Shown in pieces: positions 1-64,000 of a stretch of 64,000 nt of DNA. Location of the stretch: assembly GCF_900101675.1 (NCBI RefSeq), contig NZ_FNKG01000002.1, forward strand, positions 143,005 to 207,004, read 5' to 3'. Under the pieces are notes generated by a model. It did not search any database. It was not told where the DNA came from and worked only from the letters and a program-made list of their open reading frames with translations. This DNA comes from Curtobacterium sp. UNCCL20 (lineage in GTDB: Bacteria > Actinomycetota > Actinomycetes > Actinomycetales > Microbacteriaceae). Numbering within the stretch: the first letter of the stretch is position 1; the number at the start of each line of letters is the position of its first letter. The translations under genes and the position numbers were made by a program.

Positions 1-282
1 GGCGTCGTCGCCGGAGCGCTCCCGGACGGCGACGGACGTCCCGCCGCCACCGCGGGTGAACACCCACACGAGGGCGAGCACGATCACGACGGCGCAGGCA
101 CCGGCGACGATCCACAGGGACGACGCGGGGACGTCGAGGCTGCGGGGGAGGTCGACGTACGAGGAGGTCGCGTCCCGGACGGCGGGCAGGACGCCCGCGC
201 CGATGACGACGCCCACCACGACGGCGACGAGGCCGAGGACGAGGAGGATGATCCGGTTGAGGGTCCGGTTGCTCTTGGTCAT
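1..282 (-). CDS. amaP: AmaP-like alkaline-shock membrane anchor protein (partial)
   Basis: The C-terminal end lies beyond the window; 94 residues are visible. The protein starts M-T-K-S-N-R and has two hydrophobic segments (about residues 11-33 and 57-76) separated by a short extracytoplasmic-looking stretch, as in AmaP (DUF322-linked) proteins that anchor Asp23/Gls24 proteins to the membrane. Its ATG overlaps the stop of the preceding DUF6286-like gene (ATGA), so it is the last visible gene of a five-gene Asp23 operon. The name rests on this context plus the two-TM pattern; sequence identity alone would not establish it. Confidence 0.6.
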   Translation of the reverse strand, partial: MTKSNRTLNRIILLVLGLVAVVVGVVIGAGVLPAVRDATSSYVDLPRSLDVPASSLWIVAGACAVVIVLALVWVFTRGGGGTSVAVRERSGDDA

Positions 283-854
283 GCGAGTGTTCCCTTCTCC
301 TCGACCCGGACGCGGACGCTCCGGCCGAATCGCTCGTCGAGCCCGACGAGACGGTCACGGACGGCGTCCCGCACGACGGCCTCGTCGACCGGCACACCGG
401 TGACGGGGACCACGCGGACCTCAGTCCGACGGCCGCGGGCGGTCGCGGAGGCGTTGCCCTCCGGGACCCCGGCGGCCATGCCGGCGGCGTTCGCTGCGGT
501 GGAGGCCACGATCCGGGTGTCGATGATCACGGCACCCCGCTCGTGCTCCACGACGGAGCGGTGCTGGCGGCCGGGCTTCAGGGCGAGGACGATCAGCACC
601 ACGCCGAGGACGACGAGCACCACGGCCACGACCTCGGCGATCGTGGTGAACGCCGCGTCGGGTCGGAGTGCGGCGTCGACCGCGGTCTGGGGGTCGGCGA
701 CCAGCGGAGGTCGTCCGATCGCGCGGAGGACCGACTCGGTGCCGATCCAGGCCGCGACGAGGACGAGGACCACGAGCGCCACCGTCACGGCGGTCGACCG
801 GGAGCGGTGCACGCTCCGGCGACGGATGCGTCGTTCGACGGAACCGTTGCTCAT
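279..854 (-). CDS. DUF6286-like membrane protein of the Asp23 cluster
   Basis: 191 residues. A basic N-terminus (R-R-I-R-R-R-S) precedes a first TM helix at about 23-44 and a second at about 73-92. A soluble domain of about 95 residues follows, with alternating beta/alpha character resembling the Asp23 fold. An AGGAGG-type ribosome site lies about 5 bases before the ATG. The stop overlaps the next gene by 4 bases. Actinobacterial Asp23 clusters usually carry such a two-TM protein (DUF6286); its molecular role is unknown. I infer a membrane-bound partner of the Asp23 proteins. Confidence 0.6.
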   Translation of the reverse strand: MSNGSVERRIRRRSVHRSRSTAVTVALVVLVLVAAWIGTESVLRAIGRPPLVADPQTAVDAALRPDAAFTTIAEVVAVVLVVLGVVLIVLALKPGRQHRSVVEHERGAVIIDTRIVASTAANAAGMAAGVPEGNASATARGRRTEVRVVPVTGVPVDEAVVRDAVRDRLVGLDERFGRSVRVRVEEKGTLA

Positions 855-863
855 GCTGTCCTC

Positions 864-1178
864 CTAGCGGGTGCGGGACTCGTGCTCGCGCACGATCCCG
901 GTGAGTTCGATGTGGGCACTGCCGACGCGGCGGCCGGTGAGGTCGCCCACGCGGCCCTTGACCTCCTCGGCGACCCGGGTGGAGCGGCCGACGATGTCGT
1001 CGCCCGCCGCGATCGGGCCGGTGATGTCGAGGGAGAGTGCGCCGGACGCGTCGCCGAGTCCGACCCGCACCCGCTTGGCGGGGGCGCCGAGCCGTTCGGC
1101 TGCGACGGCCCGCGCCAGCGAGGTCAGCGCGCGAGCAGTGATCTCGACGCGGCCCGGGACGTCCGGGCCGGCGTTCAC
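864..1178 (-). CDS. Small Asp23/Gls24-family protein
   Basis: 104 residues with the core Asp23 pattern: an I-T-A-R-A-L-T-S-L start helix, a beta strand V-R-V-G-L-G-D, then L-S-L-D-I-T-G-P-I and a C-terminal V-G-S-A-H-I-E-L-T-G-I-V strand. It is shorter than the founder Asp23 protein of the same operon (1363-1833), so it is a second, trimmed paralogue. Its start overlaps the preceding small membrane-protein gene by 4 bases, and it ends 9 bases before the DUF6286-like gene. A cytoplasmic envelope-stress role is inferred from the family. Confidence 0.6.
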   Translation of the reverse strand: MNAGPDVPGRVEITARALTSLARAVAAERLGAPAKRVRVGLGDASGALSLDITGPIAAGDDIVGRSTRVAEEVKGRVGDLTGRRVGSAHIELTGIVREHESRTR

Positions 1179-1366
1179 CGGGAGCTCCGGCGCCCGGTCA
1201 GCACGTCGGCGAGGGCACCGCGGTCGATGCGGCCCGTCACGAGCGCGGCCACGAGGGCCCCGACCGCGCCGAACACGACCACGAGCACGAAGCCCCAGAA
1301 GCCGAACTGCAGTGCGACGACCGCGAGGACGGCGCCGATGAGGGCGCCCATCAGTGTGTTGCTCAT
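1175..1366 (-). CDS. Small DUF2273-like membrane protein
   Basis: 63 residues, mostly two closely spaced hydrophobic helices (about 5-22 and 24-45) followed by a basic tail ending R-R-S-S-R. Such DUF2273-type peptides sit beside asp23 and amaP genes in Gram-positive bacteria. Start and stop both overlap the neighbouring genes by 4 bases, so translation is coupled with the two Asp23 paralogues. Function is unknown; a membrane-scaffold role is inferred from context. Confidence 0.6.
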   Translation of the reverse strand: MSNTLMGALIGAVLAVVALQFGFWGFVLVVVFGAVGALVAALVTGRIDRGALADVLTGRRSSR

Positions 1367-1833
1367 GCGACTCGCGCTTCCTTCTTCTCGTCGTCGTTGT
1401 CGTCGTCGTCGCCCGGGATGTAGACGTCCTGGACGGTCACGTTGACCTCGGCGACCTCCATGCCGACGATCTGCTCGAGCGCGCGGGCCACGCCGGCGCG
1501 GACGCCGTCGGCGACCTGCTGGAGCGCCACCGGGTACTCGGCGACGATCACGATGTCGGCCGCGACCTGCTTCTCGCCGACCTCGACCTTGACGCCCTGA
1601 CCGAAGTCGCGCTGGCCGATCGCGTCGCGGATGGCGCCGATCGCGCGGGCCGCGCCGTTGCCGAGCGAGTGCACGCCGTTGACCTCGCGGGCGGCGATGC
1701 CGGCGACCTTCGACACGACGGTGTCGTCGATCACGGTCTTGCCCGTGACGCCGGTGGCGCCCGAGTGGGTGCCGGTGCTGCGCGTCGCCGCCGAGGCGGT
1801 GGTGGCCGGGGTGGTGGTCGTGGTGTCAGCCAT
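1363..1833 (-). CDS. Asp23/Gls24 family envelope stress response protein
   Basis: 156 residues. A Thr/Ala-rich disordered N-terminus (about 1-30) leads into the Asp23 domain. Family marks are the T-V-I-D-D-T-V-V-S-K-V-A-G-I-A-A-R-E-V-N-G-V opening, a V-A-A-D-I-V-I-V-A-E-Y strand, and V-A-E-V-N-V-T-V-Q-D-V near the end. The tail is acidic (D-D-D-D-N-D-D-E) before K-K-E-A. AAGGAA lies 6 bases before the ATG, which supports this start. It is the first gene of the operon that runs through the two small membrane proteins and the second Asp23 paralogue. Family members coat the inner membrane face under alkaline or cell-wall stress. Confidence 0.85.
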   Translation of the reverse strand: MADTTTTTPATTASAATRSTGTHSGATGVTGKTVIDDTVVSKVAGIAAREVNGVHSLGNGAARAIGAIRDAIGQRDFGQGVKVEVGEKQVAADIVIVAEYPVALQQVADGVRAGVARALEQIVGMEVAEVNVTVQDVYIPGDDDDNDDEKKEARVA

Positions 1834-1995
1834 CTGGGTTTCCTTCCGATCGTCCCGCCGGGCGTTCCCAGCGGTTGCTGTTCACGGATGAGACGGGGCT
1901 CACTGGAGGTTCGTCACACACGACTTCTCGGATTCAGCGATCTGTCAGAGAAACGCGTCGATCCCCGGGTTTCCGTACCCCTGGGGGTGCAGCGG

Positions 1996-3189
1996 TCAGT
2001 CGAGCGCGCGGGTTCCGGCTGCGCGACTGCGCTCGGACGCACCACGGATCGAGCGCACGGCCGACATCGGGGACTCGCCCCGTTCCTCCTGGAAGAGCTG
2101 CTGGAGGCGACGCGGACGGATGCCGGCAGCATCCGCGATCTCCTGCAGGGTGACGCCGTCGTCGGCGTGCGCCTCGATGAAGGCGAGCGCCTTCCGGAGC
2201 CGCCACGAGGCGCGTCCGGTGTCGGGCCGCGCGGCCAGCGACGACCGGAGGGTGGTGGCCGGGTCCTCGCCGAAGCGATCCCGGTAGGCGACGGCGAAGC
2301 GGCCGGGGTTGGTGAAGCCCCAGCGGCGCGCGGTCGTGGTGACGCCGTCGGCACCGTCACCGTGCAGGAGGTCACGGCGCACCCGGTCGAGCCGGTGGTC
2401 GCGCAGGAACCGGTGCGGGGTCGAGTCGAGCGTGCGGGCGAACACGTCCTGCAGTCCGCGCTGGCTGAGGCCGCACGCGGCGGCGATGTCGGGGACTGAC
2501 GGGCGATCGGCCGCGTTCGACTCGATGAACCGGATGGCATCGCGCAGCCGGTTCGCCAGCGGGACGTCCGAGCCGCGGTTCCGCAGCGGGAAGGTGTCGA
2601 GGACGACCACGGCGAGACGACGGTTCAGCGCCGTCCGCATCGGCCCGACCACCCGGTCGTCGACGAGCATCGGACCGAGCTCGCGGATGAGGTGCCGGAG
2701 GGGCTCCTGACGGGCGACGACCTCGTCCTGCTGCTCGAACAGCAGCGGGCCGTCGGGGAGTCGGAAGCCGAGGTCACGACCGACCTGGCGGAGGAAGCGG
2801 TCGGCGACGTGGACCCCGTTGTAGACCGTCTCCGACGACTCGAACCGGTACGCCTCCGACGCCGACGCGATGTACGGGCTGCCCGGCTCGACCGTGCGGG
2901 ACCGGTCCGCGAAGTGCATGTCGAGCCGGCCCTTCGTGAGCCAGAACACCACGTGGTCGTCCCGTGGTCCGATGACCCCGCCGCGCTTCCCGCCCTCGGC
3001 GCGCATGGTCCGCAGCGTCAGGTCGTCGTCGCCGACGACCGTGTACTCGTAGCGCGCGTCGTTCGTGGCGAAGGTGTCCGAGGCGAAGTCGGAGCCGTGG
3101 TACTCGGCCTCGAAGATCGCGGAGTAGTCCGAGCCGTCGCCGTCCCCGAACCGCAGCCTGCGGAAGCCGTTGGCGGACGGGGCGGTCAT
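1996..3189 (-). CDS. AraC-family regulator with one full and one partial HTH domain
   Basis: 397 residues. The N-terminal 200 form a cupin-like AraC-binding domain. A full AraC HTH domain follows at about 215-314 (helix-turn-helix V-P-D-I-A-A-A-C-G-L-S-Q-R-G-L-Q, second HTH and G-E-D-P motif). A second HTH start follows at about 329-382 (V-T-L-Q-E-I-A-D-A-A-G-I-R-P-R-R-L-Q-Q-L-F) but stops before the second helix pair, ending in a short basic tail. So the protein carries one and a half DNA-binding domains. It is divergent from csoR, sharing a 104-base spacer. No clear ribosome site precedes the ATG. Target and inducer are unknown. Confidence 0.8.
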   Translation of the reverse strand: MTAPSANGFRRLRFGDGDGSDYSAIFEAEYHGSDFASDTFATNDARYEYTVVGDDDLTLRTMRAEGGKRGGVIGPRDDHVVFWLTKGRLDMHFADRSRTVEPGSPYIASASEAYRFESSETVYNGVHVADRFLRQVGRDLGFRLPDGPLLFEQQDEVVARQEPLRHLIRELGPMLVDDRVVGPMRTALNRRLAVVVLDTFPLRNRGSDVPLANRLRDAIRFIESNAADRPSVPDIAAACGLSQRGLQDVFARTLDSTPHRFLRDHRLDRVRRDLLHGDGADGVTTTARRWGFTNPGRFAVAYRDRFGEDPATTLRSSLAARPDTGRASWRLRKALAFIEAHADDGVTLQEIADAAGIRPRRLQQLFQEERGESPMSAVRSIRGASERSRAAGTRALD

Positions 3190-3229
3190 GCGCGCATCAT
3201 GCCACGGTCCGGTGCGTGATCCGGAGCGG

Positions 3230-3257
3230 TTGCGTCCTGGTGGATTCGGAATACCCT
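3230..3257 (+). promoter_or_regulatory. Candidate promoter of the csoR-copZ-copA operon
   Basis: TTGCGT (3230-3235) as -35 and TACCCT (3252-3257) as -10, 16 bases apart. The -10 box lies inside the CsoR-type operator, so a bound repressor would block polymerase. Read by eye only. Confidence 0.5.
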
Positions 3258-3266
3258 AGGGGGGTA
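3252..3266 (+). promoter_or_regulatory. CsoR-type operator
   Basis: TACCC and GGGTA half-sites separated by five bases (TAGGG), the usual form of copper-sensing CsoR operators. It lies 27 bases before the csoR start and over the predicted -10 box, which predicts autoregulation and copper-dependent derepression of the three genes downstream. Confidence 0.75.
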
Positions 3267-3293
3267 CCGTATTGACCCACTACGGAGGACACG

Positions 3294-3584
3294 ATGCACG
3301 AACACGTCGGCTACATCGGCGACAAGGACGACCTGCTCAAGCGGCTCCGTCGCGCCGAGGGCCAGGTGCGGGGGATCGCCCGCATGGTCGAGGACGAGAC
3401 GTACTGCATCGACGTCCTCACCCAGATCTCCGCGGCGAACCGGGCGCTCGAACGCGTCGCGCTGTCGCTGCTCGAGGACCACCTGTCGCACTGCGTCGCC
3501 GAAGCGGTCGCCGAGGGCGGAGACGCCGCGAACGCCAAGGTGCGCGAGGCGAGCGAGGCGATCGCCCGACTCGTCCGCTCCTGA
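3294..3584 (+). CDS. csoR: CsoR-family copper-sensing repressor
   Basis: 96-residue all-helical protein. The family signature is present: [14 protein letters not shown] near the start and the Cu(I) ligand set C38, H63 and C67 (C-x24-H-x3-C). An acidic/Ala-rich tail follows. It binds the TACCC/GGGTA operator just upstream and releases it when Cu(I) binds. First gene of csoR-copZ-copA; copZ begins 15 bases after its stop. GGAGG lies 7 bases before the ATG. The ligand set and neighbours make copper the likely metal; nickel/cobalt or persulfide sensors of the family have other residues or neighbours. Confidence 0.93.
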
Positions 3585-3599
3585 ACCGAAGGGAACACC

Positions 3600-3818
3600 A
3601 TGACCACCGAACTCCTGCTCGTCGAGGGCATGACCTGCGAACACTGCGTGATGAGCGTCACCGAGGAGCTCAGCGAGCTCGACGGGGTGTCGGACGTCGC
3701 TGTCCAGCTCGTGCCCGGCGGCCGCTCCGAGGTCACCGTCACGTCGGACGCCCCCGTCGCCGCCGAGGCCCTCCGCGACGCCGTCACCGAGGCGGGGTAC
3801 GAGGTCGTGCGGTCATGA
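3600..3818 (+). CDS. copZ: CopZ-like copper chaperone (HMA domain)
   Basis: 72-residue single heavy-metal-associated domain, ferredoxin-like fold, with the copper site G-M-T-C-E-H-C (Cys13 and Cys16). The size is typical for CopZ. GAAGGGAA precedes the ATG. The stop overlaps the copA ATG (ATGA), so chaperone and pump are translationally coupled. It should bind Cu(I) in the cytoplasm and hand it to the CopA N-terminal domain, and probably to CsoR. Confidence 0.9.
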
Positions 3819-6115
3819 CGGACGGCGTCGTCGAGCTCGACATCACGGGCATGACCTGCGCCTCGTGCGCGAACCGCATCGAACGGAAGCTCGGCAAGCT
3901 GCCCGGCGTCACGGCGACCGTGAACTACGCCACCGAGAAGGCGCGCGTGCAGATCGAGCGCGCCGACGCCGCCGAGCCCGGTGCCACCGTCGGCACGGCC
4001 GACACCGCCGCGCTCATCGCGGCCGTCGAGTCGGCGGGCTACGGGGCGACCGTCCCCGCGCCGCCGGTCCCGACGAGCTCCTCGGACGCGTCGGGTTCCT
4101 CGGACGCGTCGGACCGCCGTGACGATGACCCCGCCGGCGGTCTCCGCCAGCGCCTCCTCGTGACCACCGTGCTCGCGGTGCCCGTCGTCGTGCTGTCGAT
4201 GGTGCCCGTGCTGCAGTTCCCGAACTGGCAGTGGCTCGCCCTCGCCCTCGCCGCACCGGTCGCCGTCTGGGGTGCACTGCCGTTCCACCGCGCCGCGTGG
4301 GTGAACGCCCGGCACGGCGCCGCGACGATGGACACGCTCGTCAGCGTCGGCGTGCTCGCCGCGTTCGGGTGGTCGCTGTACGCGCTCTTCTTCGGCGACG
4401 CCGGGATGACCGGCATGCACATGACGTTCGCGTGGTTCGCGACCGACCCCGAGGCGAGCGACCTCTACCTCGAGGTCGCCAGCGCCGTGACCGTCTTCAT
4501 CCTGGCCGGCCGGTACATGGAGGCCCGCGCGAAACAGCAGTCCGGCGCCGCCCTCCGCGCCCTGCTGGAACTCGGGGCGAAGGACGCGACCGTGCTCCGT
4601 GCCGGCGACTCCGGCCCCACCGAGGTCCGCGTGCCCGCCGCGTCACTCGTCGTCGGCGACGTGGTCGTCGTGCGGCCGGGGGAGCGGATCCCGAGCGACG
4701 GTACCGTCCGCAACGGATCGTCCGCCGTCGACCTCAGCATGCTCACCGGCGAGTCCGTCCCCGTCGAGGTCCGTCCCGGCGACACCGTCACCGGCGCCAC
4801 GATCAACGTCGGTGGACGCCTCGTCGTGACCATCACCCGGGTCGGCGCCGACACCGAACTCGCCCGGATGGGACGACTGATCGAGGACGCGCAGACCGGC
4901 AAGGCCGAGGTGCAGCGCCTCGCGGACCGCGTCTCCGGCGTCTTCGTGCCGATCGTCATCGGCCTCGCCCTGCTCGCGTTCGCCGGGTGGCTCGTCCTCG
5001 GTGGCTCCGTGACCGCCGCGTTCACCGCCTCCGTCGCGACGCTCATCATCGCGTGCCCCTGCGCGCTCGGCCTCGCGACCCCGACCGCGCTCCTCGTCGG
5101 CACCGGCCGCGGGTCCCAGCTCGGCATCCTCATCGGCGGCCCGCAGGTCCTCGAGCGCACCCGCGCGGTCGACACGATCGTGCTCGACAAGACCGGCACC
5201 GTGACCTCCGGCACCATGTCGCTGCGGTCCGTCACCGGCACGACCGATGCCGATGACGCCACCGTGCTCCGGCTCGCCGGCGCCGTCGAGGCGGGATCGG
5301 AGCACCCCGTCGGACGTGCGATCGTCGACGGTGCCCGCAACCTCGCCGTGGAGCCGGTCGACGCGTCCCGGTTCACCTCCACTCCCGGCGCCGGCGTGCA
5401 GGCCGTCGTCGACGGGGACGTCGTCCTGGTCGGCACCGCCCGGTGGCTCGCCGAGTCGTGGTCGATCGAGCTCCCCGAGACGCTGGTCGACGGACTCGCA
5501 GCCGCCGAGCAGGACGGTGGGACCGCCGTCGTCGTGGCCCGCAACGGTGCCGCGATCGGCCTCGTCGTCGTCGGCGACACCGTCAAGCCCGAGGCCGCCG
5601 ACGCCGTGCGCCGCTTCACCGCGCTCGGCCTGCGCCCCGTGCTGCTGACCGGCGACAACGAGGGCGCCGCCCGTGCCGTCGCGGCCGAGGTCGGCATCGA
5701 CGAGGTGCACGCCCGCGCCACCCCGGCCTCGAAGCTCGAGACCGTCCGGCGCCTGCAGTCCGAGGGACGGACCGTGGCGATGGTGGGTGACGGCGTGAAC
5801 GACGCCGCGGCGCTCGCCGCAGCGGACCTCGGCATCGCGATGGGCGCGGGCACGGACGCGGCGATCGCCGCGAGCGACATCACCGTCGTCAGCGGTCGGC
5901 TCACCGTGGTGGCCGAGGCGATCCGGCTGTCCCGGGCGACGCTCCGCACCATCAAGGGGAACCTGTTCTGGGCGTTCGCGTACAACGTGGCGGCGATCCC
6001 GCTGGCGATGGCCGGGCTGCTCAACCCGGTGCTGGCCGGTGCTGCCATGGCGTTCTCGTCGGTCTTCGTCGTGACGAACAGCCTCCGGCTCCGTCGCTTC
6101 GCCCCGCTGCCCTGA
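3815..6115 (+). CDS. copA: Cu(I)-exporting P1B-type ATPase CopA
   Basis: 766 residues. In order: one HMA domain (G-M-T-C-A-S-C, C15/C18), a Ser/Asp-rich linker (about 90-108), TM helices, the actuator T-G-E-S (311-314), the membrane C-P-C site (414-416), phosphorylation motif D-K-T-G-T (D458), the H-P pair (H497-P498), G-D-G-V-N-D (658-663), then TM helices with Y-N and M-A-F-S-S. C-P-C plus Y-N plus M-x-x-S-S is the Cu(I) (P1B-1) signature. I chose the ATG at 3815 because it overlaps the copZ stop and starts directly at the HMA domain, although the frame is open from 3272. It pumps Cu(I) out of the cytoplasm. Confidence 0.95.
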
Positions 6116-6276
6116 CCCCACTGCCCTGACGCCGCTGCCGTGACCCGCCGCCCGCGCGACGCGACCCGACTGTGCGCAGCACCCGCCCGACGGCACTACG
6201 CTCGAAGACGGTCCGCGACGCAGCGCTGCGGTGACCCGCGGGCTTGTACGTCTTGAAGGTGATCCAGGAGGACCCC

Positions 6277-7998
6277 GTGACCGAATCCGCTCCCGTCGAC
6301 CCCACATCGACCGAAGGCTGGAAGCAGCTGGACGGCATCGCCGCCGGCTTCACCCCGGACCTGCGAGGGTGGTTCGACACCGACCCCGGTCGTGCCGAGC
6401 GCTACACGTTCCAGGCGGCGGACCTCACCGTTGACCTGTCCAAGGGGCTCGTGGACGACGAGATCCTCGGTGCCCTGCTGCAGGTCGCGAAGGACACCGG
6501 CGTCGCCGACCGCTTCCAGGCGATGCTCGCCGGTGAGCACATCAACGCGACCGAGGACCGTGCCGTCCTGCACACCGCGCTCCGCCGCCCGAAGGCGACC
6601 GAGGGCCTCGTGCCGGCGGCGCCCCTGACGGTCGACGGCCAGGACGTCGACGCCGACGTGCACGCCACGCTCGACAAGGTCTACGGCTTCGCCTCGAAGG
6701 TGCGGAGCGGCGAGTGGACCGGTGTCACCGGCAAGCGCATCGAGACCGTCGTCAACATCGGCATCGGTGGCTCCGACCTCGGCCCGGTCATGGTCTACGA
6801 GGCACTCAAGCCCTACGTCCAGCCCGGTCTCGAGGCCCGTTTCGTCTCGAACATCGACCCCGCCGACATCTACGAGAAGACGGCCGACCTCGACCCGGAG
6901 ACCACGCTCTTCATCGTCGCGTCGAAGACCTTCGGCACCCTCGAGACCCTGACGAACGCCCGCCTCGCCCGCCAGTGGCTGTGGGAGCGGCTCGGCCTCA
7001 CGGACGCATCCGACGACGAGAAGTCGAACGCCGTCGCGAAGCACTTCGTCGCCGTCTCGACCGCGCTGGACAAGGTCGCCGCGTTCGGCATCGACCCCGA
7101 GAACGCCTTCGGCTTCTGGGACTGGGTGGGCGGCCGCTACTCGGTCGACTCGGCCATCGGCACGAGCGTCGTCATCGCGATCGGCAAGGAGAACTGGGAG
7201 CAGTTCCTCGCCGGCTTCCACGCCATCGACGAGCACGTCCGCACCACGCCGCTCGAGCAGAACGTCCCCGTCCTGATGGGCCTGCTCAACGTCTGGTACA
7301 CGAACTTCCTCGGTGCGCAGAGCCACGCGGTCCTGCCGTACACGCAGTACCTGCACCGCTTCGCCGCGTACCTGCAGCAGCTCACCATGGAGTCGAACGG
7401 CAAGCGCGTCCGCTGGGACGGCTCGCCCGTCACCACCGAGACCGGCGAGGTCTTCTGGGGTGAGCCCGGCACGAACGGCCAGCACGCGTTCTACCAGCTC
7501 ATCCACCAGGGCACCCGCCTGATCCCGGCCGACTTCATCACGGTCGCCAACCCGGCCCGTCCGCTCAAGGACGAGACCGGCGACGGCAAGGGTGTCGCGC
7601 CCGGCACCGACGTGCACACGCTGTTCCTGGCGAACTTCTTCGCGCAGACCAAGGCGCTCGCGTTCGGCAAGACCGCCGACGAGGTCCGCGCCGAGGGCAC
7701 CACGGACGAGGCGATCGTCGCGGCGCGCACGTTCCCGGGCAACAAGCCGACCACGTCGATCATCGCGCCGGAGCTCACCCCGAGTGTCCTCGGCCAGCTC
7801 ATCGCCCTGTACGAGCACATCGTGTTCACCGAGGGCACGATCTGGGGCATCGACTCGTTCGACCAGTGGGGTGTGGAGCTCGGCAAGCAGCTGGCGCTGC
7901 AGGTCACGCCGGCCGTCGAGGGCGACCAGGCCGCGCTCGACGCGCAGGACCCGTCGACCAAGGCGCTCATCGCGAAGTACCTGGAGCTGCGGAAGTAA
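6277..7998 (+). CDS. pgi: Glucose-6-phosphate isomerase
   Basis: 573 residues, normal for the long bacterial PGI type. It interconverts glucose-6-phosphate and fructose-6-phosphate in glycolysis and gluconeogenesis. Signatures seen: [11 protein letters not shown] near 165, the [11 protein letters not shown] motif, and [10 protein letters not shown] near the C-terminus, which carries the catalytic-region residues. The frame is open from a TTG at 6244, but AGGAGG at 6266-6271 places the start at the GTG at 6277. Monocistronic; followed by a 52-bp perfect palindrome that probably ends transcription. Confidence 0.96.
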
Positions 7999-8011
7999 CG
8001 CACGCCCCCAC

Positions 8012-8063
8012 CAGACGGACGGGAGGCCCGTGGCGGATCCGCCACGGGCCTCCCGTCCGTCTG
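8012..8063. repeat. 52-bp perfect palindrome, copy 1 of the dispersed family
   Basis: Perfect inverted repeat centred on GGATCC, arms of 26 bases beginning CAGACGGACGGGAGGCCCGT. It lies 13 bases after the pgi stop. An identical 52-bp copy sits after the sugar-porter gene at 11486-11537. The RNA would form a very stable hairpin; without a U-tract it may serve as a terminator or 3' end stabiliser. Confidence 0.9.
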
Positions 8064-8093
8064 CTGGTCGCGCTGGCCGCGGTGCGGACGCGA

Positions 8094-8165
8094 CCCGAGA
8101 CTCGGGTTGTGCGACAGTTCTCGGGCCACGAAGCCCGAGAACTGTCGCTGCGGCCGAGACTCGGG
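8094..8165. repeat. Compound inverted repeat, second dispersed family (copy 1)
   Basis: Central hairpin with 16-base perfect arms GCGACAGTTCTCGGGC (8111-8126) and its complement (8133-8148) around a CACGAA loop. It is flanked on both sides by small palindromes of the type CCCGAGACTCGGG (8094-8106 and about 8154-8165). A degenerate second copy with the same flanks lies at 49931-50002. Confidence 0.8.
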
Positions 8166-8224
8166 CCAGCCGGCGGGCCGGCGGGCCGGCGGGCGGGCCG
8201 GCCGGCCGGCGGGCGGGCCGGCTG
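8163..8224. repeat. GC-only simple repeat (GGCCGGC/GGCGGGCC units)
   Basis: About 60 bases built almost entirely of CGGCGGGC and CCGG units between the second-family repeat and the end of the lipoprotein gene. Low-complexity and self-complementary; prone to slippage and to assembly error. Confidence 0.8.
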
Positions 8225-8234
8225 CCCGCGAGCG

Positions 8235-9140
8235 TCAGCGACCGAGCGGGTCGAGGTTGAGCGTCGTGCCCTCGTACAGGTGCTGGTCCTCGCCGAACAC
8301 CTGCACGCCCTCGTTCAGCCAGACCAGGTCGCGCACCGTGATGCCGAACCGCGCGGCCACGTCCCCGATGAGGTCGTCGGGTGCCACCGTGTACGACTTC
8401 GGCGCCCCGGCCGCGGTCGTGGCGGTGACCGGCCCGGTCGCGTTCGCGCGGGCTCCGGCGTCCTTCGGGTGCACGTTCGTCTGCCGTGCCGGCACGGACC
8501 AGCGCACCGTCGTCACGGCGAGCACCTTGCCGGCGGCGATCTCGACGGGGACGTCCTGGCCGGCGGCCGCGGCGGAGTACGTGACGAGCGTGCCGAGGTG
8601 CGACGGGTCGACACCGGACCCGGTCAGCGGCACGTTCGCGGCGATCGGGCCGCTCGTGGGTCCGCCGAGCGTGTGCGCTCCGACGCCGTCGTAGGTGAGC
8701 CCGTCGCCGACCTTCCGCGGCAGGTCGAACAGCGCGACGGCGACCGGCACCGGCAGTGTCGAGGTGACGCCGGAGTACTGCGCGGTGAACGTGTCGTCGC
8801 CGTTCGCGACCACCCGGAAGTGGAAGTGGATGCTGCCCTTGGGCGACGCCACGTCGCCCTGGGCGAGCACGGTGCCGCCCGGGATCGGGGTCAGCGTCGG
8901 CGCGGGTGCCGCCGCCTCGGTCGGTTCGGGCGTGGGCGTCCGGGGGTTCGCGGAAGCCTCGAGCAGGTCCGATGCCGACTCCCCGGTCGGCGTGGGGGTG
9001 GGGCTGTCGCTCGGGGGAGCGGTCGTCGCCGGCGGGGTGGACGGCGCCGGCAGGGCGTCGTCCGACCCGCGCAGCAACGAGCAACCGGACAGGGCGACGG
9101 TGGCCAGCACGACGGCTCCGACCGTCACGATCCGTTTCAT
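8235..9140 (-). CDS. Lipoprotein with C-terminal LysM-like domain
   Basis: 301 residues. A signal peptide with basic start M-K-R-I-V, a hydrophobic core and lipobox L-S-G-C (Cys20) predicts a lipid-anchored exported protein. A Pro/Thr/Ser/Glu-rich spacer (about 27-80) is followed by a beta-rich middle domain (about 85-235). The C-terminus (about 248-298) reads like a LysM domain (Y-T-V-A-P-D-D-L-I-G-D-V-A-A-R-F-G-I, then W-L-N-E). GAGGGGG precedes the ATG at 9140, preferred to an upstream in-frame start because it begins the signal peptide. I infer peptidoglycan binding; the middle domain is unrecognised. Confidence 0.75.
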   Translation of the reverse strand: MKRIVTVGAVVLATVALSGCSLLRGSDDALPAPSTPPATTAPPSDSPTPTPTGESASDLLEASANPRTPTPEPTEAAAPAPTLTPIPGGTVLAQGDVASPKGSIHFHFRVVANGDDTFTAQYSGVTSTLPVPVAVALFDLPRKVGDGLTYDGVGAHTLGGPTSGPIAANVPLTGSGVDPSHLGTLVTYSAAAAGQDVPVEIAAGKVLAVTTVRWSVPARQTNVHPKDAGARANATGPVTATTAAGAPKSYTVAPDDLIGDVAARFGITVRDLVWLNEGVQVFGEDQHLYEGTTLNLDPLGR

Positions 9141-9277
9141 GATTCCCCCTCGCGTCGATGGTAGCGGGGAGTCGGTCACCGGAAGAGGGGTCGCCGGTGG
9201 ATGTGTCCGTGGGTGTAGTGCCCGGTGGGCCTGCCCGGTGCGCGACCGTGTCGGTCGGAGCGGCTACCGTCGAGGGC

Positions 9278-9868
9278 ATGGAGCGTTCGGAGATCCTCGC
9301 CGCGGCGGCTGCCGCGCACGCCGCCCGCATCGCCGAAGAGGGCGGTGACGACACGGCCGCCCGGGCCCGTGCCGAGCAGGTCCGCAGGCGCGCCGACGGC
9401 CTGCTCGACCGGTTCGTGACCACCGAGGGAGCGACCGCGGGTGCGGCCACGGACGGCACCGCGACCGCAAGCGGGGACGGCGCCGCGACCGAGAGCGAGG
9501 CGCGCGACGCCCAGCGTCGGCGTGCGGGCGAGGCGGCCCGAGCGGCCGCGCGCACCGAGGGCTCGCTCTCCGACTGGCAGCGGATGGGCACCCGGCGCGG
9601 GGTGACCCCCGACGACCAGGTCCGGACCGCCTGGACCGTCGCGGGCGTCCCGGAGCAGGGCGATGCGCGGGCGCTGGCGAACGTGCTGCTCTCCACCGCG
9701 GGGCACGCCGGTCGCGTGGCCGACGCTGCACGGAGGAACCCCCGGCTGTCCGGTGCCGCGAGCGCTGCCGCCCGTCGCACCGTCCGCCGCTACACGGACC
9801 ACGGCGCGGACATGGCCTCGCTGGGGGACGTGCTCAACGAGCCGCAGCCGCCGTCGGACCAGGACTGA
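9278..9868 (+). CDS. Hypothetical Ala/Arg-rich protein
   Basis: 196 residues from the ATG at 9278. The N-terminus is helical and Ala-rich (A-A-A-A-A-H-A-A-R-I-A). A low-complexity Gly/Ala/Thr/Ser segment (about 52-78) and a helical Ala/Arg segment follow, then a more conserved-looking C-terminal part with D-W-Q-R-M-G-T-R-R-G-V-T-P-D-D-Q. No TM helix, signal peptide or known motif. The frame is open upstream to 9158, but that extension is low-complexity and lacks a ribosome site. Divergent from the lipoprotein gene. Function unknown. Confidence 0.55.
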   Translation: MERSEILAAAAAAHAARIAEEGGDDTAARARAEQVRRRADGLLDRFVTTEGATAGAATDGTATASGDGAATESEARDAQRRRAGEAARAAARTEGSLSDWQRMGTRRGVTPDDQVRTAWTVAGVPEQGDARALANVLLSTAGHAGRVADAARRNPRLSGAASAAARRTVRRYTDHGADMASLGDVLNEPQPPSDQD

Positions 9869-9937
9869 GTGGACCGCTCCCGCGCTGACCAGGACTTTCA
9901 TGGAGCGATCCAAACCGGTCGATGTCCATATGTGTGA

Positions 9938-9965
9938 TTGACAGGACATGGAATCGGGTTACGAT
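9938..9965 (+). promoter_or_regulatory. Promoter of the sugar-porter gene
   Basis: Consensus -35 TTGACA (9938-9943) and -10 TACGAT (9960-9965), 16 bases apart, giving a leader of about 38 bases. An inverted pair TGTCC (9923-9927) and GGACA (9944-9948) flanks and touches the -35 box and could be a repressor site. Confidence 0.7.
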
Positions 9966-10010
9966 CCTTCCAAGCGATGAAGCGTGATCACTGACGAAGG
10001 AGTCACCCGA

Positions 10011-11468
10011 ATGGTCGACATCAAACCGACAGCCCCGAGCACCTCGCTCCCACCGGTGGGGAAGGGCCCGCACGTCCGACGCCTCGGCGTCCTCGCCCTC
10101 GTCGCCACGTTCGGCGGCCTCCTGTTCGGCTACGACACCGGCGTGATCAACGGCGCCCTGCTGCCGATGAAGCAGGAGCTCGGCCTGACGAACCTCACCG
10201 AGGGCATCGTCACCAGCTCGCTGCTGTTCGGCGCCGCCATCGGCGCGATGCTCGGCGGTCGCATCGCCGACGGGTGGGGTCGCCGCAAGACGATCATCCT
10301 GCTCGCCGTGACGTTCTTCGTCGGCACCCTGATCTGCGTGTTCTCGCCGACCTTCGGCGTCATCGTGATCGGCCGCGTGCTGCTCGGTCTGGCGGTGGGC
10401 GGTGCCTCCACGGTCGTGCCGGTGTTCCTCGCCGAACTCGCCCCCTACGAGATCCGCGGGTCGCTGTCCGGTCGCAACGAGCTCATGATCGTCATCGGTC
10501 AGCTCGCCGCGTTCCTCGTCAACGCGGTCATCGGCAGCCTGTGGGGCGAGGGCAACGGCGTCTGGCGGGTCATGCTCGCCGTGTGCGCCCTGCCCGCGAT
10601 CGCACTCTTCGTCGGCATGCTCCGCGTCCCGGAGTCGCCGCGCTGGCTCGCGTCGAAGGGGCGCAACGACGAGGCGCTCGCGGTCCTCGGCCAGATCCGT
10701 TCGCAGGAGCGCGCCTCGGCCGAACTCGAGGACATCAAGCGCACGAACGAGTTCGAGGCGAAGGTCCAGCGCGAGTCCGGTTGGCGGGTCCTGCTCGGCA
10801 ACAAGTGGCTGATCCGCATCGTGCTCATCGGCGCGGGCCTCGGTGTCGCCCAGCAGCTCACCGGCATCAACTCGATCATGTACTACGGCCAGACCGTCCT
10901 CATCGAGTCGGGCTTCCAGCAGTCGGCGGCCCTCATCGCGAACATCGCACCGGGTGTCATCGCCGTGATCGGTGGCTTCATCGCCATCTACAACATGGAG
11001 AAGATCAACCGCCGGACGACGCTCATCATCGGGTTCTCGTTGACGACGGTCTGCCACTTCCTCATCGGCATCGCCTCGGTCGCCCTGCCGGACGGCAACC
11101 CGGCCCGCCCGTGGGTGATCCTGTTCCTCGTCGTCGCGTTCGTCGGCTCGATGCAGACCTTCCTCAACATCGCCGTCTGGGTGGTGCTCTCGGAGATCTT
11201 CCCGACGCAGATCCGCGCACTCGGCATGGGCATCGCGGTGTTCTGCCTCTGGATCGCGAACGCGTTCCTCGGGCTGTACTTCCCGACGATCGTCGCCGCG
11301 ACCGGCATCACCGGCACGTTCTTCGGCTTCGCCGTCGTCGGACTCCTCGCACTGCTCTTCATCTGGAAGTTCGTGCCGGAGAGCCGTGGTCGCACCCTCG
11401 AGGAAGTCGAAGAGGGCGTCACCACCGGCAACATCTTCACGGTCCCCACGAAGACGGCGCGCCGCTGA
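10011..11468 (+). CDS. MFS sugar porter (IolT/XylE-like)
   Basis: 485 residues, 12 predicted TM helices. Sugar-porter family marks: G-G-L-L-F-G-Y-D-T-G-V-I-N-G-A in TM1, G-R-I-A-D-G-W-G-R-R-K in the 2-3 loop, P-E-S-P-R-W-L before the central loop, Q-Q-L-T-G-I-N in TM7, and a C-terminal P-E-S-R-G-R-T-L-E-E. It is a proton symporter for a monosaccharide or inositol; the exact substrate cannot be read. GAAGGAG lies 9 bases before the ATG, which decides this start over one 27 bases upstream. Monocistronic, with its own consensus promoter and a 52-bp palindrome 17 bases after the stop. Confidence 0.9.
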   Translation: MVDIKPTAPSTSLPPVGKGPHVRRLGVLALVATFGGLLFGYDTGVINGALLPMKQELGLTNLTEGIVTSSLLFGAAIGAMLGGRIADGWGRRKTIILLAVTFFVGTLICVFSPTFGVIVIGRVLLGLAVGGASTVVPVFLAELAPYEIRGSLSGRNELMIVIGQLAAFLVNAVIGSLWGEGNGVWRVMLAVCALPAIALFVGMLRVPESPRWLASKGRNDEALAVLGQIRSQERASAELEDIKRTNEFEAKVQRESGWRVLLGNKWLIRIVLIGAGLGVAQQLTGINSIMYYGQTVLIESGFQQSAALIANIAPGVIAVIGGFIAIYNMEKINRRTTLIIGFSLTTVCHFLIGIASVALPDGNPARPWVILFLVVAFVGSMQTFLNIAVWVVLSEIFPTQIRALGMGIAVFCLWIANAFLGLYFPTIVAATGITGTFFGFAVVGLLALLFIWKFVPESRGRTLEEVEEGVTTGNIFTVPTKTARR

Positions 11469-11485
11469 CGCAGCGCACGTGCGTG

Positions 11486-11537
11486 CAGACGGACGGGAGG
11501 CCCGTGGCGGATCCGCCACGGGCCTCCCGTCCGTCTG
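11486..11537. repeat. 52-bp perfect palindrome, copy 2 (identical to 8012-8063)
   Basis: Base-for-base identical to the copy after pgi, centred on GGATCC at 11509-11514. It lies between the stop of the sugar porter (+) and the stop of the MDR reductase (-), so it could terminate both convergent transcripts. Confidence 0.9.
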
Positions 11538-11564
11538 TGTGTCGCGACCGGGGCCGCGCTCGCG

Positions 11565-12566
11565 CTACGGGCGCAGGAGCACCTTGCCGACGCGGCCGGC
11601 GGTGTCGCTCGCGCGCACCGCGTCACGGACGTCCTCGAACGCGAAGACGTCGGCGACGGGGAGCGTCAGCGAACCGTCGAGCACCCGGGTGATGAGCTCG
11701 CCGAAGAGCTGCCCCTTCGTCTCGGCGGGCATGGTCTTGCTGACGACGCTGCCCCAGAAGCCCTTGATCGTGACCTGCTTGAAGATCACGGCGCCGGAGG
11801 GGATCGACATCATCGGCGACGCCATCGCGCCGAACACCACGAGCGTGGCGTCCTCGGCGAGGGTGGAGACGATGTCCGCCGCGGCCTGACCTCCCACGGA
11901 CTCGACGCCCGCGACGATCGGTGCGCCGCCGGTGATCGCCGTGACCTGGTCCTGCCAGCCCTCGGCGTCGGTGGCGACGACGCGCTCGATGCCCTGACTG
12001 CGGAGCTCCTCGACACCGGCGGCGCGCCGGACGAGCCCGACGACGTTGATGCCACGGGCCGCGGCGAGCTGGGCGACCATGCGGCCGACGGCGCCGTTCG
12101 CGGCGTTCTGGATCATCCAGTCGCCCTCGTGCAGGTCGAGCGAGTGCAGCAGGCTGATCGCGCTGAACGGCATCGAGACGAGCTGTGCGGCAGCCTCGTC
12201 CGACATCGCGTCGGGCACCGGGATGAGCCCGGCGGCGTCGGCGACGTAGTACTCGGCCCAGACGCCGAAGGTCCCGCCGGCGACGCGCTGGCCGACCTGG
12301 AGTCGATCAACGCCCTCGCCGAGTGCCTCGACGACGCCGAGCGCCTCGGTGCCGGACTGCGCCGGGAGCTCGGGCTTGAAGCCGTAGGTGCCGCGGACGG
12401 TCCACAGGTCGTGGTTGTGGATGGGCGAGAGCACGGTCCGGACGAGCACCTGGCCGGGGCCGGGCTGCGGGACGGGGCGCTCCGCGACGGTCAGGACGTC
12501 GGCGGGCTCGGCGAACGTCTCGTGGACGACGGCACGCATGGTGCCGGGGGTGTTCGTGGCGGTCAT
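11565..12566 (-). CDS. MDR-family zinc-independent alcohol dehydrogenase/quinone reductase
   Basis: 333 residues. N-terminal GroES-like domain (about 10-120, with the P-G-P-G-Q-V-L-V-R motif) and a Rossmann domain whose nucleotide loop reads N-A-A-N-G-A-V-G-R-M-V-A-Q-L-A. No cluster of Cys ligands for structural zinc, so it resembles enoyl reductase/quinone reductase members that use NADPH. It starts 3 bases after the ohr stop, third gene of ohrR-ohr-MDR, which suggests a role in detoxifying peroxide-derived carbonyls or quinones. Substrate is inferred only. Confidence 0.85.
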   Translation of the reverse strand: MTATNTPGTMRAVVHETFAEPADVLTVAERPVPQPGPGQVLVRTVLSPIHNHDLWTVRGTYGFKPELPAQSGTEALGVVEALGEGVDRLQVGQRVAGGTFGVWAEYYVADAAGLIPVPDAMSDEAAAQLVSMPFSAISLLHSLDLHEGDWMIQNAANGAVGRMVAQLAAARGINVVGLVRRAAGVEELRSQGIERVVATDAEGWQDQVTAITGGAPIVAGVESVGGQAAADIVSTLAEDATLVVFGAMASPMMSIPSGAVIFKQVTIKGFWGSVVSKTMPAETKGQLFGELITRVLDGSLTLPVADVFAFEDVRDAVRASDTAGRVGKVLLRP

Positions 12567-12569
12567 GGA

Positions 12570-12992
12570 CTAGTCCTCCGAGACGGTGATGGTGACGTCG
12601 ATGTTGCCGCGCGTCGCGTTGGAGTACGGGCACACCTGGTGTGCGGCGTCCGCGAGGGCCTGGGCCTGGTCGTGCTCGAGTCCGGGCAGGACGACCTCGA
12701 GCAGCACGGCCAGCTGGTAGCCGCCCTCGCCGTTCGGGCCGATCTGGACGCGGCCGCCCACGGACGAGTCGGCGATCTTCACCTTCTGGCTGCGAGCGAC
12801 GCCCTGCAGTGCGGAGTGGAAGCACGCGGCGTACCCGGCGGCGAAGAGCTGCTCGGGGTTCGTGCCGCCGCCTGCGCCACCCATCTCCTTCGGGATGGCG
12901 AGGTCGAGCGCGAACGATCCGTCGCTGGTGGCGACGCGGCCGTCGCGGCCGGCGCCGGTGGAGAGGGCCTCGGCGGTGTAGAGGGCTTCCAT
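12570..12992 (-). CDS. ohr: Organic hydroperoxide resistance protein Ohr
   Basis: 140 residues, the usual length. Both redox cysteines of Ohr are present: C57 in A-A-C-F-H-S-A-L and C121 in V-C-P-Y-S-N-A-T-R-G-N. E47 (in N-P-E-Q-L-F-A) is also conserved. It reduces fatty-acid and other organic peroxides using lipoylated partners. The peptide N-A-T-R-G-N and the N-terminal Y-T-A-E-A match Ohr rather than OsmC. GAAGGAAC precedes the ATG. The ohrR gene lies 23 bases upstream and the MDR gene 3 bases downstream. Confidence 0.94.
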   Translation of the reverse strand: MEALYTAEALSTGAGRDGRVATSDGSFALDLAIPKEMGGAGGGTNPEQLFAAGYAACFHSALQGVARSQKVKIADSSVGGRVQIGPNGEGGYQLAVLLEVVLPGLEHDQAQALADAAHQVCPYSNATRGNIDVTITVSED

Positions 12993-13015
12993 GTGGTGTT
13001 CCTTCCTTCGTGGGG

Positions 13016-13480
13016 TCAGTGGTCTGTTGCGCGCACGGGCGCGGCCGACGTGGCCGCTGCCGCGCGCATGGTCTCGGTGAGTCGCTGCAGCGTCGCGATG
13101 AGCTCGACCGCGGCCTGCTCGTCGGACAGGCCCATGCCGGCGGCGATGCGTGCCGGGATGTGCGCGAGTTCCGGGCGCAGGGCGAGCCCGCGCTCGCCGA
13201 TGGTCACCGTGACGACGCGCTCGTCGGTGCTGCGGCGTTCGCGGCGGACGAGGTCTGCCTGCTCCATGCGGCGCAGGAGCGGGGAGAGGGTGCCGGAGTC
13301 GAGCTGCAGGTGGTCGCCGAGGCTCGACACGGTCTGGTCGCCCTCGATCCACAGGGTCACGAGCACGAGGTACTGCGGGTAGGTCAGTCCCCACGGTTCG
13401 AGCAGCGTCCGGTACGCCTGGGTCGTCGCACGGGACGCCGCGTAGAGCGAGAAGCACACCATCTCGTCGGTCACGGGCAT
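13016..13480 (-). CDS. ohrR: OhrR, MarR-family organic peroxide sensor
   Basis: 154 residues. The N-terminal M-V-C-F-S-L-Y-A-A-S-R carries the reactive Cys9 equivalent to Cys15 of Bacillus OhrR. A winged helix follows with L-D-S-G-T-L-S-P-L-L-R-R-M-E as recognition helix and D-E-R-V-V-T-V wing. Oxidation of the Cys by organic peroxide releases DNA. Palindromes just upstream (13491-13517) are the likely operator. First gene of ohrR-ohr-MDR. The start is placed at M-P-V-T-D-E; upstream in-frame sequence includes the operator and has no start with a ribosome site. Confidence 0.92.
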   Translation of the reverse strand: MPVTDEMVCFSLYAASRATTQAYRTLLEPWGLTYPQYLVLVTLWIEGDQTVSSLGDHLQLDSGTLSPLLRRMEQADLVRRERRSTDERVVTVTIGERGLALRPELAHIPARIAAGMGLSDEQAAVELIATLQRLTETMRAAAATSAAPVRATDH

Positions 13481-13490
13481 ACCAGCAGCA

Positions 13491-13517
13491 TTGCACGCAA
13501 CTTGGTTGTGCACAACC
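13491..13517 (-). promoter_or_regulatory. OhrR operator candidates
   Basis: Two dyads upstream of ohrR: TTGCACGCAA (13491-13500) and the perfect 14-bp palindrome GGTTGTGCACAACC (13504-13517). Read on the minus strand, TTGTGC can serve as -35 and AATGCT 17 bases later as -10, placing both dyads in the promoter and implying a very short leader. Confidence 0.6.
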
Positions 13518-13547
13518 GAATGGCGGATCACACGCCGGTTCCACAGC

Positions 13548-13589
13548 GGCCTGGAGGCGCGGGGCGGGCTGGCCACGCGCCTCCAGGCC
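13548..13589. repeat. Dispersed palindrome family, GGCCTGGAGGCGCG type
   Basis: Arms GGCCTGGAGGCGCG (13548-13561) and exact complement (13576-13589) around a 14-base loop. It lies between the ohrR leader and the stop of the DHA2 exporter gene (both -), so it sits downstream of that gene. Confidence 0.85.
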
Positions 13590-13605
13590 GTCAGGCGGTC
13601 TGCTC

Positions 13606-15228
13606 TCAGGCGGTCGTCGTCCGGTCCGGTGCCGCGGACGGCTCCGGCGTCTCGTCCTCGGGGCGCGCGCGCAACCGCAGGGTCGCGGCCAGGCCGAGCA
13701 CCAGGAACCCCGCCGCCGACCAGGCGGCCGCCCGGGTGCCGTCGCTGAACGCCTCGGCGGCGGCCGCACCGGCGGACGGACTCTGCTCGGTCAGCGCACC
13801 GATCGAGCCGCCGGAGGAGGACACGACGGTGTCGGCGATCTGCGACGCGGCCGCCGCGGGGGTCCCCTCGTCCTGCAGTCGGTGGTCGAGGATGGTCTGC
13901 GTCGACGTGAACAGCACCGTCCCGAGCACGGCGATGCCCAGCGCCGAGCCGATCTGGCGTGCGGTGCTCTGTGCGCCGGACGCTTCGCCGCTCCGCTCGA
14001 CCGGCACGTCGCGGAGCACGACGCTCGTGAGCTGGGCGGTGGCCAGCCCGACGCCGAAGCCGTAGACGAACAGGCACGGCACGATCGCCCACCACGGGGT
14101 CGACGAGGTGATCACGAAGCCGATCGCCGCGACGCCGACGATCTCGGCGCCGATGCCGATCCGGACGATCGGCAGGGCGCCGATCCGCTGCCCGGTGGTG
14201 GCGGCGAACCCGCTCGCCACGAAGGACCCGATCGCGAGCGCGAGGAGCACGAAGCCGGTCTGCAGCGCGGAGTACCCGAGGACGTTCTGCAGCCAGAGCG
14301 GCAGCGACAGGATGATGCCGAACTCGCCGAGGGACACGATGAGCGCAGCGATCGAGCCGTTCCGGAACGAGCCGATCGTGAACAGGTCGAGCGCGATGAG
14401 GGTCGAGCGGTCGAGGCGCTGGCGGCGGCGGGTCCACACCACGAACAGCACCCCGGCGATGATCGTCAGCGCGAAGGCGAACGGGATGGGGGAGGTCGAC
14501 GCGGGCCACGCCCAGTCACCGACCCGGAAGCGCTCGGCCGGCTCCCACCAGCCGTAGGTCCGGCCCTCGATGAGCCCGAACACGAGCGACGCGCTGGTGA
14601 GCACGCTGAGGACGGCGCCGACGACGTCGATCCGGCCGGCGTGCACGGTGTCCCGGGACTCCTGCACCGTCAGGTACGCGCCGATGACGATCGCGATGCC
14701 GAGCGGCACGTTGATCCCGAACGCCCACCGCCACGAGAAGTCGGTGGTCAGCCAGCCGCCGAGCAGCGGACCGACGGCGACCATCCCGCCGATGGTGGAG
14801 CCCCAGACGGCGAACGCGATGCCGCGCTCCCGTCCGGTGAACGTCGCGTTGACCAGCGACAGGGTGGTCGGCAGGACCATCGCGCCGCCGAGGCCCTGCA
14901 GGACGCGGGCGACGACGAGCAGGTCGCCGGTCGGGGCCAGTGCGGCCAGGACGGATGCGACCACGAAGACCGACACACCGATCGTCAGCAGGCGTCTCCG
15001 GCCGTACCGGTCGGCGAGCGAGCCGAACACGAGCAGCAGGGCTGCGAAGACGAGGGTGTAGCTCTCCTGCACCCACTGGACGAGGGTGGAGCCGATGTCG
15101 AGGTCGCGGACGATGCTCGGGATCGCGACGTTGACGATGGTCGAGTCGACGATGATGAGCGACACGGCGACGCTGATCACCACGAGCCCTGCCCAGCGTC
15201 GGCGGTCCGGTGTCGTGCCTGCGGTCAT
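13606..15228 (-). CDS. DHA2-family (EmrB/QacA) multidrug MFS exporter
   Basis: 540 residues with 14 predicted TM helices. Family marks: V-D-S-T-I-V-N-V-A-I-P-S-I in TM1 (acidic motif D1), L-A-D-R-Y-G-R-R in the 2-3 loop, and the motif-C region G-P-L-L-G-G-W-L in TM5. It probably exports cationic or amphipathic drugs by proton antiport. GGGAGG lies 6 bases before the ATG at 15228. A 22-bp perfect palindrome sits 14 bases upstream of the start and likely controls it. Divergent from the mevalonate operon. No dedicated regulator is adjacent. Confidence 0.88.
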   Translation of the reverse strand: MTAGTTPDRRRWAGLVVISVAVSLIIVDSTIVNVAIPSIVRDLDIGSTLVQWVQESYTLVFAALLLVFGSLADRYGRRRLLTIGVSVFVVASVLAALAPTGDLLVVARVLQGLGGAMVLPTTLSLVNATFTGRERGIAFAVWGSTIGGMVAVGPLLGGWLTTDFSWRWAFGINVPLGIAIVIGAYLTVQESRDTVHAGRIDVVGAVLSVLTSASLVFGLIEGRTYGWWEPAERFRVGDWAWPASTSPIPFAFALTIIAGVLFVVWTRRRQRLDRSTLIALDLFTIGSFRNGSIAALIVSLGEFGIILSLPLWLQNVLGYSALQTGFVLLALAIGSFVASGFAATTGQRIGALPIVRIGIGAEIVGVAAIGFVITSSTPWWAIVPCLFVYGFGVGLATAQLTSVVLRDVPVERSGEASGAQSTARQIGSALGIAVLGTVLFTSTQTILDHRLQDEGTPAAAASQIADTVVSSSGGSIGALTEQSPSAGAAAAEAFSDGTRAAAWSAAGFLVLGLAATLRLRARPEDETPEPSAAPDRTTTA

Positions 15229-15242
15229 CTGGTGCCTCCCGA

Positions 15243-15264
15243 GGTCGTCAGCATGCTGACGACC
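15243..15264. promoter_or_regulatory. 22-bp perfect palindrome, likely operator of the DHA2 exporter
   Basis: GGTCGTCAGCATGCTGACGACC, two exact 11-base halves centred on GCATGC, 14 bases before the exporter start and 60 before the mevalonate kinase start. Size and symmetry fit a MarR or TetR dimer site. Confidence 0.65.
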
Positions 15265-15324
15265 ACCATACGCGCACAAGTCCGACGCGGACGGTGCGGG
15301 CCGGTTAGGCTGACGTGACCCACG

Positions 15325-16314
15325 ATGACCAGCAACGACCTCGACAACTCAGCGACCACGGGAGCCGGCGACAGCCGCCGGACCGGCAGGGCGTCGTCCC
15401 ACGGCAAGACGATCCTGATCGGGGAGCACGCCGTGGTCTACGGCGCCCCCGCTCTCGTGCTCCCGGTGCTCGACGCCCGGGTGGTCGCGACGGTGACACC
15501 GGTCGACGCCGGCGCCGGCCACCACCTCGAGTCGACCGTGCACACCGGCCCGCTCGACCTCGCGCCCGCCGCCGTGATGCCCACCGTCACCGCCGTGACC
15601 GCGACCCTCCGCCACTTCGGCGTGACCGACAAGCACTTCCACGTCCGTGTCGACAGCGAGGTCCCCACCGCCCGGGGCATGGGCTCGAGCGCCGCGGTCG
15701 CCGCCGCCGTTACCGCCGCCGTGGCCGACGCCCTCGGCGAGACCCTCGACGCCGAGACCCACCACGAGCTCATCCAGGAGTGCGAGCGCGTCGCCCACGG
15801 GCACCCCTCCGGACTCGATGCCCGCGGGGTCGTCGCCGACGCCCCGGTCTGGTTCGAGGGCGGCCACATCGAGCCGGTCGAGCTCGGCGCGCGCTTCACC
15901 TTCGTCGTCGCCGACACCGGCGTCCCCGGACACACCCGCGAGGCCGTCGCCGCGGTCCGGGACCGCCACGACCAGGACCCGGCCGGGATCGACGACGTGA
16001 TCGACCGCATCGGCGCGCTCGCCCGTCGCGCACGGGGGACACTGGTGGACGGCGATGCCCAGGCGCTGGGTGCCACGATGGACGCCGCGCACGAGCTCCT
16101 CGCCGCACTCGACGTGTCGAGCGACGACCTGGACCGGCTCGTCGACGCCGCACGTGCTGCGGACGCCCTCGGCGCGAAGCTCACCGGCGGCGGGCGAGGC
16201 GGATGCGTCCTCGCACTCGCCACGGACGCACGAGCGGCGGACCGCATCGCGGCCGCGCTCCGCGGCGCAGGTGCCGCAGCCACCTGGACCACCACGATCG
16301 GAGACCGCGCTTGA
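15325..16314 (+). CDS. mvk: Mevalonate kinase
   Basis: 329 residues, GHMP kinase fold. It phosphorylates mevalonate at the 5-OH with ATP. Motifs: G-K-T-I-L-I-G-E-H-A-V-V-Y-G-A-P-A (motif 1), P-T-A-R-G-M-G-S-S-A-A-V (ATP loop), and K-L-T-G-G-G-R-G-G-C-V-L (motif 3). First gene of the mevalonate operon; its TGA overlaps the mvaD start (TGATG). A -10-like TAGGCT at 15306-15311 would leave only a few bases of leader and no ribosome site is visible, so the mRNA may be leaderless. Confidence 0.93.
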   Translation: MTSNDLDNSATTGAGDSRRTGRASSHGKTILIGEHAVVYGAPALVLPVLDARVVATVTPVDAGAGHHLESTVHTGPLDLAPAAVMPTVTAVTATLRHFGVTDKHFHVRVDSEVPTARGMGSSAAVAAAVTAAVADALGETLDAETHHELIQECERVAHGHPSGLDARGVVADAPVWFEGGHIEPVELGARFTFVVADTGVPGHTREAVAAVRDRHDQDPAGIDDVIDRIGALARRARGTLVDGDAQALGATMDAAHELLAALDVSSDDLDRLVDAARAADALGAKLTGGGRGGCVLALATDARAADRIAAALRGAGAAATWTTTIGDRA

Positions 16315-17372
16315 TGAAGGCCACCGCGCTCGCGCACCCCAACATCGCCCTCGTGAAGTACTGGGGCAAGGCGGACGCGCAGCTCGCGCTGCCCGCCACG
16401 GGCAGCGTCTCGATGGGGCTCGACGTGTTCCCGACGACGACGACCGTCACGGTGGGCGACGGTTCGGCGGCGGACCCGGAGGCGCGTGATGCGTTCACGC
16501 TGAACGGTCGCGTCGCGCCGGACGGCGCGCTGGTGCGGGTGCAGGAGTTCCTCGACCTCGTGCGGGCGCTCGCCGGGTCCTCCGAGCGTGCCACCGTGGT
16601 GTCCGAGAACACCGTGCCGACCGGTGCCGGGCTCGCCTCGAGCGCCTCCGGCTTCGCGGCGCTCGCCACCGCTGCGTCGGCGGCGTACGGCCTCGACCTC
16701 TCCCAGCGGGACCTCTCCCGGCTGGCCCGGCGCGGTTCGGGCTCGGCCACCCGGTCGATCCCCGGTGGTGTGGCCGTCTGGCACGCCGGCGACGACGAGG
16801 GCTCCTTCGCGGAGCCGATCCCCGCGCCGCCGATGGCCATGGTCGTCGTGACGATCGACGCGGGACCGAAGCCGATCGGTTCGCGCGAGGCGATGCGCCG
16901 CACCATCGCGACCTCGCCGTTCTACCCGGCCTGGGTCACCTCGACCACCGAGACGGTCGGGGACATGCTCGCCGCGTGCGCCGCCGGCGACTTCACGCGC
17001 ATCGGCGAGATCACCGAGTCGAACGCGCTCCGGATGCACGCCACGATCGAGGGCGCGTTCCCGCCGATCCGCTACCTCACCGCCCGCAGCGTCGCGGTGT
17101 TCGACGCGGTCGCCGAGCTCCGGGCCGCCGGCACCGAGGCCTACGCCACGGCCGACGCCGGCCCGAACGTCGTCGTGCTCACGAAGCCCGAGGACCGGGC
17201 CTCCGTCGCGTCCGCGCTGTCCGGCCTCGGCGACGTCATCGAGTCCGGCACCGGACCCGCCGCACGCGTCATCGAGTCCGGCACCGGACCCGCCGCGCGC
17301 CTGGTCGGCTCCGAAGGAACGGGGACGCCCGACCCGGGCGTCGTCCCCGACCCGGAGGAGAGCGCCGAGTGA
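16314..17372 (+). CDS. mvaD: Diphosphomevalonate decarboxylase
   Basis: 352 residues. It converts diphosphomevalonate to IPP with ATP. Signature A-H-P-N-I-A-L-V-K-Y-W-G-K at the N-terminus, S-V-S-M-G-L-D-V, the Ser-rich loop G-L-A-S-S-A-S-G-F-A-A-L and R-R-G-S-G-S-A-T-R-S are those of this enzyme. The C-terminus bears an exact tandem copy of an 11-residue unit (V-I-E-S-G-T-G-P-A-A-R twice) followed by an acidic tail, beyond the conserved fold. Overlaps mvk at one end and mvaK2 (GTGA) at the other. Confidence 0.94.
   Translation: MKATALAHPNIALVKYWGKADAQLALPATGSVSMGLDVFPTTTTVTVGDGSAADPEARDAFTLNGRVAPDGALVRVQEFLDLVRALAGSSERATVVSENTVPTGAGLASSASGFAALATAASAAYGLDLSQRDLSRLARRGSGSATRSIPGGVAVWHAGDDEGSFAEPIPAPPMAMVVVTIDAGPKPIGSREAMRRTIATSPFYPAWVTSTTETVGDMLAACAAGDFTRIGEITESNALRMHATIEGAFPPIRYLTARSVAVFDAVAELRAAGTEAYATADAGPNVVVLTKPEDRASVASALSGLGDVIESGTGPAARVIESGTGPAARLVGSEGTGTPDPGVVPDPEESAE
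17235..17300 (+). repeat. 33-bp in-frame tandem duplication in mvaD
   Basis: Two 33-base units (17235-17267 and 17268-17300) differing at one base, adding 11 residues to the C-terminal tail of the decarboxylase. Recent slippage duplication in a non-conserved region. Confidence 0.9.
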
Positions 17373-18451
17373 TCGAGTTCCGTGCCCACGGCAAGCTGTT
17401 CGTCGCGGGCGAGTACGCCGTCGTCGAGCCGGGGCAGCCGTCCGTGCTCATCGCCCTCGATCGTGCGATCACCGCTCGGGTCAGCGAGGGCCACGGCGCC
17501 GGCAGCGTGCACTCCGAGGAGTACGGGCACCTGCCGCTCACCTGGACCCGCGCCGAGGACGGCATCGCGCTCGACACCGAGCACCACCCGTACGACTACG
17601 TGATGGCGACGATCGACCTCGTCGAGAAGCTCCGCGGCGAGCAGGGCATCGCGCCGCGCTTCCACGACCTCCGCATCCACAGCCAGCTCGACGACGCCAG
17701 CGGGCGGAAGTTCGGCCTCGGGTCGTCCGCCGCGGTCACCGTCGCCACGGTCGGCGCGCTCGACCGGTTCTACGGGCTCGGCCTCTCCCAGCGGAAGCGC
17801 TTCCAGGTCGCCCTGCTCGCGACCATCCGGGTGAACCCGCGCGCCTCCGGCGGCGACCTGGCGGCGAGCACCTTCGGCGGCTGGCTGCGCTACAGCGCCC
17901 CGGACCGCGAACGCCTCGCCGCGCAGCTCGACCAGCGCAGCGTGACCGACATCCTCGGTGACGCCGACGCATGGGAGGGCTTCGACGTCCAGCGCCTTCC
18001 GGCGCCCGAGAACCTCGAGCTCCTCGTCGGTTGGACCGGCTCGCCCGCGTCCACCACCAAGCTCGTCGGCGTCGTGCGTCGTCACCGCAACGGCGGGTAC
18101 CAGGCGTTCCTCGACGAGAGCCGGGCCTGCGTCGACGACCTGACCACGGGCCTCCAGACCGGCGACGCGGAGCGCACGCTCGGTGCGCTCCGTCGCGCCC
18201 GCGGGCTGCTGCAACGCCTCGGCGACTCCGTCGGTTCCAAGATCGAGACCGACCGTCTCGCCACCCTGTGCGACGTCGTCGAGGCGGCGGGCGGGGCGGC
18301 GAAGCCGTCGGGCGCCGGCGGCGGCGACTGCGGCATCGCGCTCGTCCCGGCGGACACCGACCTCGCCGGCATCCACCGCGCCTGGGAGGCGCACGACATC
18401 AGACACCTCAGCGTCGCGGTGCAAGCGCCCGAAGGGAGCGTCGATGACTGA
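17369..18451 (+). CDS. mvaK2: Phosphomevalonate kinase
   Basis: 360 residues, GHMP family. It phosphorylates 5-phosphomevalonate. Motifs: H-G-K-L-F-V-A-G-E-Y-A-V-V-E-P-G (motif 1), K-F-G-L-G-S-S-A-A-V-T-V (ATP loop) and P-S-G-A-G-G-G-D-C-G-I-A (motif 3), matching the MvaK2/Erg8 type. The start is a GTG overlapping the mvaD stop, with GGAGGAG 9 bases upstream. The C-terminus overlaps the HMG-CoA reductase start by 8 bases, leaving no room for an isomerase gene here. Confidence 0.93.
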   Translation: MIEFRAHGKLFVAGEYAVVEPGQPSVLIALDRAITARVSEGHGAGSVHSEEYGHLPLTWTRAEDGIALDTEHHPYDYVMATIDLVEKLRGEQGIAPRFHDLRIHSQLDDASGRKFGLGSSAAVTVATVGALDRFYGLGLSQRKRFQVALLATIRVNPRASGGDLAASTFGGWLRYSAPDRERLAAQLDQRSVTDILGDADAWEGFDVQRLPAPENLELLVGWTGSPASTTKLVGVVRRHRNGGYQAFLDESRACVDDLTTGLQTGDAERTLGALRRARGLLQRLGDSVGSKIETDRLATLCDVVEAAGGAAKPSGAGGGDCGIALVPADTDLAGIHRAWEAHDIRHLSVAVQAPEGSVDD

Positions 18452-19508
18452 CCTGCTGACCCCGATCCCCACGAAGTGGGTGGGGCCGATCCGCATCAGC
18501 GGCAACGCCGTGGAGGGCGAGCACGAGGTGCCGCTCGCCACGTACGAGTCGCCCCTCTGGCCGTCCGTCGGCCGCGGTGCCCGCATCTCGCGCATGGTCG
18601 AGGGCGGCATCGTCGCGACCGTCGTCGACGAGCGGATGACCCGCTCGGTGGTCGTCCGTGCGTCCAGCGCCGCGGCCGCGCACATCGCCGCGGGGCAGAT
18701 CCTCGCGCGGCAGGACGACCTCGCCGCGATCGTGTCCGGGCAGAGCCGGTTCGCGAAGCTCATCGAGGTGCACCCGGAGATCGTCGGGGACCTGCTGTTC
18801 CTGCGGTTCGCGTTCACCACGGGCGACGCCTCCGGGCACAACATGGTGACGCAGGCGGCGGACAAGCTGCTGCCCGCGATCCTCGAGTGGCAGCCGGGCC
18901 TCCGCTACGTGTCCGTGTCCGGCAACTTCTGCACCGACAAGAAGGCCACCGCGGTGAACGGTATCCGTGGCCGCGGCCGGAACACCATCGCCGAGATCGT
19001 CATCCCCGGCGAGGTCGTCGAGAAGCGCCTGCGGTCCTCGACCGAGCGCATCGTCGAGCTCAACGTCGCGAAGAACCTCATCGGATCGACGATCGCGGGC
19101 GCCCTCCGTTCCGCGAACGCCCACTACGCGAACATGCTGCTCGGGTTCTACCTCGCCACCGGGCAGGACGCCGCGAACATCGTCGAGGGCTCCCAGGGCA
19201 TCACCTCGGCGGAGAACCGTGACGGCGACCTGTACTTCGCCACCTCGCTCCCGCACCTCATCGTCGGCACGGTCGGCAACGGCAAGGGCGGCGACCTGCC
19301 CGTCGTCGAGGACGCCCTGGTCCGCCTCGGCTGCCGCGAGGACCGCGAACCCGGCGCGAACGCCCGCCGCCTCGCCGCACTGTGCGCCGCGACCGTCCTC
19401 TGCGGGGAGCTCTCGCTGCTCGCCGCCCAGACCAACCCGGGCGAACTGATGGCGGCGCACGTCGCCATGGAACGCCGTGGCACCCGTCCGGCAGGAGGCG
19501 CAGCATGA
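18444..19508 (+). CDS. mvaA: Hydroxymethylglutaryl-CoA reductase, class I-like
   Basis: 354 residues, catalytic domain only with no membrane anchor. It makes mevalonate from HMG-CoA with reduced nicotinamide cofactor, the committed step. Motifs: G-D-A-S-G-H-N-M-V-T-Q (cofactor loop), V-S-G-N-F-C-T-D-K-K-A (substrate and catalytic Lys), and G-T-V-G-N-G-K-G near the end. The length and the N-F-C-T-D-K-K motif fit the class I form seen in Streptomyces mevalonate clusters rather than class II. GAAGGGAG precedes the ATG. Overlaps mvaK2 by 8 bases and mvaS by 4. Confidence 0.94.
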   Translation: MTDLLTPIPTKWVGPIRISGNAVEGEHEVPLATYESPLWPSVGRGARISRMVEGGIVATVVDERMTRSVVVRASSAAAAHIAAGQILARQDDLAAIVSGQSRFAKLIEVHPEIVGDLLFLRFAFTTGDASGHNMVTQAADKLLPAILEWQPGLRYVSVSGNFCTDKKATAVNGIRGRGRNTIAEIVIPGEVVEKRLRSSTERIVELNVAKNLIGSTIAGALRSANAHYANMLLGFYLATGQDAANIVEGSQGITSAENRDGDLYFATSLPHLIVGTVGNGKGGDLPVVEDALVRLGCREDREPGANARRLAALCAATVLCGELSLLAAQTNPGELMAAHVAMERRGTRPAGGAA

Positions 19509-20680
19509 CGACGTCCGCACCGTCCACGGTCGGCATCCACGACATCGCGATCGCGACCGGCCACCACGTCCTCGAGCTCGACGACCTCGCCGAGCGCCTC
19601 GGCGTCGACCCGGCGAAGTACCACGTCGGCATCGGGCAGGACGCGTTCAGCGTGCCCGCGGCTGACGAGGACATCGTCACGATGGGGGCCGCCGCCGCGA
19701 AGGAGCTCATCGACCGCCACGGCGCCGACGGCATCCGCACCGTGCTGTTCGCCACCGAGTCGGGCGTCGACCAGTCCAAGGCCGCCGGCGTGTTCGTGCA
19801 CGGACTGCTCGGCCTGCCGCAGAACGTCCGCGTCGTCGAGCTGAAGCAGGCCTGCTACGGCGGGACCGCTGCGGTCCAGCTCGCCCTCGGCATCGTCGCC
19901 CGCGCCCCGCACGAGCGCGTCCTCGTGATCGCCGCCGACGTCGCCCGCTACGACGTCGACACCGCCGCCGAGCCCACCCAGGGCGCCGGCGCGGCCGCGA
20001 TGCTCATCGCCGCGGACCCCGACCTCATCGAGCTCGAACCCGCCGCGGGCGTCTTCACCGCCGACGTGGACGACTTCTGGCGCCCGAACGACCGCTCCAC
20101 GGCGCTCGTCGACGGGCGCCTGTCCGTCAGCGCCTACGTCAACGCGTTCGTCGGCGCCTGGGACGACCTCGCGTCGCAGGGCGGTCCGGCGTTCGCCGAC
20201 ATCGCCCGGTTCGTGCACCACCAGCCGTTCACGAAGATGGCGATCAAGGCGCACCGGAAGCTGACGCAGCACGTCGGCGTGCCGTTCGACGAGTCCGAGC
20301 TGGCACTCGGGTTCACGTACAACCGGCAGACCGGCAACACGTACACGGCGTCGCTCTGGATCGGGCTCGCAGCGCTGCTCGACCTCGACGACGACCTCTC
20401 CGGGGAGCGCATCGCCCTGTTCAGCTACGGTTCGGGCAGCGTCGGTGAGCTCATCACCGGCATCGTCCGGCCCGGGTACCACGCGCACCGACGGGAGGGC
20501 CGCGTCCGCGAGCTCCTCGCCGCCCGCGTCCCGCTGACGGTCGACGCGTACCGCGAGCTGCACGCCGCCGGTGCTGCCACGAGCGAGGACGTCGAGCGCC
20601 CGCGTGTCACGACGGCGCCGTTCCGCTTCGCCGGCGTGCGGGGCGGGGCCCGGCAGTACGAGGCGACGGCGCAGGACTGA
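19505..20680 (+). CDS. mvaS: Hydroxymethylglutaryl-CoA synthase
   Basis: 391 residues, thiolase fold. It condenses acetoacetyl-CoA and acetyl-CoA into HMG-CoA. The catalytic Cys117 sits in E-L-K-Q-A-C-Y-G-G-T-A-A; the Glu of F-A-T-E-S-G-V-D-Q-S-K and the His of F-V-H-H-Q-P-F-T-K complete the triad. Last gene of the five-gene operon, start overlapping mvaA (ATGA). A strong hairpin of the dispersed repeat family lies 63 bases after the stop. Confidence 0.95.
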   Translation: MTTSAPSTVGIHDIAIATGHHVLELDDLAERLGVDPAKYHVGIGQDAFSVPAADEDIVTMGAAAAKELIDRHGADGIRTVLFATESGVDQSKAAGVFVHGLLGLPQNVRVVELKQACYGGTAAVQLALGIVARAPHERVLVIAADVARYDVDTAAEPTQGAGAAAMLIAADPDLIELEPAAGVFTADVDDFWRPNDRSTALVDGRLSVSAYVNAFVGAWDDLASQGGPAFADIARFVHHQPFTKMAIKAHRKLTQHVGVPFDESELALGFTYNRQTGNTYTASLWIGLAALLDLDDDLSGERIALFSYGSGSVGELITGIVRPGYHAHRREGRVRELLAARVPLTVDAYRELHAAGAATSEDVERPRVTTAPFRFAGVRGGARQYEATAQD

Positions 20681-20743
20681 CGCGGGTCGGTCCGCGCGCG
20701 GTCCGCGTGACCTGTCGCTTTCGTGGGCAGGTGGCGACCGGAT

Positions 20744-20791
20744 GACGGACTGGAGGCCCGTGGCGAATCCGCCACGGGCCTCCAGTCCGTC
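20744..20791. repeat. Dispersed palindrome family member after the mevalonate operon
   Basis: 22-base perfect arms starting GACGGACTGGAGGCCCGTGG (20744-20765 and 20770-20791) around an AATC loop. Intermediate in sequence between the 52-bp copies (GGGAGGCCCGTGGCG) and the GGCCTGGAGGCGCG type, which links the two forms. Lies between convergent genes. Confidence 0.9.
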
Positions 20792-20797
20792 TCCTGC

Positions 20798-21784
20798 TCA
20801 CGCGACGGCGGTCAGGACCTCGCGCTCCAGACGCTGGTAGCTGGTCTCCATGCCCTCGGTCATGCCGGTGGCGAGGATCGCGTCGCGCTGCGCCTCGTCC
20901 GGGTAGGTGACGAGGAGGGTCAGGAGGGTGACACCGTCGACCTCGTCGAACTGCAGGTCGTTGACGTTCGGCGGGAACGGCGCGCCCGTCATCCGTTCCG
21001 TCGTCACCATCCGGCGCTCCGGGTCGACGACGAGGTTCTCGCCCTCGAACCCGAACGCCTCGCCCTCGGTGTCCCCGATCGGCGCCCAGGCGTTGCGGTA
21101 GGACCCGCCGACGACGAGGTCGTTCTCGCACACGGTCATCTCCCACACGTCGGGGCCGAGCAGCCAGCGTCGCATCAGCTCGGTGTCGGTGTGGGCACGC
21201 CAGAGCAGGTGCCGTGGCGCCTCGAACGCACGGGTGATCCGCACGTGGGTCTCGTCGACGACCTCGGTGACGGTGCCTGCGCCGAGCGCGTACTCGCGCA
21301 GGTCGGCGAGTACCCGGTCCAGCTGCCCGAACGCCTGCGTGTAGCCCTCGAGCATGCCCATCTCGAGGAGCTGGTCGAGGCCCGCAGAGGACTCGAACGA
21401 CGTCAGGACGGTGACCCGCGATCCGCCGTCGACGGGCTCGAACGTCAACACCGTCTCGCTCGCGGGCATCGACTCGTCGACGGCGCCGTCCTCCGTCGCG
21501 AACAGGTCGCGGAAGACGATGCGCCGCGGCTCGTCGACCTCGCTGACCTGCCAGACGGACAGGAAAGGCTCGTTCTCCGGGGAGGTCATCCGGTAGTGGG
21601 CCGCGCCGCCGGGACGGAGGTCGAACGACGTGAAGGTGGCGGGGAACCCGGGCGGGCCCCAGAACCGTTCGAGCTGCCGGGGATCGGCGAACGCACCCCA
21701 GAGGCGCTCGACGGGGACGGGGAACTCGGCCACGAGGGTCATCGTGAGTTCCTCGGGGTCGGTGTGGACGGACGTGGTCGGCAT
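20798..21784 (-). CDS. Double SRPBCC (AHSA1-like) domain protein
   Basis: 328 residues made of two SRPBCC/AHSA1-type domains in tandem. The first (about 15-165) has F-P-V-P-V-E-R-L-W-G-A-F-A-D-P; the second (about 175-325) has R-A-F-E-A-P-R-H-L-L-W-R-A-H-T-D. Both carry the W-G-P/L-G-P hydrophobic-pocket motif and end in a long helix. The fold binds hydrophobic ligands; the ligand is unknown. The start overlaps the stop of the ArsR gene (TGATG), the usual ArsR-SRPBCC pair in actinobacteria. Confidence 0.85.
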   Translation of the reverse strand: MPTTSVHTDPEELTMTLVAEFPVPVERLWGAFADPRQLERFWGPPGFPATFTSFDLRPGGAAHYRMTSPENEPFLSVWQVSEVDEPRRIVFRDLFATEDGAVDESMPASETVLTFEPVDGGSRVTVLTSFESSAGLDQLLEMGMLEGYTQAFGQLDRVLADLREYALGAGTVTEVVDETHVRITRAFEAPRHLLWRAHTDTELMRRWLLGPDVWEMTVCENDLVVGGSYRNAWAPIGDTEGEAFGFEGENLVVDPERRMVTTERMTGAPFPPNVNDLQFDEVDGVTLLTLLVTYPDEAQRDAILATGMTEGMETSYQRLEREVLTAVA

Positions 21785-22137
21785 CAGTGGCTCCCGTGGT
21801 CTCGGTGTTCTTCGAGCAGTGCGTCGAGCCGGTCGATCCGGCCGCGCCAGAGGTCCGCGTAGCTGTCGAGCAGACCGCGGACCCGGTCGATCTGGCTCGG
21901 TTCGGCACGCACCATCCGGGTGCGGCCGCGTGGTTCCTTGGTCACGAGTCCTGCTCCTTCGAGGACGGCGACGTGTTTCTGGACGGCGGCGAACGACATT
22001 GCGTACGCGTCCGCCAGCTCGCTCACGGACGCCTCGCCGACGAGGGTGCGACGGAGGATGTCGCGCCTCGTCGCGTCGGCCAGGGCGTGGAAGACCCGGT
22101 CGACCTCGGCGTCACTCAGTTCAATTCGTACAACCAT
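21784..22137 (-). CDS. ArsR-family winged-helix repressor
   Basis: 117 residues. Winged helix with F-H-A-L-A-D-A-T-R-R-D-I-L-R-R-T and recognition helix M-S-F-A-A-V-Q-K-H-V-A-V-L-E-G-A-G-L-V, wing R-G-R-T-R-M-V. No metal-binding Cys motif (no C-x-C), so it is of the non-metal ArsR type coupled to SRPBCC proteins. A CAACC-ATTT-GGTTG dyad covers its own start codon, which suggests autorepression of the two-gene operon. Confidence 0.88.
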   Translation of the reverse strand: MVVRIELSDAEVDRVFHALADATRRDILRRTLVGEASVSELADAYAMSFAAVQKHVAVLEGAGLVTKEPRGRTRMVRAEPSQIDRVRGLLDSYADLWRGRIDRLDALLEEHRDHGSH

Positions 22138-22144
22138 TTGGTTG
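22131..22144. promoter_or_regulatory. Dyad over the arsR-type gene start, likely autoregulatory operator
   Basis: CAACC (22131-22135) and GGTTG (22140-22144) separated by ATTT; the ATG of the regulator lies inside it. Confidence 0.5.
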
Positions 22145-22196
22145 CACGTTACGCGCGGAGGGCGGTGTGCACAAGCCCTTCGGAGTAGAAGAAGTC

Positions 22197-22571
22197 ATGG
22201 GCCAGCTCATCTACGACGGCGAGGTGCTCGACCTCCGCGTCGACGACCGGGCACTGACGCACCTGCAGATCGTGATCGTCAACATGCTCCGTCGCGACCA
22301 CCGCTTCGTGTTCTCGTGGAAGGACGACGTCGTCCACGGTGACGGCCGCAGCAGCATCTGGCTGCACCCGAACGTGAGCCTGCACTTCAAGTTCGGCGGG
22401 AGCCGGGTCCCCTCGATCAACCGCAGCTGGCTCGAGGAGCTCTACCGCGCGGCGACCTCGGGTGCCGGGCTCGTCCTGACACCGGAGCCGGCGGACACGA
22501 GTTCCGGCGAGGACTCGGCGTGGTCGCGGGCCGTGGTGCCGGGCGATGCCGAGGACGACTCTGAGCAGTAG
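22197..22571 (+). CDS. DUF7882-like small protein
   Basis: 124 residues starting M-G-Q-L-I-Y-D-G. Characteristic segments are L-R-V-D-D-R-A-L-T-H-L-Q-I-V-I-V-N-M-L-R-R and F-S-W-K-D-D, then S-I-W-L-H-P-N-V-S-L-H-F-K-F. This matches a short family common in Microbacteriaceae (DUF7882), often mislabelled as ATP-dependent DNA ligase although no ligase motif K-x-D-G is present. The C-terminal 25 residues are acidic and low-complexity. GAAGAAG precedes the ATG. Function unknown; cytoplasmic by composition. Confidence 0.7.
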   Translation: MGQLIYDGEVLDLRVDDRALTHLQIVIVNMLRRDHRFVFSWKDDVVHGDGRSSIWLHPNVSLHFKFGGSRVPSINRSWLEELYRAATSGAGLVLTPEPADTSSGEDSAWSRAVVPGDAEDDSEQ

Positions 22572-22754
22572 CACAGGTCCGTCGGTCCGGTCAACGGCTA
22601 CCGCGCATCCGTGCGAGCACGTACGGTGGCGGTACCGCCGGACCGCGCGGCACCGTGCACAGGGAGCCGGTGCCAGCAGGACGGCGGACCGAGGGGGAAC
22701 CGTGTGAGAGCGGGAGTCCCGGATCAGGGGCCTCCGGCCTGCTGTGCCCCCTCA

Positions 22755-22797
22755 CCGCCGCCCCGGCGTGGATTCGGGTTCTGCACCGGGGCGGCGG
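22755..22797. terminator. Hairpin downstream of the gltB-diflavin reductase operon
   Basis: 12-base perfect arms CCGCCGCCCCGG (22755-22766) and CCGGGGCGGCGG (22786-22797) with a 19-base loop, 33 bases beyond the reductase stop. No U-tract follows, so termination is plausible but unproven. The rest of 22572-22829 holds only a short GGCGGTACCGCC palindrome (22629-22640) and no gene that I can support. Confidence 0.55.
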
Positions 22798-22829
22798 CCA
22801 CCGCACCTGCGCTGCGGGTCGCTCGTCGC

Positions 22830-24635
22830 TCAGTACACGTCGCGGACGTACCGCTTCCCGCGCCGCATGTCGGCGAGGTACGCCTGCGCGTCGTCCTCGC
22901 CGCGCCCGCGCTGGGACGCGATGACGGACAGCAGCGCTGCCTCGACGTCCTTCGCCATCCGCGAGGCGTCGCCGCACACGTACACGTGCCCGCCGTCCTC
23001 GAGCCACGCGTACAGCTCCGGCGCCCGCTCGAGCATCCGGGTCTGCACGTACACCTTCTCGGCCTGGTCGCGTGAGAACGCCAGGTCGAGCCGGTTGAGC
23101 ACGCCCTGCTCCTGCAGCGCGGTGAGCTCGTCCTCGTACACGAAGTCGGTGTCGCGGTGCTGGTCGCCGAAGAACAGCCAGTTCCGACCGGTCGCCCCGG
23201 CCGTTGCACGTTCGTGCAGGAAGCCGCGGAACGGCGCGATGCCGGTACCCGGGCCGATCATGATCATCGGCGCGCTCGGGTCGGCCGGCACCCCGAACGA
23301 CGCGTTCGGCTGCAGGTACACGTCGACGGTGCCGTCGGGCGCGACACGGTCCGCGAGGAACGTCGACGCGACGCCGGCGTACATCCGGTGCGGGTCGCCG
23401 TACCGCACCGACGCGATGGTCAGGTGGATGCGGTCCGGGTGCGCGAGCGGGCTCGACGAGATCGAGTACTGGCGCGCCTGCAGCGGGCGGAGGTTCGGCA
23501 GGAGCTCGTCGAGCCCGGGCGCCGCGGGCCCCGCGTCGCGGAGCAGGTCGAGGACGTCCCGGCCCCACAGCCACCGATCGAGTTCGTGCTTGTCGCCGCG
23601 GGAGACGACGGCGGCGAGCTCGCTCGACGGCGCGCGCTGCACCAGGTCGGCGATGAGGTCCTTCGAGGGCGTCCGGATCTCGCGGTCGGTCCGGAGGACC
23701 TCGGCGATCGGCCGTCCGTCGAGCTCCTCGCCGCCGTTCGCGCCGACGTGCTCGAGCAGCTCGCCGACGAAGACCGCGTCGTTGACGGGCACGACCGCGA
23801 GGGCGTCGCCGGCGGCGTACTCGATGCCGGAGTCGCCGAGGTCGAACTCGTAGTGCCGGATCTCCTTCGCGCTGCGCGGCGAGGAGAGCAGCCGGTTCTC
23901 GACCAGGCGCGACGGGTACGGGTTGCGCTTGTTCCACTGCGACCCCGGTCTGGAGGCACGGTGGGAGCCCGTCCCGCCGGCAGCGGTGGTCCCGGCGGCG
24001 GCACCACTGCCCGTGGTCGCGCCGGGTGTGCCCGTCACCCCCGGTGCGCTGGCGCCTGCTTCAGCGGCGAGGCGGTCGAGGACGGCGGCGGACCACAGGG
24101 CCGCCGGGTCCTCGAAGTCGACGTCGCAGTCCACTCGGTCGTGGATCCTGGTCGCGCCGAGCTGCTCGAACCGGGTGTCGAGGAGCTTGCCGGCCTGGCA
24201 GAACTCGTCGTAGCTCGTGTCGCCGAGCCCGAGGACGGCGTACTGCAGGCCTTCGAGCCGGGGCACGGTGGTGGCCTGGACCGCCTCCCAGAACAGTCCG
24301 GCGTTGTCGGGCATCTCGCCCTCGCCGTACGTCGAGGTGACGACGAGCACGTGCGACATCGCGGCGAGCTGCTCGGGCGTGACGGCGTCGAGCGCGGTAG
24401 CCCGCCCGCCGAGCCCGCGGGCCTTCGCACCGGCGACGAGTTCATCGGCCAGGAACTCGGCGTTGCCGGTCTGCGTGCCGAACAGCACGTCGATCGTCGT
24501 CGTCGGAGCGCCGCCGGAGGCCTTCTTGCCGGCGGCGGCGATGCCCGCGATGAACCCGGCGAGCCAGGACTCCTGCGCGGCGGAGAACGGAGCGTCGACC
24601 GGGATCAGGGACCCGGTCGGGGGGAGCAGGCTCAT
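22830..24635 (-). CDS. CysJ-like diflavin reductase (flavodoxin-FNR fusion)
   Basis: 601 residues. Flavodoxin domain at about 47-190 with the FMN loop F-G-T-Q-T-G-N-A-E, T-Y-G-E-G-E-M-P-D and G-L-G-D-T-S-Y-D-E-F. A low-complexity Gly/Thr/Ala linker (about 200-235) follows, then an FNR module with R-Q-Y-S-I-S-S-S-P (FAD), G-P-G-T-G-I-A-P-F-R-G-F (NADPH), Y-V-C-G-D-A-S-R-M-A-K and a C-terminal R-Y-V-R-D-V-Y. This is the sulfite/nitrate reductase flavoprotein layout. Its ATG overlaps the stop of the GltB-like gene (ATGA), and no sulfite reductase gene is near, so its electron acceptor is probably that protein. Confidence 0.88.
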   Translation of the reverse strand: MSLLPPTGSLIPVDAPFSAAQESWLAGFIAGIAAAGKKASGGAPTTTIDVLFGTQTGNAEFLADELVAGAKARGLGGRATALDAVTPEQLAAMSHVLVVTSTYGEGEMPDNAGLFWEAVQATTVPRLEGLQYAVLGLGDTSYDEFCQAGKLLDTRFEQLGATRIHDRVDCDVDFEDPAALWSAAVLDRLAAEAGASAPGVTGTPGATTGSGAAAGTTAAGGTGSHRASRPGSQWNKRNPYPSRLVENRLLSSPRSAKEIRHYEFDLGDSGIEYAAGDALAVVPVNDAVFVGELLEHVGANGGEELDGRPIAEVLRTDREIRTPSKDLIADLVQRAPSSELAAVVSRGDKHELDRWLWGRDVLDLLRDAGPAAPGLDELLPNLRPLQARQYSISSSPLAHPDRIHLTIASVRYGDPHRMYAGVASTFLADRVAPDGTVDVYLQPNASFGVPADPSAPMIMIGPGTGIAPFRGFLHERATAGATGRNWLFFGDQHRDTDFVYEDELTALQEQGVLNRLDLAFSRDQAEKVYVQTRMLERAPELYAWLEDGGHVYVCGDASRMAKDVEAALLSVIASQRGRGEDDAQAYLADMRRGKRYVRDVY

Positions 24636-27600
24636 GCGGACACCACTTCGGTCGGCGCCTGCGGTGCTCGTCCGGCGATGTCCTCGAGGGCCGCGTTCGC
24701 GAGCAGCTCGTCGAAGCGGGCCTCCCGGACCCGGCCGTCGTTCTTGGCGTTCTGGTGCATGATCCACCCGGTGGTGCCGGGCGCGTCCATGCTGCGGTTG
24801 TTCCGCTGCGTGAGCGCGCGCTTGTAGTCGTCGAGGCGCTTGATCGCGATGAGGGTCGCGAGCTCGTCGTCCGCGAACCGGTCGAGGGTGCCGCGGAGGT
24901 ACTTCACGACGCGCTGCTTCACGAAGAAGTCCTCGGTGAGGATGAGGTTCTTGACCGCCTCGGTCACCCGGGGGTCGTTCGGGCCGGCCGCGCCGGGGAC
25001 CCGCTCGAGTGCGAGGTCCTGCGCGACCCCGAGCACCGTGTACGAGGACAGCAGCGAGAACATGTCGTCGCCCTGGTCCCCGAGCGCCGGTGCGCGGCCG
25101 CCGAGCACGGTGCGCTGGTCGCGGTAGTCGACCTTGAACGCGCGGAGTTTGTCCGTCGCGATCGAGTTCGCCAGCTCGTCGAGCAGCTCGTTCCGGCTGG
25201 CTGCGGCGAGGATCTCGCCGGCGTCCTGGGTGAGGAGGAGCGCGCGCGGCATGCCGACGTACACGTGGGCGCGGGTGGTCTCCCACTCGTCGAGGAGCCG
25301 CTCGGCCAGGGCCGAGCCGGTCGCCTCGAGGTGCCACTCGAGGAGCAGCCGGGCGGCGTCCTCGTGGAAGGCCCCGCGCGCGGTGTCGCTGACCGGGAAC
25401 ACCAGGAGCGAGTCGGTGCTCGCCCGTTCGGTGACCTCGCCGGACGGGTCGTACTGGTACAGGAAGCCGCCGGACATGCCGTTGCCGAGGCCCTTGCCGA
25501 AGGTGCCGAGGTTGAACACGGCACCGCCCGTCATGTACTCGCAGCCGAAGTCGCCGACGCCCTCGACGACCGCAGTCGCCCCGGAGTTGCGGACGGCGAA
25601 CCGGTCGCCGGCCTCACCCTCGACGAAGGTGCGGCCGCCGGTGGCGCCGAACAGCGCGAAGTTGCCGACGAGGACGTTGCCGCCCTGCTCGGCGCTGCCA
25701 CCGCCCGGCGCGCGGACGATGATCCGCCCGCCGCTCTGGCTCTTGCCGACGCCGTCGTTCGCGGTGCCGGTGTGGTCGAGCACGATGCCGTCGTTGGTGA
25801 AGACGCCGTAGGACTGGCCGGCCGACCCCTGCGTGCGGATCGTCACCGCGCCGTCCACCAGCCGGCGGCGGCCCCGGTCGTCGGTCGTCACGGCGGGGAG
25901 GCCCGCCACGTCGTCCGCACCGAGCTCGTGGTTGAGCAGTCGCTCGACGTCGATGCCGAGCTGGCCGCCGACGGACTTGTCGCTGTTGCCGAGCAGCACG
26001 CCGTGCACGAGAACGTGCTCCTGCGCGTGGTCGACGAGGGCCGTCCGGACCCGCTCGAGCAGCGCGTCGTCGGTGTGGAAGTCCTTCTCGAGGTACTCCG
26101 GGTCCGTGACGACCTTCTCGGGCACCTGCGCGAGGAGCGCACGCACGTCGAGACGGCCGACGCTCGCCGGGTGGTCGAGGAGCTGCAGGAGGTCGGTGCG
26201 GCCACGGGCCTCGCGCAGGGAGCGCAGGCCGAGGCGGGCGAGGATCTGCCGCACGTCGTGCGCGATGTTGAGGAGGTACTGCGCGAGCGCACGGGGGTCG
26301 CCCTCGAACGCCTCGGCGTTCGTGGTGAGGCCGGCCGGGCACTTCACGTTGCAGTTCTTCGCCATCACGCAGCCGAGCATCATGAGTGCGGTGGTGCCGA
26401 ACTCGAAGCTGTCGCCACCGAGCAGCGCGCTCGTGACGACGTCCGAGCCGGTCTGGTGCGCGCCGGAGCAGCGGAGCGTGACCTTCTGGCGGAGGCCGTT
26501 CGCGACGAGGGCCTGGTGGACCTCGGCCACGCCGATCTCCGCGGAGCGGCCCGCGTACTTCAGGCTCGTCACCGCCGCGGCTCCGGTGCCGCCGGTGTTC
26601 CCGGCGACGTTGATGACGTCCGCGCCGGCCTTCGCGACGCCGACCGCGATGGTGCCGATGCCCTCGGAGGACACCAGCTTCACGATCACCCGGACCCGGG
26701 CGGCCTTGCAGTCGTGGATGAGCTGCGCGAGGTCCTCGATCGAGTACGTGTCGTGGTGCGGCGGCGGCGAGATGAGCTCCACGCCGGGCGTGCCACCACG
26801 GGCCGCGGCGATGTCCACCGTGACCTTCGGTGCGGGCAGCTGGCCGCCCTCGCCGGGCTTCGCGCCCTGGCCGATCTTGATCTCGAGCTCCTCGAGCATC
26901 GGGTCGGCGAGGTAGCCCGCCCAGATGCCGAACCGGCCCGAGGCGAACTGCTTGATGCGCGAGCCGCGGATGGTGCCGTAGCGGGAGTGGTGCTCGCCGC
27001 CCTCACCGCTGTTCGACATGCCGCCGACCATGTTCGTGCCGTGCGCCACGGCCTCGTGCGCGGTCGCGACGAGTGCACCGTGGCTCATCGCGCCGGACGC
27101 CAGGGTCCGGGTGATCTCGTGCGCCGGCTGGACCTCGTCGAGCGCGACGCTGGCCGGGGCGCTCTCGAGCAGGGCGAGCAGGTCGACCGCGGTGCCGGTG
27201 GCGCGGAGCGTCACCTGGGTCTCGTCGACGGAGTCGACGTCGACCTGGCCGGGGTGCAGCAGCGCGAGCCCGTCCGCGAGGGCCTGGTGGCGCAGTGCAC
27301 CGGTGGTCCCCGTGGACGTGAGCTCCAGGCGGAACCGGGCCGTGCCTCCAGGCAGGTCGTCGGACGACGACGGACGTGAGCCGGACAGCCCGCGCACCGT
27401 GACGCTGGCGTTGCCGCTCGTCGAGAAGCGGCCGAGCTCGCGCGCGAAGTCCTCGGCGGTGTCGGTGCCCGTGACGTCCGCAGGCAGGGCCAGCACGTCG
27501 CGGAGCGCTGCGGGCCGGCGCGACCGCTCGTCGTGCGTGGTCTGCAGGAACGTGACGTAGCCCGGCGTGATGCGGTGTGCGTCGATCTCGGCGTCGCTCA

Positions 27601-30280
27601 GCCGGTCGTACCCGGTGTTCCGGTACGCCGCGTCGGTGATGCCGAACGAGTCGTCGAGCTGCCCGAGCGTGAGCAGGCGCAGCGCATCCGAGTCGCCGGA
27701 GCGCTCGAACGCCGGACGCTCCTCGGTCATGCCGCCGAAGCCGCGGACGCTCGCGACGCCGAACGAGTGCCCGGCGCCGTCGGACCGCTCCTTGAAGAGG
27801 CCGAGCAGGGGCACCTGACCCTCGGAGTCGACCGTGCGGGCGCGCTCGTGCCAGTCCGTCGCCGCCTGCGCGATCCGGGCGAACCCGACGCCGCCGACCG
27901 GTGCCTGCATGTGCGGGAAGACCCGGGCGAACAGGTCGTCACGGGTGTCGAGGTAGTTCGGCTCGAAGAACTCGCCGCCGATGTAGCTCTCCGCCGTGCA
28001 CAGACCGACGCGGCCCATGGTCTTCGCGAGGGCCTTCTCGGCCGCCTTCCGGAACCGCTGCAGCGCGAGGTCGGTCGCGGTCAGCTCGCCGGCAGGTGCC
28101 GGGGCGGCGGGGTACTTCTCCTCCGCACGGAGCCGCGCGGACAGGCTGTACACAGCCGCGGCGCCGAAGCCCAGCGCGGTCGCCACGTGGTGTGACGATG
28201 GCAGCTGACCGGACTCGGCGACCACCGAGACCCGCAGCCGCAGGCCGGTCTCGATGAGTCGCTGGTTCACGGCGGCCACGGCGAGGATCACCGGGAGGGG
28301 CGCGTGCGTCGACGAGACCGCACGGTCGGACAGGACCGCGATGCCACCGGTTCGCTCGGCGAACGCCGCGACATCCTCGGCCAGCTGCTCCGTCGCCGTG
28401 CGGACCGCGTCCGCGTTCGCCTGCTCGTCGCCGAGCACCGGCACGTAGAGCATGTCGAAGCGCTCGAGCGGGACGACGTCCTGGTCGCGCAGGCGCACCA
28501 TGTCGAGGTGTCCGAGCACGGGGGACTGCACGACGAGCTGCCGGCTCGTCGACCCGGTCCCGTCCGGCTTGGCTCCGAGCGCGACACGCATGCTCATGCC
28601 GTCGGCCTCGCGGATCGAGTCGAGCGGCGGGTTCGTCACCTGGGCGAAGCGCTGCGAGAAGTACTTCGCCATGCCGCCCTCGGTGTCGCTCAGGGCGTTG
28701 ATCGCGTTGCCGTAGCCCATCGCCGAGATCCGCTCCGAGCCGTTCTGCAGCATCGGGTCGAGCATGAACCGGAAGCTCTCCTGGTTCAGGGAGTACGCCA
28801 CGTAGCGGCCCGCGAGCGACAGGTCGCCGTCGTAGCCGAGCGTCGACGTGCCGCGCTCGTAGTCCGGCGCGGGCAGGTCGTCCAGGTCCACCCGGGCGGC
28901 GTCGAGCAGCGCGCCGTACGGCTTCCGGGCGGCGAGCATCTCGAGCACCTCGCGGGTGCGCATCAGCGAGCCCGTGCGGTGGTCGACGACGAGCATGCCG
29001 CCGGCCTCGATGCGGCCGCGGTGCACGACCTCGTCGGCGTCGAACGTGACCTGCCCGGCCTCCGACGACACCATCAGGTACTCCGACGTCTGCACGGAGC
29101 GCAGCGGGCGGAGGCCCAGGCGGTCGAGTCGGGCGCCGACCACCTCGCCGTCGCTGAAGATCACGGCCGCGGGGCCGTCGTTCTTCTCCTCGTAGAGCGA
29201 GAAGTACTCGAGCATGTCGCGGACGTCGGGCGTCAGGGTGCGGTCGTTCTCCCACGCCGGCGGCATGAGCGACACCACGGCCTCGACGATCTCGAGCCCG
29301 TCGTCGAACACGCGGCTCTGCAGCGTCTGGTCGAGCCGGCTCGAGTCCGACTGTCCGGGCGGGCGGACGATGCTGCGCGTCCGGGCCCGGGCGAGGGCCT
29401 CGTCCGACAGGCGGTTCTTCCGGTCCGTGTTGAGCTCGCCGTTGTGCGCCATCAGGCGGAACGGCTGCGCCATCGTCGGGTGCGGCTCGGTGTTCGTCGA
29501 GAACCGGGTGTGGAAGTACAGCGTCCGCACCGAGTGGCGCGGGTCGCGCAGGTCCGTGAAGTAGCCGATGACCTCGCCCGAGTTCAGCCGGCCCTTCAGG
29601 ATCTGCGTCCGGGCGCTGAGCGACAGCGGGTACAGGGCGGCGTGCTCGGCACGCTCGGCAGCGGCCTCGCCGTACGACACCGCCTCGATCGCGAGCAGGG
29701 CCCGGTTGGCCGCGGCGTCGACCTCGGTGCGCTCCCAGTCCTCGGGCGCGCGGAAGACCCACTGCACGATCGGCAGCTGGTACTGCTCGGCCTCGGGACG
29801 CGCGACGGAGTGGTCCACGGGGACGTCGCGGACCAGCAGCAGTTCGAGGCCCTGCGCGGCGATCGCGTCGGTGACGGTCTGTTCGGCACGGGCGCGGTCG
29901 TCAGTGCCGCTCTGACCTGCGCCGGTCGGCCCTGCGCCGGTCGCCCCTGCGCCGGTCGGCACGAAGCAGTTCGCGACGCCGAAGTGGCCGGCGCGCAGGT
30001 CCTCGCCCGTGATCGCGCTGAAGAACTCCACCGACAGGTCGATGCTCACGCCCGCGCCGTCGCCGACGCCCTCAGCGGACTTGCCGCCGCGGTGGGGGAT
30101 CGCGCAGAGCGCTTCGTCGCCCTTGCGGATGACGTCGTGGCTGGGCGTCCCGTCGAGTCGGGTGATGAAACCGACGCCGCAGTCGCTCGATTCGCGGGCA
30201 GGGTCGTAGAGACCGAAGGAGGTGGGGTTCACGTGCGGGTCCAGAGGGGGCGTTGCCGGCAGCGGACGGCCAGGCTGCAT
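24632..30280 (-). CDS. gltB: GltB-like glutamate synthase large subunit, long variant
   Basis: 1882 residues; ordinary GltB is near 1500. A 33-residue propeptide precedes Cys34 (S-S-D-C-G-V-G-F), the class II glutaminase nucleophile. The FMN domain starts near M1065 (M-S-H-G-A-L) with Q-G-A-K-P-G-E-G-G-Q-L-P and I-S-P-P-P-H-H-D. Iron-sulfur ligands are C1304, C1310 and C1314: C-x5-C-x3-C where GltB normally has C-x5-C-x4-C. The usual D-G-G-T-G-A-S-P is N-T-G-G-T-G-A-A-A. The GxGxG beta-helix runs to about 1670, then an extra 205 residues follow. No gltD; a diflavin reductase follows at ATGA. It should combine glutamine hydrolysis with 2-oxoacid amination. Confidence 0.85.
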   Translation of the reverse strand: MQPGRPLPATPPLDPHVNPTSFGLYDPARESSDCGVGFITRLDGTPSHDVIRKGDEALCAIPHRGGKSAEGVGDGAGVSIDLSVEFFSAITGEDLRAGHFGVANCFVPTGAGATGAGPTGAGQSGTDDRARAEQTVTDAIAAQGLELLLVRDVPVDHSVARPEAEQYQLPIVQWVFRAPEDWERTEVDAAANRALLAIEAVSYGEAAAERAEHAALYPLSLSARTQILKGRLNSGEVIGYFTDLRDPRHSVRTLYFHTRFSTNTEPHPTMAQPFRLMAHNGELNTDRKNRLSDEALARARTRSIVRPPGQSDSSRLDQTLQSRVFDDGLEIVEAVVSLMPPAWENDRTLTPDVRDMLEYFSLYEEKNDGPAAVIFSDGEVVGARLDRLGLRPLRSVQTSEYLMVSSEAGQVTFDADEVVHRGRIEAGGMLVVDHRTGSLMRTREVLEMLAARKPYGALLDAARVDLDDLPAPDYERGTSTLGYDGDLSLAGRYVAYSLNQESFRFMLDPMLQNGSERISAMGYGNAINALSDTEGGMAKYFSQRFAQVTNPPLDSIREADGMSMRVALGAKPDGTGSTSRQLVVQSPVLGHLDMVRLRDQDVVPLERFDMLYVPVLGDEQANADAVRTATEQLAEDVAAFAERTGGIAVLSDRAVSSTHAPLPVILAVAAVNQRLIETGLRLRVSVVAESGQLPSSHHVATALGFGAAAVYSLSARLRAEEKYPAAPAPAGELTATDLALQRFRKAAEKALAKTMGRVGLCTAESYIGGEFFEPNYLDTRDDLFARVFPHMQAPVGGVGFARIAQAATDWHERARTVDSEGQVPLLGLFKERSDGAGHSFGVASVRGFGGMTEERPAFERSGDSDALRLLTLGQLDDSFGITDAAYRNTGYDRLSDAEIDAHRITPGYVTFLQTTHDERSRRPAALRDVLALPADVTGTDTAEDFARELGRFSTSGNASVTVRGLSGSRPSSSDDLPGGTARFRLELTSTGTTGALRHQALADGLALLHPGQVDVDSVDETQVTLRATGTAVDLLALLESAPASVALDEVQPAHEITRTLASGAMSHGALVATAHEAVAHGTNMVGGMSNSGEGGEHHSRYGTIRGSRIKQFASGRFGIWAGYLADPMLEELEIKIGQGAKPGEGGQLPAPKVTVDIAAARGGTPGVELISPPPHHDTYSIEDLAQLIHDCKAARVRVIVKLVSSEGIGTIAVGVAKAGADVINVAGNTGGTGAAAVTSLKYAGRSAEIGVAEVHQALVANGLRQKVTLRCSGAHQTGSDVVTSALLGGDSFEFGTTALMMLGCVMAKNCNVKCPAGLTTNAEAFEGDPRALAQYLLNIAHDVRQILARLGLRSLREARGRTDLLQLLDHPASVGRLDVRALLAQVPEKVVTDPEYLEKDFHTDDALLERVRTALVDHAQEHVLVHGVLLGNSDKSVGGQLGIDVERLLNHELGADDVAGLPAVTTDDRGRRRLVDGAVTIRTQGSAGQSYGVFTNDGIVLDHTGTANDGVGKSQSGGRIIVRAPGGGSAEQGGNVLVGNFALFGATGGRTFVEGEAGDRFAVRNSGATAVVEGVGDFGCEYMTGGAVFNLGTFGKGLGNGMSGGFLYQYDPSGEVTERASTDSLLVFPVSDTARGAFHEDAARLLLEWHLEATGSALAERLLDEWETTRAHVYVGMPRALLLTQDAGEILAAASRNELLDELANSIATDKLRAFKVDYRDQRTVLGGRAPALGDQGDDMFSLLSSYTVLGVAQDLALERVPGAAGPNDPRVTEAVKNLILTEDFFVKQRVVKYLRGTLDRFADDELATLIAIKRLDDYKRALTQRNNRSMDAPGTTGWIMHQNAKNDGRVREARFDELLANAALEDIAGRAPQAPTEVVSA
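29917..29961 (-). repeat. Three 15-bp tandem units in gltB
   Basis: CTGCGCCGGTCGGCC-type unit repeated three times with single-base changes, in frame, adding T-G-A-G repeats near residue 110 of the GltB-like protein. This lies in the amidotransferase domain, in a loop not conserved in the family. Confidence 0.85.
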
Positions 30281-30351
30281 CGATGGAGCGCTCGCCGCGG
30301 GCAGACCGGTGGTGACAGTCGGGCCCTGTGGGGTTGTGGTGCGGTGAGGCG

Positions 30352-30381
30352 ATGCTACGGCTTGGTATACCGCCCGCGCAA
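30352..30381 (-). promoter_or_regulatory. Candidate promoter of the gltB operon with a palindromic spacer
   Basis: On the minus strand, -35 TTGCGC (30381-30376) and -10 TAGCAT (30357-30352), 18 bases apart. The spacer holds the palindrome GGTATACC (30364-30371). The leader would be about 65 bases. The rest of the 292-base spacer 30281-30572 shows no gene. Confidence 0.5.
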
Positions 30382-30572
30382 CACCGCGGCGGCCTGTCGC
30401 GTAGCGGGCACCGTGCCCGTGTCATCACTCTGTGCGAGGTTGCTGGTTTCGTGTCCGGTTAGGGCGCTGCACCGAGGCGTCACCCTCGCACCGAGTTGCG
30501 ATTGCCGCACGGTGCAACGGCGAGCTGCTCCCGACGCACTCGCACCGGCGACGAGACGCGCACGGTGCGAGG

Positions 30573-31856
30573 TCAGGCGGCGCGCTCGCCCGTGCGGTCG
30601 TCGATGCTGATCGGCTCCGTGGCCGCCGTGCTCGCGTCGGCCGCCGGCGTCGTGCCGGGGCGGATCAGCTCCGGGCGTCGGCGGGAGCGGAAGACCCACG
30701 CCTTGAACAGCACGAACCGCACGAGCGTCGCCACGAGGTTCGCCGCCGTCAGCACGACGATCTCCGCGCCGTGCGAGGCTCCCGGCGTCGTGGCGTGCAG
30801 CACCACGAGCGACCCGGACGTGATCGCCCACGCGATCCCGAAGACCACGAGCCCCTGCACGTGGTGCCGTCCCGCACCCACTCGCCCTCGCACGCCGAAC
30901 GTGAAGCGCCGGTTCAGTGCCGTGTTCCCGATCGCCGTCACCAGCAGGGCCAGGAAGTCCGCCGTCTGCGCGCCGATCGTCGGACGGAACAGTGCGTAGA
31001 GCAGGGCGAAGGCGACGGTCGAGAGCACGCCGATCGCGCCGAACCGCAGCACCTGCCCGAGGATCCCGACGTGCGGCGGGGTGAACGGTCGTCGCCCGAT
31101 CGCGTCGTAGACCTCGCCGATCGCGACCCTGCCCGTGGCGATCCCCCGGGAGACCCGCCACATGCCCCGGAGGTCCTCCTTGGCCGTCGACGCGATCTGC
31201 ACGGACGAGTTGACGTCGTCGACCCAGTCCACCGGGACCTCGTGGATCCGCAGGCCGGCGTGCTCGGCGAGGACGAGCAGCTCGGTGTCGAAGAACCACG
31301 CGTCGTCCTCGCAGAGCGGGAGGAGGTGCTCCGAGGCCTCGCGGGTGATCGCCTTGAAACCGCACTGGGCGTCCGAGAACGACACCCCCATGGTCGTCCG
31401 GAGCAGCAGGTTGTACGAGCGCGAGATGAACTCCCGCTTGCCCCCGCGGACCACCCGCGACGAGTCGGCGAGCCGGGTGCCGATCGCGACGTCCGAGTGT
31501 CCGGACAGCAGCGGCGCGACGAGCGGCTCGAGGGCGGCGAGGTCCGTCGACAGGTCCTCGTCCACGTAGACCAGGACCGCCGCCTCGGACGCGCCCCAGA
31601 CCGCCTTCAGCGCACGCCCGCGGCCCTTCTGCGCCAGGTGCACGGCCCGGACGCTCGGCAGCATCGCGGCGAGGTCGTCCGCGATCCTGGCCGTGTCGTC
31701 GGTCGAGGCGTTGTCCGCGATCGTGATGCGCCAGGTGTTCCGGAGCGACGTCCGGCAGAAGGTGTGCAGGCGCCGGACGTGGGCGGCGAGCGTGTCCTGC
31801 TCGTTGTAGCAGGGGACGACGATGTCGATGTCGAGGGTCTGGTTCGTCTCCGTCAT
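30573..31856 (-). CDS. GT2 glycosyltransferase fused to a GtrA-like membrane domain
   Basis: 427 residues. The N-terminal GT2 domain (about 1-240) has I-V-V-P-C-Y-N-E-Q-D-T-L, I-A-D-N-A-S-T-D-D-T and the D-x-D-like V-D-E-D-L-S-T, then Q-C-G-F-K-A-I, as in polyprenyl-phosphate sugar transferases. A GtrA-like domain of four TM helices (about 265-390) includes N-F/N-R-R-F-T-F-G-type sequence (L-N-R-R-F-T-F-G). It probably makes or flips a lipid-linked sugar for surface glycosylation. Three in-frame starts (31856, 31865, 31883) are possible; none has a clear ribosome site. Confidence 0.87.
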   Translation of the reverse strand: MTETNQTLDIDIVVPCYNEQDTLAAHVRRLHTFCRTSLRNTWRITIADNASTDDTARIADDLAAMLPSVRAVHLAQKGRGRALKAVWGASEAAVLVYVDEDLSTDLAALEPLVAPLLSGHSDVAIGTRLADSSRVVRGGKREFISRSYNLLLRTTMGVSFSDAQCGFKAITREASEHLLPLCEDDAWFFDTELLVLAEHAGLRIHEVPVDWVDDVNSSVQIASTAKEDLRGMWRVSRGIATGRVAIGEVYDAIGRRPFTPPHVGILGQVLRFGAIGVLSTVAFALLYALFRPTIGAQTADFLALLVTAIGNTALNRRFTFGVRGRVGAGRHHVQGLVVFGIAWAITSGSLVVLHATTPGASHGAEIVVLTAANLVATLVRFVLFKAWVFRSRRRPELIRPGTTPAADASTAATEPISIDDRTGERAA

Positions 31857-32008
31857 GCCGCTCATGCTCGGCAGCGGGCTCATGCGGACCGAAGCAGTGG
31901 GCTGTGTCGCGCCTAAGAACCCCAGCTCGTCGTTCCCCGCCCTGCTTGGCGTGTGAAATGCGACGCTGCTACGCTGGTGGTGCTCGTTGCGCTGAGCTTC
32001 GAGAAGTG

Positions 32009-32045
32009 GACCCGAGACCCATCCGGACGGTTGGGCGCTCGGGTC
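32009..32045. terminator. Hairpin between the DUF3800-like gene and the GT2 gene
   Basis: GACCCGAG (32009-32016) and CTCGGGTC (32038-32045), with an inner ACCCA/TGGG pairing, 26 bases downstream of the DUF3800-like stop. Probable transcription end for that gene. The spacer 31857-32070 holds no supportable gene. Confidence 0.55.
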
Positions 32046-32070
32046 TTGCGCTTTCCGACGGTGCTCTGTG

Positions 32071-32616
32071 TCAGACGTCGATGACCGTGATGCCGCCTCC
32101 GCAGCGCCGCCTCCAGTCCCCGCCCTTCGCCCACGCCCACCCGACGGCGTCGGGCAGTGCAAGCAGGGGTTCCTGGGCCGCGGACTCGTGGCGGTGCGGG
32201 ATGTGGTGCGTCGGCTTCGAGCGGTGCGTTGCTTCCATGATCGTCTGGCGGTCTTTCCGGACGAGCGTCTCATCCCGTTCCAGGCACACGGACGCGTCGC
32301 CGTCCACCATCACCATCGCGACGAGCCGACGGAGACAGGCGTCCCGCCGGACGAGGTCGGTCCGGCCGTCCTTCTGCGCACGGACGACCGTGATCACGGT
32401 GTCGAACGTCTCGATCGTGCTGAGGATCGAGCGCCGCCGGGGATCGCTCTCCTTGCGCATGTGCAGTCGTGACTGCCCACGGAGGATGAGCGCGGCCATC
32501 GCCGTGCGCGCTGCGCGGACGTGCGCACGCTCGAGCGACACCGCCACCAGGAGGTAGTCACGGACCTTCGACTCGTCGACGAAGACGTCTCGCTGCCGTG
32601 CATCCGACGCCCCCAC
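32071..32616 (-). CDS. DUF3800-like hypothetical protein
   Basis: 181 residues from a GTG. The start R-D-V-F-V-D-E-S-K-V-R-D-Y-L-L-V-A-V (D14-E15-S16) and later R-L-H-M-R-K-E-S-D-P-R-R-R-S-I resemble the DUF3800 group, which has an RNase H-like fold with an N-terminal D-E-S. The C-terminal third is His/Arg/Ala-rich without a clear domain. Local G+C is somewhat lower than in the neighbours, hinting at transfer. A TAGAGT box 7 bases before the GTG suggests a leaderless transcript. Cytoplasmic; function unknown, a nuclease role being only a fold-based guess. Confidence 0.6.
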   Translation of the reverse strand: MGASDARQRDVFVDESKVRDYLLVAVSLERAHVRAARTAMAALILRGQSRLHMRKESDPRRRSILSTIETFDTVITVVRAQKDGRTDLVRRDACLRRLVAMVMVDGDASVCLERDETLVRKDRQTIMEATHRSKPTHHIPHRHESAAQEPLLALPDAVGWAWAKGGDWRRRCGGGITVIDV

Positions 32617-32644
32617 GGCGTACCACTCTACATATCAGTCGGGG

Positions 32645-32914
32645 TCAGCGGGGAAGCAGGATCTGGACGACGGCGACGACGGCGAGCACGGCGATCGGGA
32701 CCCCGGCGATCCAGGCGCCGGCGCGGATCTGGGTCCGCCGGATTGTCGGCGCGGCGTGGGAGCTCCGAGCGAACTCGGTCGCGGCGACCAGTTCCGGTGC
32801 CGCGGCCGGTGGTGCGGGCTCGGGCTGGGGTCGGTCGTCCTCGAACGTCGGGACCTCGACCACGAGGTCCTCGGGCGCGGGACGACCCGGCAGGTGTGCG
32901 AAGTCGTTCGGCAT
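32645..32914 (-). CDS. Small membrane protein with one C-terminal TM helix
   Basis: 89 residues. A soluble Pro/Glu/Ala-rich N-terminus (starting M-P-N-D-F-A-H-L-P-G-R-P) precedes one TM helix at about 68-86 ending I-L-L-P-R. GAGGAGG lies 6 bases before the ATG at 32914, which fixes the start although the frame is open further. No family recognised. Separated from the histidine kinase gene by a spacer carrying 35-bp repeats, so probably independent. Confidence 0.65.
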   Translation of the reverse strand: MPNDFAHLPGRPAPEDLVVEVPTFEDDRPQPEPAPPAAAPELVAATEFARSSHAAPTIRRTQIRAGAWIAGVPIAVLAVVAVVQILLPR

Positions 32915-33009
32915 GCGGGCCTCCTCGTCCGGGTACCGCCAGTCTGCCGCACCGCACCGCGCCGAGTCTCGGCCCGTCGGACACGATTCGGGCACGGGAA
33001 CGTCGGCAG

Positions 33010-33079
33010 CCGGTCAGGCCGAGTCCGAGGCGCCGTCGGCAGTGCCGGTCAGACCGAGTCCGCGGCGCCGTCGGCAGCG
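33010..33079 (-). repeat. Two 35-bp tandem units at the 3' end of the histidine kinase gene
   Basis: Units 33010-33044 and 33045-33079, both containing the stop triplet TCA (plus strand) and the coding tail of the kinase. The kinase stops in the second unit (33049-33051); the first is a spare copy of the gene's last codons and stop beyond the gene. Confidence 0.85.
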
Positions 33080-34698
33080 TCGGCGGGCAGGTCCACGGTG
33101 AACGCGGTCCGGCCCGGCTCCGAGGCCACCCGGACCACCCCGCCGTGCGCGGACACGACGGCGCGGACGATCGCGAGCCCGAGGCCGCTCGTGCCCTGCT
33201 CCCGGGATCGCGACGCCTCACCCCGGGTGAACCGGTCGAACAGTGTCGGCAGCGCCTCGGCGGGGATCACCGGGCCGTCGTTCGCGACGACGAACCGGAC
33301 GAACCCGCGGGCCCCGCTGACCTCGCCGACCCGCTGCAGCGACACCACGACGGCCGTCCCCGCCGGGGTGTGCGTCCGGGCGTTCGCGAGCAGGTTCGTC
33401 ACCACCCGCCGCAGCTGTGCTTCGTCACCGGGGACGCTGACCGGGTGGTCGTCGACGATCTGCAGCGTCCACCGGTGGCCGGGCGCGGTGGCCCGTGCGT
33501 CCATCGTCGCCTCCACGACGAGCGAGGTCAGGTCGACGGCGGGACCGGACGGAGCAGGCGCACCGGACGGAGCAGGCGCACCGGACGGAGCAGGCGCACC
33601 GGCAGGACCGGGACGACCGGCAGGACCGTCGGGACCGGCAGGACGGGGCAGACCGGCAGCCGGAGGATCCGCCGCCGCCGCGTCCAACCGGGCGAGCAGC
33701 AGCAGCTCCTCCACCAGGTCGCCCATCCGGACGGCCTCCCGACCGATGCGCTCGACGTTCCGGTGGATCGCGTCCACGTCCGAGGTCGTCGCGGTCAGCT
33801 CGGCGTACGCGCGCACGGTCGCGATCGGCGTCCGTAGCTCGTGCGAGGCGTCGGCGATGAACGTCCGCATCCCGGCTTCGGCGTCGCGCCGCACGGTCAG
33901 CGCTCGGGCGACGTGCCCGAGTAGCCCGTTCAGCGCGGTGCCGACCTGTCCGACCTCGCGGTTCGCGCGGAGGTCGGCGGGGGAGACCCGCACCGGGATG
34001 TCCGTGTCGCCCCGTTCGAGGTCGAGGTCGGCGACCTCCGATGCAACGGCGGCGACGTGCTCGAGGGGACGGAGCGACCGCCGGACGAGCAGGGCCAGCG
34101 CCCACGCCGCGAGGAGGAGCCCGACGACGGTGACGATCCCGATGACGAGCAGGAGCCGGCCGATCGCGTCGTCGATGCCGCGCACCGGCAGCGCCGTCAC
34201 GAAGACGTCCCCGTCGTCGCCGACGGCCTGCGCCCGGTACGCGCCGAGCGACCCGAGGCCGACGGGTTCGGGATCGCCGTCGCTCGTGACCGCTGCGAGG
34301 GTCTTCTCCTGCGCCGTGGTGAGGCCGTGCTGCCGCCCCTCGCTGTCGGCGTAGCCGCCGAGGACCAGGGTGCCGTCGCGGAAGATCGCGACGACGGTGC
34401 CGGCGGACTGGCCGGGCGCTCCGATGAACGCGTTGTCCGGGTCCGACCCGGACCCCGTACCGCCGCTGGGCGGGGGAGAGCGGTCGCCGCCGGGGCCACC
34501 GAGGGTCCGCTCGGCGGCCGTCGCGAGTTCCGCGTCGAGCCGGCCGACCAGGTACCCGTGGAACACGACGACCGTCACCGCGCCGACGACGACGTACGTC
34601 GCGACGAGCAGCAGGGCGACGGCTGCCACGATCCGCCAGCGCAGCGAGGGAACGCGGGAGGGCCTGGAGGCGCGGGTCGCCTTCCCCGATCGGGTCAC
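33049..34698 (-). CDS. Sensor histidine kinase
   Basis: 549 residues. TM1 at about 22-44, an extracytoplasmic sensor with a Gly/Ser/Pro-rich patch near 70, TM2 at about 165-190, HAMP, HisKA with phospho-acceptor His286 in D-A-S-H-E-L-R-T-P, and HATPase_c with N-L-L-A-N-A, G-L-G-L-A-I-V. Between HisKA and HATPase_c lies a low-complexity Pro/Ala/Gly insert with three identical A-P-A-P-S-G units. The GTG start overlaps the response-regulator stop (GTGA). It pairs with the regulator at 34695-35417. The GT39 gene upstream suggests a cell-envelope signal. Confidence 0.92.
   Translation of the reverse strand: MTRSGKATRASRPSRVPSLRWRIVAAVALLLVATYVVVGAVTVVVFHGYLVGRLDAELATAAERTLGGPGGDRSPPPSGGTGSGSDPDNAFIGAPGQSAGTVVAIFRDGTLVLGGYADSEGRQHGLTTAQEKTLAAVTSDGDPEPVGLGSLGAYRAQAVGDDGDVFVTALPVRGIDDAIGRLLLVIGIVTVVGLLLAAWALALLVRRSLRPLEHVAAVASEVADLDLERGDTDIPVRVSPADLRANREVGQVGTALNGLLGHVARALTVRRDAEAGMRTFIADASHELRTPIATVRAYAELTATTSDVDAIHRNVERIGREAVRMGDLVEELLLLARLDAAAADPPAAGLPRPAGPDGPAGRPGPAGAPAPSGAPAPSGAPAPSGPAVDLTSLVVEATMDARATAPGHRWTLQIVDDHPVSVPGDEAQLRRVVTNLLANARTHTPAGTAVVVSLQRVGEVSGARGFVRFVVANDGPVIPAEALPTLFDRFTRGEASRSREQGTSGLGLAIVRAVVSAHGGVVRVASEPGRTAFTVDLPADAADGAADSV
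33547..33600 (-). repeat. Three exact 18-bp tandem units in the histidine kinase gene
   Basis: GGACGGAGCAGGCGCACC repeated three times without change, encoding A-P-A-P-S-G units in the HisKA-HATPase linker. Degenerate copies continue to about 33660. Copy number is likely variable between strains. Confidence 0.92.
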
Positions 34699-35417
34699 GT
34701 CGTCGGCCGGAGGACGTAGCCCGCGCCCCGCACGGTCTGCAGCATCGGCTCGCGTCCGGCGTCGAGCTTCTTCCGCAGGTAGGACACGTACATGTCCACC
34801 AGGTTCGACGACGTGCCGAAGTCCATGCCCCACACGTTCGCGAGCAGCTGGTCGCGGGACAGCACGCGGTTCGCGTTCCGGGCGAGGTGCCGCAGCAGCT
34901 CGTACTCGGTGGGGGTCAGGTCGACCGGGACGCCGGCGCGACTGACCGTGCGGGCGTCCTCGTCGAGCTGCAGGTCGCCGACCTCGATCGACGACGGACC
35001 TCCACTCGCGGCCACCCGGGCGGAGGTCCGGGCCAGGATGCGCGCACGGACGAGCAGCTCGTCGATGCCGAAGGGCTTCGTCAGGTAGTCGTCGCCGCCG
35101 CCGGTGAGTCCGGCGAGCCGGTCCTCCGGGGCGTCCCGCGCGGTGAGGAACAGCACCCGGACGTCGTCGCGGGCGTCCCGCAGCCGCTCGAGGACCTCGA
35201 ACCCGTCGATGTCGGGCAGCATCACGTCGAGCACGATGACGTCGGGCTGGAACTCCCGCACCGCGAAGAGCACGTCCCGCCCGCGGTGCACGGCGCGCAC
35301 GGACCACCCGTCGCCCGTGAACGCCAGGGCGACGGCGTCCGCGAGGGCGTGCTCATCGTCCACGACGAGGGCGCGGACGGGGGTGCCGTCGGTGCGCTGC
35401 AGCGGAGTCGCGGGCAT
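34695..35417 (-). CDS. OmpR/PhoB-type response regulator
   Basis: 240 residues. Receiver domain with phospho-acceptor Asp64 in V-I-V-L-D-V-M-L-P, acidic pair D-D at 20-21, Thr in F-L-T-A-R, and Lys in L-T-K-P-F. The C-terminal winged helix has L-T-P-T-E-Y-E-L-L-R-H-L-A and V-D-M-Y-V-S-Y-L-R-K-K-L as in PhoB. Starts 35 bases after the GT39 stop and is coupled to the histidine kinase by a 4-base overlap. Likely regulates envelope or glycosylation genes, including its own operon. Confidence 0.93.
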   Translation of the reverse strand: MPATPLQRTDGTPVRALVVDDEHALADAVALAFTGDGWSVRAVHRGRDVLFAVREFQPDVIVLDVMLPDIDGFEVLERLRDARDDVRVLFLTARDAPEDRLAGLTGGGDDYLTKPFGIDELLVRARILARTSARVAASGGPSSIEVGDLQLDEDARTVSRAGVPVDLTPTEYELLRHLARNANRVLSRDQLLANVWGMDFGTSSNLVDMYVSYLRKKLDAGREPMLQTVRGAGYVLRPTT

Positions 35418-35452
35418 GCCCCGGAGCCTATCCACCGCGCCCTCGTCGCCGA

Positions 35453-37615
35453 TCACTTCGCGCTGCTCAGGTCGTACACGGTCTGTCCGCCGACGGTGGT
35501 GGCGTCGAAGTTCGCCGCGACCCACTCCTGGATCGCCGAGGCCGTCGACGAGCCGCCACCCATGCCGCCGCCCGAACCGGAGCTGATGTAGTACCCGACG
35601 TCGCCGGCGGCGACCCAGGCCTTGAACTCGGCGAGGGTCGGCGCCGGGTCGCTCGACCAGCCGCCGATGGCCATGACGGCGGTGTCGGAGTCGAGTTCGA
35701 GCTGCGCGGCCGACTGCGACCCGTTCACCGCGGCTGCCCACTTCGCGTCCGACGCCGTGAGGAGCTTCGTGAGCGCCGCCGAGGTCGACGCGCCGCCGCC
35801 TCCGGTCGCGCTGCCGTCGGCCTGGAGGCCCGTCCCCGACTCCGCACCGCTCGTCGCGTCGTCGGATCCCGCCTGGGAGCTGCCGTCGGGCATGGCGGGT
35901 GCTTCGCCGGTCGTGCCCCCGGGCGGAGTCCCGCCGGGACCCTGCTGGGAACCGTCCGTGCCCTCGGAGCCGCCGGTCTCGGAACCGGAGGTCGACCCAC
36001 CCGGTCCCCCCGCGCCTCCAGGCATGCCGCCACCCGCACCGCCGCCCATCCCACCGGAGCCGCTGCCCGACGGACCGACGCTCGGGATCGATCCGGAGTG
36101 CCCGACGGTCGTCGTGGCGAAGGCGTAGGCGGAGGTGCCGGCGAGTCCGAACAGCGTGCCGGCCAGGACGCCGATCGTGACGAGCCTGCGGAGGCCGGGC
36201 ACACTGCCGACCACGATCGCGACCGTCGCGAGCAGACCGCCCGCCAGGATCACCCAGCGGAGCCAGGGCAGCCAGGTCGGGTTCTCGCCCAGCAGACACC
36301 AGCTCCAGTACGCCGTGGCGCCGACCATCGCCGCGAGGCCGAGCCGGCCGACGATCCGCTCCCGGGCGTGCCAGAGGAGTGCACCGCCGGTACCGACGAG
36401 TCCGGCGATCGCCGGGGCCAGGGCCACCGTGTAGTACGGGTGGATCGTGCCGGACATGTACGAGAAGACGAGTCCGGTGACCAGGAGCCAGCCGCCCCAC
36501 AGCACCAGTCCTGCGCGGGCCGGGTCGGCCAGGTGCCGGCGGCCGACGACGACCAGGCCGAGCACCAGCGCGACGAGGGCCGCGGGGAGGAGCCACGAGA
36601 TCTCGAGCCCCATCTCCGACGAGAACAGCCGGTCGAGCCCGGTCGAGCCGCCGAAGGACGACCCCGCGGTGCCGCCGGTCGCGCCGCCGCCTCCGCCGCC
36701 GTTGCCCGAGCCGCCGAAGATCCGGCCGAGGCCGTTGTACCCGAAGACCAGGTCGAGCACCGTGTTGTTCGTCGAACCGCCGATGTAGGGGCGGGACTCC
36801 GCGGGCCAGAGCGCCACGGCGACCACCCACCAGCCGGCAGCGGCCACGAGCGACGCCGCCGCGACGAGGAGCCCGACGACACGGCGGCCCCAACCCGTGC
36901 GCGCCGCGAGCAGGTAGACGAGACCGAAGGCCGGCAGGACCAGCAGCCCCTGCAGCATCTTCGTGAGGAACGCGAACCCGAGGGCGACGCCCGCGAGGGC
37001 GATCCACCGCCAGCTGCCCTTCGGGAGCGCTCGCACCGTGCAGTACGCACCCGCCGTCATCAGGAACACGAGCAGCGCGTCCGGGTTGTCGAACCGGAAC
37101 ATCAGCGCAGCCGCCGGGGTGGCCGCGACGACGAAGCCGGCGAGCAGCGCACCGACGTTCGCCGTCGTCGCACCGAGCCGGGCCAGGGTGCGTCGGACCG
37201 TTCCCCAGACCAGCGCGACCGACCCGACCGCCATGAGCGCCTGGGGGAGGAGCAGGCTGACGCTCGAGAAGCCGAACAGCCGGGCGGACAGCACCATCAC
37301 CCACAGCGACGCGGGCGGCTTGTCCACCGTGATGAAGTTCGACGAGTCCAGGGAGCCGAAGAAGAACGCCTCCCACGACTTCGTACCGGCCTGTACTGCC
37401 GCGGCGTAGAAGCTGTTCGCGTACCCGGAGACGCCGAGGTCCCACAGGTAGACGACGGCGGTGAGGACGAGGAGCGCCCAGAACGCGGGCCGGAGCCAGC
37501 GGGCGTCCTCGCGCTCGCCGAGGAGGAGCCGCGCGAGCGGCCTGCGACGCGCCGTCGCCTGCGCCGAGTGCGCGCGGCCCGGGTGGTCGGACACGGGGAT
37601 CGGGTAGGTGGTCAT
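35453..37615 (-). CDS. GT39-like membrane glycosyltransferase
   Basis: 720 residues. Eleven or more TM helices in the first 480 residues, with D-K-P-P-A-S-L-W in the first large loop, the family's lipid-sugar/acceptor loop, and Y-T-V-A-L-A-P-A-I near TM8. A Gly-rich loop (near 310-330) and a long Gly/Ser/Thr-rich stretch (about 500-595) precede a C-terminal soluble domain (about 600-720). Such proteins move mannose or other sugars from polyprenyl phosphate to a surface acceptor. First gene of GT39-regulator-kinase. Substrate unknown; the C-terminal domain resembles no motif I recognise. Confidence 0.85.
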   Translation of the reverse strand: MTTYPIPVSDHPGRAHSAQATARRRPLARLLLGEREDARWLRPAFWALLVLTAVVYLWDLGVSGYANSFYAAAVQAGTKSWEAFFFGSLDSSNFITVDKPPASLWVMVLSARLFGFSSVSLLLPQALMAVGSVALVWGTVRRTLARLGATTANVGALLAGFVVAATPAAALMFRFDNPDALLVFLMTAGAYCTVRALPKGSWRWIALAGVALGFAFLTKMLQGLLVLPAFGLVYLLAARTGWGRRVVGLLVAAASLVAAAGWWVVAVALWPAESRPYIGGSTNNTVLDLVFGYNGLGRIFGGSGNGGGGGGATGGTAGSSFGGSTGLDRLFSSEMGLEISWLLPAALVALVLGLVVVGRRHLADPARAGLVLWGGWLLVTGLVFSYMSGTIHPYYTVALAPAIAGLVGTGGALLWHARERIVGRLGLAAMVGATAYWSWCLLGENPTWLPWLRWVILAGGLLATVAIVVGSVPGLRRLVTIGVLAGTLFGLAGTSAYAFATTTVGHSGSIPSVGPSGSGSGGMGGGAGGGMPGGAGGPGGSTSGSETGGSEGTDGSQQGPGGTPPGGTTGEAPAMPDGSSQAGSDDATSGAESGTGLQADGSATGGGGASTSAALTKLLTASDAKWAAAVNGSQSAAQLELDSDTAVMAIGGWSSDPAPTLAEFKAWVAAGDVGYYISSGSGGGMGGGSSTASAIQEWVAANFDATTVGGQTVYDLSSAK

Positions 37616-37719
37616 GGCAGCGAGGATTCCGGGCGTTCCCCGAACGACCCGATGGTGCGGCTTGGCGGTTCCTAAGACCCGGGTGCGGCGCCGGACCGCC
37701 GGACGCGGGTGCGGTGCCG

Positions 37720-38532
37720 CTACGCGTACCGGCGGGCGGCCCGGACGGCGGCGCCCCGGTACGAGCCGCCGAACAGGAACACGTGCAGCAGCAGCGGCGC
37801 GAGCTGGTGCAGCTCGACGCGCTCCTGCCACCCGTCCGCCAGCCGCGACTCCGCGTCGTACGCGGCCAGGACGGTCTCGAGGCGGGGGAGCCCGAACAGG
37901 GCGAGGAGCGCCAGGTCCGTCTCCGCGTGCCCGCCGTGCGGGTTCGCGTCGATGAGCACCGCGCCGGTCGGCTCGGAGTGGTCGCCCGGCCACAGCACGT
38001 TGCCCGCCCAGAGGTCGCCGTGCAGCCGAGCGGGCCGGTCCCCGACGAGCGCCGGCTGCGGCGACCCGAGCGTGCCGTCCTGCACCCGGTCGGCGACCCG
38101 GTCGAACAGCGCTGCCTCGGCGGCGTCGAACCCGCCGCGGTCCACGATGCGCCGGACGAAGTCACGGATGCGGTACTCGGCGAAGAACTCGCCCCAGCTG
38201 CCCGGGGCATCCGCCGCGGCGACGAACGGTGTGCCCGACCGGCCCATCCGGAGCGGCCCGTCCGACGGGAAGCCCGGCGCTGGCGTCCCCCAGCCCTCGG
38301 CCCCGGCGGCGTGCGTGTGCGCCAGCGATCGACCGAAGCGCTCCGCCTGCGCTGCCGTCGGGGAGCCGTCGTCGATCAGTTCGAGGTCGAGCACCGTCGG
38401 CCTCGGTCGGCCGAGGACCCGGGCGATGCGGGTGCCGCCGGACGCCTCGGCATCGGCGAGCCAGGCCAGCCCGGCGGCTTCCGCGGCGGCCTCGTGCGGG
38501 TCGGAGAACGTCTTCACGTGGGTGTCGGCCAT
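37720..38532 (-). CDS. Fructosamine kinase-like phosphotransferase
   Basis: 270 residues, protein-kinase-like fold. Catalytic loop L-H-G-D-L-W-A-G-N-V-L-W (Asp and Asn) and metal loop L-I-D-A-N-P-H-G-G-H-A-E-T-D-L-A are those of the FN3K/YniA family. Expected to phosphorylate ketosamines (deglycation) in the cytoplasm; some members act on other sugar amines. Starts after a short spacer from the LysR gene region and is on its own. No unusual feature. Confidence 0.87.
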   Translation of the reverse strand: MADTHVKTFSDPHEAAAEAAGLAWLADAEASGGTRIARVLGRPRPTVLDLELIDDGSPTAAQAERFGRSLAHTHAAGAEGWGTPAPGFPSDGPLRMGRSGTPFVAAADAPGSWGEFFAEYRIRDFVRRIVDRGGFDAAEAALFDRVADRVQDGTLGSPQPALVGDRPARLHGDLWAGNVLWPGDHSEPTGAVLIDANPHGGHAETDLALLALFGLPRLETVLAAYDAESRLADGWQERVELHQLAPLLLHVFLFGGSYRGAAVRAARRYA

Positions 38533-38598
38533 CGCCCCATCCTGCCGCGCCGTCGTGGGCGTCCCCTCAGCGCGCGGCCACGAAGCGCGTGCCCGCGA

Positions 38599-39447
38599 TC
38601 AGACCGCGTCGACCAGTGCCTGCGCCAGCGGGTGCCACGCCCGCGAGGACGGCCCGCTCAGCACCAGCGTCCGCTCCAGCCGACGGGCCATCGGGATCAT
38701 GACGAGGTCCGGCGGCAGCATCCCCCTGCCGAGCGTCGGCACGATGGAGACCCCTTCGCCCCGCTGGATCATGCCGAACATCGTGCTCATCTCCCGCACC
38801 CGGTGGGCGTACCGGAACGGCTGCCCCTCGAGCTCGTGGAGCCGTTCGATCTGGTACTCGCAGCCGCCGCCACCCGCGACGAGGCCGTCCTCGTGCAGGT
38901 CGTCGAGCGTCAGTGCCGGCAGCTCGGCCAACGGGTGGTCGCGGCGCACCACGGCGGCCATCTCGTCCTGCGCGACGACCACACCGCCCGCGGGCACGGG
39001 TGTCGGGTCGACGAGCACGGCGGCGTCCACGGTGCCGGCCTCGAGCCACTCGGGCATCTCGTCGTCGTCACCCTCGTAGACCTGCACGTCGACGTCGGGC
39101 AGCGTCACCGCCCAGAGCTCGCGGAGCCGCGGCAGGAGGCCCTGGCAGACGGTGGGGACGGCGGCGAGTCGCACGGTGCCGCGCGCCGTCGCGGGCCGGA
39201 CCACTGCCTCCAGGGCGTCGACCGAGGCGAGCACGCTGCGGGCGTGGGCCAGCAGTCGGTCGCCGAGCGAGGTCGGGAGTGCGGCCGCACCGCGGCGGAC
39301 GACCGGCCCGCCGACCTCTCGTTCGAGCCCGGCGACGGCGTGCGAGACCGCGGACTGGCCGACGCCGAGCGCGGTGGCCGCGTCGGTGAACGACCCGGCG
39401 TCCACGGTGGCGACGAAGGCGCGGAGCTGGGGCAGCGAGACCGCCAT
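38599..39447 (-). CDS. LysR-type regulator
   Basis: 282 residues. HTH at about 5-60 (L-R-A-F-V-A-T-V-D-A-G-S-F-T-D-A-A-T-A-L-G-V-G-Q-S-A-V-S in family form) and a periplasmic-binding-like effector domain with C-terminal R-A-W-H-P-L. Divergent from the EamA gene, with a 70-base spacer that carries two CCGCATGCG boxes, so it most likely controls the EamA-UbiA pair. ATG at 39447 with AGGAGG upstream. Effector unknown. Confidence 0.88.
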   Translation of the reverse strand: MAVSLPQLRAFVATVDAGSFTDAATALGVGQSAVSHAVAGLEREVGGPVVRRGAAALPTSLGDRLLAHARSVLASVDALEAVVRPATARGTVRLAAVPTVCQGLLPRLRELWAVTLPDVDVQVYEGDDDEMPEWLEAGTVDAAVLVDPTPVPAGGVVVAQDEMAAVVRRDHPLAELPALTLDDLHEDGLVAGGGGCEYQIERLHELEGQPFRYAHRVREMSTMFGMIQRGEGVSIVPTLGRGMLPPDLVMIPMARRLERTLVLSGPSSRAWHPLAQALVDAV

Positions 39448-39471
39448 GCGTCCTCCTCATGAAGACATGAA

Positions 39472-39493
39472 CCGCATGCGTTTGCCGCATGCG
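39472..39493. promoter_or_regulatory. Repeated palindromic boxes in the lysR-eamA spacer
   Basis: CCGCATGCG at 39472-39480 and again at 39485-39493, 13 bases apart; the inner CGCATGCG is itself a palindrome. A shorter CATGAAGACATGAA pattern lies just upstream. Likely binding sites of the LysR protein. Confidence 0.55.
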
Positions 39494-39517
39494 CTGTGGG
39501 TGTCGACACTAGGCCAC

Positions 39518-40438
39518 ATGAACGCCGTCCTCTACCTCCTCGTCGCCCTCACCTGGGGCTCGAGCTTCCTGTTCGCGAAGATCGGGCTCGACGGGCTCGG
39601 ACCGCAGCAGGTCGCCACCGTCCGGACCGTGCTCGGAGCCGTGACGCTCGTGGTGATCCTCCTGGCGACCCGGCTTCGCTGGCCGCGGGAGCCGCGTGTG
39701 TGGGGGCACCTGCTCGTGGTGTCGGTGTTCCTCAACGCGGTGCCGTCGTCGCTGATGGCCTGGGCGGAGCAGACGGTCCCGTCCGGGCTCGCGAGCATCT
39801 ACAACGCGACGACGCCGATCATGACGCTGGCGGCGCTCGCCGTGCTCGTCCCGACCGAGAAGCTCCGGGGCCGACAGGTGGTCGGGATCGTGGTCGGCAT
39901 CGTCGGCGTGCTCGTCCTGGTCGGGCCGTGGGACGTCCTGGGCGACCCGGCGGTGCTGGCGAGCGTCCCCGGGCAGGTCGCGTTGCTCGGGATGACCGCG
40001 TGCTACGGCATCGGGCTCGCCTACCTCCGGCGGGTGGCCGTCACCAGTTCGTACGACCCGGTCACGCTCGCCACGGTGCAGCTGACGCTCGCGGCCGGGC
40101 TGCTCCTGGCGGTCGCGCCAGTCATCGCCACCGGTCCGGTGCAGTTGGACTGGAGGATCGTGGCTGCGATGGCCGCACTGGGGTGCGTCGGCACGGGGCT
40201 GGCCTACGCGTGGAACACCCGGCTGGTGCAGGCGTGGGGCGCGGGTCGCGCGTCGACGGTCACCTACCTGACGCCGGTGGTCGGGGTGGTGCTCGGGGTG
40301 CTCGTCCTCGGCGAGCGGGTGCGCTGGAACGAACCGGTGGGTGGACTCGTGGTGCTGCTCGGCATCGCGCTCGCGTCCGGGGTGCTCACCGGCAGCCGAC
40401 GACCCGGTCGGCGGGGCACCCGTACGCTGGCCGGATGA
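39518..40438 (+). CDS. EamA-family (DMT) transporter
   Basis: 306 residues, ten TM helices in two EamA repeats. Family marks include A-L-T-W-G-S-S-F-L-F-A-K in TM1 and the second-repeat end L-G-E-R-V-R-W-N-E-P-V-G-G. Probably exports a metabolite or amino-acid-like compound. Starts 70 bases from the LysR gene in divergent orientation; the stop overlaps the UbiA start (ATGA), so the two membrane proteins are co-translated. Substrate unknown. Confidence 0.87.
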   Translation: MNAVLYLLVALTWGSSFLFAKIGLDGLGPQQVATVRTVLGAVTLVVILLATRLRWPREPRVWGHLLVVSVFLNAVPSSLMAWAEQTVPSGLASIYNATTPIMTLAALAVLVPTEKLRGRQVVGIVVGIVGVLVLVGPWDVLGDPAVLASVPGQVALLGMTACYGIGLAYLRRVAVTSSYDPVTLATVQLTLAAGLLLAVAPVIATGPVQLDWRIVAAMAALGCVGTGLAYAWNTRLVQAWGAGRASTVTYLTPVVGVVLGVLVLGERVRWNEPVGGLVVLLGIALASGVLTGSRRPGRRGTRTLAG

Positions 40439-41304
40439 CCCCTCGTCCGGACCGTTCGGTACCGGTCCTGCTGCTGGCGTCGTCCCACCCCGGGCCGACG
40501 GTCACCGTGACGGTGCTCGCGGCCGTGATCGCCGCCGCGGTCGGACACCCGCTGTGGCTCGTCGTGCTCGTCGCCCTGACCGTGGTGGCCGGGCAGCTCT
40601 CCATCGGGCTGGCGAACGACTGGATCGACGCCGATCGGGATCGTGCGGTGGGTCGATCGGACAAGCCGGTGGCGCAGGGGCTCATCGCGGTGTCGACCGT
40701 CCGGGCGGCGGCGTTCGGGACCGCCGTGGCGGCGATCGTTCTCTCCGTGTTCCTCGGCCCGGTCGCGGCTGTGGCGCACACCGTGCTCGTCGCCGCAGGG
40801 TGGGCCTACGACGCCGGACTGAAGCGGACGGTGTGGTCCGTCGTGCCGTTCGTCGTCGCGTTCGGGCTGCTCCCGGTCGTGGCGGTGTCAGCCGGGTCGG
40901 ACGGGCAGTGGCCGGCGTGGTGGGCGCTGGCGACCGGAGCAGTGTTCGGCGTCGCCATCCACTGCACGAACGTCCTGCCGGACCTGGTCGACGACGCCGC
41001 CACCGGGGTCCGCGGCTTCCCGCACCGGCTCGGGCTCCGCGGTGCCGGTGCCACCGCGTTCGGGGCGCTCGTCGTCGCGGCGCTGCTCGTGCTCGGCGGG
41101 CAGCTGCTCGGGGACGATCCCGTCCGGGGCGGCGGGGTGGCGCTCGCCGTCGTCGGGACACTCGTGGTGGTCGTCCTCGCGGCGCTGGGGATCCGGCTCG
41201 TGCTCGCCGGACGAGCCTCGCGGACGCTGTTCCGGCTCGTCATCGCGTCGTCGCTCGTGCTCGTCGTCGAGCTGGGGCTCGCCGGCGCGCGCCTCGTGGC
41301 CTGA
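40435..41304 (+). CDS. UbiA-family prenyltransferase
   Basis: 289 residues, about eight TM helices. First Asp-rich motif N-D-W-I-D-A-D-R-D (N61-D69) and second D-L-V-D-D-A (near 183) bind the prenyl diphosphate-magnesium complex. The P-V-A-Q-G stretch follows the first motif as usual. It transfers a prenyl chain to an aromatic or related acceptor in the membrane. Coupled to the EamA gene and convergent with the FAD monooxygenase gene; a shared pathway is possible but the acceptor cannot be read. Confidence 0.87.
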   Translation: MTPRPDRSVPVLLLASSHPGPTVTVTVLAAVIAAAVGHPLWLVVLVALTVVAGQLSIGLANDWIDADRDRAVGRSDKPVAQGLIAVSTVRAAAFGTAVAAIVLSVFLGPVAAVAHTVLVAAGWAYDAGLKRTVWSVVPFVVAFGLLPVVAVSAGSDGQWPAWWALATGAVFGVAIHCTNVLPDLVDDAATGVRGFPHRLGLRGAGATAFGALVVAALLVLGGQLLGDDPVRGGGVALAVVGTLVVVVLAALGIRLVLAGRASRTLFRLVIASSLVLVVELGLAGARLVA

Positions 41305-41349
41305 GCGCGCACCACGAACCGCACTGGCGGAGCGCGGTGACGCGAGCCG

Positions 41350-42543
41350 TCAGGCCCAGCGCATCGCGTAGACCCTGGCCAGGCCGTGCGCGGTCGGGAG
41401 GGACAGGACGGTCCGGAGCAGCGCCTCCCGGCCGGTCGTCGCCAGACCGCGCTGCGGACGGCCGAGCGCCATGTTCACCTCTGCCTGCCGGGCGGCACGC
41501 AGGGCGATCACCTGCCGACGACGTGCGTACCGGGGCCACGGACCAGCCGTACCGGTGGCGACCGCGTCGGCGAGGAGCGGCGCGAGCTCGGCGGCGTCGA
41601 GCCAGCCGAGGTTCATGCCCTGCCCACCGATCGGGCTGATCTCGTGTGCGGCGTCCCCGACCAGCACCACGCGGCCGACGCCCACCCGGTCCGCTGCTCG
41701 TCGTCGGACGCGGAACCCGCTGAGCATCGTGCAGGTCGACGCGTCGAGCGTGACGCCGGTGCGCGCGGCGACGACCGCGGCGAGCCGTGCGGCGAGTGCG
41801 GGGTCCGGTCCGGCGGTGGCTGCGGACGGAGCGGGCTCGAACGCCTCGTCGTCCGGCACGACGGCGACGTACCGGCGGCGACCGGACGGTAGCGGGAACG
41901 ACTCGACGACGCCCGCTGGACCGACGTCGACGAGCGCGGTGCTGCGCGCCCCGGCGTCCTCGGGGTCGGCGAAGTCGCCCATCACGTAGCGGTCCGGGTA
42001 GTCACGTCCGGTGGTGCCGATGCCGAGCAGGTCGCGGACGACGCTCCGGGCGCCGTCGGCGCCGACCACGAACGCCGCTCGGACGGACACCTCCTCGCCG
42101 TCCGGGCCGGCCCCCGAGGCGTCGACGTGGTCTGCGTGCCGGTCGAGGGCGGTGAGGGTCGTGCCGGTCCGGAGCGCCGCCGGTGCCGACGCCGCGAGCC
42201 GTTCGCGGAGCAGCGATTCGGTGCGGTGCTGGTCGAGCGTCGCGACGTAGGGGTGCGTGTCGGATGCGCGGGCGAAGCGGAGCGTGCCGAGGGTGCGTCC
42301 GCGGCTCCGTGCGACTCCGGTGCGGACGAGCGTCGCCTCGGCGAGGACCGGTCCGTCCAGCCCGATCGCGGCGAAGGCGTCGAGGGACGGCGGGTGGATG
42401 CCGATCGCGCGGGACCCGGCGGGAGGCGTCGCGCGCCGTTCCCAGACGGCGACGTCGATGCCCCGCGCGGCGAGGAGCGCCGCGGCGAAGAGGCCGACGG
42501 GGCCGCCCCCGACGACGAGGACGTCGATGCGCTCGGTGGTCAC
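41350..42543 (-). CDS. FAD-dependent aromatic monooxygenase-like protein
   Basis: 397 residues, PheA/UbiH-like fold. FAD-binding G-G-G-P-V-G-L-F-A-A-A-L-L at 12-24, the second motif D-G-A-R-S near 165, and the third G-D-A-A-H-E-I-S-P-I-G-G-Q-G-M-N-L-G near 300. Starts at a GTG. It should hydroxylate an aromatic or quinone-like substrate with NAD(P)H and oxygen. Convergent with the UbiA gene 45 bases away, so a functional link is a guess from proximity. No partner reductase is adjacent. Confidence 0.88.
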   Translation of the reverse strand: MTTERIDVLVVGGGPVGLFAAALLAARGIDVAVWERRATPPAGSRAIGIHPPSLDAFAAIGLDGPVLAEATLVRTGVARSRGRTLGTLRFARASDTHPYVATLDQHRTESLLRERLAASAPAALRTGTTLTALDRHADHVDASGAGPDGEEVSVRAAFVVGADGARSVVRDLLGIGTTGRDYPDRYVMGDFADPEDAGARSTALVDVGPAGVVESFPLPSGRRRYVAVVPDDEAFEPAPSAATAGPDPALAARLAAVVAARTGVTLDASTCTMLSGFRVRRRAADRVGVGRVVLVGDAAHEISPIGGQGMNLGWLDAAELAPLLADAVATGTAGPWPRYARRRQVIALRAARQAEVNMALGRPQRGLATTGREALLRTVLSLPTAHGLARVYAMRWA

Positions 42544-42646
42544 GGTCCGAGCCTACGGACGGGGGCATCCCGGGGGCGGGGGAGTGCGCGAGGTGTCCCG
42601 CGTGCAGTCCTTCCCGGCCAGCGAGCCCGGACCCTGTGCGTGGGGG

Positions 42647-43870
42647 TCAGGCGGCCGCCGCGTCGCGCACGTCGGCGTCGCCCCGCGCCGACCGGTCCGC
42701 GGCGACGAGCCGCCGCGCTTCCCGCAGGCGCTTCCGGAGCCGCTCGACGGGCACCTCCACCGCGTACGCAGCGCCGACGGCGACGAGGAGTGCGACCCCG
42801 ATGAGCCACACCGTTCCCCAGGGGCCGATGGCGAAGGTCCCGAGCAGGGCGATCACGAGCGGGTGCCAGAGGTAGGCCGAGTACGACACCCGCCGGCCGA
42901 ACCAGGACACCGGCGTCCAGGCGAGCACGGCGGACAGCGGCGACCGCACCGACACCAGGCCGCCGATGAGCAGCGCCGAGATGAGCCCCGTCACCGGCAG
43001 CACGACGCCGAACGACCACGCGTGCTGCGTCCAGTCGTCGTCGATCCAGAACTGGACGGCGGTGAGCAGGCCGATCCCCACCCAGGTGGCCGCGTGCCCG
43101 GCGATCCCGGCCGCCCGGGTCCGGACGCGTTCGTCGTCGAGCAGCAGCGCGAGCAGACACCCGGTCGCCAACGGCACGACGCCGAGCACGGGCGAGAAGT
43201 AGACGTCCGGGGTGGACCCGCCGCCCGGCGTGCGGTAGCTCAGCCAGGACGCCACGGCACCCCCCACGATGACGACGCCGAGCCCCGTCATCAGCCAGCG
43301 ACGGCGGGCCCGCAGTGCGAACAGCAGCACGAGGACGGGCGGCCAGACGAGGTAGAACTGCTCCTCCATCGACAGGCTCCAGGTGTGCGCGAACACGCCC
43401 TGCGTGGTGTCCCAGTACGACCGGAAGAGGTTGCCGGTGTAGCTGAGCGCGATGAAGGCGGCCTCACCGGGCGAGAACGAGGCGCCCTTGTAGTCGCCCA
43501 CCCAGTTCCACAGGAGCAGCCCGACCACGACCAGGGCGAGGAGTGCCGGGTAGAGGCGGAGGAGCCGCTTGGTCCAGAACGAGCCGAGCCGGATCCGCCC
43601 GGTGCGGCGCCGCTCGCCGAGCAGCAGCGTGGAGATGAGGAACCCGGACAGCACGAAGAACACCGTCACGCCGATGAAGCCGCCCTCGAACTGCGGCACG
43701 TGCAGGTGGTAGAGGATGACGATCAGGATCGCGATGGTCCGCAGTCCGTCGAGTGCCGGCGCACGGTGCGTCAGCGGCGGGGGCGGAGCCGTTCGTGTAC
43801 TGCTGCCGTCGGTGTCGGCCGTGGCGGAGGTCCTGCGGGTCCGCTCCGGCGAGAGCGTGGGGGTGGCCAC
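42647..43870 (-). CDS. Acyltransferase 3 family membrane protein (OafA-like)
   Basis: 407 residues. A Pro/Thr/Ser-rich cytoplasmic start (about 1-35), then A-L-D-G-L-R-T-I-A-I opening, the catalytic His in L-Y-H-L-H, F-F-V-L-S-G-F-L-I and E-E-Q-F-Y-L-V-W, all acyltransferase 3 marks, over about ten TM helices. It probably acetylates cell-wall, polysaccharide or lipid sugars. GTG start with GGAGG 5 bases upstream. Monocistronic between the monooxygenase and TetR genes. Confidence 0.9.
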   Translation of the reverse strand: MATPTLSPERTRRTSATADTDGSSTRTAPPPPLTHRAPALDGLRTIAILIVILYHLHVPQFEGGFIGVTVFFVLSGFLISTLLLGERRRTGRIRLGSFWTKRLLRLYPALLALVVVGLLLWNWVGDYKGASFSPGEAAFIALSYTGNLFRSYWDTTQGVFAHTWSLSMEEQFYLVWPPVLVLLFALRARRRWLMTGLGVVIVGGAVASWLSYRTPGGGSTPDVYFSPVLGVVPLATGCLLALLLDDERVRTRAAGIAGHAATWVGIGLLTAVQFWIDDDWTQHAWSFGVVLPVTGLISALLIGGLVSVRSPLSAVLAWTPVSWFGRRVSYSAYLWHPLVIALLGTFAIGPWGTVWLIGVALLVAVGAAYAVEVPVERLRKRLREARRLVAADRSARGDADVRDAAAA

Positions 43871-43960
43871 GGACGCCTCCTGCGCGATCAGATCGAGGTG
43901 TCACGACCGGGTGGCCGTGACCGGATCGTTACATGATGCTCGCCGATCGTAAGAGGCGTC

Positions 43961-44533
43961 TCAACGTCCGGGGTGCACCAGCTCCGTCAGGGCGTCGAGC
44001 CGTTCTCGGGCGATGGTGGAGAAGGGTCGGTCCTCGCCCGCGGTGATCCACTGGGCGAACGACAGGTGGAAGACGGTCACCGCGGTCTCGGCGGTGATCG
44101 TCGCGACGGGTTCGGCGACACCGCGGTCGCGGAACACCTCGCCGAGCCGGACCTTGAGCGACGCCAGCTTGCCGAGTTCGCGTTCCCCGAGTGCCGGGTT
44201 CGCGTCGATGATGCCCTGCCGAGCCCGTGACCAGGCGCGGCGTTCCTCGGGGAAGAACCCGCCGGCGGACTCCAGGGCGACGCGGACGAGTCCGAACGGT
44301 GGCGCCTCGGCCGGGGCTGCCTCGATCGGGCCGGTGAACACGCCGACGAAGTCGTCCTGCCCGGCGAACAGGACCTCGCGCTTGTCGGTGAAGTGCCGGA
44401 AGAAGGTGCGCTCGGTGACCTCGGCCGCGGCGGCGATCTCGGCGACCGTCGTCTGGTCGTAGCCCTGGGACGCGAAGAGCTGCAGGGCGGTCGCCTGCAG
44501 TCGTTCACGAGTTCCGGGTTGCCATCGGCCCAT
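43961..44533 (-). CDS. TetR-family regulator
   Basis: 190 residues. HTH at about 20-55: Q-T-T-V-A-E-I-A-A-A-A-E-V-T-E-R-T-F-F-R-H-F, typical TetR. The C-terminal ligand domain is the common all-helical form. Divergent from the epimerase/oxidoreductase gene at 44642, and a 23-base dyad with exact 9-base arms lies in the spacer, so it likely represses that gene and itself. Ligand unknown. Confidence 0.9.
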   Translation of the reverse strand: MGRWQPGTRERLQATALQLFASQGYDQTTVAEIAAAAEVTERTFFRHFTDKREVLFAGQDDFVGVFTGPIEAAPAEAPPFGLVRVALESAGGFFPEERRAWSRARQGIIDANPALGERELGKLASLKVRLGEVFRDRGVAEPVATITAETAVTVFHLSFAQWITAGEDRPFSTIARERLDALTELVHPGR

Positions 44534-44590
44534 GCGAGGAGTCTACTGATCCGGACGTGTTGATGACAGCGGCTGACATGGAGTGCTACG

Positions 44591-44613
44591 GTGATGTCAG
44601 TTCATGACATCAC
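44591..44613. promoter_or_regulatory. TetR-type operator, 23-base dyad
   Basis: GTGATGTCA (44591-44599) and TGACATCAC (44605-44613), exact 9-base arms around GTTCA, centred about 40 bases before the epimerase start. A -35-like TTGATG (44560-44565) and -10-like TGCTAC (44584-44589) put the dyad over the transcription start of the epimerase gene. A weaker half (TGACAT) lies at about 44574-44579. Confidence 0.75.
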
Positions 44614-44641
44614 GCCGTGGACACCTGCGAAAGGAACGCAC

Positions 44642-45547
44642 ATGCACGTGTTCGTCACCGGGGCCTCCGGCTGGATCGGGTCCCACACCGTCGACGACCT
44701 CCTCGCCGCCGGGCACACCGTCACCGGCCTCGCCCGTTCCGACGCCTCGGCCGCAGCGCTGCAGGCGAAGGGCGCCGCCGTCCTCCGCGGGGACCTCGAC
44801 GACCTCGACACCATCCGCCGCGGTGCCGCCGAGGCCGAGGGCGTCCTGCACCTCGCCAACAAGCACGACTGGGCGAACGCCGCGGCCACCAACGCGAGTG
44901 AGCGCGGCGCCGTCGAGGCCATCGCCGAGGCGCTCGTCGGCTCCGATCGGCCGTTCGTCCTGGCCTCGGGCGTCGCCGGCCTCGCCCAGGGCCGTCCGTC
45001 GAACGAGTCGGACCCGAACCCCTTCGTCGGCCCGGACAGCATGCGCGGTGGCAGCGAGAACCGCGGCTTCGACTTCGTCGACCAGGGCGTCCGGACCATC
45101 GCCGCCCGGTTCAGCCCGACCACCCACGGCATCGGCGACCACGGTTTCATCAAGGTCATCGCCGACGCGGCTCGGGAGCGGGGCGTCTCCGGCTACGTCG
45201 GCGAGGGCACCAACAGCTGGGCCGCCGTGCACGTCACGGACGCCGCACGACTCGTGCGGCTCGGACTCGAGCAGGCCCCCGCGGGTTCACGCCTGCACGC
45301 CGTCGCCGAGACCGCGATCCCGACGCGGGCGATCGCCGAGGCCATCGGCGAGGGCCTCGGGCTGCCCGTGACCTCGATCGACCCGGCCGACGCGGTGGCG
45401 CACTTCGGCTTCATCGGGCAGTTCTTCGGCATGGAGATGTCGGCGACCTCGGACGAGACCCGCAAACTGCTCGGCTGGGAGCCCACCGGCCCCGGTCTCC
45501 TCGAGGACATCGCCGCCGGCGCGTACTTCGACGTCCGCGTCGCCTAG
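44642..45547 (+). CDS. NAD(P)-dependent epimerase/oxidoreductase (SDR)
   Basis: 301 residues, extended/atypical SDR. Nucleotide loop G-A-S-G-W-I-G (7-13). The W-A-A-V-H-V-T-D-A-A motif and the later T-S-D-E-T-R-K-L-L-G-W-E-P are seen in this group of reductases and isomerases. AAGGAA precedes the ATG at 44642; an in-frame start 51 bases upstream lies within the operator and is rejected. Regulated by the divergent TetR protein. Substrate unknown. Followed by two tandem hairpins. Confidence 0.85.
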   Translation: MHVFVTGASGWIGSHTVDDLLAAGHTVTGLARSDASAAALQAKGAAVLRGDLDDLDTIRRGAAEAEGVLHLANKHDWANAAATNASERGAVEAIAEALVGSDRPFVLASGVAGLAQGRPSNESDPNPFVGPDSMRGGSENRGFDFVDQGVRTIAARFSPTTHGIGDHGFIKVIADAARERGVSGYVGEGTNSWAAVHVTDAARLVRLGLEQAPAGSRLHAVAETAIPTRAIAEAIGEGLGLPVTSIDPADAVAHFGFIGQFFGMEMSATSDETRKLLGWEPTGPGLLEDIAAGAYFDVRVA

Positions 45548-45607
45548 CGAGGCAGGCGCGGCGCCGGCGGCTGCCGCGACGACGACGGCTGCCGCGGCGC
45601 CGACCCG

Positions 45608-45649
45608 GAACGACACGACCGACGTCGTACGACATCGGTCGTGTCGTTC
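45608..45649. repeat. Inverted repeat A of a tandem hairpin pair
   Basis: 15-base arms GAACGACACGACCGA (45608-45622) and complement (45635-45649). The loop is itself the palindrome-containing CGTCGTACGACA. Between convergent genes (epimerase + and ndh -). Confidence 0.85.
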
Positions 45650-45680
45650 GTTGCGTGCGCCGGAAGCCGCGCCCAGGAAC

Positions 45681-45722
45681 GAACGACATCGTCGCTGTCG
45701 AACGACAGCGACGATGTCGTTC
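45681..45722. repeat. Inverted repeat B of a tandem hairpin pair
   Basis: 20-base perfect arms starting GAACGACATCGTCGCTGTCG (45681-45700 and 45703-45722) with a 2-base loop. Shares the GAACGACA start with repeat A. Strong bidirectional terminator candidate, 32 bases after repeat A. Confidence 0.85.
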
Positions 45723-45764
45723 CGCGTCAGCACGCGCGAGCTGCGCCGGTCCGGACCACCCCGA

Positions 45765-45824
45765 CACGAGCGCCCCCGTCGCGAACGCCCCCAACACGAA
45801 CGCCCCCGAGCGAACGCCCGAGCG
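45765..45824. repeat. Four 15-bp tandem units beside ndh
   Basis: CACGAGCGCCCCCGT-type unit repeated four times with changes, ending 9 bases before the ndh stop. No gene in 45548-45832; this spacer holds only repeats A, B and this array. Confidence 0.75.
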
Positions 45825-45832
45825 ACCGCGCC

Positions 45833-47131
45833 CTACTCCGCCTTCTGCAGCTGCCAGGGGTCGGGCTCGCGGTCCCCGTTCGGCCGCACCGGCCGGACGT
45901 CGCCCACGATCGGGATCGACCGCTTCCGCATGAACCACAGGTAGCGCACGAAGAAGTGCGACAGCGTCGACAGCCGGTTCCCGTTGCCGAGCAGCGAGGC
46001 GATGTGCACGCCGACCCAGGCCAGCCACGCGATCGGCCCGACGAGTGTGATGCCGCCCCGGAGCTGCGCGACCGCCGCGTTCGTGCCGATCGTCGCCATC
46101 GTGCCCTTGTCGAAGTACTTGAAGAGCTCGGTCGGCTTGCCCTCGATCAGCCGTACGACCTGCCGCGCCGAGTGGCGTCCGCCCTGCAGCGCCGGCTGCG
46201 CGAGCTGGGCGAGCGCGTCGTCCTGCGCCGCGATGTCGCCCGCGGAGAAGATCCGCTCGACACCCTTCACGCTGAGGTCGTCGTTCACCTGGATGCGTCC
46301 GCCGTGGGTCTGCGGCAGGCCCCAGCCCGCGACCTCCTTGTGGGCGGCGACGCCGGTCGCCCAGATGACCTGCGACGCGGGGATGAACTCGCCCTCGGCG
46401 GTCATCACGCCGTCGCGCTTCACCTCGGAGACACCGGTGTTGAGTCGCAGCACGACGCCGCGCTTCCGGAGGATCTTGGCCGCGTACCGCCGCAGGCGCG
46501 GGGCGAACGGCTTGAGCAGCTCGCCGCTGCGGTGCACGAGGGTGATCGAGATGTTGCCGCGCTCGATCTCCGGGTAGGCGCCGACGAGCGCCTGGTCGCG
46601 GAGCTCGGCGAGTGCGCCGGCCATCTCCACGCCCGTCGCGCCGCCGCCGACGATGACGATCTTGATCTCGTCCGGGCCCTGGTTCGCCGCTGCTTCCTCG
46701 AGCCGGGTGAACAGCTCGTCACGGATGCGGAGCGCCTGGGAGCGGGAGTACATCGAGTACGCGTACTCGTACGCCCCGGGGGTCCCGAAGTAGCTCGTGT
46801 TCACGCCGTTGGCGAGGATCAGGTAGTCGTAGTGCAGGTGCTCACCGTCGGACATCTCGGCGATCCGCTCGTCGGTCTTGATGCCGGTGAGCAGGCCGTG
46901 CCGGAACTCGGCGTTGCTCTGCTTCGCGCGGAGGCTGCGGAGGAAGTACGTCACGTCGCCGGCGTTCAGGCCGCCCGTCGCCACCTGGTACATGAGCGGC
47001 TGGAACATGTTGTAGACGTGGCGGTCGACCAGGGTCACCCGGACCGGCGCGTCGGCGAGTTCGCGCATCGCGGCGACACCGGCGAATCCACCGCCGACGA
47101 TGACGACGTGCGGGCGGGTGTCCTGGGGCAT
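45833..47131 (-). CDS. ndh: Type II NADH dehydrogenase
   Basis: 432 residues. FAD loop V-I-V-G-G-G-F-A-G at about 10-18, NADH loop I-V-G-G-G-A-T-G-V-E-M-A-G near 175, and an amphipathic C-terminal region that attaches it to the inner membrane. Also F-S-A-G-D-I-A-A near 295. It oxidises NADH and reduces menaquinone without proton pumping. Starts at M-P-Q-D-T-R (47131); the frame is open 63 bases upstream but that is not conserved-looking. Monocistronic. Confidence 0.93.
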   Translation of the reverse strand: MPQDTRPHVVIVGGGFAGVAAMRELADAPVRVTLVDRHVYNMFQPLMYQVATGGLNAGDVTYFLRSLRAKQSNAEFRHGLLTGIKTDERIAEMSDGEHLHYDYLILANGVNTSYFGTPGAYEYAYSMYSRSQALRIRDELFTRLEEAAANQGPDEIKIVIVGGGATGVEMAGALAELRDQALVGAYPEIERGNISITLVHRSGELLKPFAPRLRRYAAKILRKRGVVLRLNTGVSEVKRDGVMTAEGEFIPASQVIWATGVAAHKEVAGWGLPQTHGGRIQVNDDLSVKGVERIFSAGDIAAQDDALAQLAQPALQGGRHSARQVVRLIEGKPTELFKYFDKGTMATIGTNAAVAQLRGGITLVGPIAWLAWVGVHIASLLGNGNRLSTLSHFFVRYLWFMRKRSIPIVGDVRPVRPNGDREPDPWQLQKAE

Positions 47132-47211
47132 GCTGACTCCGGCTTCCTCTGGTGCTGAGATGGTCACCTCAGAGGGTACGCGCGGTTCGCCCACGCCTGG
47201 TTCACAGGCCT

Positions 47212-47225
47212 GGCCTGGAGGCGCG
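47212..47225. repeat. Half element of the dispersed palindrome family
   Basis: GGCCTGGAGGCGCG arm alone, with no exact complementary arm, between ndh (start at 47131) and the reductase stop at 47237. A decayed or incomplete copy. Confidence 0.7.
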
Positions 47226-47236
47226 GCTGGGCTCCG

Positions 47237-47785
47237 TCAGGCGTCGAGCCTCGCGTAGGTGCTCACGACGTTCCCCTTGCTCGTCACCATGCTGTCGACC
47301 AGACGGAGGCGCGTGGGCGGGTCGGTGGGCTCGAACAGCTTGCGTCCGGCACCGGCGATCGCGGGGTGCACCATGAGCTGCAGCTCGTCGAGGAGTCCGG
47401 CGAACAGCAGGTGGCGGACGACGGTGATGCTGCCGCACACGGCGATGTCCGCGCCCTCGCCTGCCTGCAGCTCGCGCACGAACGTGTCGAGGTCGCCGGT
47501 GATGCGCGTGCTGTTCTCCCACGCGAGGTCGTCACCGAGGGTGGTGGAGGCGACGTACTTCGGAAGCGGGTTGATCCACTGGCCGAAGCCGTCCTCGGGG
47601 TGGGCGGGCCACCACTCGGCCCACTCGAGGTAGCTGTTCTTCCCGAGGAGGACGGTGTCGGTGCGGGCCATGAAGGCACCCATGCCGGCTCCGAGTTCGT
47701 CGTCGAAGGAGTCGTACTGGAAGTTGTACGGGTCCTGCACGACGCCGTCGAACGACGCGAACAGCCCTGCCGTCACCTTGCGCAT
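47237..47785 (-). CDS. Dihydrofolate reductase/RibD C-terminal-like protein
   Basis: 182 residues. V-T-A-G-L-F-A-S-F-D-G-V-V start, T-V-L-L-G-K-N-S-Y middle and D-I-A-V-C-G-S-I-T-V-V-R near 115 match the RibD_C/YyaP-like reductase group, NADPH-dependent. Common as an orphan gene in actinobacteria. Substrate unknown; it is not a folate-pathway DHFR. ATG at 47785; the next gene ends 16 bases upstream. Confidence 0.85.
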   Translation of the reverse strand: MRKVTAGLFASFDGVVQDPYNFQYDSFDDELGAGMGAFMARTDTVLLGKNSYLEWAEWWPAHPEDGFGQWINPLPKYVASTTLGDDLAWENSTRITGDLDTFVRELQAGEGADIAVCGSITVVRHLLFAGLLDELQLMVHPAIAGAGRKLFEPTDPPTRLRLVDSMVTSKGNVVSTYARLDA

Positions 47786-47801
47786 GGTCGGAGCGTAGCG
47801 C

Positions 47802-48293
47802 TCAGCTGTTCGAGGAGGAACCGCTCGAGTCGGATCCGGTTCCGGAGCCCGTGCCGGTCCCGGTGCCGGTGCCGCCCTGGGTGCCGCTGCCCGGGAACTG
47901 CCCGGTCCCGCCGCCGGGGAACCGGTTCGTGCCGCCGCCCGTGCCGGGCAGCTGGGTCGTCGACTGGCTCGCGCCACCGATCGCGTGGCCGACCGCGAAC
48001 CCGATGCCCCCGCCCGCGAGCAGCGCCGCCAGGCCGACGGACACCAGGACCACCGGCCAGAACCACGGCGGCTTCGGACCCCGGCGCTTCGCGGTGGCCG
48101 CCGCGCCGTACCAGGGTGTGGCTCCGTTCGGCTGGCCCGGCTGCCAACTGTTCCAGACCGGTGCCGCCGGGGGTGCCGGGGTGTCGAGGGTCGCGGTGGA
48201 GGTCGGCGTCGGTGCCGCTCCCCAGCCGGCGGGGGCGTGCTGTTCGGAGCGCTCCGGGCGGTCCGAGGGGTTCGTGGGGGTGCTGTCGGTCAT
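47802..48293 (-). CDS. Single-pass membrane protein with Gly/Ser/Thr tail
   Basis: 163 residues. A Pro/Ala/Thr-rich cytoplasmic part (about 1-75), one TM helix at about 81-106 (W-P-V-V-L-V-S-V-G-L-A-A-L-L) and an exported low-complexity G-T/G-S tail of about 50 residues ending S-S-S-N-S. No enzyme motif. The ATG at 48293 is chosen because the upstream extension is short and unsupported. Likely a surface or envelope accessory protein; unrecognised. Confidence 0.65.
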   Translation of the reverse strand: MTDSTPTNPSDRPERSEQHAPAGWGAAPTPTSTATLDTPAPPAAPVWNSWQPGQPNGATPWYGAAATAKRRGPKPPWFWPVVLVSVGLAALLAGGGIGFAVGHAIGGASQSTTQLPGTGGGTNRFPGGGTGQFPGSGTQGGTGTGTGTGSGTGSDSSGSSSNS

Positions 48294-48393
48294 GGCACGA
48301 GTGCACACCGCTTCCCTATGTGCCCACGATGACGACGCTGACGCGTGACTGTGCAGGCGGCGGCGTGCAGGGCGTCCCGCGTAGCCTCACGGT

Positions 48394-49182
48394 GTGCGCG
48401 CCAAGGTCGAGACCGTCCGAGTCCAGGGGCTGCCCGTCCGGCTGCACACACTCGCGCCAGCCGGCCGGGTCCACGACGGGCTCGCGCCGACGATCGTCCT
48501 CGTGCACGGCATCGGGATGTCGCACCGCTCGTTCCACCGGTCGCAGCGGGTGCTCGCCGCGTCCCACCGCACCGTGAGCGTCGACCTCCCCGGGTTCGGC
48601 GGGCTGCCGGTCGCCGGACGCCGGCTGTCGATGGAGGAGCTCGGTGACCTCGTCGTCGAGGCCGTGCGGTCCCGCGGCGCCGGGGACCTCGTCCTGGTCG
48701 GGCAGTCGATGGGCACCCAGGTGGTCGCCGAAGCCGCCCGACGACACCCGGACGTGGTCGACTCCGTCGTCCTCATCGGCCCCGTGGTCGCCCAGCGCCG
48801 ACGTTCCCTGCTGCTGCAGGCCACCGACCTCGCGCGGGACTGCCTGGTGGAGGGGACCCGGATGAACGCCGTCCTCACGACCGACTACCTGCGGAGCGTC
48901 CCCCAGTACGTGCGTGAGCTCCGACCGATGCTCCGGCACCGGCTCGAGGCCACCCTCCCGCACGTCGCCCAGCCGGTCCTGGTCGTCCGCGGCACGCAGG
49001 ACCCGATCGCCCGGCACGACTGGTGCGCTCGACTCGCGAGCGTCGCTCCCCGGGGCGCCTTCGTCGAGCTCCCCGGACCGCACCACGTCCAGGAGCGCCA
49101 ACCGGTGGCGTTCGCCCAGCTCGTCGGCGAGCTCCGCCGCGTCCAGACGCTGGAGGGCACGGTCCCGGAGGCCCGGCGATGA
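48394..49182 (+). CDS. Alpha/beta hydrolase
   Basis: 262 residues. Oxyanion-region V-L-V-H-G-I-G, nucleophile elbow G-Q-S-M-G-T-Q (Ser near 109), Asp in R-G-T-Q-D-P-I and His in P-G-P-H-H-V-Q complete the triad. GTG start. The stop overlaps the start of a second hydrolase gene (ATGA). Substrate unknown; cytoplasmic, no signal peptide. Confidence 0.87.
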   Translation: MRAKVETVRVQGLPVRLHTLAPAGRVHDGLAPTIVLVHGIGMSHRSFHRSQRVLAASHRTVSVDLPGFGGLPVAGRRLSMEELGDLVVEAVRSRGAGDLVLVGQSMGTQVVAEAARRHPDVVDSVVLIGPVVAQRRRSLLLQATDLARDCLVEGTRMNAVLTTDYLRSVPQYVRELRPMLRHRLEATLPHVAQPVLVVRGTQDPIARHDWCARLASVAPRGAFVELPGPHHVQERQPVAFAQLVGELRRVQTLEGTVPEARR

Positions 49183-49946
49183 CGGACGCGACCGCGTCGG
49201 AGACCGGGCCGATGCGCGCGGACCGCACCGCGCCTCCCGTCCGGATCTCCCTGTCCCGACGCGCGTGGTGGGCCGCACTCGACTGGTGGTACGCGGCCAG
49301 GTGGCAGCTGCGGAGCCTCGGCCCGACCACAGCCGACGACTACCGGAGCGGCGAGGGCCAACCCGTCGTCGTCATCCCCGGCGTCTACGAGACGTGGCAC
49401 TTCATGCGGCCGTTGATGGACGCCCTCCACGACCGTGGACACCCGGTCCACGTGCTCGCGTCCCTGCGTCACAACCTCCGGCCGGTGCCCGAGTCGGCGG
49501 AGAACGTGCTCGGGTACCTCCGGGAGCACGACCTGCACGACGTCCTCGTCGTGGCGCACAGCAAGGGCGGGCTGATCGGCAAGTACGCGATGACCCGGCT
49601 CGACGACCACGACCGGATCGACCGGATGGTGGCGGTCTCGACCCCGTTCGCCGGCTCCGGGTACGCGCGCCTCGCGCCGGTGCGGCACCTGCGGGTGTTC
49701 CGGGCGAGTGACCCGGTGCTGGCCGGGCTGGCCCGGGAGCTCGACGCCAACGCCCGGATCACGTCGGTGTACGGGGTGTTCGACACGCTCATCCCGGAGG
49801 GCAGTGCGCTCGCCGGGGCCACGAACGTGCGGCTGCCCGTCGGTGGGCACTTCCGGATCCTCGGCGACGCGCGGACCCGGGCCGCGGTGCTGGCCGCCGC
49901 CGACGCGTCGGCCGGCGGCCGCGGCGCGGGGCGAGACTCGGCCTGA
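49179..49946 (+). CDS. Second alpha/beta hydrolase, lipase-like
   Basis: 255 residues. Core with P-V-V-V-I-P-G-V-Y-E-T-W-H-F, nucleophile elbow A-H-S-K-G-G-L-I-G (Ser near 130), Asp/His supplied by V-F-D-T-L-I-P and G-H-F-R-I-L-G. The A-H-S-K-G-G motif is that of the triacylglycerol lipase/palmitoyl thioesterase group. No signal peptide. Coupled to the first hydrolase by an ATGA overlap, so the two may act on one substrate class. Followed by a second-family repeat. Confidence 0.83.
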   Translation: MTDATASETGPMRADRTAPPVRISLSRRAWWAALDWWYAARWQLRSLGPTTADDYRSGEGQPVVVIPGVYETWHFMRPLMDALHDRGHPVHVLASLRHNLRPVPESAENVLGYLREHDLHDVLVVAHSKGGLIGKYAMTRLDDHDRIDRMVAVSTPFAGSGYARLAPVRHLRVFRASDPVLAGLARELDANARITSVYGVFDTLIPEGSALAGATNVRLPVGGHFRILGDARTRAAVLAAADASAGGRGAGRDSA

Positions 49947-50002
49947 GCGACAGAATCCGCGCCGAACGGCCCGAGAACTGTCGCCCAGCGCGAGACTCGG
50001 GC
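49931..50002. repeat. Second dispersed repeat family (copy 2)
   Basis: CGAGACTCGG boxes at both ends (49932-49941 and 49991-50000) around GCGACAG and CCCGAGAACTGTCGC, the same parts as at 8094-8165, with the left hairpin arm degenerate. As at the first copy, a G/C-only stretch follows (about 50003-50044). Overlaps the last codons of the upstream hydrolase gene. Confidence 0.75.
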
Positions 50003-50046
50003 ACGGGTCCCGGGGCCGGCCCGGGGGGCAGGGCCCGCGGGCCGGC

Positions 50047-51054
50047 TCAGCGCCGGGCGGTACTGGCCCGCGAGACGATCCGGTGCGGGATCACGACCGT
50101 CTCCGGCAGCGCCTCCCGGTCCTCGATGCGCCGGGTGAGCAGGTCGAGCGCCGCTGTCGCGAACGCCCGCCGGTCGAACGACACCGTGCTGAGCGCCGGG
50201 ATCGCGTACGCCGCACCGTCCACGTCGTCGAACCCGATGACGCTCACCTGCTCGGGCACCCGGACACCCCGGGAGGCGAGGACGTGCAGGACCCCGAACG
50301 CGATCGAGTCCGTGAACGCGAACACGGCGTCGGGCAGCGGGTGCGCGTCGAGCCACGCCGCGAACCCCGTGGCCGCCGCACGCGTCGTCCACGCGGGCAG
50401 CGGCACCCGGAGCGACGGGTCCCGCTCGATGCCGGCCGCTGCGAGCCCCGCGGCGTACCCGGCTTCCCGGAGCTCGCTCGTCGCCGTGGCTCCCTCGGCC
50501 AGGGCGGCGCCGACGATCGCGATCCGCCGGTGCCCGAGCGACACCAGGTGCGCGGTGACCTGCTCGGCCGCGGCGCGGCTGTCGACGTGCACCTGGTCGA
50601 CGTGCTCGGGTTCGACCTCGCCGATCACGACGGTCGGGGGCAGCCCCTCGGCGGACGCGAGGACGCTCCCGCTGAGCGAGGTCGGGTTGAGCACCAGTCC
50701 GTCGACGAGGTGGGCGCGGGCGCGGGAGACCAGTTCCTGCTCGCGCGCGGGGTCGCTGCCGGTCTGGTCGAGCTGCACGGTCCACCCGCGCTCACGGGCG
50801 AGTTCGACGAACCACTGCGCGAGTTCGGCGGAGTACGCGCTCGCCATCTCCGGGAGCGTCAACGCGATCGCGCCGGACCGGCCGTTCCGCAGTCCGCGGG
50901 CGGACAGGTTCGGCACGTAGTCGAGTTGCGCGAGCGCGTGTTCGACACGGGACCGGGTCTCGGGGCGCACGACCACGCCACCGTTGACGACGTTGGAGAC
51001 GGTCTTCGGCGACACCCCGGCGAGGGCCGCGACGTCCCGCACGGTTGCACGCAT
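50047..51054 (-). CDS. LacI-family regulator
   Basis: 335 residues. HTH V-R-D-V-A-A-L-A-G-V-S-P-K-T-V-S-N-V-V-N at the N-terminus, hinge, then a periplasmic-binding-like sugar domain with A-F-T-D-S-I-A-F-G and I-G-F-D-D-V-D-G-A. It should repress sugar genes and release on a sugar or sugar phosphate. No sugar transport gene is adjacent, so its target is elsewhere or is itself. ATG at 51054 chosen over an upstream GTG at 51060; neither has a clear ribosome site. Confidence 0.9.
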   Translation of the reverse strand: MRATVRDVAALAGVSPKTVSNVVNGGVVVRPETRSRVEHALAQLDYVPNLSARGLRNGRSGAIALTLPEMASAYSAELAQWFVELARERGWTVQLDQTGSDPAREQELVSRARAHLVDGLVLNPTSLSGSVLASAEGLPPTVVIGEVEPEHVDQVHVDSRAAAEQVTAHLVSLGHRRIAIVGAALAEGATATSELREAGYAAGLAAAGIERDPSLRVPLPAWTTRAAATGFAAWLDAHPLPDAVFAFTDSIAFGVLHVLASRGVRVPEQVSVIGFDDVDGAAYAIPALSTVSFDRRAFATAALDLLTRRIEDREALPETVVIPHRIVSRASTARR

Positions 51055-51094
51055 CGGCACGAGCGTAGCGCGGGCCAGGAGCGCTCAGGAGCGC

Positions 51095-51826
51095 TCAGGG
51101 GCGCAGGTACCGGTGCACGTGCGTGATGTACGGCACCGACACCGTCGCCCCGGCGGTCGCGGGGTCGGAGTCGAGCAGGTCGGCCACGTCACGGAGCACG
51201 GCGGCGCGCTCGGCCTCGGGTCGGACGATGACGTAGCTGCGGGAGGCGATCATGTCGAGCAGGTCCGATCGGGACTGCTCGTGCACCCAGCGGAACTGCT
51301 CGTACGTGCCGCCGTCGTCGAACGGTGCGCCGACCACGGGCGCCGCGTAGTCCATAACGAGGGACTCCGGGCGCTTGACGACCTCGCCGAGGCGCTTCGC
51401 CCACGGCAGGCTCTCGTCGCGGACGTTCCAGACCAGACCGAGCACGCCGCCGGGCCGCAGGACGCGCGCGACCTCGGTGGCGCCGCGTCGGGGGTCGACC
51501 CAGTGCCAGGCCTGCGCGAACGTCACCACGTCGGCGGAGCCGTCCGCGAGGGGGATCGCCTCACCGGTGCCGTCGAGTGCCCGCACGTCCGGCAGCACCG
51601 TCGTCAGTCGGTCGCGCATCGCGGCGTCCGGTTCGACGGCGACGACCTCGGTCGCACGTCCGACGAGGGTCCGGGTGAACTTCCCGGTGCCGGCACCGAC
51701 GTCGACGACGCGCTGCGTCCCGTCCGGGACCAGCCACGCGGCGACCTCGTCCGGGTAGCCGGGGCGACCACGCTCGTAGGCGTCGGCCGCCGCTCCGAAG
51801 GACTGCGCGTGCTGATCGAACGTCAT
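51095..51826 (-). CDS. SAM-dependent methyltransferase (type 11)
   Basis: 243 residues. SAM motif I V-V-D-V-G-A-G-T-G-K-F near 45-55, motif II acidic V-V-A-V-E-P-D, and post-I F-A-Q-A-W-H-W-V-D-P with G-G-V-L-G-L-V-W. The W-H-W-V-D motif is common in the YcgJ/type 11 group. Substrate unknown. ATG at 51826; five residues of open frame upstream are not used. Sits between the LacI gene and a palindromic repeat. Confidence 0.87.
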   Translation of the reverse strand: MTFDQHAQSFGAAADAYERGRPGYPDEVAAWLVPDGTQRVVDVGAGTGKFTRTLVGRATEVVAVEPDAAMRDRLTTVLPDVRALDGTGEAIPLADGSADVVTFAQAWHWVDPRRGATEVARVLRPGGVLGLVWNVRDESLPWAKRLGEVVKRPESLVMDYAAPVVGAPFDDGGTYEQFRWVHEQSRSDLLDMIASRSYVIVRPEAERAAVLRDVADLLDSDPATAGATVSVPYITHVHRYLRP

Positions 51827-51857
51827 GCGCCCAGCATGCACCGACCGGTCACGCGTC

Positions 51858-51899
51858 GGCCTGGAGGCGCGTGGCGGCGCCGGGACGCGCCTCCAGGCC
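51858..51899. repeat. Dispersed palindrome family, GGCCTGGAGGCGCG type
   Basis: 15-base arms GGCCTGGAGGCGCGT (51858-51872) and complement (51885-51899), loop of 12. Forty bases downstream of the last Gfo/Idh/MocA stop, on the side where the four-gene operon ends. Confidence 0.88.
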
Positions 51900-51938
51900 G
51901 ACCCGTGGTGACGAGCACGGCGGGGCCGACCCCGGACA

Positions 51939-52964
51939 TCACGCCCGCGTGACGGGCACCGTCAGACCGGTCCGCACCGACTCCTGCGCGGCGAGCACGA
52001 TCGACAGCGTCCGCAGCCCGACGCCCACGTCCGGCTGGGGCTGCTCGCCGGACCGGACCGCGTCGAGGAAGGTGCGGAGCATCGCGACGTCGGGGTCGGC
52101 GCCGTACCGGAGTTCGATCGGTCGGCCGCCCACCGCGTCGAGACCACGGGCGGCAGCCCCGAAGAAGTCGGCGGACACGGTGCCGCCGGTCCCCGCGACG
52201 TCGAGCGTCAGGCCGCCCCAGACCGGCGAGGTGTCCGGCCGGCTCCACGAGCAGTCGATCGCCGCGATCATCCCCGTGTCGTAGGTCACCGTCACGAGTC
52301 CCGCGGTCTCGGCGCAGGCGCGGTCGGCGTGCAGGACCCGGTTCGTGACCGCGGTGACGGAGGTCGGTGTCGCCCCGGTCAGCCCGTCGAGCAGGTCCGC
52401 GATGTGCACCACGTGATCGACGAGGGCGCCGCCGCCGCTCAGTGCCGGGTCGGTGAACCAGTCGCGCGTGAGCGGCAGCATGCCGTTGTTCGCGCCGCGC
52501 ACCGCGAACACCGTGCCGAGCGCTCCGGAGTCGTGGGTGGCGCGCAGCCGCTCGAACGCCGAGGCGAAGCGCACCGGGAACGCCATCATGAGCAGGACCC
52601 CGGCGCGCGCGACGGCGTCGCGGATGGCGAGGCCGTCCTGCCACGACGTGGCGAGCGGCTTCTCGCAGAGCACGTGCGCCCCGGCTGCGGCCGCGAGCTC
52701 GACGAGTTCGCGGTGCCGGGCGTTCTCGCTCGTCACCACGACGGCGTCGGGACCCCAGGCGAGCAGGGCCTCGTACGAGTCGGCGTACTCGACGCCGAGC
52801 GCCGCGGCGAGGTCCGCGCCCCGCAGCTCCCCGACGGCCGTGCCGGTCGAGGTCCCGTCCGGGTCGGCGCCGCGTACCTCGACGTCGGGCATCGCCGCGA
52901 GGGCGGCCAGGTACCCGATCGCGTGCGTGTGGGCGAACGACAGCACTCCGACCTTGATCGTCAC
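51939..52964 (-). CDS. Gfo/Idh/MocA oxidoreductase 1
   Basis: 341 residues. Rossmann fold with V-L-S-F-A-H-T-H-A-I-G-Y near the start and the family motif L-C-E-K-P-L-A-T (near 98), then the GFO C-terminal domain. In many members the conserved E-K-P Lys and a later His act in hydride transfer on a sugar or inositol. GTG start overlapping the stop of the second copy (GTGA). Last gene of a four-gene coupled operon. Confidence 0.87.
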   Translation of the reverse strand: MTIKVGVLSFAHTHAIGYLAALAAMPDVEVRGADPDGTSTGTAVGELRGADLAAALGVEYADSYEALLAWGPDAVVVTSENARHRELVELAAAAGAHVLCEKPLATSWQDGLAIRDAVARAGVLLMMAFPVRFASAFERLRATHDSGALGTVFAVRGANNGMLPLTRDWFTDPALSGGGALVDHVVHIADLLDGLTGATPTSVTAVTNRVLHADRACAETAGLVTVTYDTGMIAAIDCSWSRPDTSPVWGGLTLDVAGTGGTVSADFFGAAARGLDAVGGRPIELRYGADPDVAMLRTFLDAVRSGEQPQPDVGVGLRTLSIVLAAQESVRTGLTVPVTRA

Positions 52965-53983
52965 AGCGACACCTCCACGGGCTGGCCGGACTCGATGGAC
53001 GCCAGCGCCGCGTTGGCGATCCGCACCGCGACGGCACCGTCCGCGGCCGTCACGCGGGGGAGCGGGCCGCCGTCGAACGCGGCGACGAAGTCCGCGAGCT
53101 CCATCGCGTACGGGTCCTCCGCCGGGTCGACCGCGGGGAGGAACCCGTCCACTTCGGCGGGGGAGGCGAGGTCGCTGCGCACCGGTTCCTCGGCCGCGGA
53201 CGAGTGCGACAGACTGCCGAGCGTCCCGGTCACCGAGTACTCCGTCGTGAACGCCAGGTGCTGCGGCCCCCAGAGCCCGGCGACGTGGCTGATCGCCCCC
53301 GACGCGTGGGTCAGGAGCACGTGCGCGGCCTCGACCGGGTGCTCGTCGTCGCCGGTGCGCACCGTCACCGCGGAGACGCGGACGACCTCGCCCGCCACCC
53401 ACCGGGCGATGTCGAGGTCGTGGATCATCTGGTCCATCACGATGCCCCCGGACTGCGTCCGGTCGCCGAACCACGCCACACGCGTGGGGAACGCGCCCGA
53501 ACGCGAGAACCGCAGGACCGCCAGGTCGCCCAGGAGGCCCGTGGTCACGGCATCGTGCAGGCGTGCGTACGCGGGGAACCAGCGCACCACGTGGGCAGGG
53601 TAGAGCTGCAGGCCCGCGTCCGCCGCACGGGCGACGAGGTCCGCGGCATCCGCATCGGTCCGGGCGAGCGGCTTCTCGGACACGACGTGCTTCCCGGCCG
53701 CGAGCGCTGCCCGGACCACCTCGGCGTGCACGGGGGTCGGGACGACCACGTCGACGACGTCGACCTCTCGGAGCAGTTCGTCGAGGGAGTCGGCGACCGT
53801 GATCGTGCTGCCGACCGCCGCCGCTTCGTCCGCGAACGTCTCCGCGAGGGCACGCGCACCGTCCTGCGAGTGCACCACCACGTCCCCGAGGCGGAGGAGA
53901 CCCGGAACGTGGGCGACCGCGATGCCGCCGGCGCCGACGAGGCCGATGCGTCTGCGGGGCGTGGGCGTCGACTGCGGCGTCAT
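52961..53983 (-). CDS. Gfo/Idh/MocA oxidoreductase 2
   Basis: 340 residues. Nucleotide loop G-L-V-G-A-G-G-I-A near 14-22, V-S-E-K-P-L-A near 98-104, and G-G-I-V-M-D-Q-M-I-H-D-L-D-I-A-R-W in the C-terminal domain, the substrate-side motif with catalytic-type D and H. Divergent in sequence from the neighbouring paralogue but of the same length, so an old duplication or a two-step pathway. ATG overlaps the GNAT stop (ATGA) and its stop overlaps the next GTG. Confidence 0.88.
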   Translation of the reverse strand: MTPQSTPTPRRRIGLVGAGGIAVAHVPGLLRLGDVVVHSQDGARALAETFADEAAAVGSTITVADSLDELLREVDVVDVVVPTPVHAEVVRAALAAGKHVVSEKPLARTDADAADLVARAADAGLQLYPAHVVRWFPAYARLHDAVTTGLLGDLAVLRFSRSGAFPTRVAWFGDRTQSGGIVMDQMIHDLDIARWVAGEVVRVSAVTVRTGDDEHPVEAAHVLLTHASGAISHVAGLWGPQHLAFTTEYSVTGTLGSLSHSSAAEEPVRSDLASPAEVDGFLPAVDPAEDPYAMELADFVAAFDGGPLPRVTAADGAVAVRIANAALASIESGQPVEVSL

Positions 53984-54534
53984 GGGTCCAGCGTAGGAGA
54001 CGACGCGGCCGGCCCGGCCGGATCCGCCATCTGCGGAACGGAAGCACAGCGCCCGGCCTGCCGGACCATGCGGCGCTCCCGCACGCCGCCGTCGAGCTGC
54101 TCGGCGCCGTCGAAGGCGAACCCGTGCTTCCGGTAGAACGCCTGGGCGCGGGGGTTCGGGTCGGCGACCCAGAGCACGGCGCGCGCGTCGGGATCGATCA
54201 CGGCGTCGAGCAGCGCGCTGCCTCCGCCGGAGCCGTGGTGCCCGTCGAGCAGGTAGAGGACGTACACCTGCACACCCTCGGCGTCGTCGTCCACGGCGGG
54301 GCCGGACATCGCGATCCCGACGACCTCGCCCTCGTGCTCGGCGACGGCGCACCGGTTCCGGGCGAACCGTTCGTCCGTGAGCGCGGCGGTCCAGAAGTCC
54401 TCGCGGCGTCCGACGAAGCCGGGGTCGTCCAGCACCGCGTCCGGCATCAGCCCGCGGTACGTCGACCTCCAGGACGCCACGTGGACGCGCGCCATCGCCG
54501 CCGCGTCGCCCACCCGTGCACCGCGGACCGTCAC
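53980..54534 (-). CDS. GNAT-family acetyltransferase
   Basis: 184 residues. GNAT core with M-A-R-V-H-V-A-S-W-R-S-T-Y-R-G-L (alpha1-loop), V-Q-V-Y-V-L-Y-L, the acyl-CoA loop H-H-G-S-G-G-G-S-A-L-L, and N-P-R-A-Q-A-F-Y-R-K-H-G-F. N-acetylates or N-acylates an unknown amine with acetyl-CoA. Start at GTG 54534 (GTGA overlap with the CAT-like gene); a GTG at 54543 with GGAG 5 bases upstream is an alternative. Between the CAT-like gene and the second Gfo/Idh gene. Confidence 0.85.
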   Translation of the reverse strand: MTVRGARVGDAAAMARVHVASWRSTYRGLMPDAVLDDPGFVGRREDFWTAALTDERFARNRCAVAEHEGEVVGIAMSGPAVDDDAEGVQVYVLYLLDGHHGSGGGSALLDAVIDPDARAVLWVADPNPRAQAFYRKHGFAFDGAEQLDGGVRERRMVRQAGRCASVPQMADPAGPAASSPTLDP

Positions 54535-55184
54535 CGCAGCCACGTCGGCTCCGCGAACAGGGCCTCGAGCTCGTCGAGGAGCCGCGAGGCGTGGAACCCG
54601 TCGGCGGCCGCGTGGTTGACCTGCATCGCCACCGGCACCACCGTCCGGTCCCCGACGGTCCGGTACCCGCCGAGCGTGATGATCGGCATGAGGTGGTCGT
54701 ACCCGTCGCGGACGTGCAGCGCGAACCCCGTGAACGACGTCCGCGGCAGGGTCGACACGTCGAACACGTTCCGCGGGCGGTCGTCCTGCGGGAACATCCG
54801 GACGTCGTCGCGGTACTGCTCCATCGTGGCGAGTGCCGCGTCGTGGAACCACCGGAAGTCCTCGTCGAACGGCAGCACGAGCGCCGAGAACGTCTCGGTC
54901 TCCGGGTGGAACACCGTCACCATCGGGTGCACCACGTCCCACACCGCGGGGGAGCCGTCGCCCCGGAGCTGCATCCGGAACTCGGGGTGACGGTTCACCA
55001 CGGTGGCGATCGCCCAGATCTGCGAGGCGTACGTCTTCGCGTCGCTCGCACGGACGGCCGCGACGAACGCCGTCACGTCGAGGTCCACGGTCACCTCGAA
55101 CGTGCACTGCACCCGCTCCCGGTAGTGCGCGAAGTGCTCCCGCCTCGGCCACTGGTCCACGTCGATCGCCCGGAGCTCCGTCAT
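54531..55184 (-). CDS. Chloramphenicol acetyltransferase-like (CatA type) protein
   Basis: 217 residues, standard CAT length. The catalytic His191 lies in N-H-A-A-A-D-G-F-H (H-x-x-x-D-G). The N-terminal F-E-V-T-V-D-L-D-V-T and the middle F-D-V-S-T-L-P motifs fit the CAT fold. It can be a chloramphenicol acetyltransferase or an O-acetyltransferase of another small molecule; position in a coupled operon with sugar oxidoreductases favours the latter. First gene of the four-gene operon. Confidence 0.83.
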   Translation of the reverse strand: MTELRAIDVDQWPRREHFAHYRERVQCTFEVTVDLDVTAFVAAVRASDAKTYASQIWAIATVVNRHPEFRMQLRGDGSPAVWDVVHPMVTVFHPETETFSALVLPFDEDFRWFHDAALATMEQYRDDVRMFPQDDRPRNVFDVSTLPRTSFTGFALHVRDGYDHLMPIITLGGYRTVGDRTVVPVAMQVNHAAADGFHASRLLDELEALFAEPTWLR

Positions 55185-55226
55185 GGCCTCAGTGTCGCCC
55201 GAGGACGTCGTCCCTAGGGTGGAGCC

Positions 55227-55772
55227 ATGCCGACGCTCGATCGAGTCCCTGCCCTGGTCGCCACCGGATTCCTGGCGATCCCCGTCGCCGAAGCACTCGT
55301 CGCGCTGCCGAGCGAGATGCTCACGAGGATCGAGGCCGCGCCGATCGACCCCGACCTCGCCGACACCGCCGCCTTCTCGGAGGCCTACGGCTTCCCGCTC
55401 GAGGGTGGCGCGAACTGCATCATCGTGTCGGGCAAGCGTGGCGACGAGGTCCGGTACGCGGCGTGCGTCGTGCTCGCCTCCACCAAGCTCGACGTCAACC
55501 GCGTCGTGCGGAAGCTCCTCGACGTCCGCAAGGCGAGCTTCGCCCCGATGGACGAGGCGGTGGAGCTGACCGGCATGGAGTACGGCGGGATCACCCCGAT
55601 CGGCCTGCCGTCGTCGTGGCCCGTGTACGTGGACGAGCGGGTGCTGCACGCACCGGACGTCGTCATCGGCGCCGGCCGCCGTGCTGCCAAGGTCTTCCTC
55701 CCCGGCGCGGTCCTCGGTGCCCTGCCCAACGTGACGGTCGTCGGCGGCCTCGCCACCGATCCCGTCGACTGA
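55227..55772 (+). CDS. YbaK/EbsC-family aminoacyl-tRNA editing-domain protein
   Basis: 181 residues. YbaK fold with G-A-N-C-I-I-V, K-L-D-V-N-R-V-V-R-K and the signature E-Y-G-G-I-T-P-I-G-L-P. Such proteins hydrolyse mischarged tRNA (Cys-tRNA-Pro or others). Compared with typical members, the central deacylase Lys is present in V-R-K. Divergent from the CAT operon by 42 bases, convergent with the VOC gene. The exact tRNA substrate is unknown. Confidence 0.85.
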   Translation: MPTLDRVPALVATGFLAIPVAEALVALPSEMLTRIEAAPIDPDLADTAAFSEAYGFPLEGGANCIIVSGKRGDEVRYAACVVLASTKLDVNRVVRKLLDVRKASFAPMDEAVELTGMEYGGITPIGLPSSWPVYVDERVLHAPDVVIGAGRRAAKVFLPGAVLGALPNVTVVGGLATDPVD

Positions 55773-55799
55773 GTCAGAGCACACCGCTCTCAGCGAGGA

Positions 55800-55815
55800 A
55801 CCCGGTTCACCGGGT
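55800..55815. terminator. Small hairpin between convergent YbaK and VOC genes
   Basis: ACCCGG (55800-55805) and CCGGGT (55810-55815) around TTCA, with a second small stem AGAGC/GCTCT at 55776-55790. The second arm touches the VOC stop codon. Weak as a terminator. Confidence 0.4.
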
Positions 55816-56183
55816 CAGTCGTTCGGGCGGATGAGGCAGAACGGGTGCCCGGCCGGGTCGAGGTAGACCCGGAAGGTGTCCGTGCCCGATCCGGTCGCAG
55901 TGGCGCCGATCGCCAGGACGGCGGTCTCGCCCGCGTCGAGGTCGTCGACCTTCACGTCGAGGTGGCTCTGCTGCGGGACGTCCTGCCCGGGCCACTCCGG
56001 CGCGCGGTAGTCGGCGACCTGCTGGAACGCCAGGATCGGGCGGTGGTCGGTGAAGGGGAGCGCGAGCTCCGCCCAGTCCTCGTCGAACCCGACGATCTCC
56101 CCGCCGAGCAGCTCGACGTAGAAACGGGCGAGGGCGCGTGGGTCCGGGCAGTCCAGGACGACGACGTCGAGTGTGCCGATCAT
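55815..56183 (-). CDS. VOC-family (glyoxalase/bleomycin resistance-like) protein
   Basis: 122 residues, one VOC repeat pair: V-V-V-L-D-C-P-D-P-R-A-L-A-R-F-Y start and H-L-D-V-K-V-D-D-L-D centre, ending D-P-A-G-H-P-F-C-L-I-R. The metal-type positions are partly kept (H of S-H-L-D). Could be a dioxygenase, resistance or binding protein; substrate unknown. Convergent with the YbaK gene; 19 bases downstream of hrpA's end. Confidence 0.82.
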   Translation of the reverse strand: MIGTLDVVVLDCPDPRALARFYVELLGGEIVGFDEDWAELALPFTDHRPILAFQQVADYRAPEWPGQDVPQQSHLDVKVDDLDAGETAVLAIGATATGSGTDTFRVYLDPAGHPFCLIRPND

Positions 56184-56202
56184 GGCCGACACGGTAGACC
56201 GA

Positions 56203-59200
56203 TCAGCGCGCGGCCGCCAGGGCCTTCGTGATCCGCTGCAGCGACACCGTCTCGGCGGTACCGAGTTCCTGCGCGAACAGGCTGAGACGGAACTCCTCGA
56301 GCATCCACCGGGCGTGCACGAGCTCCGCGTGCGCGCCGACCGCGGGCGGGAAGGTCCCGCCCGCGTCCGTGTACCGGTCGGTCGCGACGGTGACCTCGCG
56401 CATCCAGGTGGCGTCGCGTCCGGGGTTCTGCAGGAGCTTCTGCACGCGGGCCTCGACCCCCTGCAGGTACACCCGGATGCGCCGGAGCCGGCCCAGTCCG
56501 GCCACCGAGACGAACCCCGGGAAGACGAGCCGTTCCATCTGCTGCCGCATGTCGGTCAGCGCGGGCAGCAGGGCCATCGAGTTCGCCTGCTTGAGGGCAC
56601 GCTCGGCGGCCCGGTGCGCGGCGAGGACGGCGGCGACCTCGGACACGGCCGTGAACATCGTGTCGACGACCGTCGAGGAGACGGTGTCACGGACCGCCTC
56701 GAACTCGGCCTTCGTGAAGACCATCCCGTCCGGGTGGGCACGGCTGATCCCGGCGTCGACCACGGCGGCGAGCACGTCGTCGAACAGTGCCGCGGTCGAG
56801 GGGTAGGGGCTGGCGGCGAGCGCGAGCTTCTCCTGCGCGGTGAGGTGCGACTGGATGTACGACACCGGCGACGGCACCGCGTGCATCACGAGGCGACGCA
56901 CCCCGGCGGGCATCCGCACGGCGCGGTCGGACGGGGTCGCGAGCAGCTGGACGCCGACGGTGGCCTTCGGGCCGTCGCCCTCCTCGACGAGCGAGGGGTA
57001 GGCGCGGATCACGCCGCCCGCCTGCTTGGTGTCGAGCACCTGCGGCAGGTCGTCGGACGGCCAGGCGGTCAGGCCCGACTGTTCCACCGGACGGCCGGAA
57101 CCCGCCGACGCGACGCGAGCCGCGCCTCCAGGCCGACCAGCAGCCCGCACCGTGGCGGAGGCGACGCTCTGCTGGGTCCGGTCCTTCAGCTTGGACTGCA
57201 GGGCCGACAGGTCCTTGCCGGCCTCGACCCGACGGCCGCGCTCGTCGACGACCGCCCACGTGGGCAGCAGGTGTGCGGGGACGCGGGACAGGTCGAAGTC
57301 GGACTCCGAGACCGGCACGTACGTCATCCGCTGGATGGCCGTGGCGAGCGTCGCACGGAACGACTCGGTCGGCTCGGTCGGGGCGTCGTCCGGCAGCTCG
57401 GCGACGATCTTCTCGGCCCAGTCCGCAGCGGGGACGACGTTCTTGCGGATCTGCTTCGGCAGCGACTTGATGAGCGCGGTGACGAGCTCCTTGCGCAGGC
57501 CGCGCACCTGCCAGTCGAAGCCCTCCTCGCGCATCCGGGGGAGGAGCGCGAGCGGGACCTGCACGCTGACGCCGTCGTCCTGGGCACCGGGTTCGAAGCG
57601 GTACTTGATCGCCAGCCGCTGGTCGCCGCTCCGCCACTGGGTGGGGTACTCGACGTCGTCCTCGGCCGCCTCGGCAGCGGACTCGTCGAGCAGGTCCGTC
57701 CGGCGCATCGTCAGGAGGTCCGGCTGGTCGCGCCGGGTCCGTCGCCACCAGCCCTCGAAGTCGCGGGTCGTCGCGATCTCGGCGGGGATGCGGGCGTCGT
57801 AGAACTCGTAGACGTTCTCGTCGTCGAGCAGGATGTCCCGGCGCCGGGTGCGCTCCTCGAGCTGCTCGAGTTCCTTGCGGAGCTTCCGGTTCGCGCGGTC
57901 GAACGCCTGCTGCGACTCCCACTCGCCCTCGACCAGCGCGTGCCGGATGAACAGTTCGCGGGAGTGCTCCGGGTCGATGCGGGCGTACTGCACCCGGCGG
58001 CGCTGCACGATCGGCACCCCGAACAGCGTGACCCGCTCGTACGCCACCACGGCGCCCTGCTTCTTCTCCCAGTGCGGCTCGCCGTACGTGCGCTTGAGGA
58101 GGTCGCCGGCGAGCGGCTCCACCCAGGTCGGGTCGATCCGGCCCACGGTGCGCGCGAAGAGCCGACTGGTCTCGACGAGCTCGGCGGCCATCACGGCGTC
58201 GGGCTGCTTCTTCGCGAGGACGCTGCCGGGGAACAGGATGAACCGGGTGTTGCGGGAGCCGAGGTAGTCGCGCTTCTCGCGGTCGCGGAGCCCGATCTGG
58301 CTGAGGAGCCCGGCGAGCAGCGAGCGGTGCACGGCGTCGCCGTCGTCGGTGCGGGCCTGGCCGACACGGACGTCGACCTGCTTCGCGGCGCGGGTGAGCT
58401 GCCGGTACAGGTCCTGCCACTCGCGGATGCGGAGGTAGTTCAGGAACTCGGCCTTGCACAGGCGCCGGAACGCGCTGGAGGACATCGCCTCCTGCTGCTC
58501 CTCGATGTAGTTCCACAGTCCGAGCAGGGTCAGGAAGTCACTCGTCGGATCGGCGAACCGGGCGTGCATCTGGTCCGCCTGCGCACGCTTCTCGAGCGGC
58601 CGCTCGCGAGGGTCCTGGATGCTCAGGGCACTGACGATCGCGACGACCTCGCGCCCGACGCCCTGCCGTCCGGCCTCGAGCACCATCCGGCCGAGTCGCG
58701 GGTCGATCGGCAAACGGGTGAGCTGCTTGCCGGTCTTCGTGATCTGCCCGACCGTGTCGACGGCGCGGAGTTCGCGGAGCAGGTCGAGGCCGTCCTTGAC
58801 GCCCCGGGAGTCCGGCGGCTGCAGGAACGGGAACGACTCGATGTCGCCGAACCCGAGGGAGATCATCTGCAGGATGACGGCGGCGAGGTTCGTGCGGAGG
58901 ATCTCGGGGTCGGTGTACTCCGGACGGCGGCCGAAGTCCTCCTCCGAGTAGAGCCGGATCGCGATGCCGGCGCTCGTGCGCCCGGCACGACCGGAGCGCT
59001 GGTTCGCGCTGGCCTGCGAGATCGCCTCGATCGGCAGGCGTTGGACCTTCGCGCGCGGCGAGTACCGCGAGATGCGGGCGGTGCCGGTGTCGATGACGTA
59101 CTTGATGCCGGGGACGGTCAGGGAGGTCTCGGCGACGTTCGTGGCGAGCACGACACGGCGTCGGATGCCCGGGGTGCTGCGCCGCTCGAACACGCGGTGC

Positions 59201-60057
59201 TGGTCGGCGGCGGACAGGCGGCCGTACAGCGGGAGGACCTCGGTGCCCGGGTAGCGCTTGCCCTCGATGGCGTCCTGCGCGTCGCGGATCTCGTTCTCGC
59301 CGGAGAGGAACACGAGGACGTCGCCCGGGTCTTCGCGCGCGAGTTCGTCGAGGGCATCGGTGATGCCCTGCATGGTGTCGCGGTCGTCGGCGGCGTTCGC
59401 GCTGCCGCTCTCGTCGGTGCGCGGATCGGAGTCGTCGGCGTCGTCGTCGCCCGCGTCCTCGGCGACGAGCGGCCGGTACCGGATCTCGACCGGGTAGGTG
59501 CGGCCGGAGACCTCGATGATCGGTGCGCCGCCGAAGTGCTTCGAGAACGACTCCGGGTCGATGGTCGCACTCGTGATGATGAGCTTGAGGTCGGGCCGGC
59601 GGGGCAGGAGCCGCTTGAGGTACCCGAGCAGGAAGTCGATCGTCAGGGACCGCTCGTGTGCCTCGTCGATGATGATCGTGTCGTACCGCTTCAGGTCGCG
59701 GTCGAAGTGGATCTCGTTGAGCAGGATGCCGTCGGTCATCAGCTTCACGCGGGTCTCAGAACTGACCTTGTCGGTGAAGCGGACCTGGTAGCCGACGAGT
59801 CCGCCGAGCTCGCCGCCGCCGAGTTCTTCAGCGACGCGTTCCGCGATGGTGCGCGCAGCGATGCGCCGGGGTTGGGTGTGGCCGATGTGCTCCCGCCCGA
59901 GCTCGAGGCAGATCTTCGGCAGCTGCGTCGTCTTGCCGGAACCGGTGGCGCCGGCGACGATGACGACCTGGTTGTCGCGGATGGCGGCCGCGATGTCGTC
60001 CCGCCGCTGCGACACCGGCAGTTCGGGCGGGTACGTGATGACAGGCGTGGTCGACAT
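56203..60057 (-). CDS. hrpA: ATP-dependent RNA helicase HrpA
   Basis: 1284 residues, full HrpA length. Walker A G-A-T-G-S-G-K-T (36-43), D-E-A-H box (I-I-I-D-E-A-H-E-R-S), helicase C domain, HA2 region and a long C-terminal DUF3418-type extension. It unwinds RNA in rRNA and mRNA turnover. A 30-residue Gly/Ala/Arg insert near residue 980 is encoded by a piece of the dispersed repeat (CGCGCCTCCAGGCC at 57121). ATG at 60057; an ATG two codons earlier is possible. Confidence 0.95.
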   Translation of the reverse strand: MSTTPVITYPPELPVSQRRDDIAAAIRDNQVVIVAGATGSGKTTQLPKICLELGREHIGHTQPRRIAARTIAERVAEELGGGELGGLVGYQVRFTDKVSSETRVKLMTDGILLNEIHFDRDLKRYDTIIIDEAHERSLTIDFLLGYLKRLLPRRPDLKLIITSATIDPESFSKHFGGAPIIEVSGRTYPVEIRYRPLVAEDAGDDDADDSDPRTDESGSANAADDRDTMQGITDALDELAREDPGDVLVFLSGENEIRDAQDAIEGKRYPGTEVLPLYGRLSAADQHRVFERRSTPGIRRRVVLATNVAETSLTVPGIKYVIDTGTARISRYSPRAKVQRLPIEAISQASANQRSGRAGRTSAGIAIRLYSEEDFGRRPEYTDPEILRTNLAAVILQMISLGFGDIESFPFLQPPDSRGVKDGLDLLRELRAVDTVGQITKTGKQLTRLPIDPRLGRMVLEAGRQGVGREVVAIVSALSIQDPRERPLEKRAQADQMHARFADPTSDFLTLLGLWNYIEEQQEAMSSSAFRRLCKAEFLNYLRIREWQDLYRQLTRAAKQVDVRVGQARTDDGDAVHRSLLAGLLSQIGLRDREKRDYLGSRNTRFILFPGSVLAKKQPDAVMAAELVETSRLFARTVGRIDPTWVEPLAGDLLKRTYGEPHWEKKQGAVVAYERVTLFGVPIVQRRRVQYARIDPEHSRELFIRHALVEGEWESQQAFDRANRKLRKELEQLEERTRRRDILLDDENVYEFYDARIPAEIATTRDFEGWWRRTRRDQPDLLTMRRTDLLDESAAEAAEDDVEYPTQWRSGDQRLAIKYRFEPGAQDDGVSVQVPLALLPRMREEGFDWQVRGLRKELVTALIKSLPKQIRKNVVPAADWAEKIVAELPDDAPTEPTESFRATLATAIQRMTYVPVSESDFDLSRVPAHLLPTWAVVDERGRRVEAGKDLSALQSKLKDRTQQSVASATVRAAGRPGGAARVASAGSGRPVEQSGLTAWPSDDLPQVLDTKQAGGVIRAYPSLVEEGDGPKATVGVQLLATPSDRAVRMPAGVRRLVMHAVPSPVSYIQSHLTAQEKLALAASPYPSTAALFDDVLAAVVDAGISRAHPDGMVFTKAEFEAVRDTVSSTVVDTMFTAVSEVAAVLAAHRAAERALKQANSMALLPALTDMRQQMERLVFPGFVSVAGLGRLRRIRVYLQGVEARVQKLLQNPGRDATWMREVTVATDRYTDAGGTFPPAVGAHAELVHARWMLEEFRLSLFAQELGTAETVSLQRITKALAAAR

Positions 60058-60105
60058 GAGCATTCCAGCTTACAGCGGCGCGTGCCGCGCGTGGCGCGGG
60101 CGGTC

Positions 60106-61956
60106 TCAGTCCGGTCGGGCGGCGCGCTCGAGCTGCGTTGCGAGCTCCGGCGCGGACCGGGCGGGTAGGGCGCACACGCGGTCGTGGCAGACGTACGCTG
60201 CGGGGTCGAGTCCGGCGCGCGACGCGAAGAGCTCGAAGCCGGCGGCCTCCCACGCCGACGCCTGCGTCGGCGTGACGACCGCGACGACCGTCCCGGGGCG
60301 CCGGGCAGCGCGTGCCGCGGCCCGGATCGGGTCGGCGCGGTCGGCTGCGACCACCACGACCTCGCGTGACGGCCGCTGCAGGGCGAGCGCCACTCCGAGC
60401 GCGTCGGCGTGCCCGAGCGGGCGCTCCGTGCCGGTCGTCGCCCGGTCCGCGACGAGCCGGACCGAGGCCGACCGGTAGGCCGCGTCACCCGTCAGCGCCG
60501 TGAGCACCGCCGCAGCGGACGCGAGTGCGACCGTTCCGGAGCGGAGCGCGGTCTGTGGCTGCTCACCCGTGGCCGTGCCGGCCGCGGCGAGCACCGGGTC
60601 GACGTCGAACCGCTCGGCCAGGCCGTCGTCGACCAGCGACCGCGCGGCCTCGGCGTACCGGACCTCGCCGGTGGCCAGGGCGAGTTCGAGGAGTCCCTCG
60701 GCGAACAGGCCGACGTCCTCGACGGTGGGTGCCGCCGCGGAGACACCGCGCGGGGTGCTCGACCGAACGGTCACGTGCCCGTCCGTGACGTGCGCGGCGA
60801 GCAGGGCATCGGCGGCACCGCGGGCGAGGGCGAGGATCTCGTCGTCGCCGTGTCGGCCGCCGGCGATCGCCAGTCCCCGGATCGCCAGGCCGTTCCAGCC
60901 CGTCAGCACCTGGTCGTCCAGCGGCGGGGGATCGAGCCGGCTGCGCTCGTCGAGTGGCAGCCGGTACCACTCGCCCTCCACCCGTCGGCCGTCGATGGTC
61001 GACTCGCTGTCCTGCGCGGCGACGAACGCACCGTCACCCCGGCGGAGCGTGTCGCGCAGGAAGTCCGCGATGCCCCGCGCCTGCTCCGCACCGGCGACGG
61101 CGAGGAGCCCGGCGTTGTCGTAGAGCATCCGCTCGTAGTGCGGCACGCTCCAGTCGCGCTGGGTCGCGTACCGGAAGACGCCGCCGTCGGCGTCGGTCAG
61201 TTCCGAGCGTCGGATCGCGTCGAGGGACCGGTCGAGGAGACCAGCCGCCGCCTCGTCGCCGTCGCCGGCGACGTCCGCGAGGAACTCGAGCAGCGGCGCG
61301 CTCGGGAACTTCGGGGCGCCGCCGAGACCGCCGTACGTGGTGTCCTCGGCCTGCGCGAGCTGGTCGGTGACCGCCCGGATGCTGTCGACTGCCGGGAGGC
61401 GCGGCTCGGCTCCGGCGTCCCCCTCGCCCGAGCGGGCGGCCCGGTCCGCTACTGCGCCCTGCCGGATCGCTGCCTGGATGGCGTTCGCGTTCGCGTCCAC
61501 CTCGTGCCGGCGCTCCGTCCAGGCGTCGAGGACCGCCGCGAGGATCTGCCGGAACGCGGGCACCTGCCCGACCGGGGAGGGCGGGAAGTACGTCCCCGCG
61601 AAGAACACGTGGCCGTCCGGCGTGAGGAAGGTCGTCAGCGGCCAGCCGAGCTGCTGCGTGAAGGCGCTCGCCGAGGCCATCAGGCTGGCGTCCACGTCCG
61701 GCCGTTCCTCGCGGTCGACCTTCACCGCGACGAAGTCCCGACGGAGCAGTGCACCGACCTCGGGGTCGGCGAAGCTCTCGCGGGCCATGACGTGGCACCA
61801 GTGGCACGTGGCGTAGCCGACCGACACGAGGACGGGCACGTCCCGCTCGCGTGCCTCGGCGAACGCTTCCGGTCCCCACTCGCGCCAGTCCACCGGGTTG
61901 TCGGCGTGCAGACGCAGGTATGGGCTGACCGAGGCGCCGAGGCGGTTGTCGTTCAT
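60106..61956 (-). CDS. Thioredoxin-domain protein DUF255 (YyaL-like)
   Basis: 616 residues. N-terminal thioredoxin-like domain with [11 protein letters not shown] (C51/C54, C-x-x-C), then an (alpha/alpha)6-barrel part with D-N-A-G-L-L and G-W-N-G-L-A-I-R-G motifs as in glycosidase-like folds. Function is unknown in the family; it may be a redox/glycosidase fusion. Its ATG overlaps the stop of the kinase gene upstream (ATGA). About 50 residues shorter than most homologues. Confidence 0.86.
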
Positions 61957-62519
61957 GCCCCCAGCGTGCCCTCCGCCGGGATCCACCCCGTCAGGAACGC
62001 GAGCCGTCGGGCGACCTGGGCGGGGCTCTGGTCGTCGGTGTCCACTCGGGTGACGGTGTCCGCGGTGGTCTGGTCGAGCCTCCAGGCGGTCCTGGTGCTG
62101 TGCGCGAGCTGCGCCTCCGGGACCGTGCCGCCCGCACGTCGTGCCAGGCGTGCCGACGTCGTGTCGTCGCCTGCCCGGAGCAGCACGGCGGTGACCACGG
62201 GATCGTCGCCCATGGCAGCGGCGAGGTGTTCGTGTTCCAGCACCGAGACGGTGTTCGTGTAGACGAGGCGGTGGTGACCGAGCTCGCGGTAGTTCGCCCA
62301 CACCGCGCGGAGGTTCCGCTCGGCGAGGTGCGCCTCGGGATGCTCGACGTGGGGTGCGGGGTGGGCGAGGTCGAGCGTGTCGCCCTCGATCACCGCGTGC
62401 CGGACGTCCGCCGCGACGAGCAGGTCGTGCAGGGCCTCGGCGGCGGTCGACTTGCCGACGCCGGAGCGTCCGCCGATGAAGAGGACCTCGGAGCGGGGCA
62501 CGGTGTCGGCTGTCGTCAC
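61953..62519 (-). CDS. P-loop kinase-like nucleotide-binding protein
   Basis: 188 residues from a GTG. Walker [10 protein letters not shown] (17-25) and Walker B-like V-I-E-G-D-T-L-D, then a C-terminal helical part with [11 protein letters not shown]. Resembles adenylyl-sulfate/shikimate-like small kinases of unknown substrate. The 5' end is repetitive (18-bp duplication at 62499-62534), so the start could also be a GTG six codons later (62501). Coupled to the DUF255 gene. Confidence 0.75.
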
Positions 62520-62534
62520 GGTGTCGGCTGTCGG
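62499..62534 (-). repeat. 18-bp duplication at the start of the P-loop kinase gene
   Basis: CACGGTGTCGGCTGTCGT (62499-62516) and CACGGTGTCGGCTGTCGG (62517-62534), followed by more GGCTGTCG copies to 62552. It covers the predicted start codon and the spacer to the upstream epimerase gene. Confidence 0.85.
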
Positions 62535-62555
62535 CTGTCGTTCGGCTGTCGGGCG

Positions 62556-63623
62556 TCAGGCCTGGCCGAGGGAGAGCAGCGCCAGGGCCGCGTCCTCGGG
62601 GCCGTAGTCGAACATCCGGTCCCAGAACGGGTCGGCCGCCCACGGCACGTCACCGTCCGCCGGGACGGCGCGCGCGGTCTCGACGAGCCAGTCGAGTTCC
62701 GGGACGACCGCCGTCCGGAAGGTCGGCGGCTGCCAGCCGAGCGCCCGCGCGGCCGTGGTGTCGAGGACGAACGGTGTCGGGGACGACCAGGGCGTGGTGC
62801 CCACGAAGGCCGGGGCGTTCTCGTCGAGGAGGACCTCGTCGAACGGGTGGTCCAGGTGCCCCGCGATGGTCCGGACGATCTCGAGGACCGACGGTGCGGA
62901 CTCGTCGGCGACGTTGAGGATGCGACGGTCGGGAGCGTCCGCGACGAGCCGGACGAGGGACGCGACGCCGCTCGCCGCCGTCGTGTGGTCGACACCGCGG
63001 CCGTGGTCGGCGAGGAGGATGCGCTCACGGCCGTCGAGTGCCCGGCGGACCACGAACCACTCTCGCGGGCGGCCGATGCCCGTGCCGTACACCTTCGACG
63101 GACGGAGCACCGTGACCGGGGCGCCGTGGTCGAGGAGGACCTGCTCGGCGGCGACCTTCGCGGCACCGTAGCCGTCGCGGCTGGTGGGGTCGCCGTCCGC
63201 CGCGGGGACCGTCGGCTGCAGCTCGGTGACGGCGCCGCCGAACACCGGCTTCTCGGAGGAGTTGGCGTGTCGCCCCTGCTCGTCGGCGTAGACGGCCTTC
63301 GAGGACACGAACACCGTCGAGCCGACGTCGTCGAGGAACGGCCGGAGCTGCAGTGCGTCGTCGCGGGTCAAGCCGACGGTGTCGACGAGGAGGTCGGCTC
63401 CCGGGCGGAGGAGGTCGCGGAGCACGGTCGTGTCGCGACGGTCCCCGGGGACGAAGGAGGCTCCGGCTGCCGTCAGCGCATCGGCCGCCGGTCCGCCCCG
63501 GCGGGCGACGACGTCCACCTGCCAGTCGTCACCGCCCCGGCCCGAGGCGTCGAGGAGTTCGCGCGCGACGGCCGAACCGATCCCGCCGGTACCGCCGAGG
63601 ACGACCGCGCGTCTGGTGCTCAT
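62556..63623 (-). CDS. NAD-dependent epimerase/dehydratase
   Basis: 355 residues, extended SDR. Nucleotide loop G-G-T-G-G-I-G (10-16), active-site Y-x-x-x-K (Y-G-A-A-K), substrate region V-L-R-P-S-K-V-Y-G, and the C-terminal W-L-V-E-T pattern. Related to reductases acting on sugar or isoflavonoid-like substrates. Stops 36 bases before the P-loop kinase start, so possibly an operon of three. Substrate unknown. Confidence 0.86.
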
Positions 63624-63691
63624 GCGTCAACGGTAGTCGGCGCGGGTGCGGGCTCGTCGTCCGCGCGGTTCCGGGAGGTCGTGGGGCGGCG

Positions 63692-63775
63692 GGTCAGGAG
63701 GCGACGGGCTCGCGACCGGTCAGGACGCGACGGGCGCGCGACCGGTCAGGACGCGACGGGCTCGGGCTCGCGACG
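63692..63775. repeat. Three 26-bp tandem units at the 3' end of the sulfurtransferase gene
   Basis: GGTCAGGACGCGACGGGC-type unit at 63692-63717, 63718-63743 and from 63744 on, each with the stop triplet TCA (plus strand). The gene stops in the last unit (63746-63748); the others are spare copies downstream. Confidence 0.85.
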
Positions 63776-64000
63776 CCACCAGTCGGCGAGCGAGCCGTCG
63801 TACACGCGGACCCGCTCGTGACCGAGGACGGTCAGGGCGAGGGCGTCGACGCACGCAGCGCTGCCCACACCGCAGTAGGTGACGATCTCCTCGGAGTCGA
63901 TCACCGCGGCGAAGGCCTCGGCCAGGTCGGCTCCGCGCAGGTACGCGTTCGTGGTCGGGTCGACGATCGAGTCGACCGAGATCGGGGTGCTGCCGGGGAC
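63746..64000 (-). CDS. Rhodanese-type sulfurtransferase (partial, C-terminal end)
   Basis: 84 residues visible; the N-terminus lies beyond the window. Active-site loop I-V-T-Y-C-G-V-G-S-A-A (Cys nucleophile near visible residue 43) and the C-terminal G-H-E-R-V-R-V-Y-D-G-S-L-A-D-W-W are those of the second domain of SseA-type thiosulfate/mercaptopyruvate sulfurtransferases. It transfers a sulfane sulfur. C-terminal tail R-R-E-P-E-P-V-A-S is encoded by the tandem unit described above. Confidence 0.85.
   Translation of the reverse strand, partial: VPGSTPISVDSIVDPTTNAYLRGADLAEAFAAVIDSEEIVTYCGVGSAACVDALALTVLGHERVRVYDGSLADWWRREPEPVAS

Follow-up and report, generated by a model that had tools for sequence, protein, structure and literature searches.

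The window analysed here, a stretch of 64,000 nucleotides from the genome of Curtobacterium sp. UNCCL20, contains a pair of overlapping genes that very probably encodes a distinct class of NADPH-dependent glutamate synthase, made of two subunits, with a diflavin reductase in place of GltD. Glutamate synthase is a central entry of ammonia into metabolism. In the accessible parts of PMC8097209, the forms of this enzyme are given as GltBD, the ferredoxin-dependent enzyme, the fused eukaryotic NADH enzyme and an archaeal split form; a diflavin form is absent from that list, and the word 'diflavin' is found nowhere in the main text as accessible. Likewise, none of the titles and abstract openings searched, all from CC-licensed PMC literature, describes a diflavin-coupled glutamate synthase.

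The host genome (3.85 Mb, 6 contigs) is 99.95% complete. The features of the pair are collected in Table 1, where 'df' is a label of this analysis. The junction of the two genes reads GCATGAGC, and its letters ATGA are common to the stop of the large gene and the start of the reductase gene, as the first-pass annotation of this DNA had said. Of the 81 reductases that were located in full, 56 show a 4-nt overlap when the first start codon is taken. The same annotation had reported that gltD is missing. This is true of the locus but not of the genome, since contig C3 carries a canonical gltB with an overlapping gltD, which score above the NCBIfam cut-offs (1630 versus 1047 bits and 679 versus 447.7, respectively). 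The Curtobacterium pair is probably an accessory isozyme beside gltBD. Also in the window, just beyond df-reductase, a DUF7882-domain protein (21630-22571, +) is encoded at the place where other lineages carry a HemS-like gene, and an HMG-CoA reductase (18183-19508, +) and a UbiA-family prenyltransferase (39496-41304, +) may indicate that this actinobacterium has a mevalonate route.

Table 1. Features of the df gene pair, in positions of the window
Feature	Position	Strand	Remark
df-GltB, GltB-like large subunit	24632..30280	-	1882 aa, ATG start
GATase_2, glutaminase domain, residues 34-456	28913..30181	-	Pfam
Glu_syn_central, central domain, residues 493-773	27962..28804	-	Pfam; Met521 aligns with A. 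brasilense Met479
Enlarged linker, central to FMN domain; insertions within residues 863-1038	27167..27694	-	Alignment
Glu_synthase, FMN/synthase domain, residues 1014-1352	26225..27241	-	Pfam
Loop GNTGGTGAAA, residues 1227-1236	26573..26602	-	Canonical GGTGASP: SP replaced by AA
C-x5-C-x3-C cluster motif, Cys1304/1310/1314	26339..26371	-	
GXGXG beta-helix domain, residues 1466-1628	25397..25885	-	Pfam
Family-specific C-terminal extension, about residues 1683-1882	24635..25234	-	Candidate docking region
ATGA overlap, df-GltB stop / df-reductase start	24632..24635	-	Translational coupling
df-reductase, NADPH diflavin (FMN/FAD) reductase	22830..24635	-	601 aa; CysJ-like, outside the CysJ group
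Flavodoxin (FMN) domain of df-reductase	24117..24488	-	Pfam Flavodoxin_1
FAD-binding domain of df-reductase	23358..23933	-	Pfam FAD_binding_1
NADPH-binding domain of df-reductase	22941..23261	-	Pfam NAD_binding_1; SRDQ..K.YVQ motif at residue 521

Relatives were collected from species genomes. The best 80 of at least 586 confirmed relatives, a number that may include canonical GltB, were kept, and together with 4 plasmid records they make up 84 loci. The plasmid matches listed number 40, of which nine are 60-69% identical over the full length and 31 are at 36% or below. In each of the 80 kept relatives (the best 80 of at least 586), which belong to Actinomycetota and Pseudomonadota, the reductase lies directly downstream of df-GltB, including two loci (L012 and L036) where the contig ends inside the reductase. 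Moreover, the large gene is present in 52 of 66 Curtobacterium genomes, although broken or partial in a few. Because all kept relatives have this gene order and these Curtobacterium genomes have the large gene, the pair is due neither to chance nor to the misassembly that the first-pass annotation had considered. An ordinary divergent GltB with a CysJ-like gene next to it by accident, or an artefact of assembly, would fit the GltB domain order and the source annotations of the large protein, which are forms of 'glutamate synthase'; conserved pairing over two phyla already refutes it, a separate group in trees and a family-wide signature also speak against it, and its probability is negligible.

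In the tree of FMN domains, a single group (92/88) unites the 23 df rows, next to 8 canonical rows (95/92), a position that carries a long-branch warning, and five short-type rows fall outside the df and canonical group. Within the df group, Actinomycetota and Pseudomonadota are intermixed on short branches. The distribution of the pair is patchy: it was found in 3 of 396 sampled Actinomycetota genomes and in 7 of the 295 genomes in the GTDB family of P. agglomerans. The df pair is a mobile family. When the first 3900 bases of the df gene labelled E. ludwigii were compared with E. coli assemblies, no near DNA match was found; the record in question, Enterobacter ludwigii EnVs2 (L084, genome G049), is placed in the genus of P. 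agglomerans, and its name is probably wrong. When the conserved neighbours of df loci were clustered, most clusters reflected local synteny, and a small one (representative L065) corresponds to the HemS-like gene.

Pfam recognizes the four GltB domains in df-GltB, in GltB order, on a single protein whose length of 1882 residues agrees with the first-pass annotation; the split or short GltS type (about 440-610 aa), with a separate FMN domain, is a different arrangement. Against NCBIfam NF008730 the protein scores 1021 bits, narrowly below the cut-off of 1047. The cysteines 1304, 1310 and 1314 do have the C-x5-C-x3-C spacing described for them, and the alignment confirms an extra C-terminus of about 200 residues beyond the canonical end. 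As to the loop said to be altered where D-G-G-T-G-A-S-P is expected, SP is indeed replaced by AA; the change is small, however, with GGTGA kept, and the GN found in place of HD is the same in the canonical A. brasilense enzyme. For the last 183 residues, Pfam gives no match at E up to 0.01, and a family profile built on them has no PDB match at E up to 1.

The C-x5-C-x3-C motif and the GGTGAA loop are present in all 84 related loci (80 kept relatives and 4 plasmid records). Among 18 reference loci, C-x5-C-x3-C occurs in none and the C-x5-C-x4-C [3Fe-4S] motif of GltB, which df-GltB does not have, occurs in 13, that is, in every protein with a cluster motif; the five loci with no cluster motif are all of the 440-residue short type. 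In an alignment of 37 C-terminal halves, no cysteine other than Cys1304, Cys1310 and Cys1314 is invariant, which is consistent with one cluster. The catalytic positions are equally constant. The N-terminal Cys nucleophile and the oxyanion HNGE, both typical of GltB, are found in 84 of 84 members; from the alignment, Cys34 is expected to be the N-terminal nucleophile once a 33-residue propeptide has been removed. Eight residues (Cys34, Arg259, Asn280, Met521, Lys1141, Gln1147, Arg1161 and Glu1182) are identical in all 84 members and are the same in the canonical GltB of E. coli and of the host itself. Cys34 aligns with the glutaminase nucleophile, Arg259 and Asn280 with residues of the glutamine site, and the last four with residues of the synthase site. 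For Met521, we rely on the role given for A. brasilense Met479 in the accessible part of PMC8097209.

The Pfam matches of the window's df-reductase are flavin and nucleotide domains only. Each of four motifs, namely the FMN loop, R-x-Y-S of the FAD site, GPGTG-APFR and the NADPH motif SR...K-Y-VQ, is present in the 81 reductases located in full, 65 of which also match a stricter FMN pattern; between 3 and 7 cysteines were counted in each of the 23 proteins checked. With 560 bits, the protein stays below the CysJ cut-off of TIGR01931 (668 bits), and in the reductase tree four CysJ rows stand apart (100/100), while the 23 df rows join two further Mycobacterium diflavin proteins (96/94). One such second diflavin reductase is encoded in the Mycobacterium df locus L064 (5140-6741, -), where it lies on the opposite strand, some 3 kb upstream of df-GltB; it is 46% identical to the df reductase and groups near it in the tree, and a similar one is present in L066.

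A partner for a CysJ was also not found in the host: the NIR_SIR hemoprotein domain (PF01077), expected in CysI, has no match in the window's genome (11 of 14 in the control), and none in 64 of 66 Curtobacterium genomes, this one included; the two others have it. Assimilatory sulfite reduction and siroheme nitrite reduction thus seem to be absent from most of Curtobacterium.

The strongest evidence on function comes from Pantoea, taken here as the GTDB genus that includes P. agglomerans, with 61 genomes. Fifty-one of these have only df-GltB (3 with the gene in pieces), nine have only canonical GltB, none has both, and one (G379), a reduced genome with a broken 33% GltD match, has neither. The partners follow the same division. 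Canonical GltD (83-87% identity) is found in exactly the nine genomes with canonical GltB and in none of the 51 df genomes, and df-reductase (84-100% identity) in exactly those 51. In six of the 51, there is a GltD-like match of 64-66% within a frame of 656-701 residues, a length at which it is probably an AegA/YgfT-like protein. The gene order is arcB, df-gltB, df-reductase, sspB in six Pantoea df loci, and arcB, gltB, gltD, sspB in two canonical ones, so that both pairs occupy the same site; E. coli has arcB and gltBD in this order too, with further genes before sspB. Exact segregation and a common site between arcB and sspB imply that one pair replaced the other as a whole, either df for gltBD or gltBD for df.

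Outside this genus, coexistence is frequent. Six of the 7 df genomes in the GTDB family of P. agglomerans are without canonical GltB, and one, the enterobacterial G136, has both. For 49 of the 84 loci the genome was searched for canonical GltB, which 40 of these 49 pair-bearing genomes had; the nine others are six enterobacterial genomes, one Streptomyces and two MAGs (one with canonical-like fragments). Given these 40 genomes and G136, the pair is not the sole GOGAT in such hosts.

Could the large subunit draw its electrons from elsewhere? It might be a glutamate synthase fed by ferredoxin, flavodoxin or a distant GltD, and the reductase might serve a sulfite reductase or a HemS-like heme protein: CysJ is the best-scoring solved relative of df-reductase, a HemS-like gene comes after the reductase in 33 of 84 loci, and a flavodoxin gene adjoins it in Rhodococcus (L058). 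However, we consider this improbable. A distant GltD, a possibility left by the first-pass annotation, is rejected for the Pantoea genus, where the 51 pair-bearing genomes lack the canonical protein. Sulfite reductase as the partner, raised in the same place, is rejected as well, since the window's genome has no NIR_SIR protein and since a separate CysJ-like match exists in all 61 Pantoea-genus genomes (two in pieces). In the 51 df genomes this second diflavin match is 40-45% identical where intact (G048 and G371 have pieces), and the two such proteins checked, from G044 and G396, group with E. coli CysJ. Furthermore, no HemS-like gene is present in the Pantoea (6) and Curtobacterium (17) loci with enough downstream sequence, and df-reductase segregates exactly with df-GltB.

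Genetic data are available for one Pantoea species. According to the accessible part of PMC12364357, P. ananatis AJ13355 has no close homologs of the E. coli GOGAT, its putative gltB (PAJ_RS19710) is 64% identical to a large subunit from A. tumefaciens, and knockout of this gene causes glutamate auxotrophy, a result for which that paper cites Hara 2012 and which is therefore second-hand. Between Pantoea and Agrobacterium, df-type proteins share 68-70% identity (two other Pantoea species) and canonical GltB proteins 46%. The P. ananatis gene, with a reported identity a little below the former range, is therefore almost surely of the df type.

The gene swap, the common arcB-sspB site and the reported auxotrophy together make it very probable that the pair is a real NADPH glutamate synthase, converting glutamine, 2-oxoglutarate and NADPH to two glutamates, and hence a distinct class with the same reaction rather than a new reaction. 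The proposal of a distinct class with a diflavin reductase for GltD, made in the first-pass annotation, thus gains from the adjacency in all 80 kept relatives (best 80 of at least 586), the separate tree group, the exclusive distribution in Pantoea (51, 9 and 0 genomes) and the P. ananatis knockout phenotype. Its further suggestion of another amino acceptor fares badly. An enzyme that aminates another 2-oxoacid, or yields another product, might explain the changed GGTGA-AA loop and cluster spacing as well as the presence of canonical gltB in 40 of the 49 hosts searched. Yet the residues that serve as 2-oxoglutarate ligands or gate are invariant in all 84 members, no large GltB-type protein other than df-GltB was found in 51 Pantoea-genus genomes, and the gltB mutant is reported to require glutamate (PMC12364357, accessible part). 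Another amino acceptor is therefore unlikely, and we give this family of explanations very little probability.

Domains, active-site residues, conserved pairing and gene swap are established from sequence, and the following scheme for the glutamate synthase reaction builds on them. Glutamine would be hydrolysed at Cys34 of the large subunit, and the ammonia would pass to 2-oxoglutarate at the large-subunit FMN site, giving two glutamates. NADPH would reduce the FAD of the downstream diflavin reductase, from which electrons would travel through the flavodoxin-type FMN to the three-cysteine cluster, presumably [3Fe-4S], and on to the large-subunit FMN. The reductase would thereby replace GltD together with its two [4Fe-4S] clusters, and the two proteins may form a complex in which the C-terminal extension serves for docking.

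Among known systems, the closest is GltB/GltD (A. brasilense 1ea0, 2vdc and 6s6x; B. subtilis 7mfm), with which the pair shares domain order, N-terminal Cys and FMN/synthase core. df-GltB is 36-38% identical to canonical GltB of E. coli and of the host, and the reaction is probably the same. In contrast, its partner is a diflavin reductase and not a [4Fe-4S] subunit such as GltD, and df-GltB itself differs by C-x5-C-x3-C, the C-terminal extension of about 200 residues and the enlarged linker. The ferredoxin-dependent enzyme (1ofd, 1llw) also has a homologous large protein with a 3-Cys cluster and no GltD, but the df type has a co-encoded NADPH reductase in 80 of 80 kept loci (the best 80 of at least 586), and in the alignment the cluster motif of 1llw has an additional residue between Cys2 and Cys3. 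CysJ (TIGR01931; 6efv, 1ddg) has the flavodoxin-FAD-NADPH layout of df-reductase, which is nevertheless below the cut-off, in a separate tree group, and in a host where no sulfite reductase hemoprotein was found. Tan et al. reportedly described in 2020 a diflavin-containing monomeric nitrate reductase; to judge from the title, it also combines a nitrogen-assimilation enzyme with a diflavin module, whereas its reaction is different and it is monomeric. Finally, the P. ananatis AJ13355 gltB (PAJ_RS19710), almost surely of the same family, is reported to be the physiological GOGAT, and the account in the accessible part of PMC12364357 mentions neither a reductase nor a separate class.

The question arises as to what such an enzyme is for. 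Canonical GltBD contains a [3Fe-4S] cluster plus two [4Fe-4S] clusters (PMC8097209, accessible part). With the reductase in place of GltD, the df enzyme would therefore carry about 3 iron atoms versus about 11, by simple count. The 420 bp upstream of the Cys1 codon were scanned for iron boxes, with up to 5 mismatches of 19 allowed for DtxR/IdeR. The consensus patterns used, for DtxR/IdeR, RirA, Irr and others, are those that we assume for these regulators.

A DtxR/IdeR-like box was found upstream of 19 of 59 actinobacterial df-gltB genes, the rows being related and not independent events. Control windows taken from the same loci matched in 6 of 3227 cases, 30 rounds of dinucleotide shuffling gave 0 matches, and 60 palindromic permutations of the box gave 0.30 on average (maximum 6). 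Of the canonical gltB genes in 28 actinobacterial genomes, none has an upstream box at 5 mismatches or fewer, and 3 have one at 6. The sites lie mostly 150-215 bp upstream, in 11 of 17 Streptomyces rows, 2 of 2 Tsukamurella, 1 of 4 Mycobacterium, 1 of 2 Corynebacterium, 1 of 2 Microbacterium-type, and one row each of Nocardia, Micropruina and an unclassified actinomycete (in these counts L020, 'Actinobacteria bacterium', is placed with Streptomyces, and L047, 'Microbacteriaceae bacterium', with Curtobacterium). Curtobacterium has no such box at up to 5 mismatches in its 19 rows, the window among them, and the best site in the window has 7 of 19, so that the frequency among the other actinobacterial rows is 19 of 40. 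All 19 Curtobacterium rows, and none of the 65 others, have instead the palindrome GGTATACC, which is possibly a genus-specific operator; in the window it precedes the start codon at 30280 by 91 bp.

Outside Actinomycetota, the RirA-like pattern TGA-N9-TCA precedes 10 of 18 alphaproteobacterial df genes, compared with 9.9% among 1050 control windows and none of 10 canonical genes; this evidence is weaker because the pattern is short. In the same 18 rows, no Irr box was found at 3 mismatches or fewer, and at 5 mismatches there is an excess, since 9 rows match, against 18% of the control windows and 3 of the 10 canonical genes. Over all 84 rows, Fur boxes number 0 (shuffled mean 0.25), Pantoea included, and there is no signal for sigma-54 (5 versus 8.8 shuffled) or for OxyR/SoxR-like sites (3 versus 3.3). 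A loose GlnR pattern occurs in 78 of 84 rows, above the shuffles (mean 66, maximum 71) and too loose to read; GlnR may exert nitrogen control on df-gltB.

A third gene bears on the same question. Directly after the reductase, a HemS-like match at E 1e-6 or better is found in 33 of 84 loci (only 27 residues in L059), while 47 loci have none, although more than 1.5 kb of sequence follows the reductase there. In 31 of 32 cases traced, the frame starts between -32 and +53 nt from the reductase stop, taking the most upstream start. Pfam HemS is matched at E 0.01 or better by 24 of 25 aligned third-gene proteins, and their profile matches solved HemS/heme-degrading proteins with E down to 6e-33; ten members gave no match in NCBIfam. 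The HemS-like third protein (for example L064 17152-17985; L016-L087) has a mean column identity of 39%, with two cysteines near the N-terminus, Cys2 and Cys8 (L064 numbering), and a few other residues invariant in 25 rows, and may be a distinct HemS subfamily. Siderophore uptake genes are close to the df locus of Ketogulonicigenium.

The DtxR/IdeR-like boxes and the HemS-like third gene suggest an iron-sparing isozyme. Whether this is the function of the family as a whole we regard as evenly balanced, because Curtobacterium and Pantoea have neither iron box nor HemS-like gene; in these two genera, the pair may be under another kind of control, or may be a housekeeping enzyme. If the iron-sparing function does hold, the enzyme would be induced by iron starvation in many actinobacteria and some rhizobia through DtxR/IdeR- and RirA-like boxes, would often share an operon with a HemS-like heme-handling protein, and would maintain ammonia assimilation under iron scarcity; it would have spread horizontally across phyla and wholly replaced gltBD in Pantoea and relatives.

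The finding changes how to annotate gene pairs that at present carry the names 'glutamate synthase-related protein' and 'sulfite reductase subunit alpha'. The df pair would represent a widespread further form of glutamate synthase, with a flavin-only electron donor, and as such a natural means to test the purpose of the two [4Fe-4S] clusters in GltD. If the link to iron is true, nitrogen assimilation would join the processes that are re-equipped with flavin-based versions under iron shortage.
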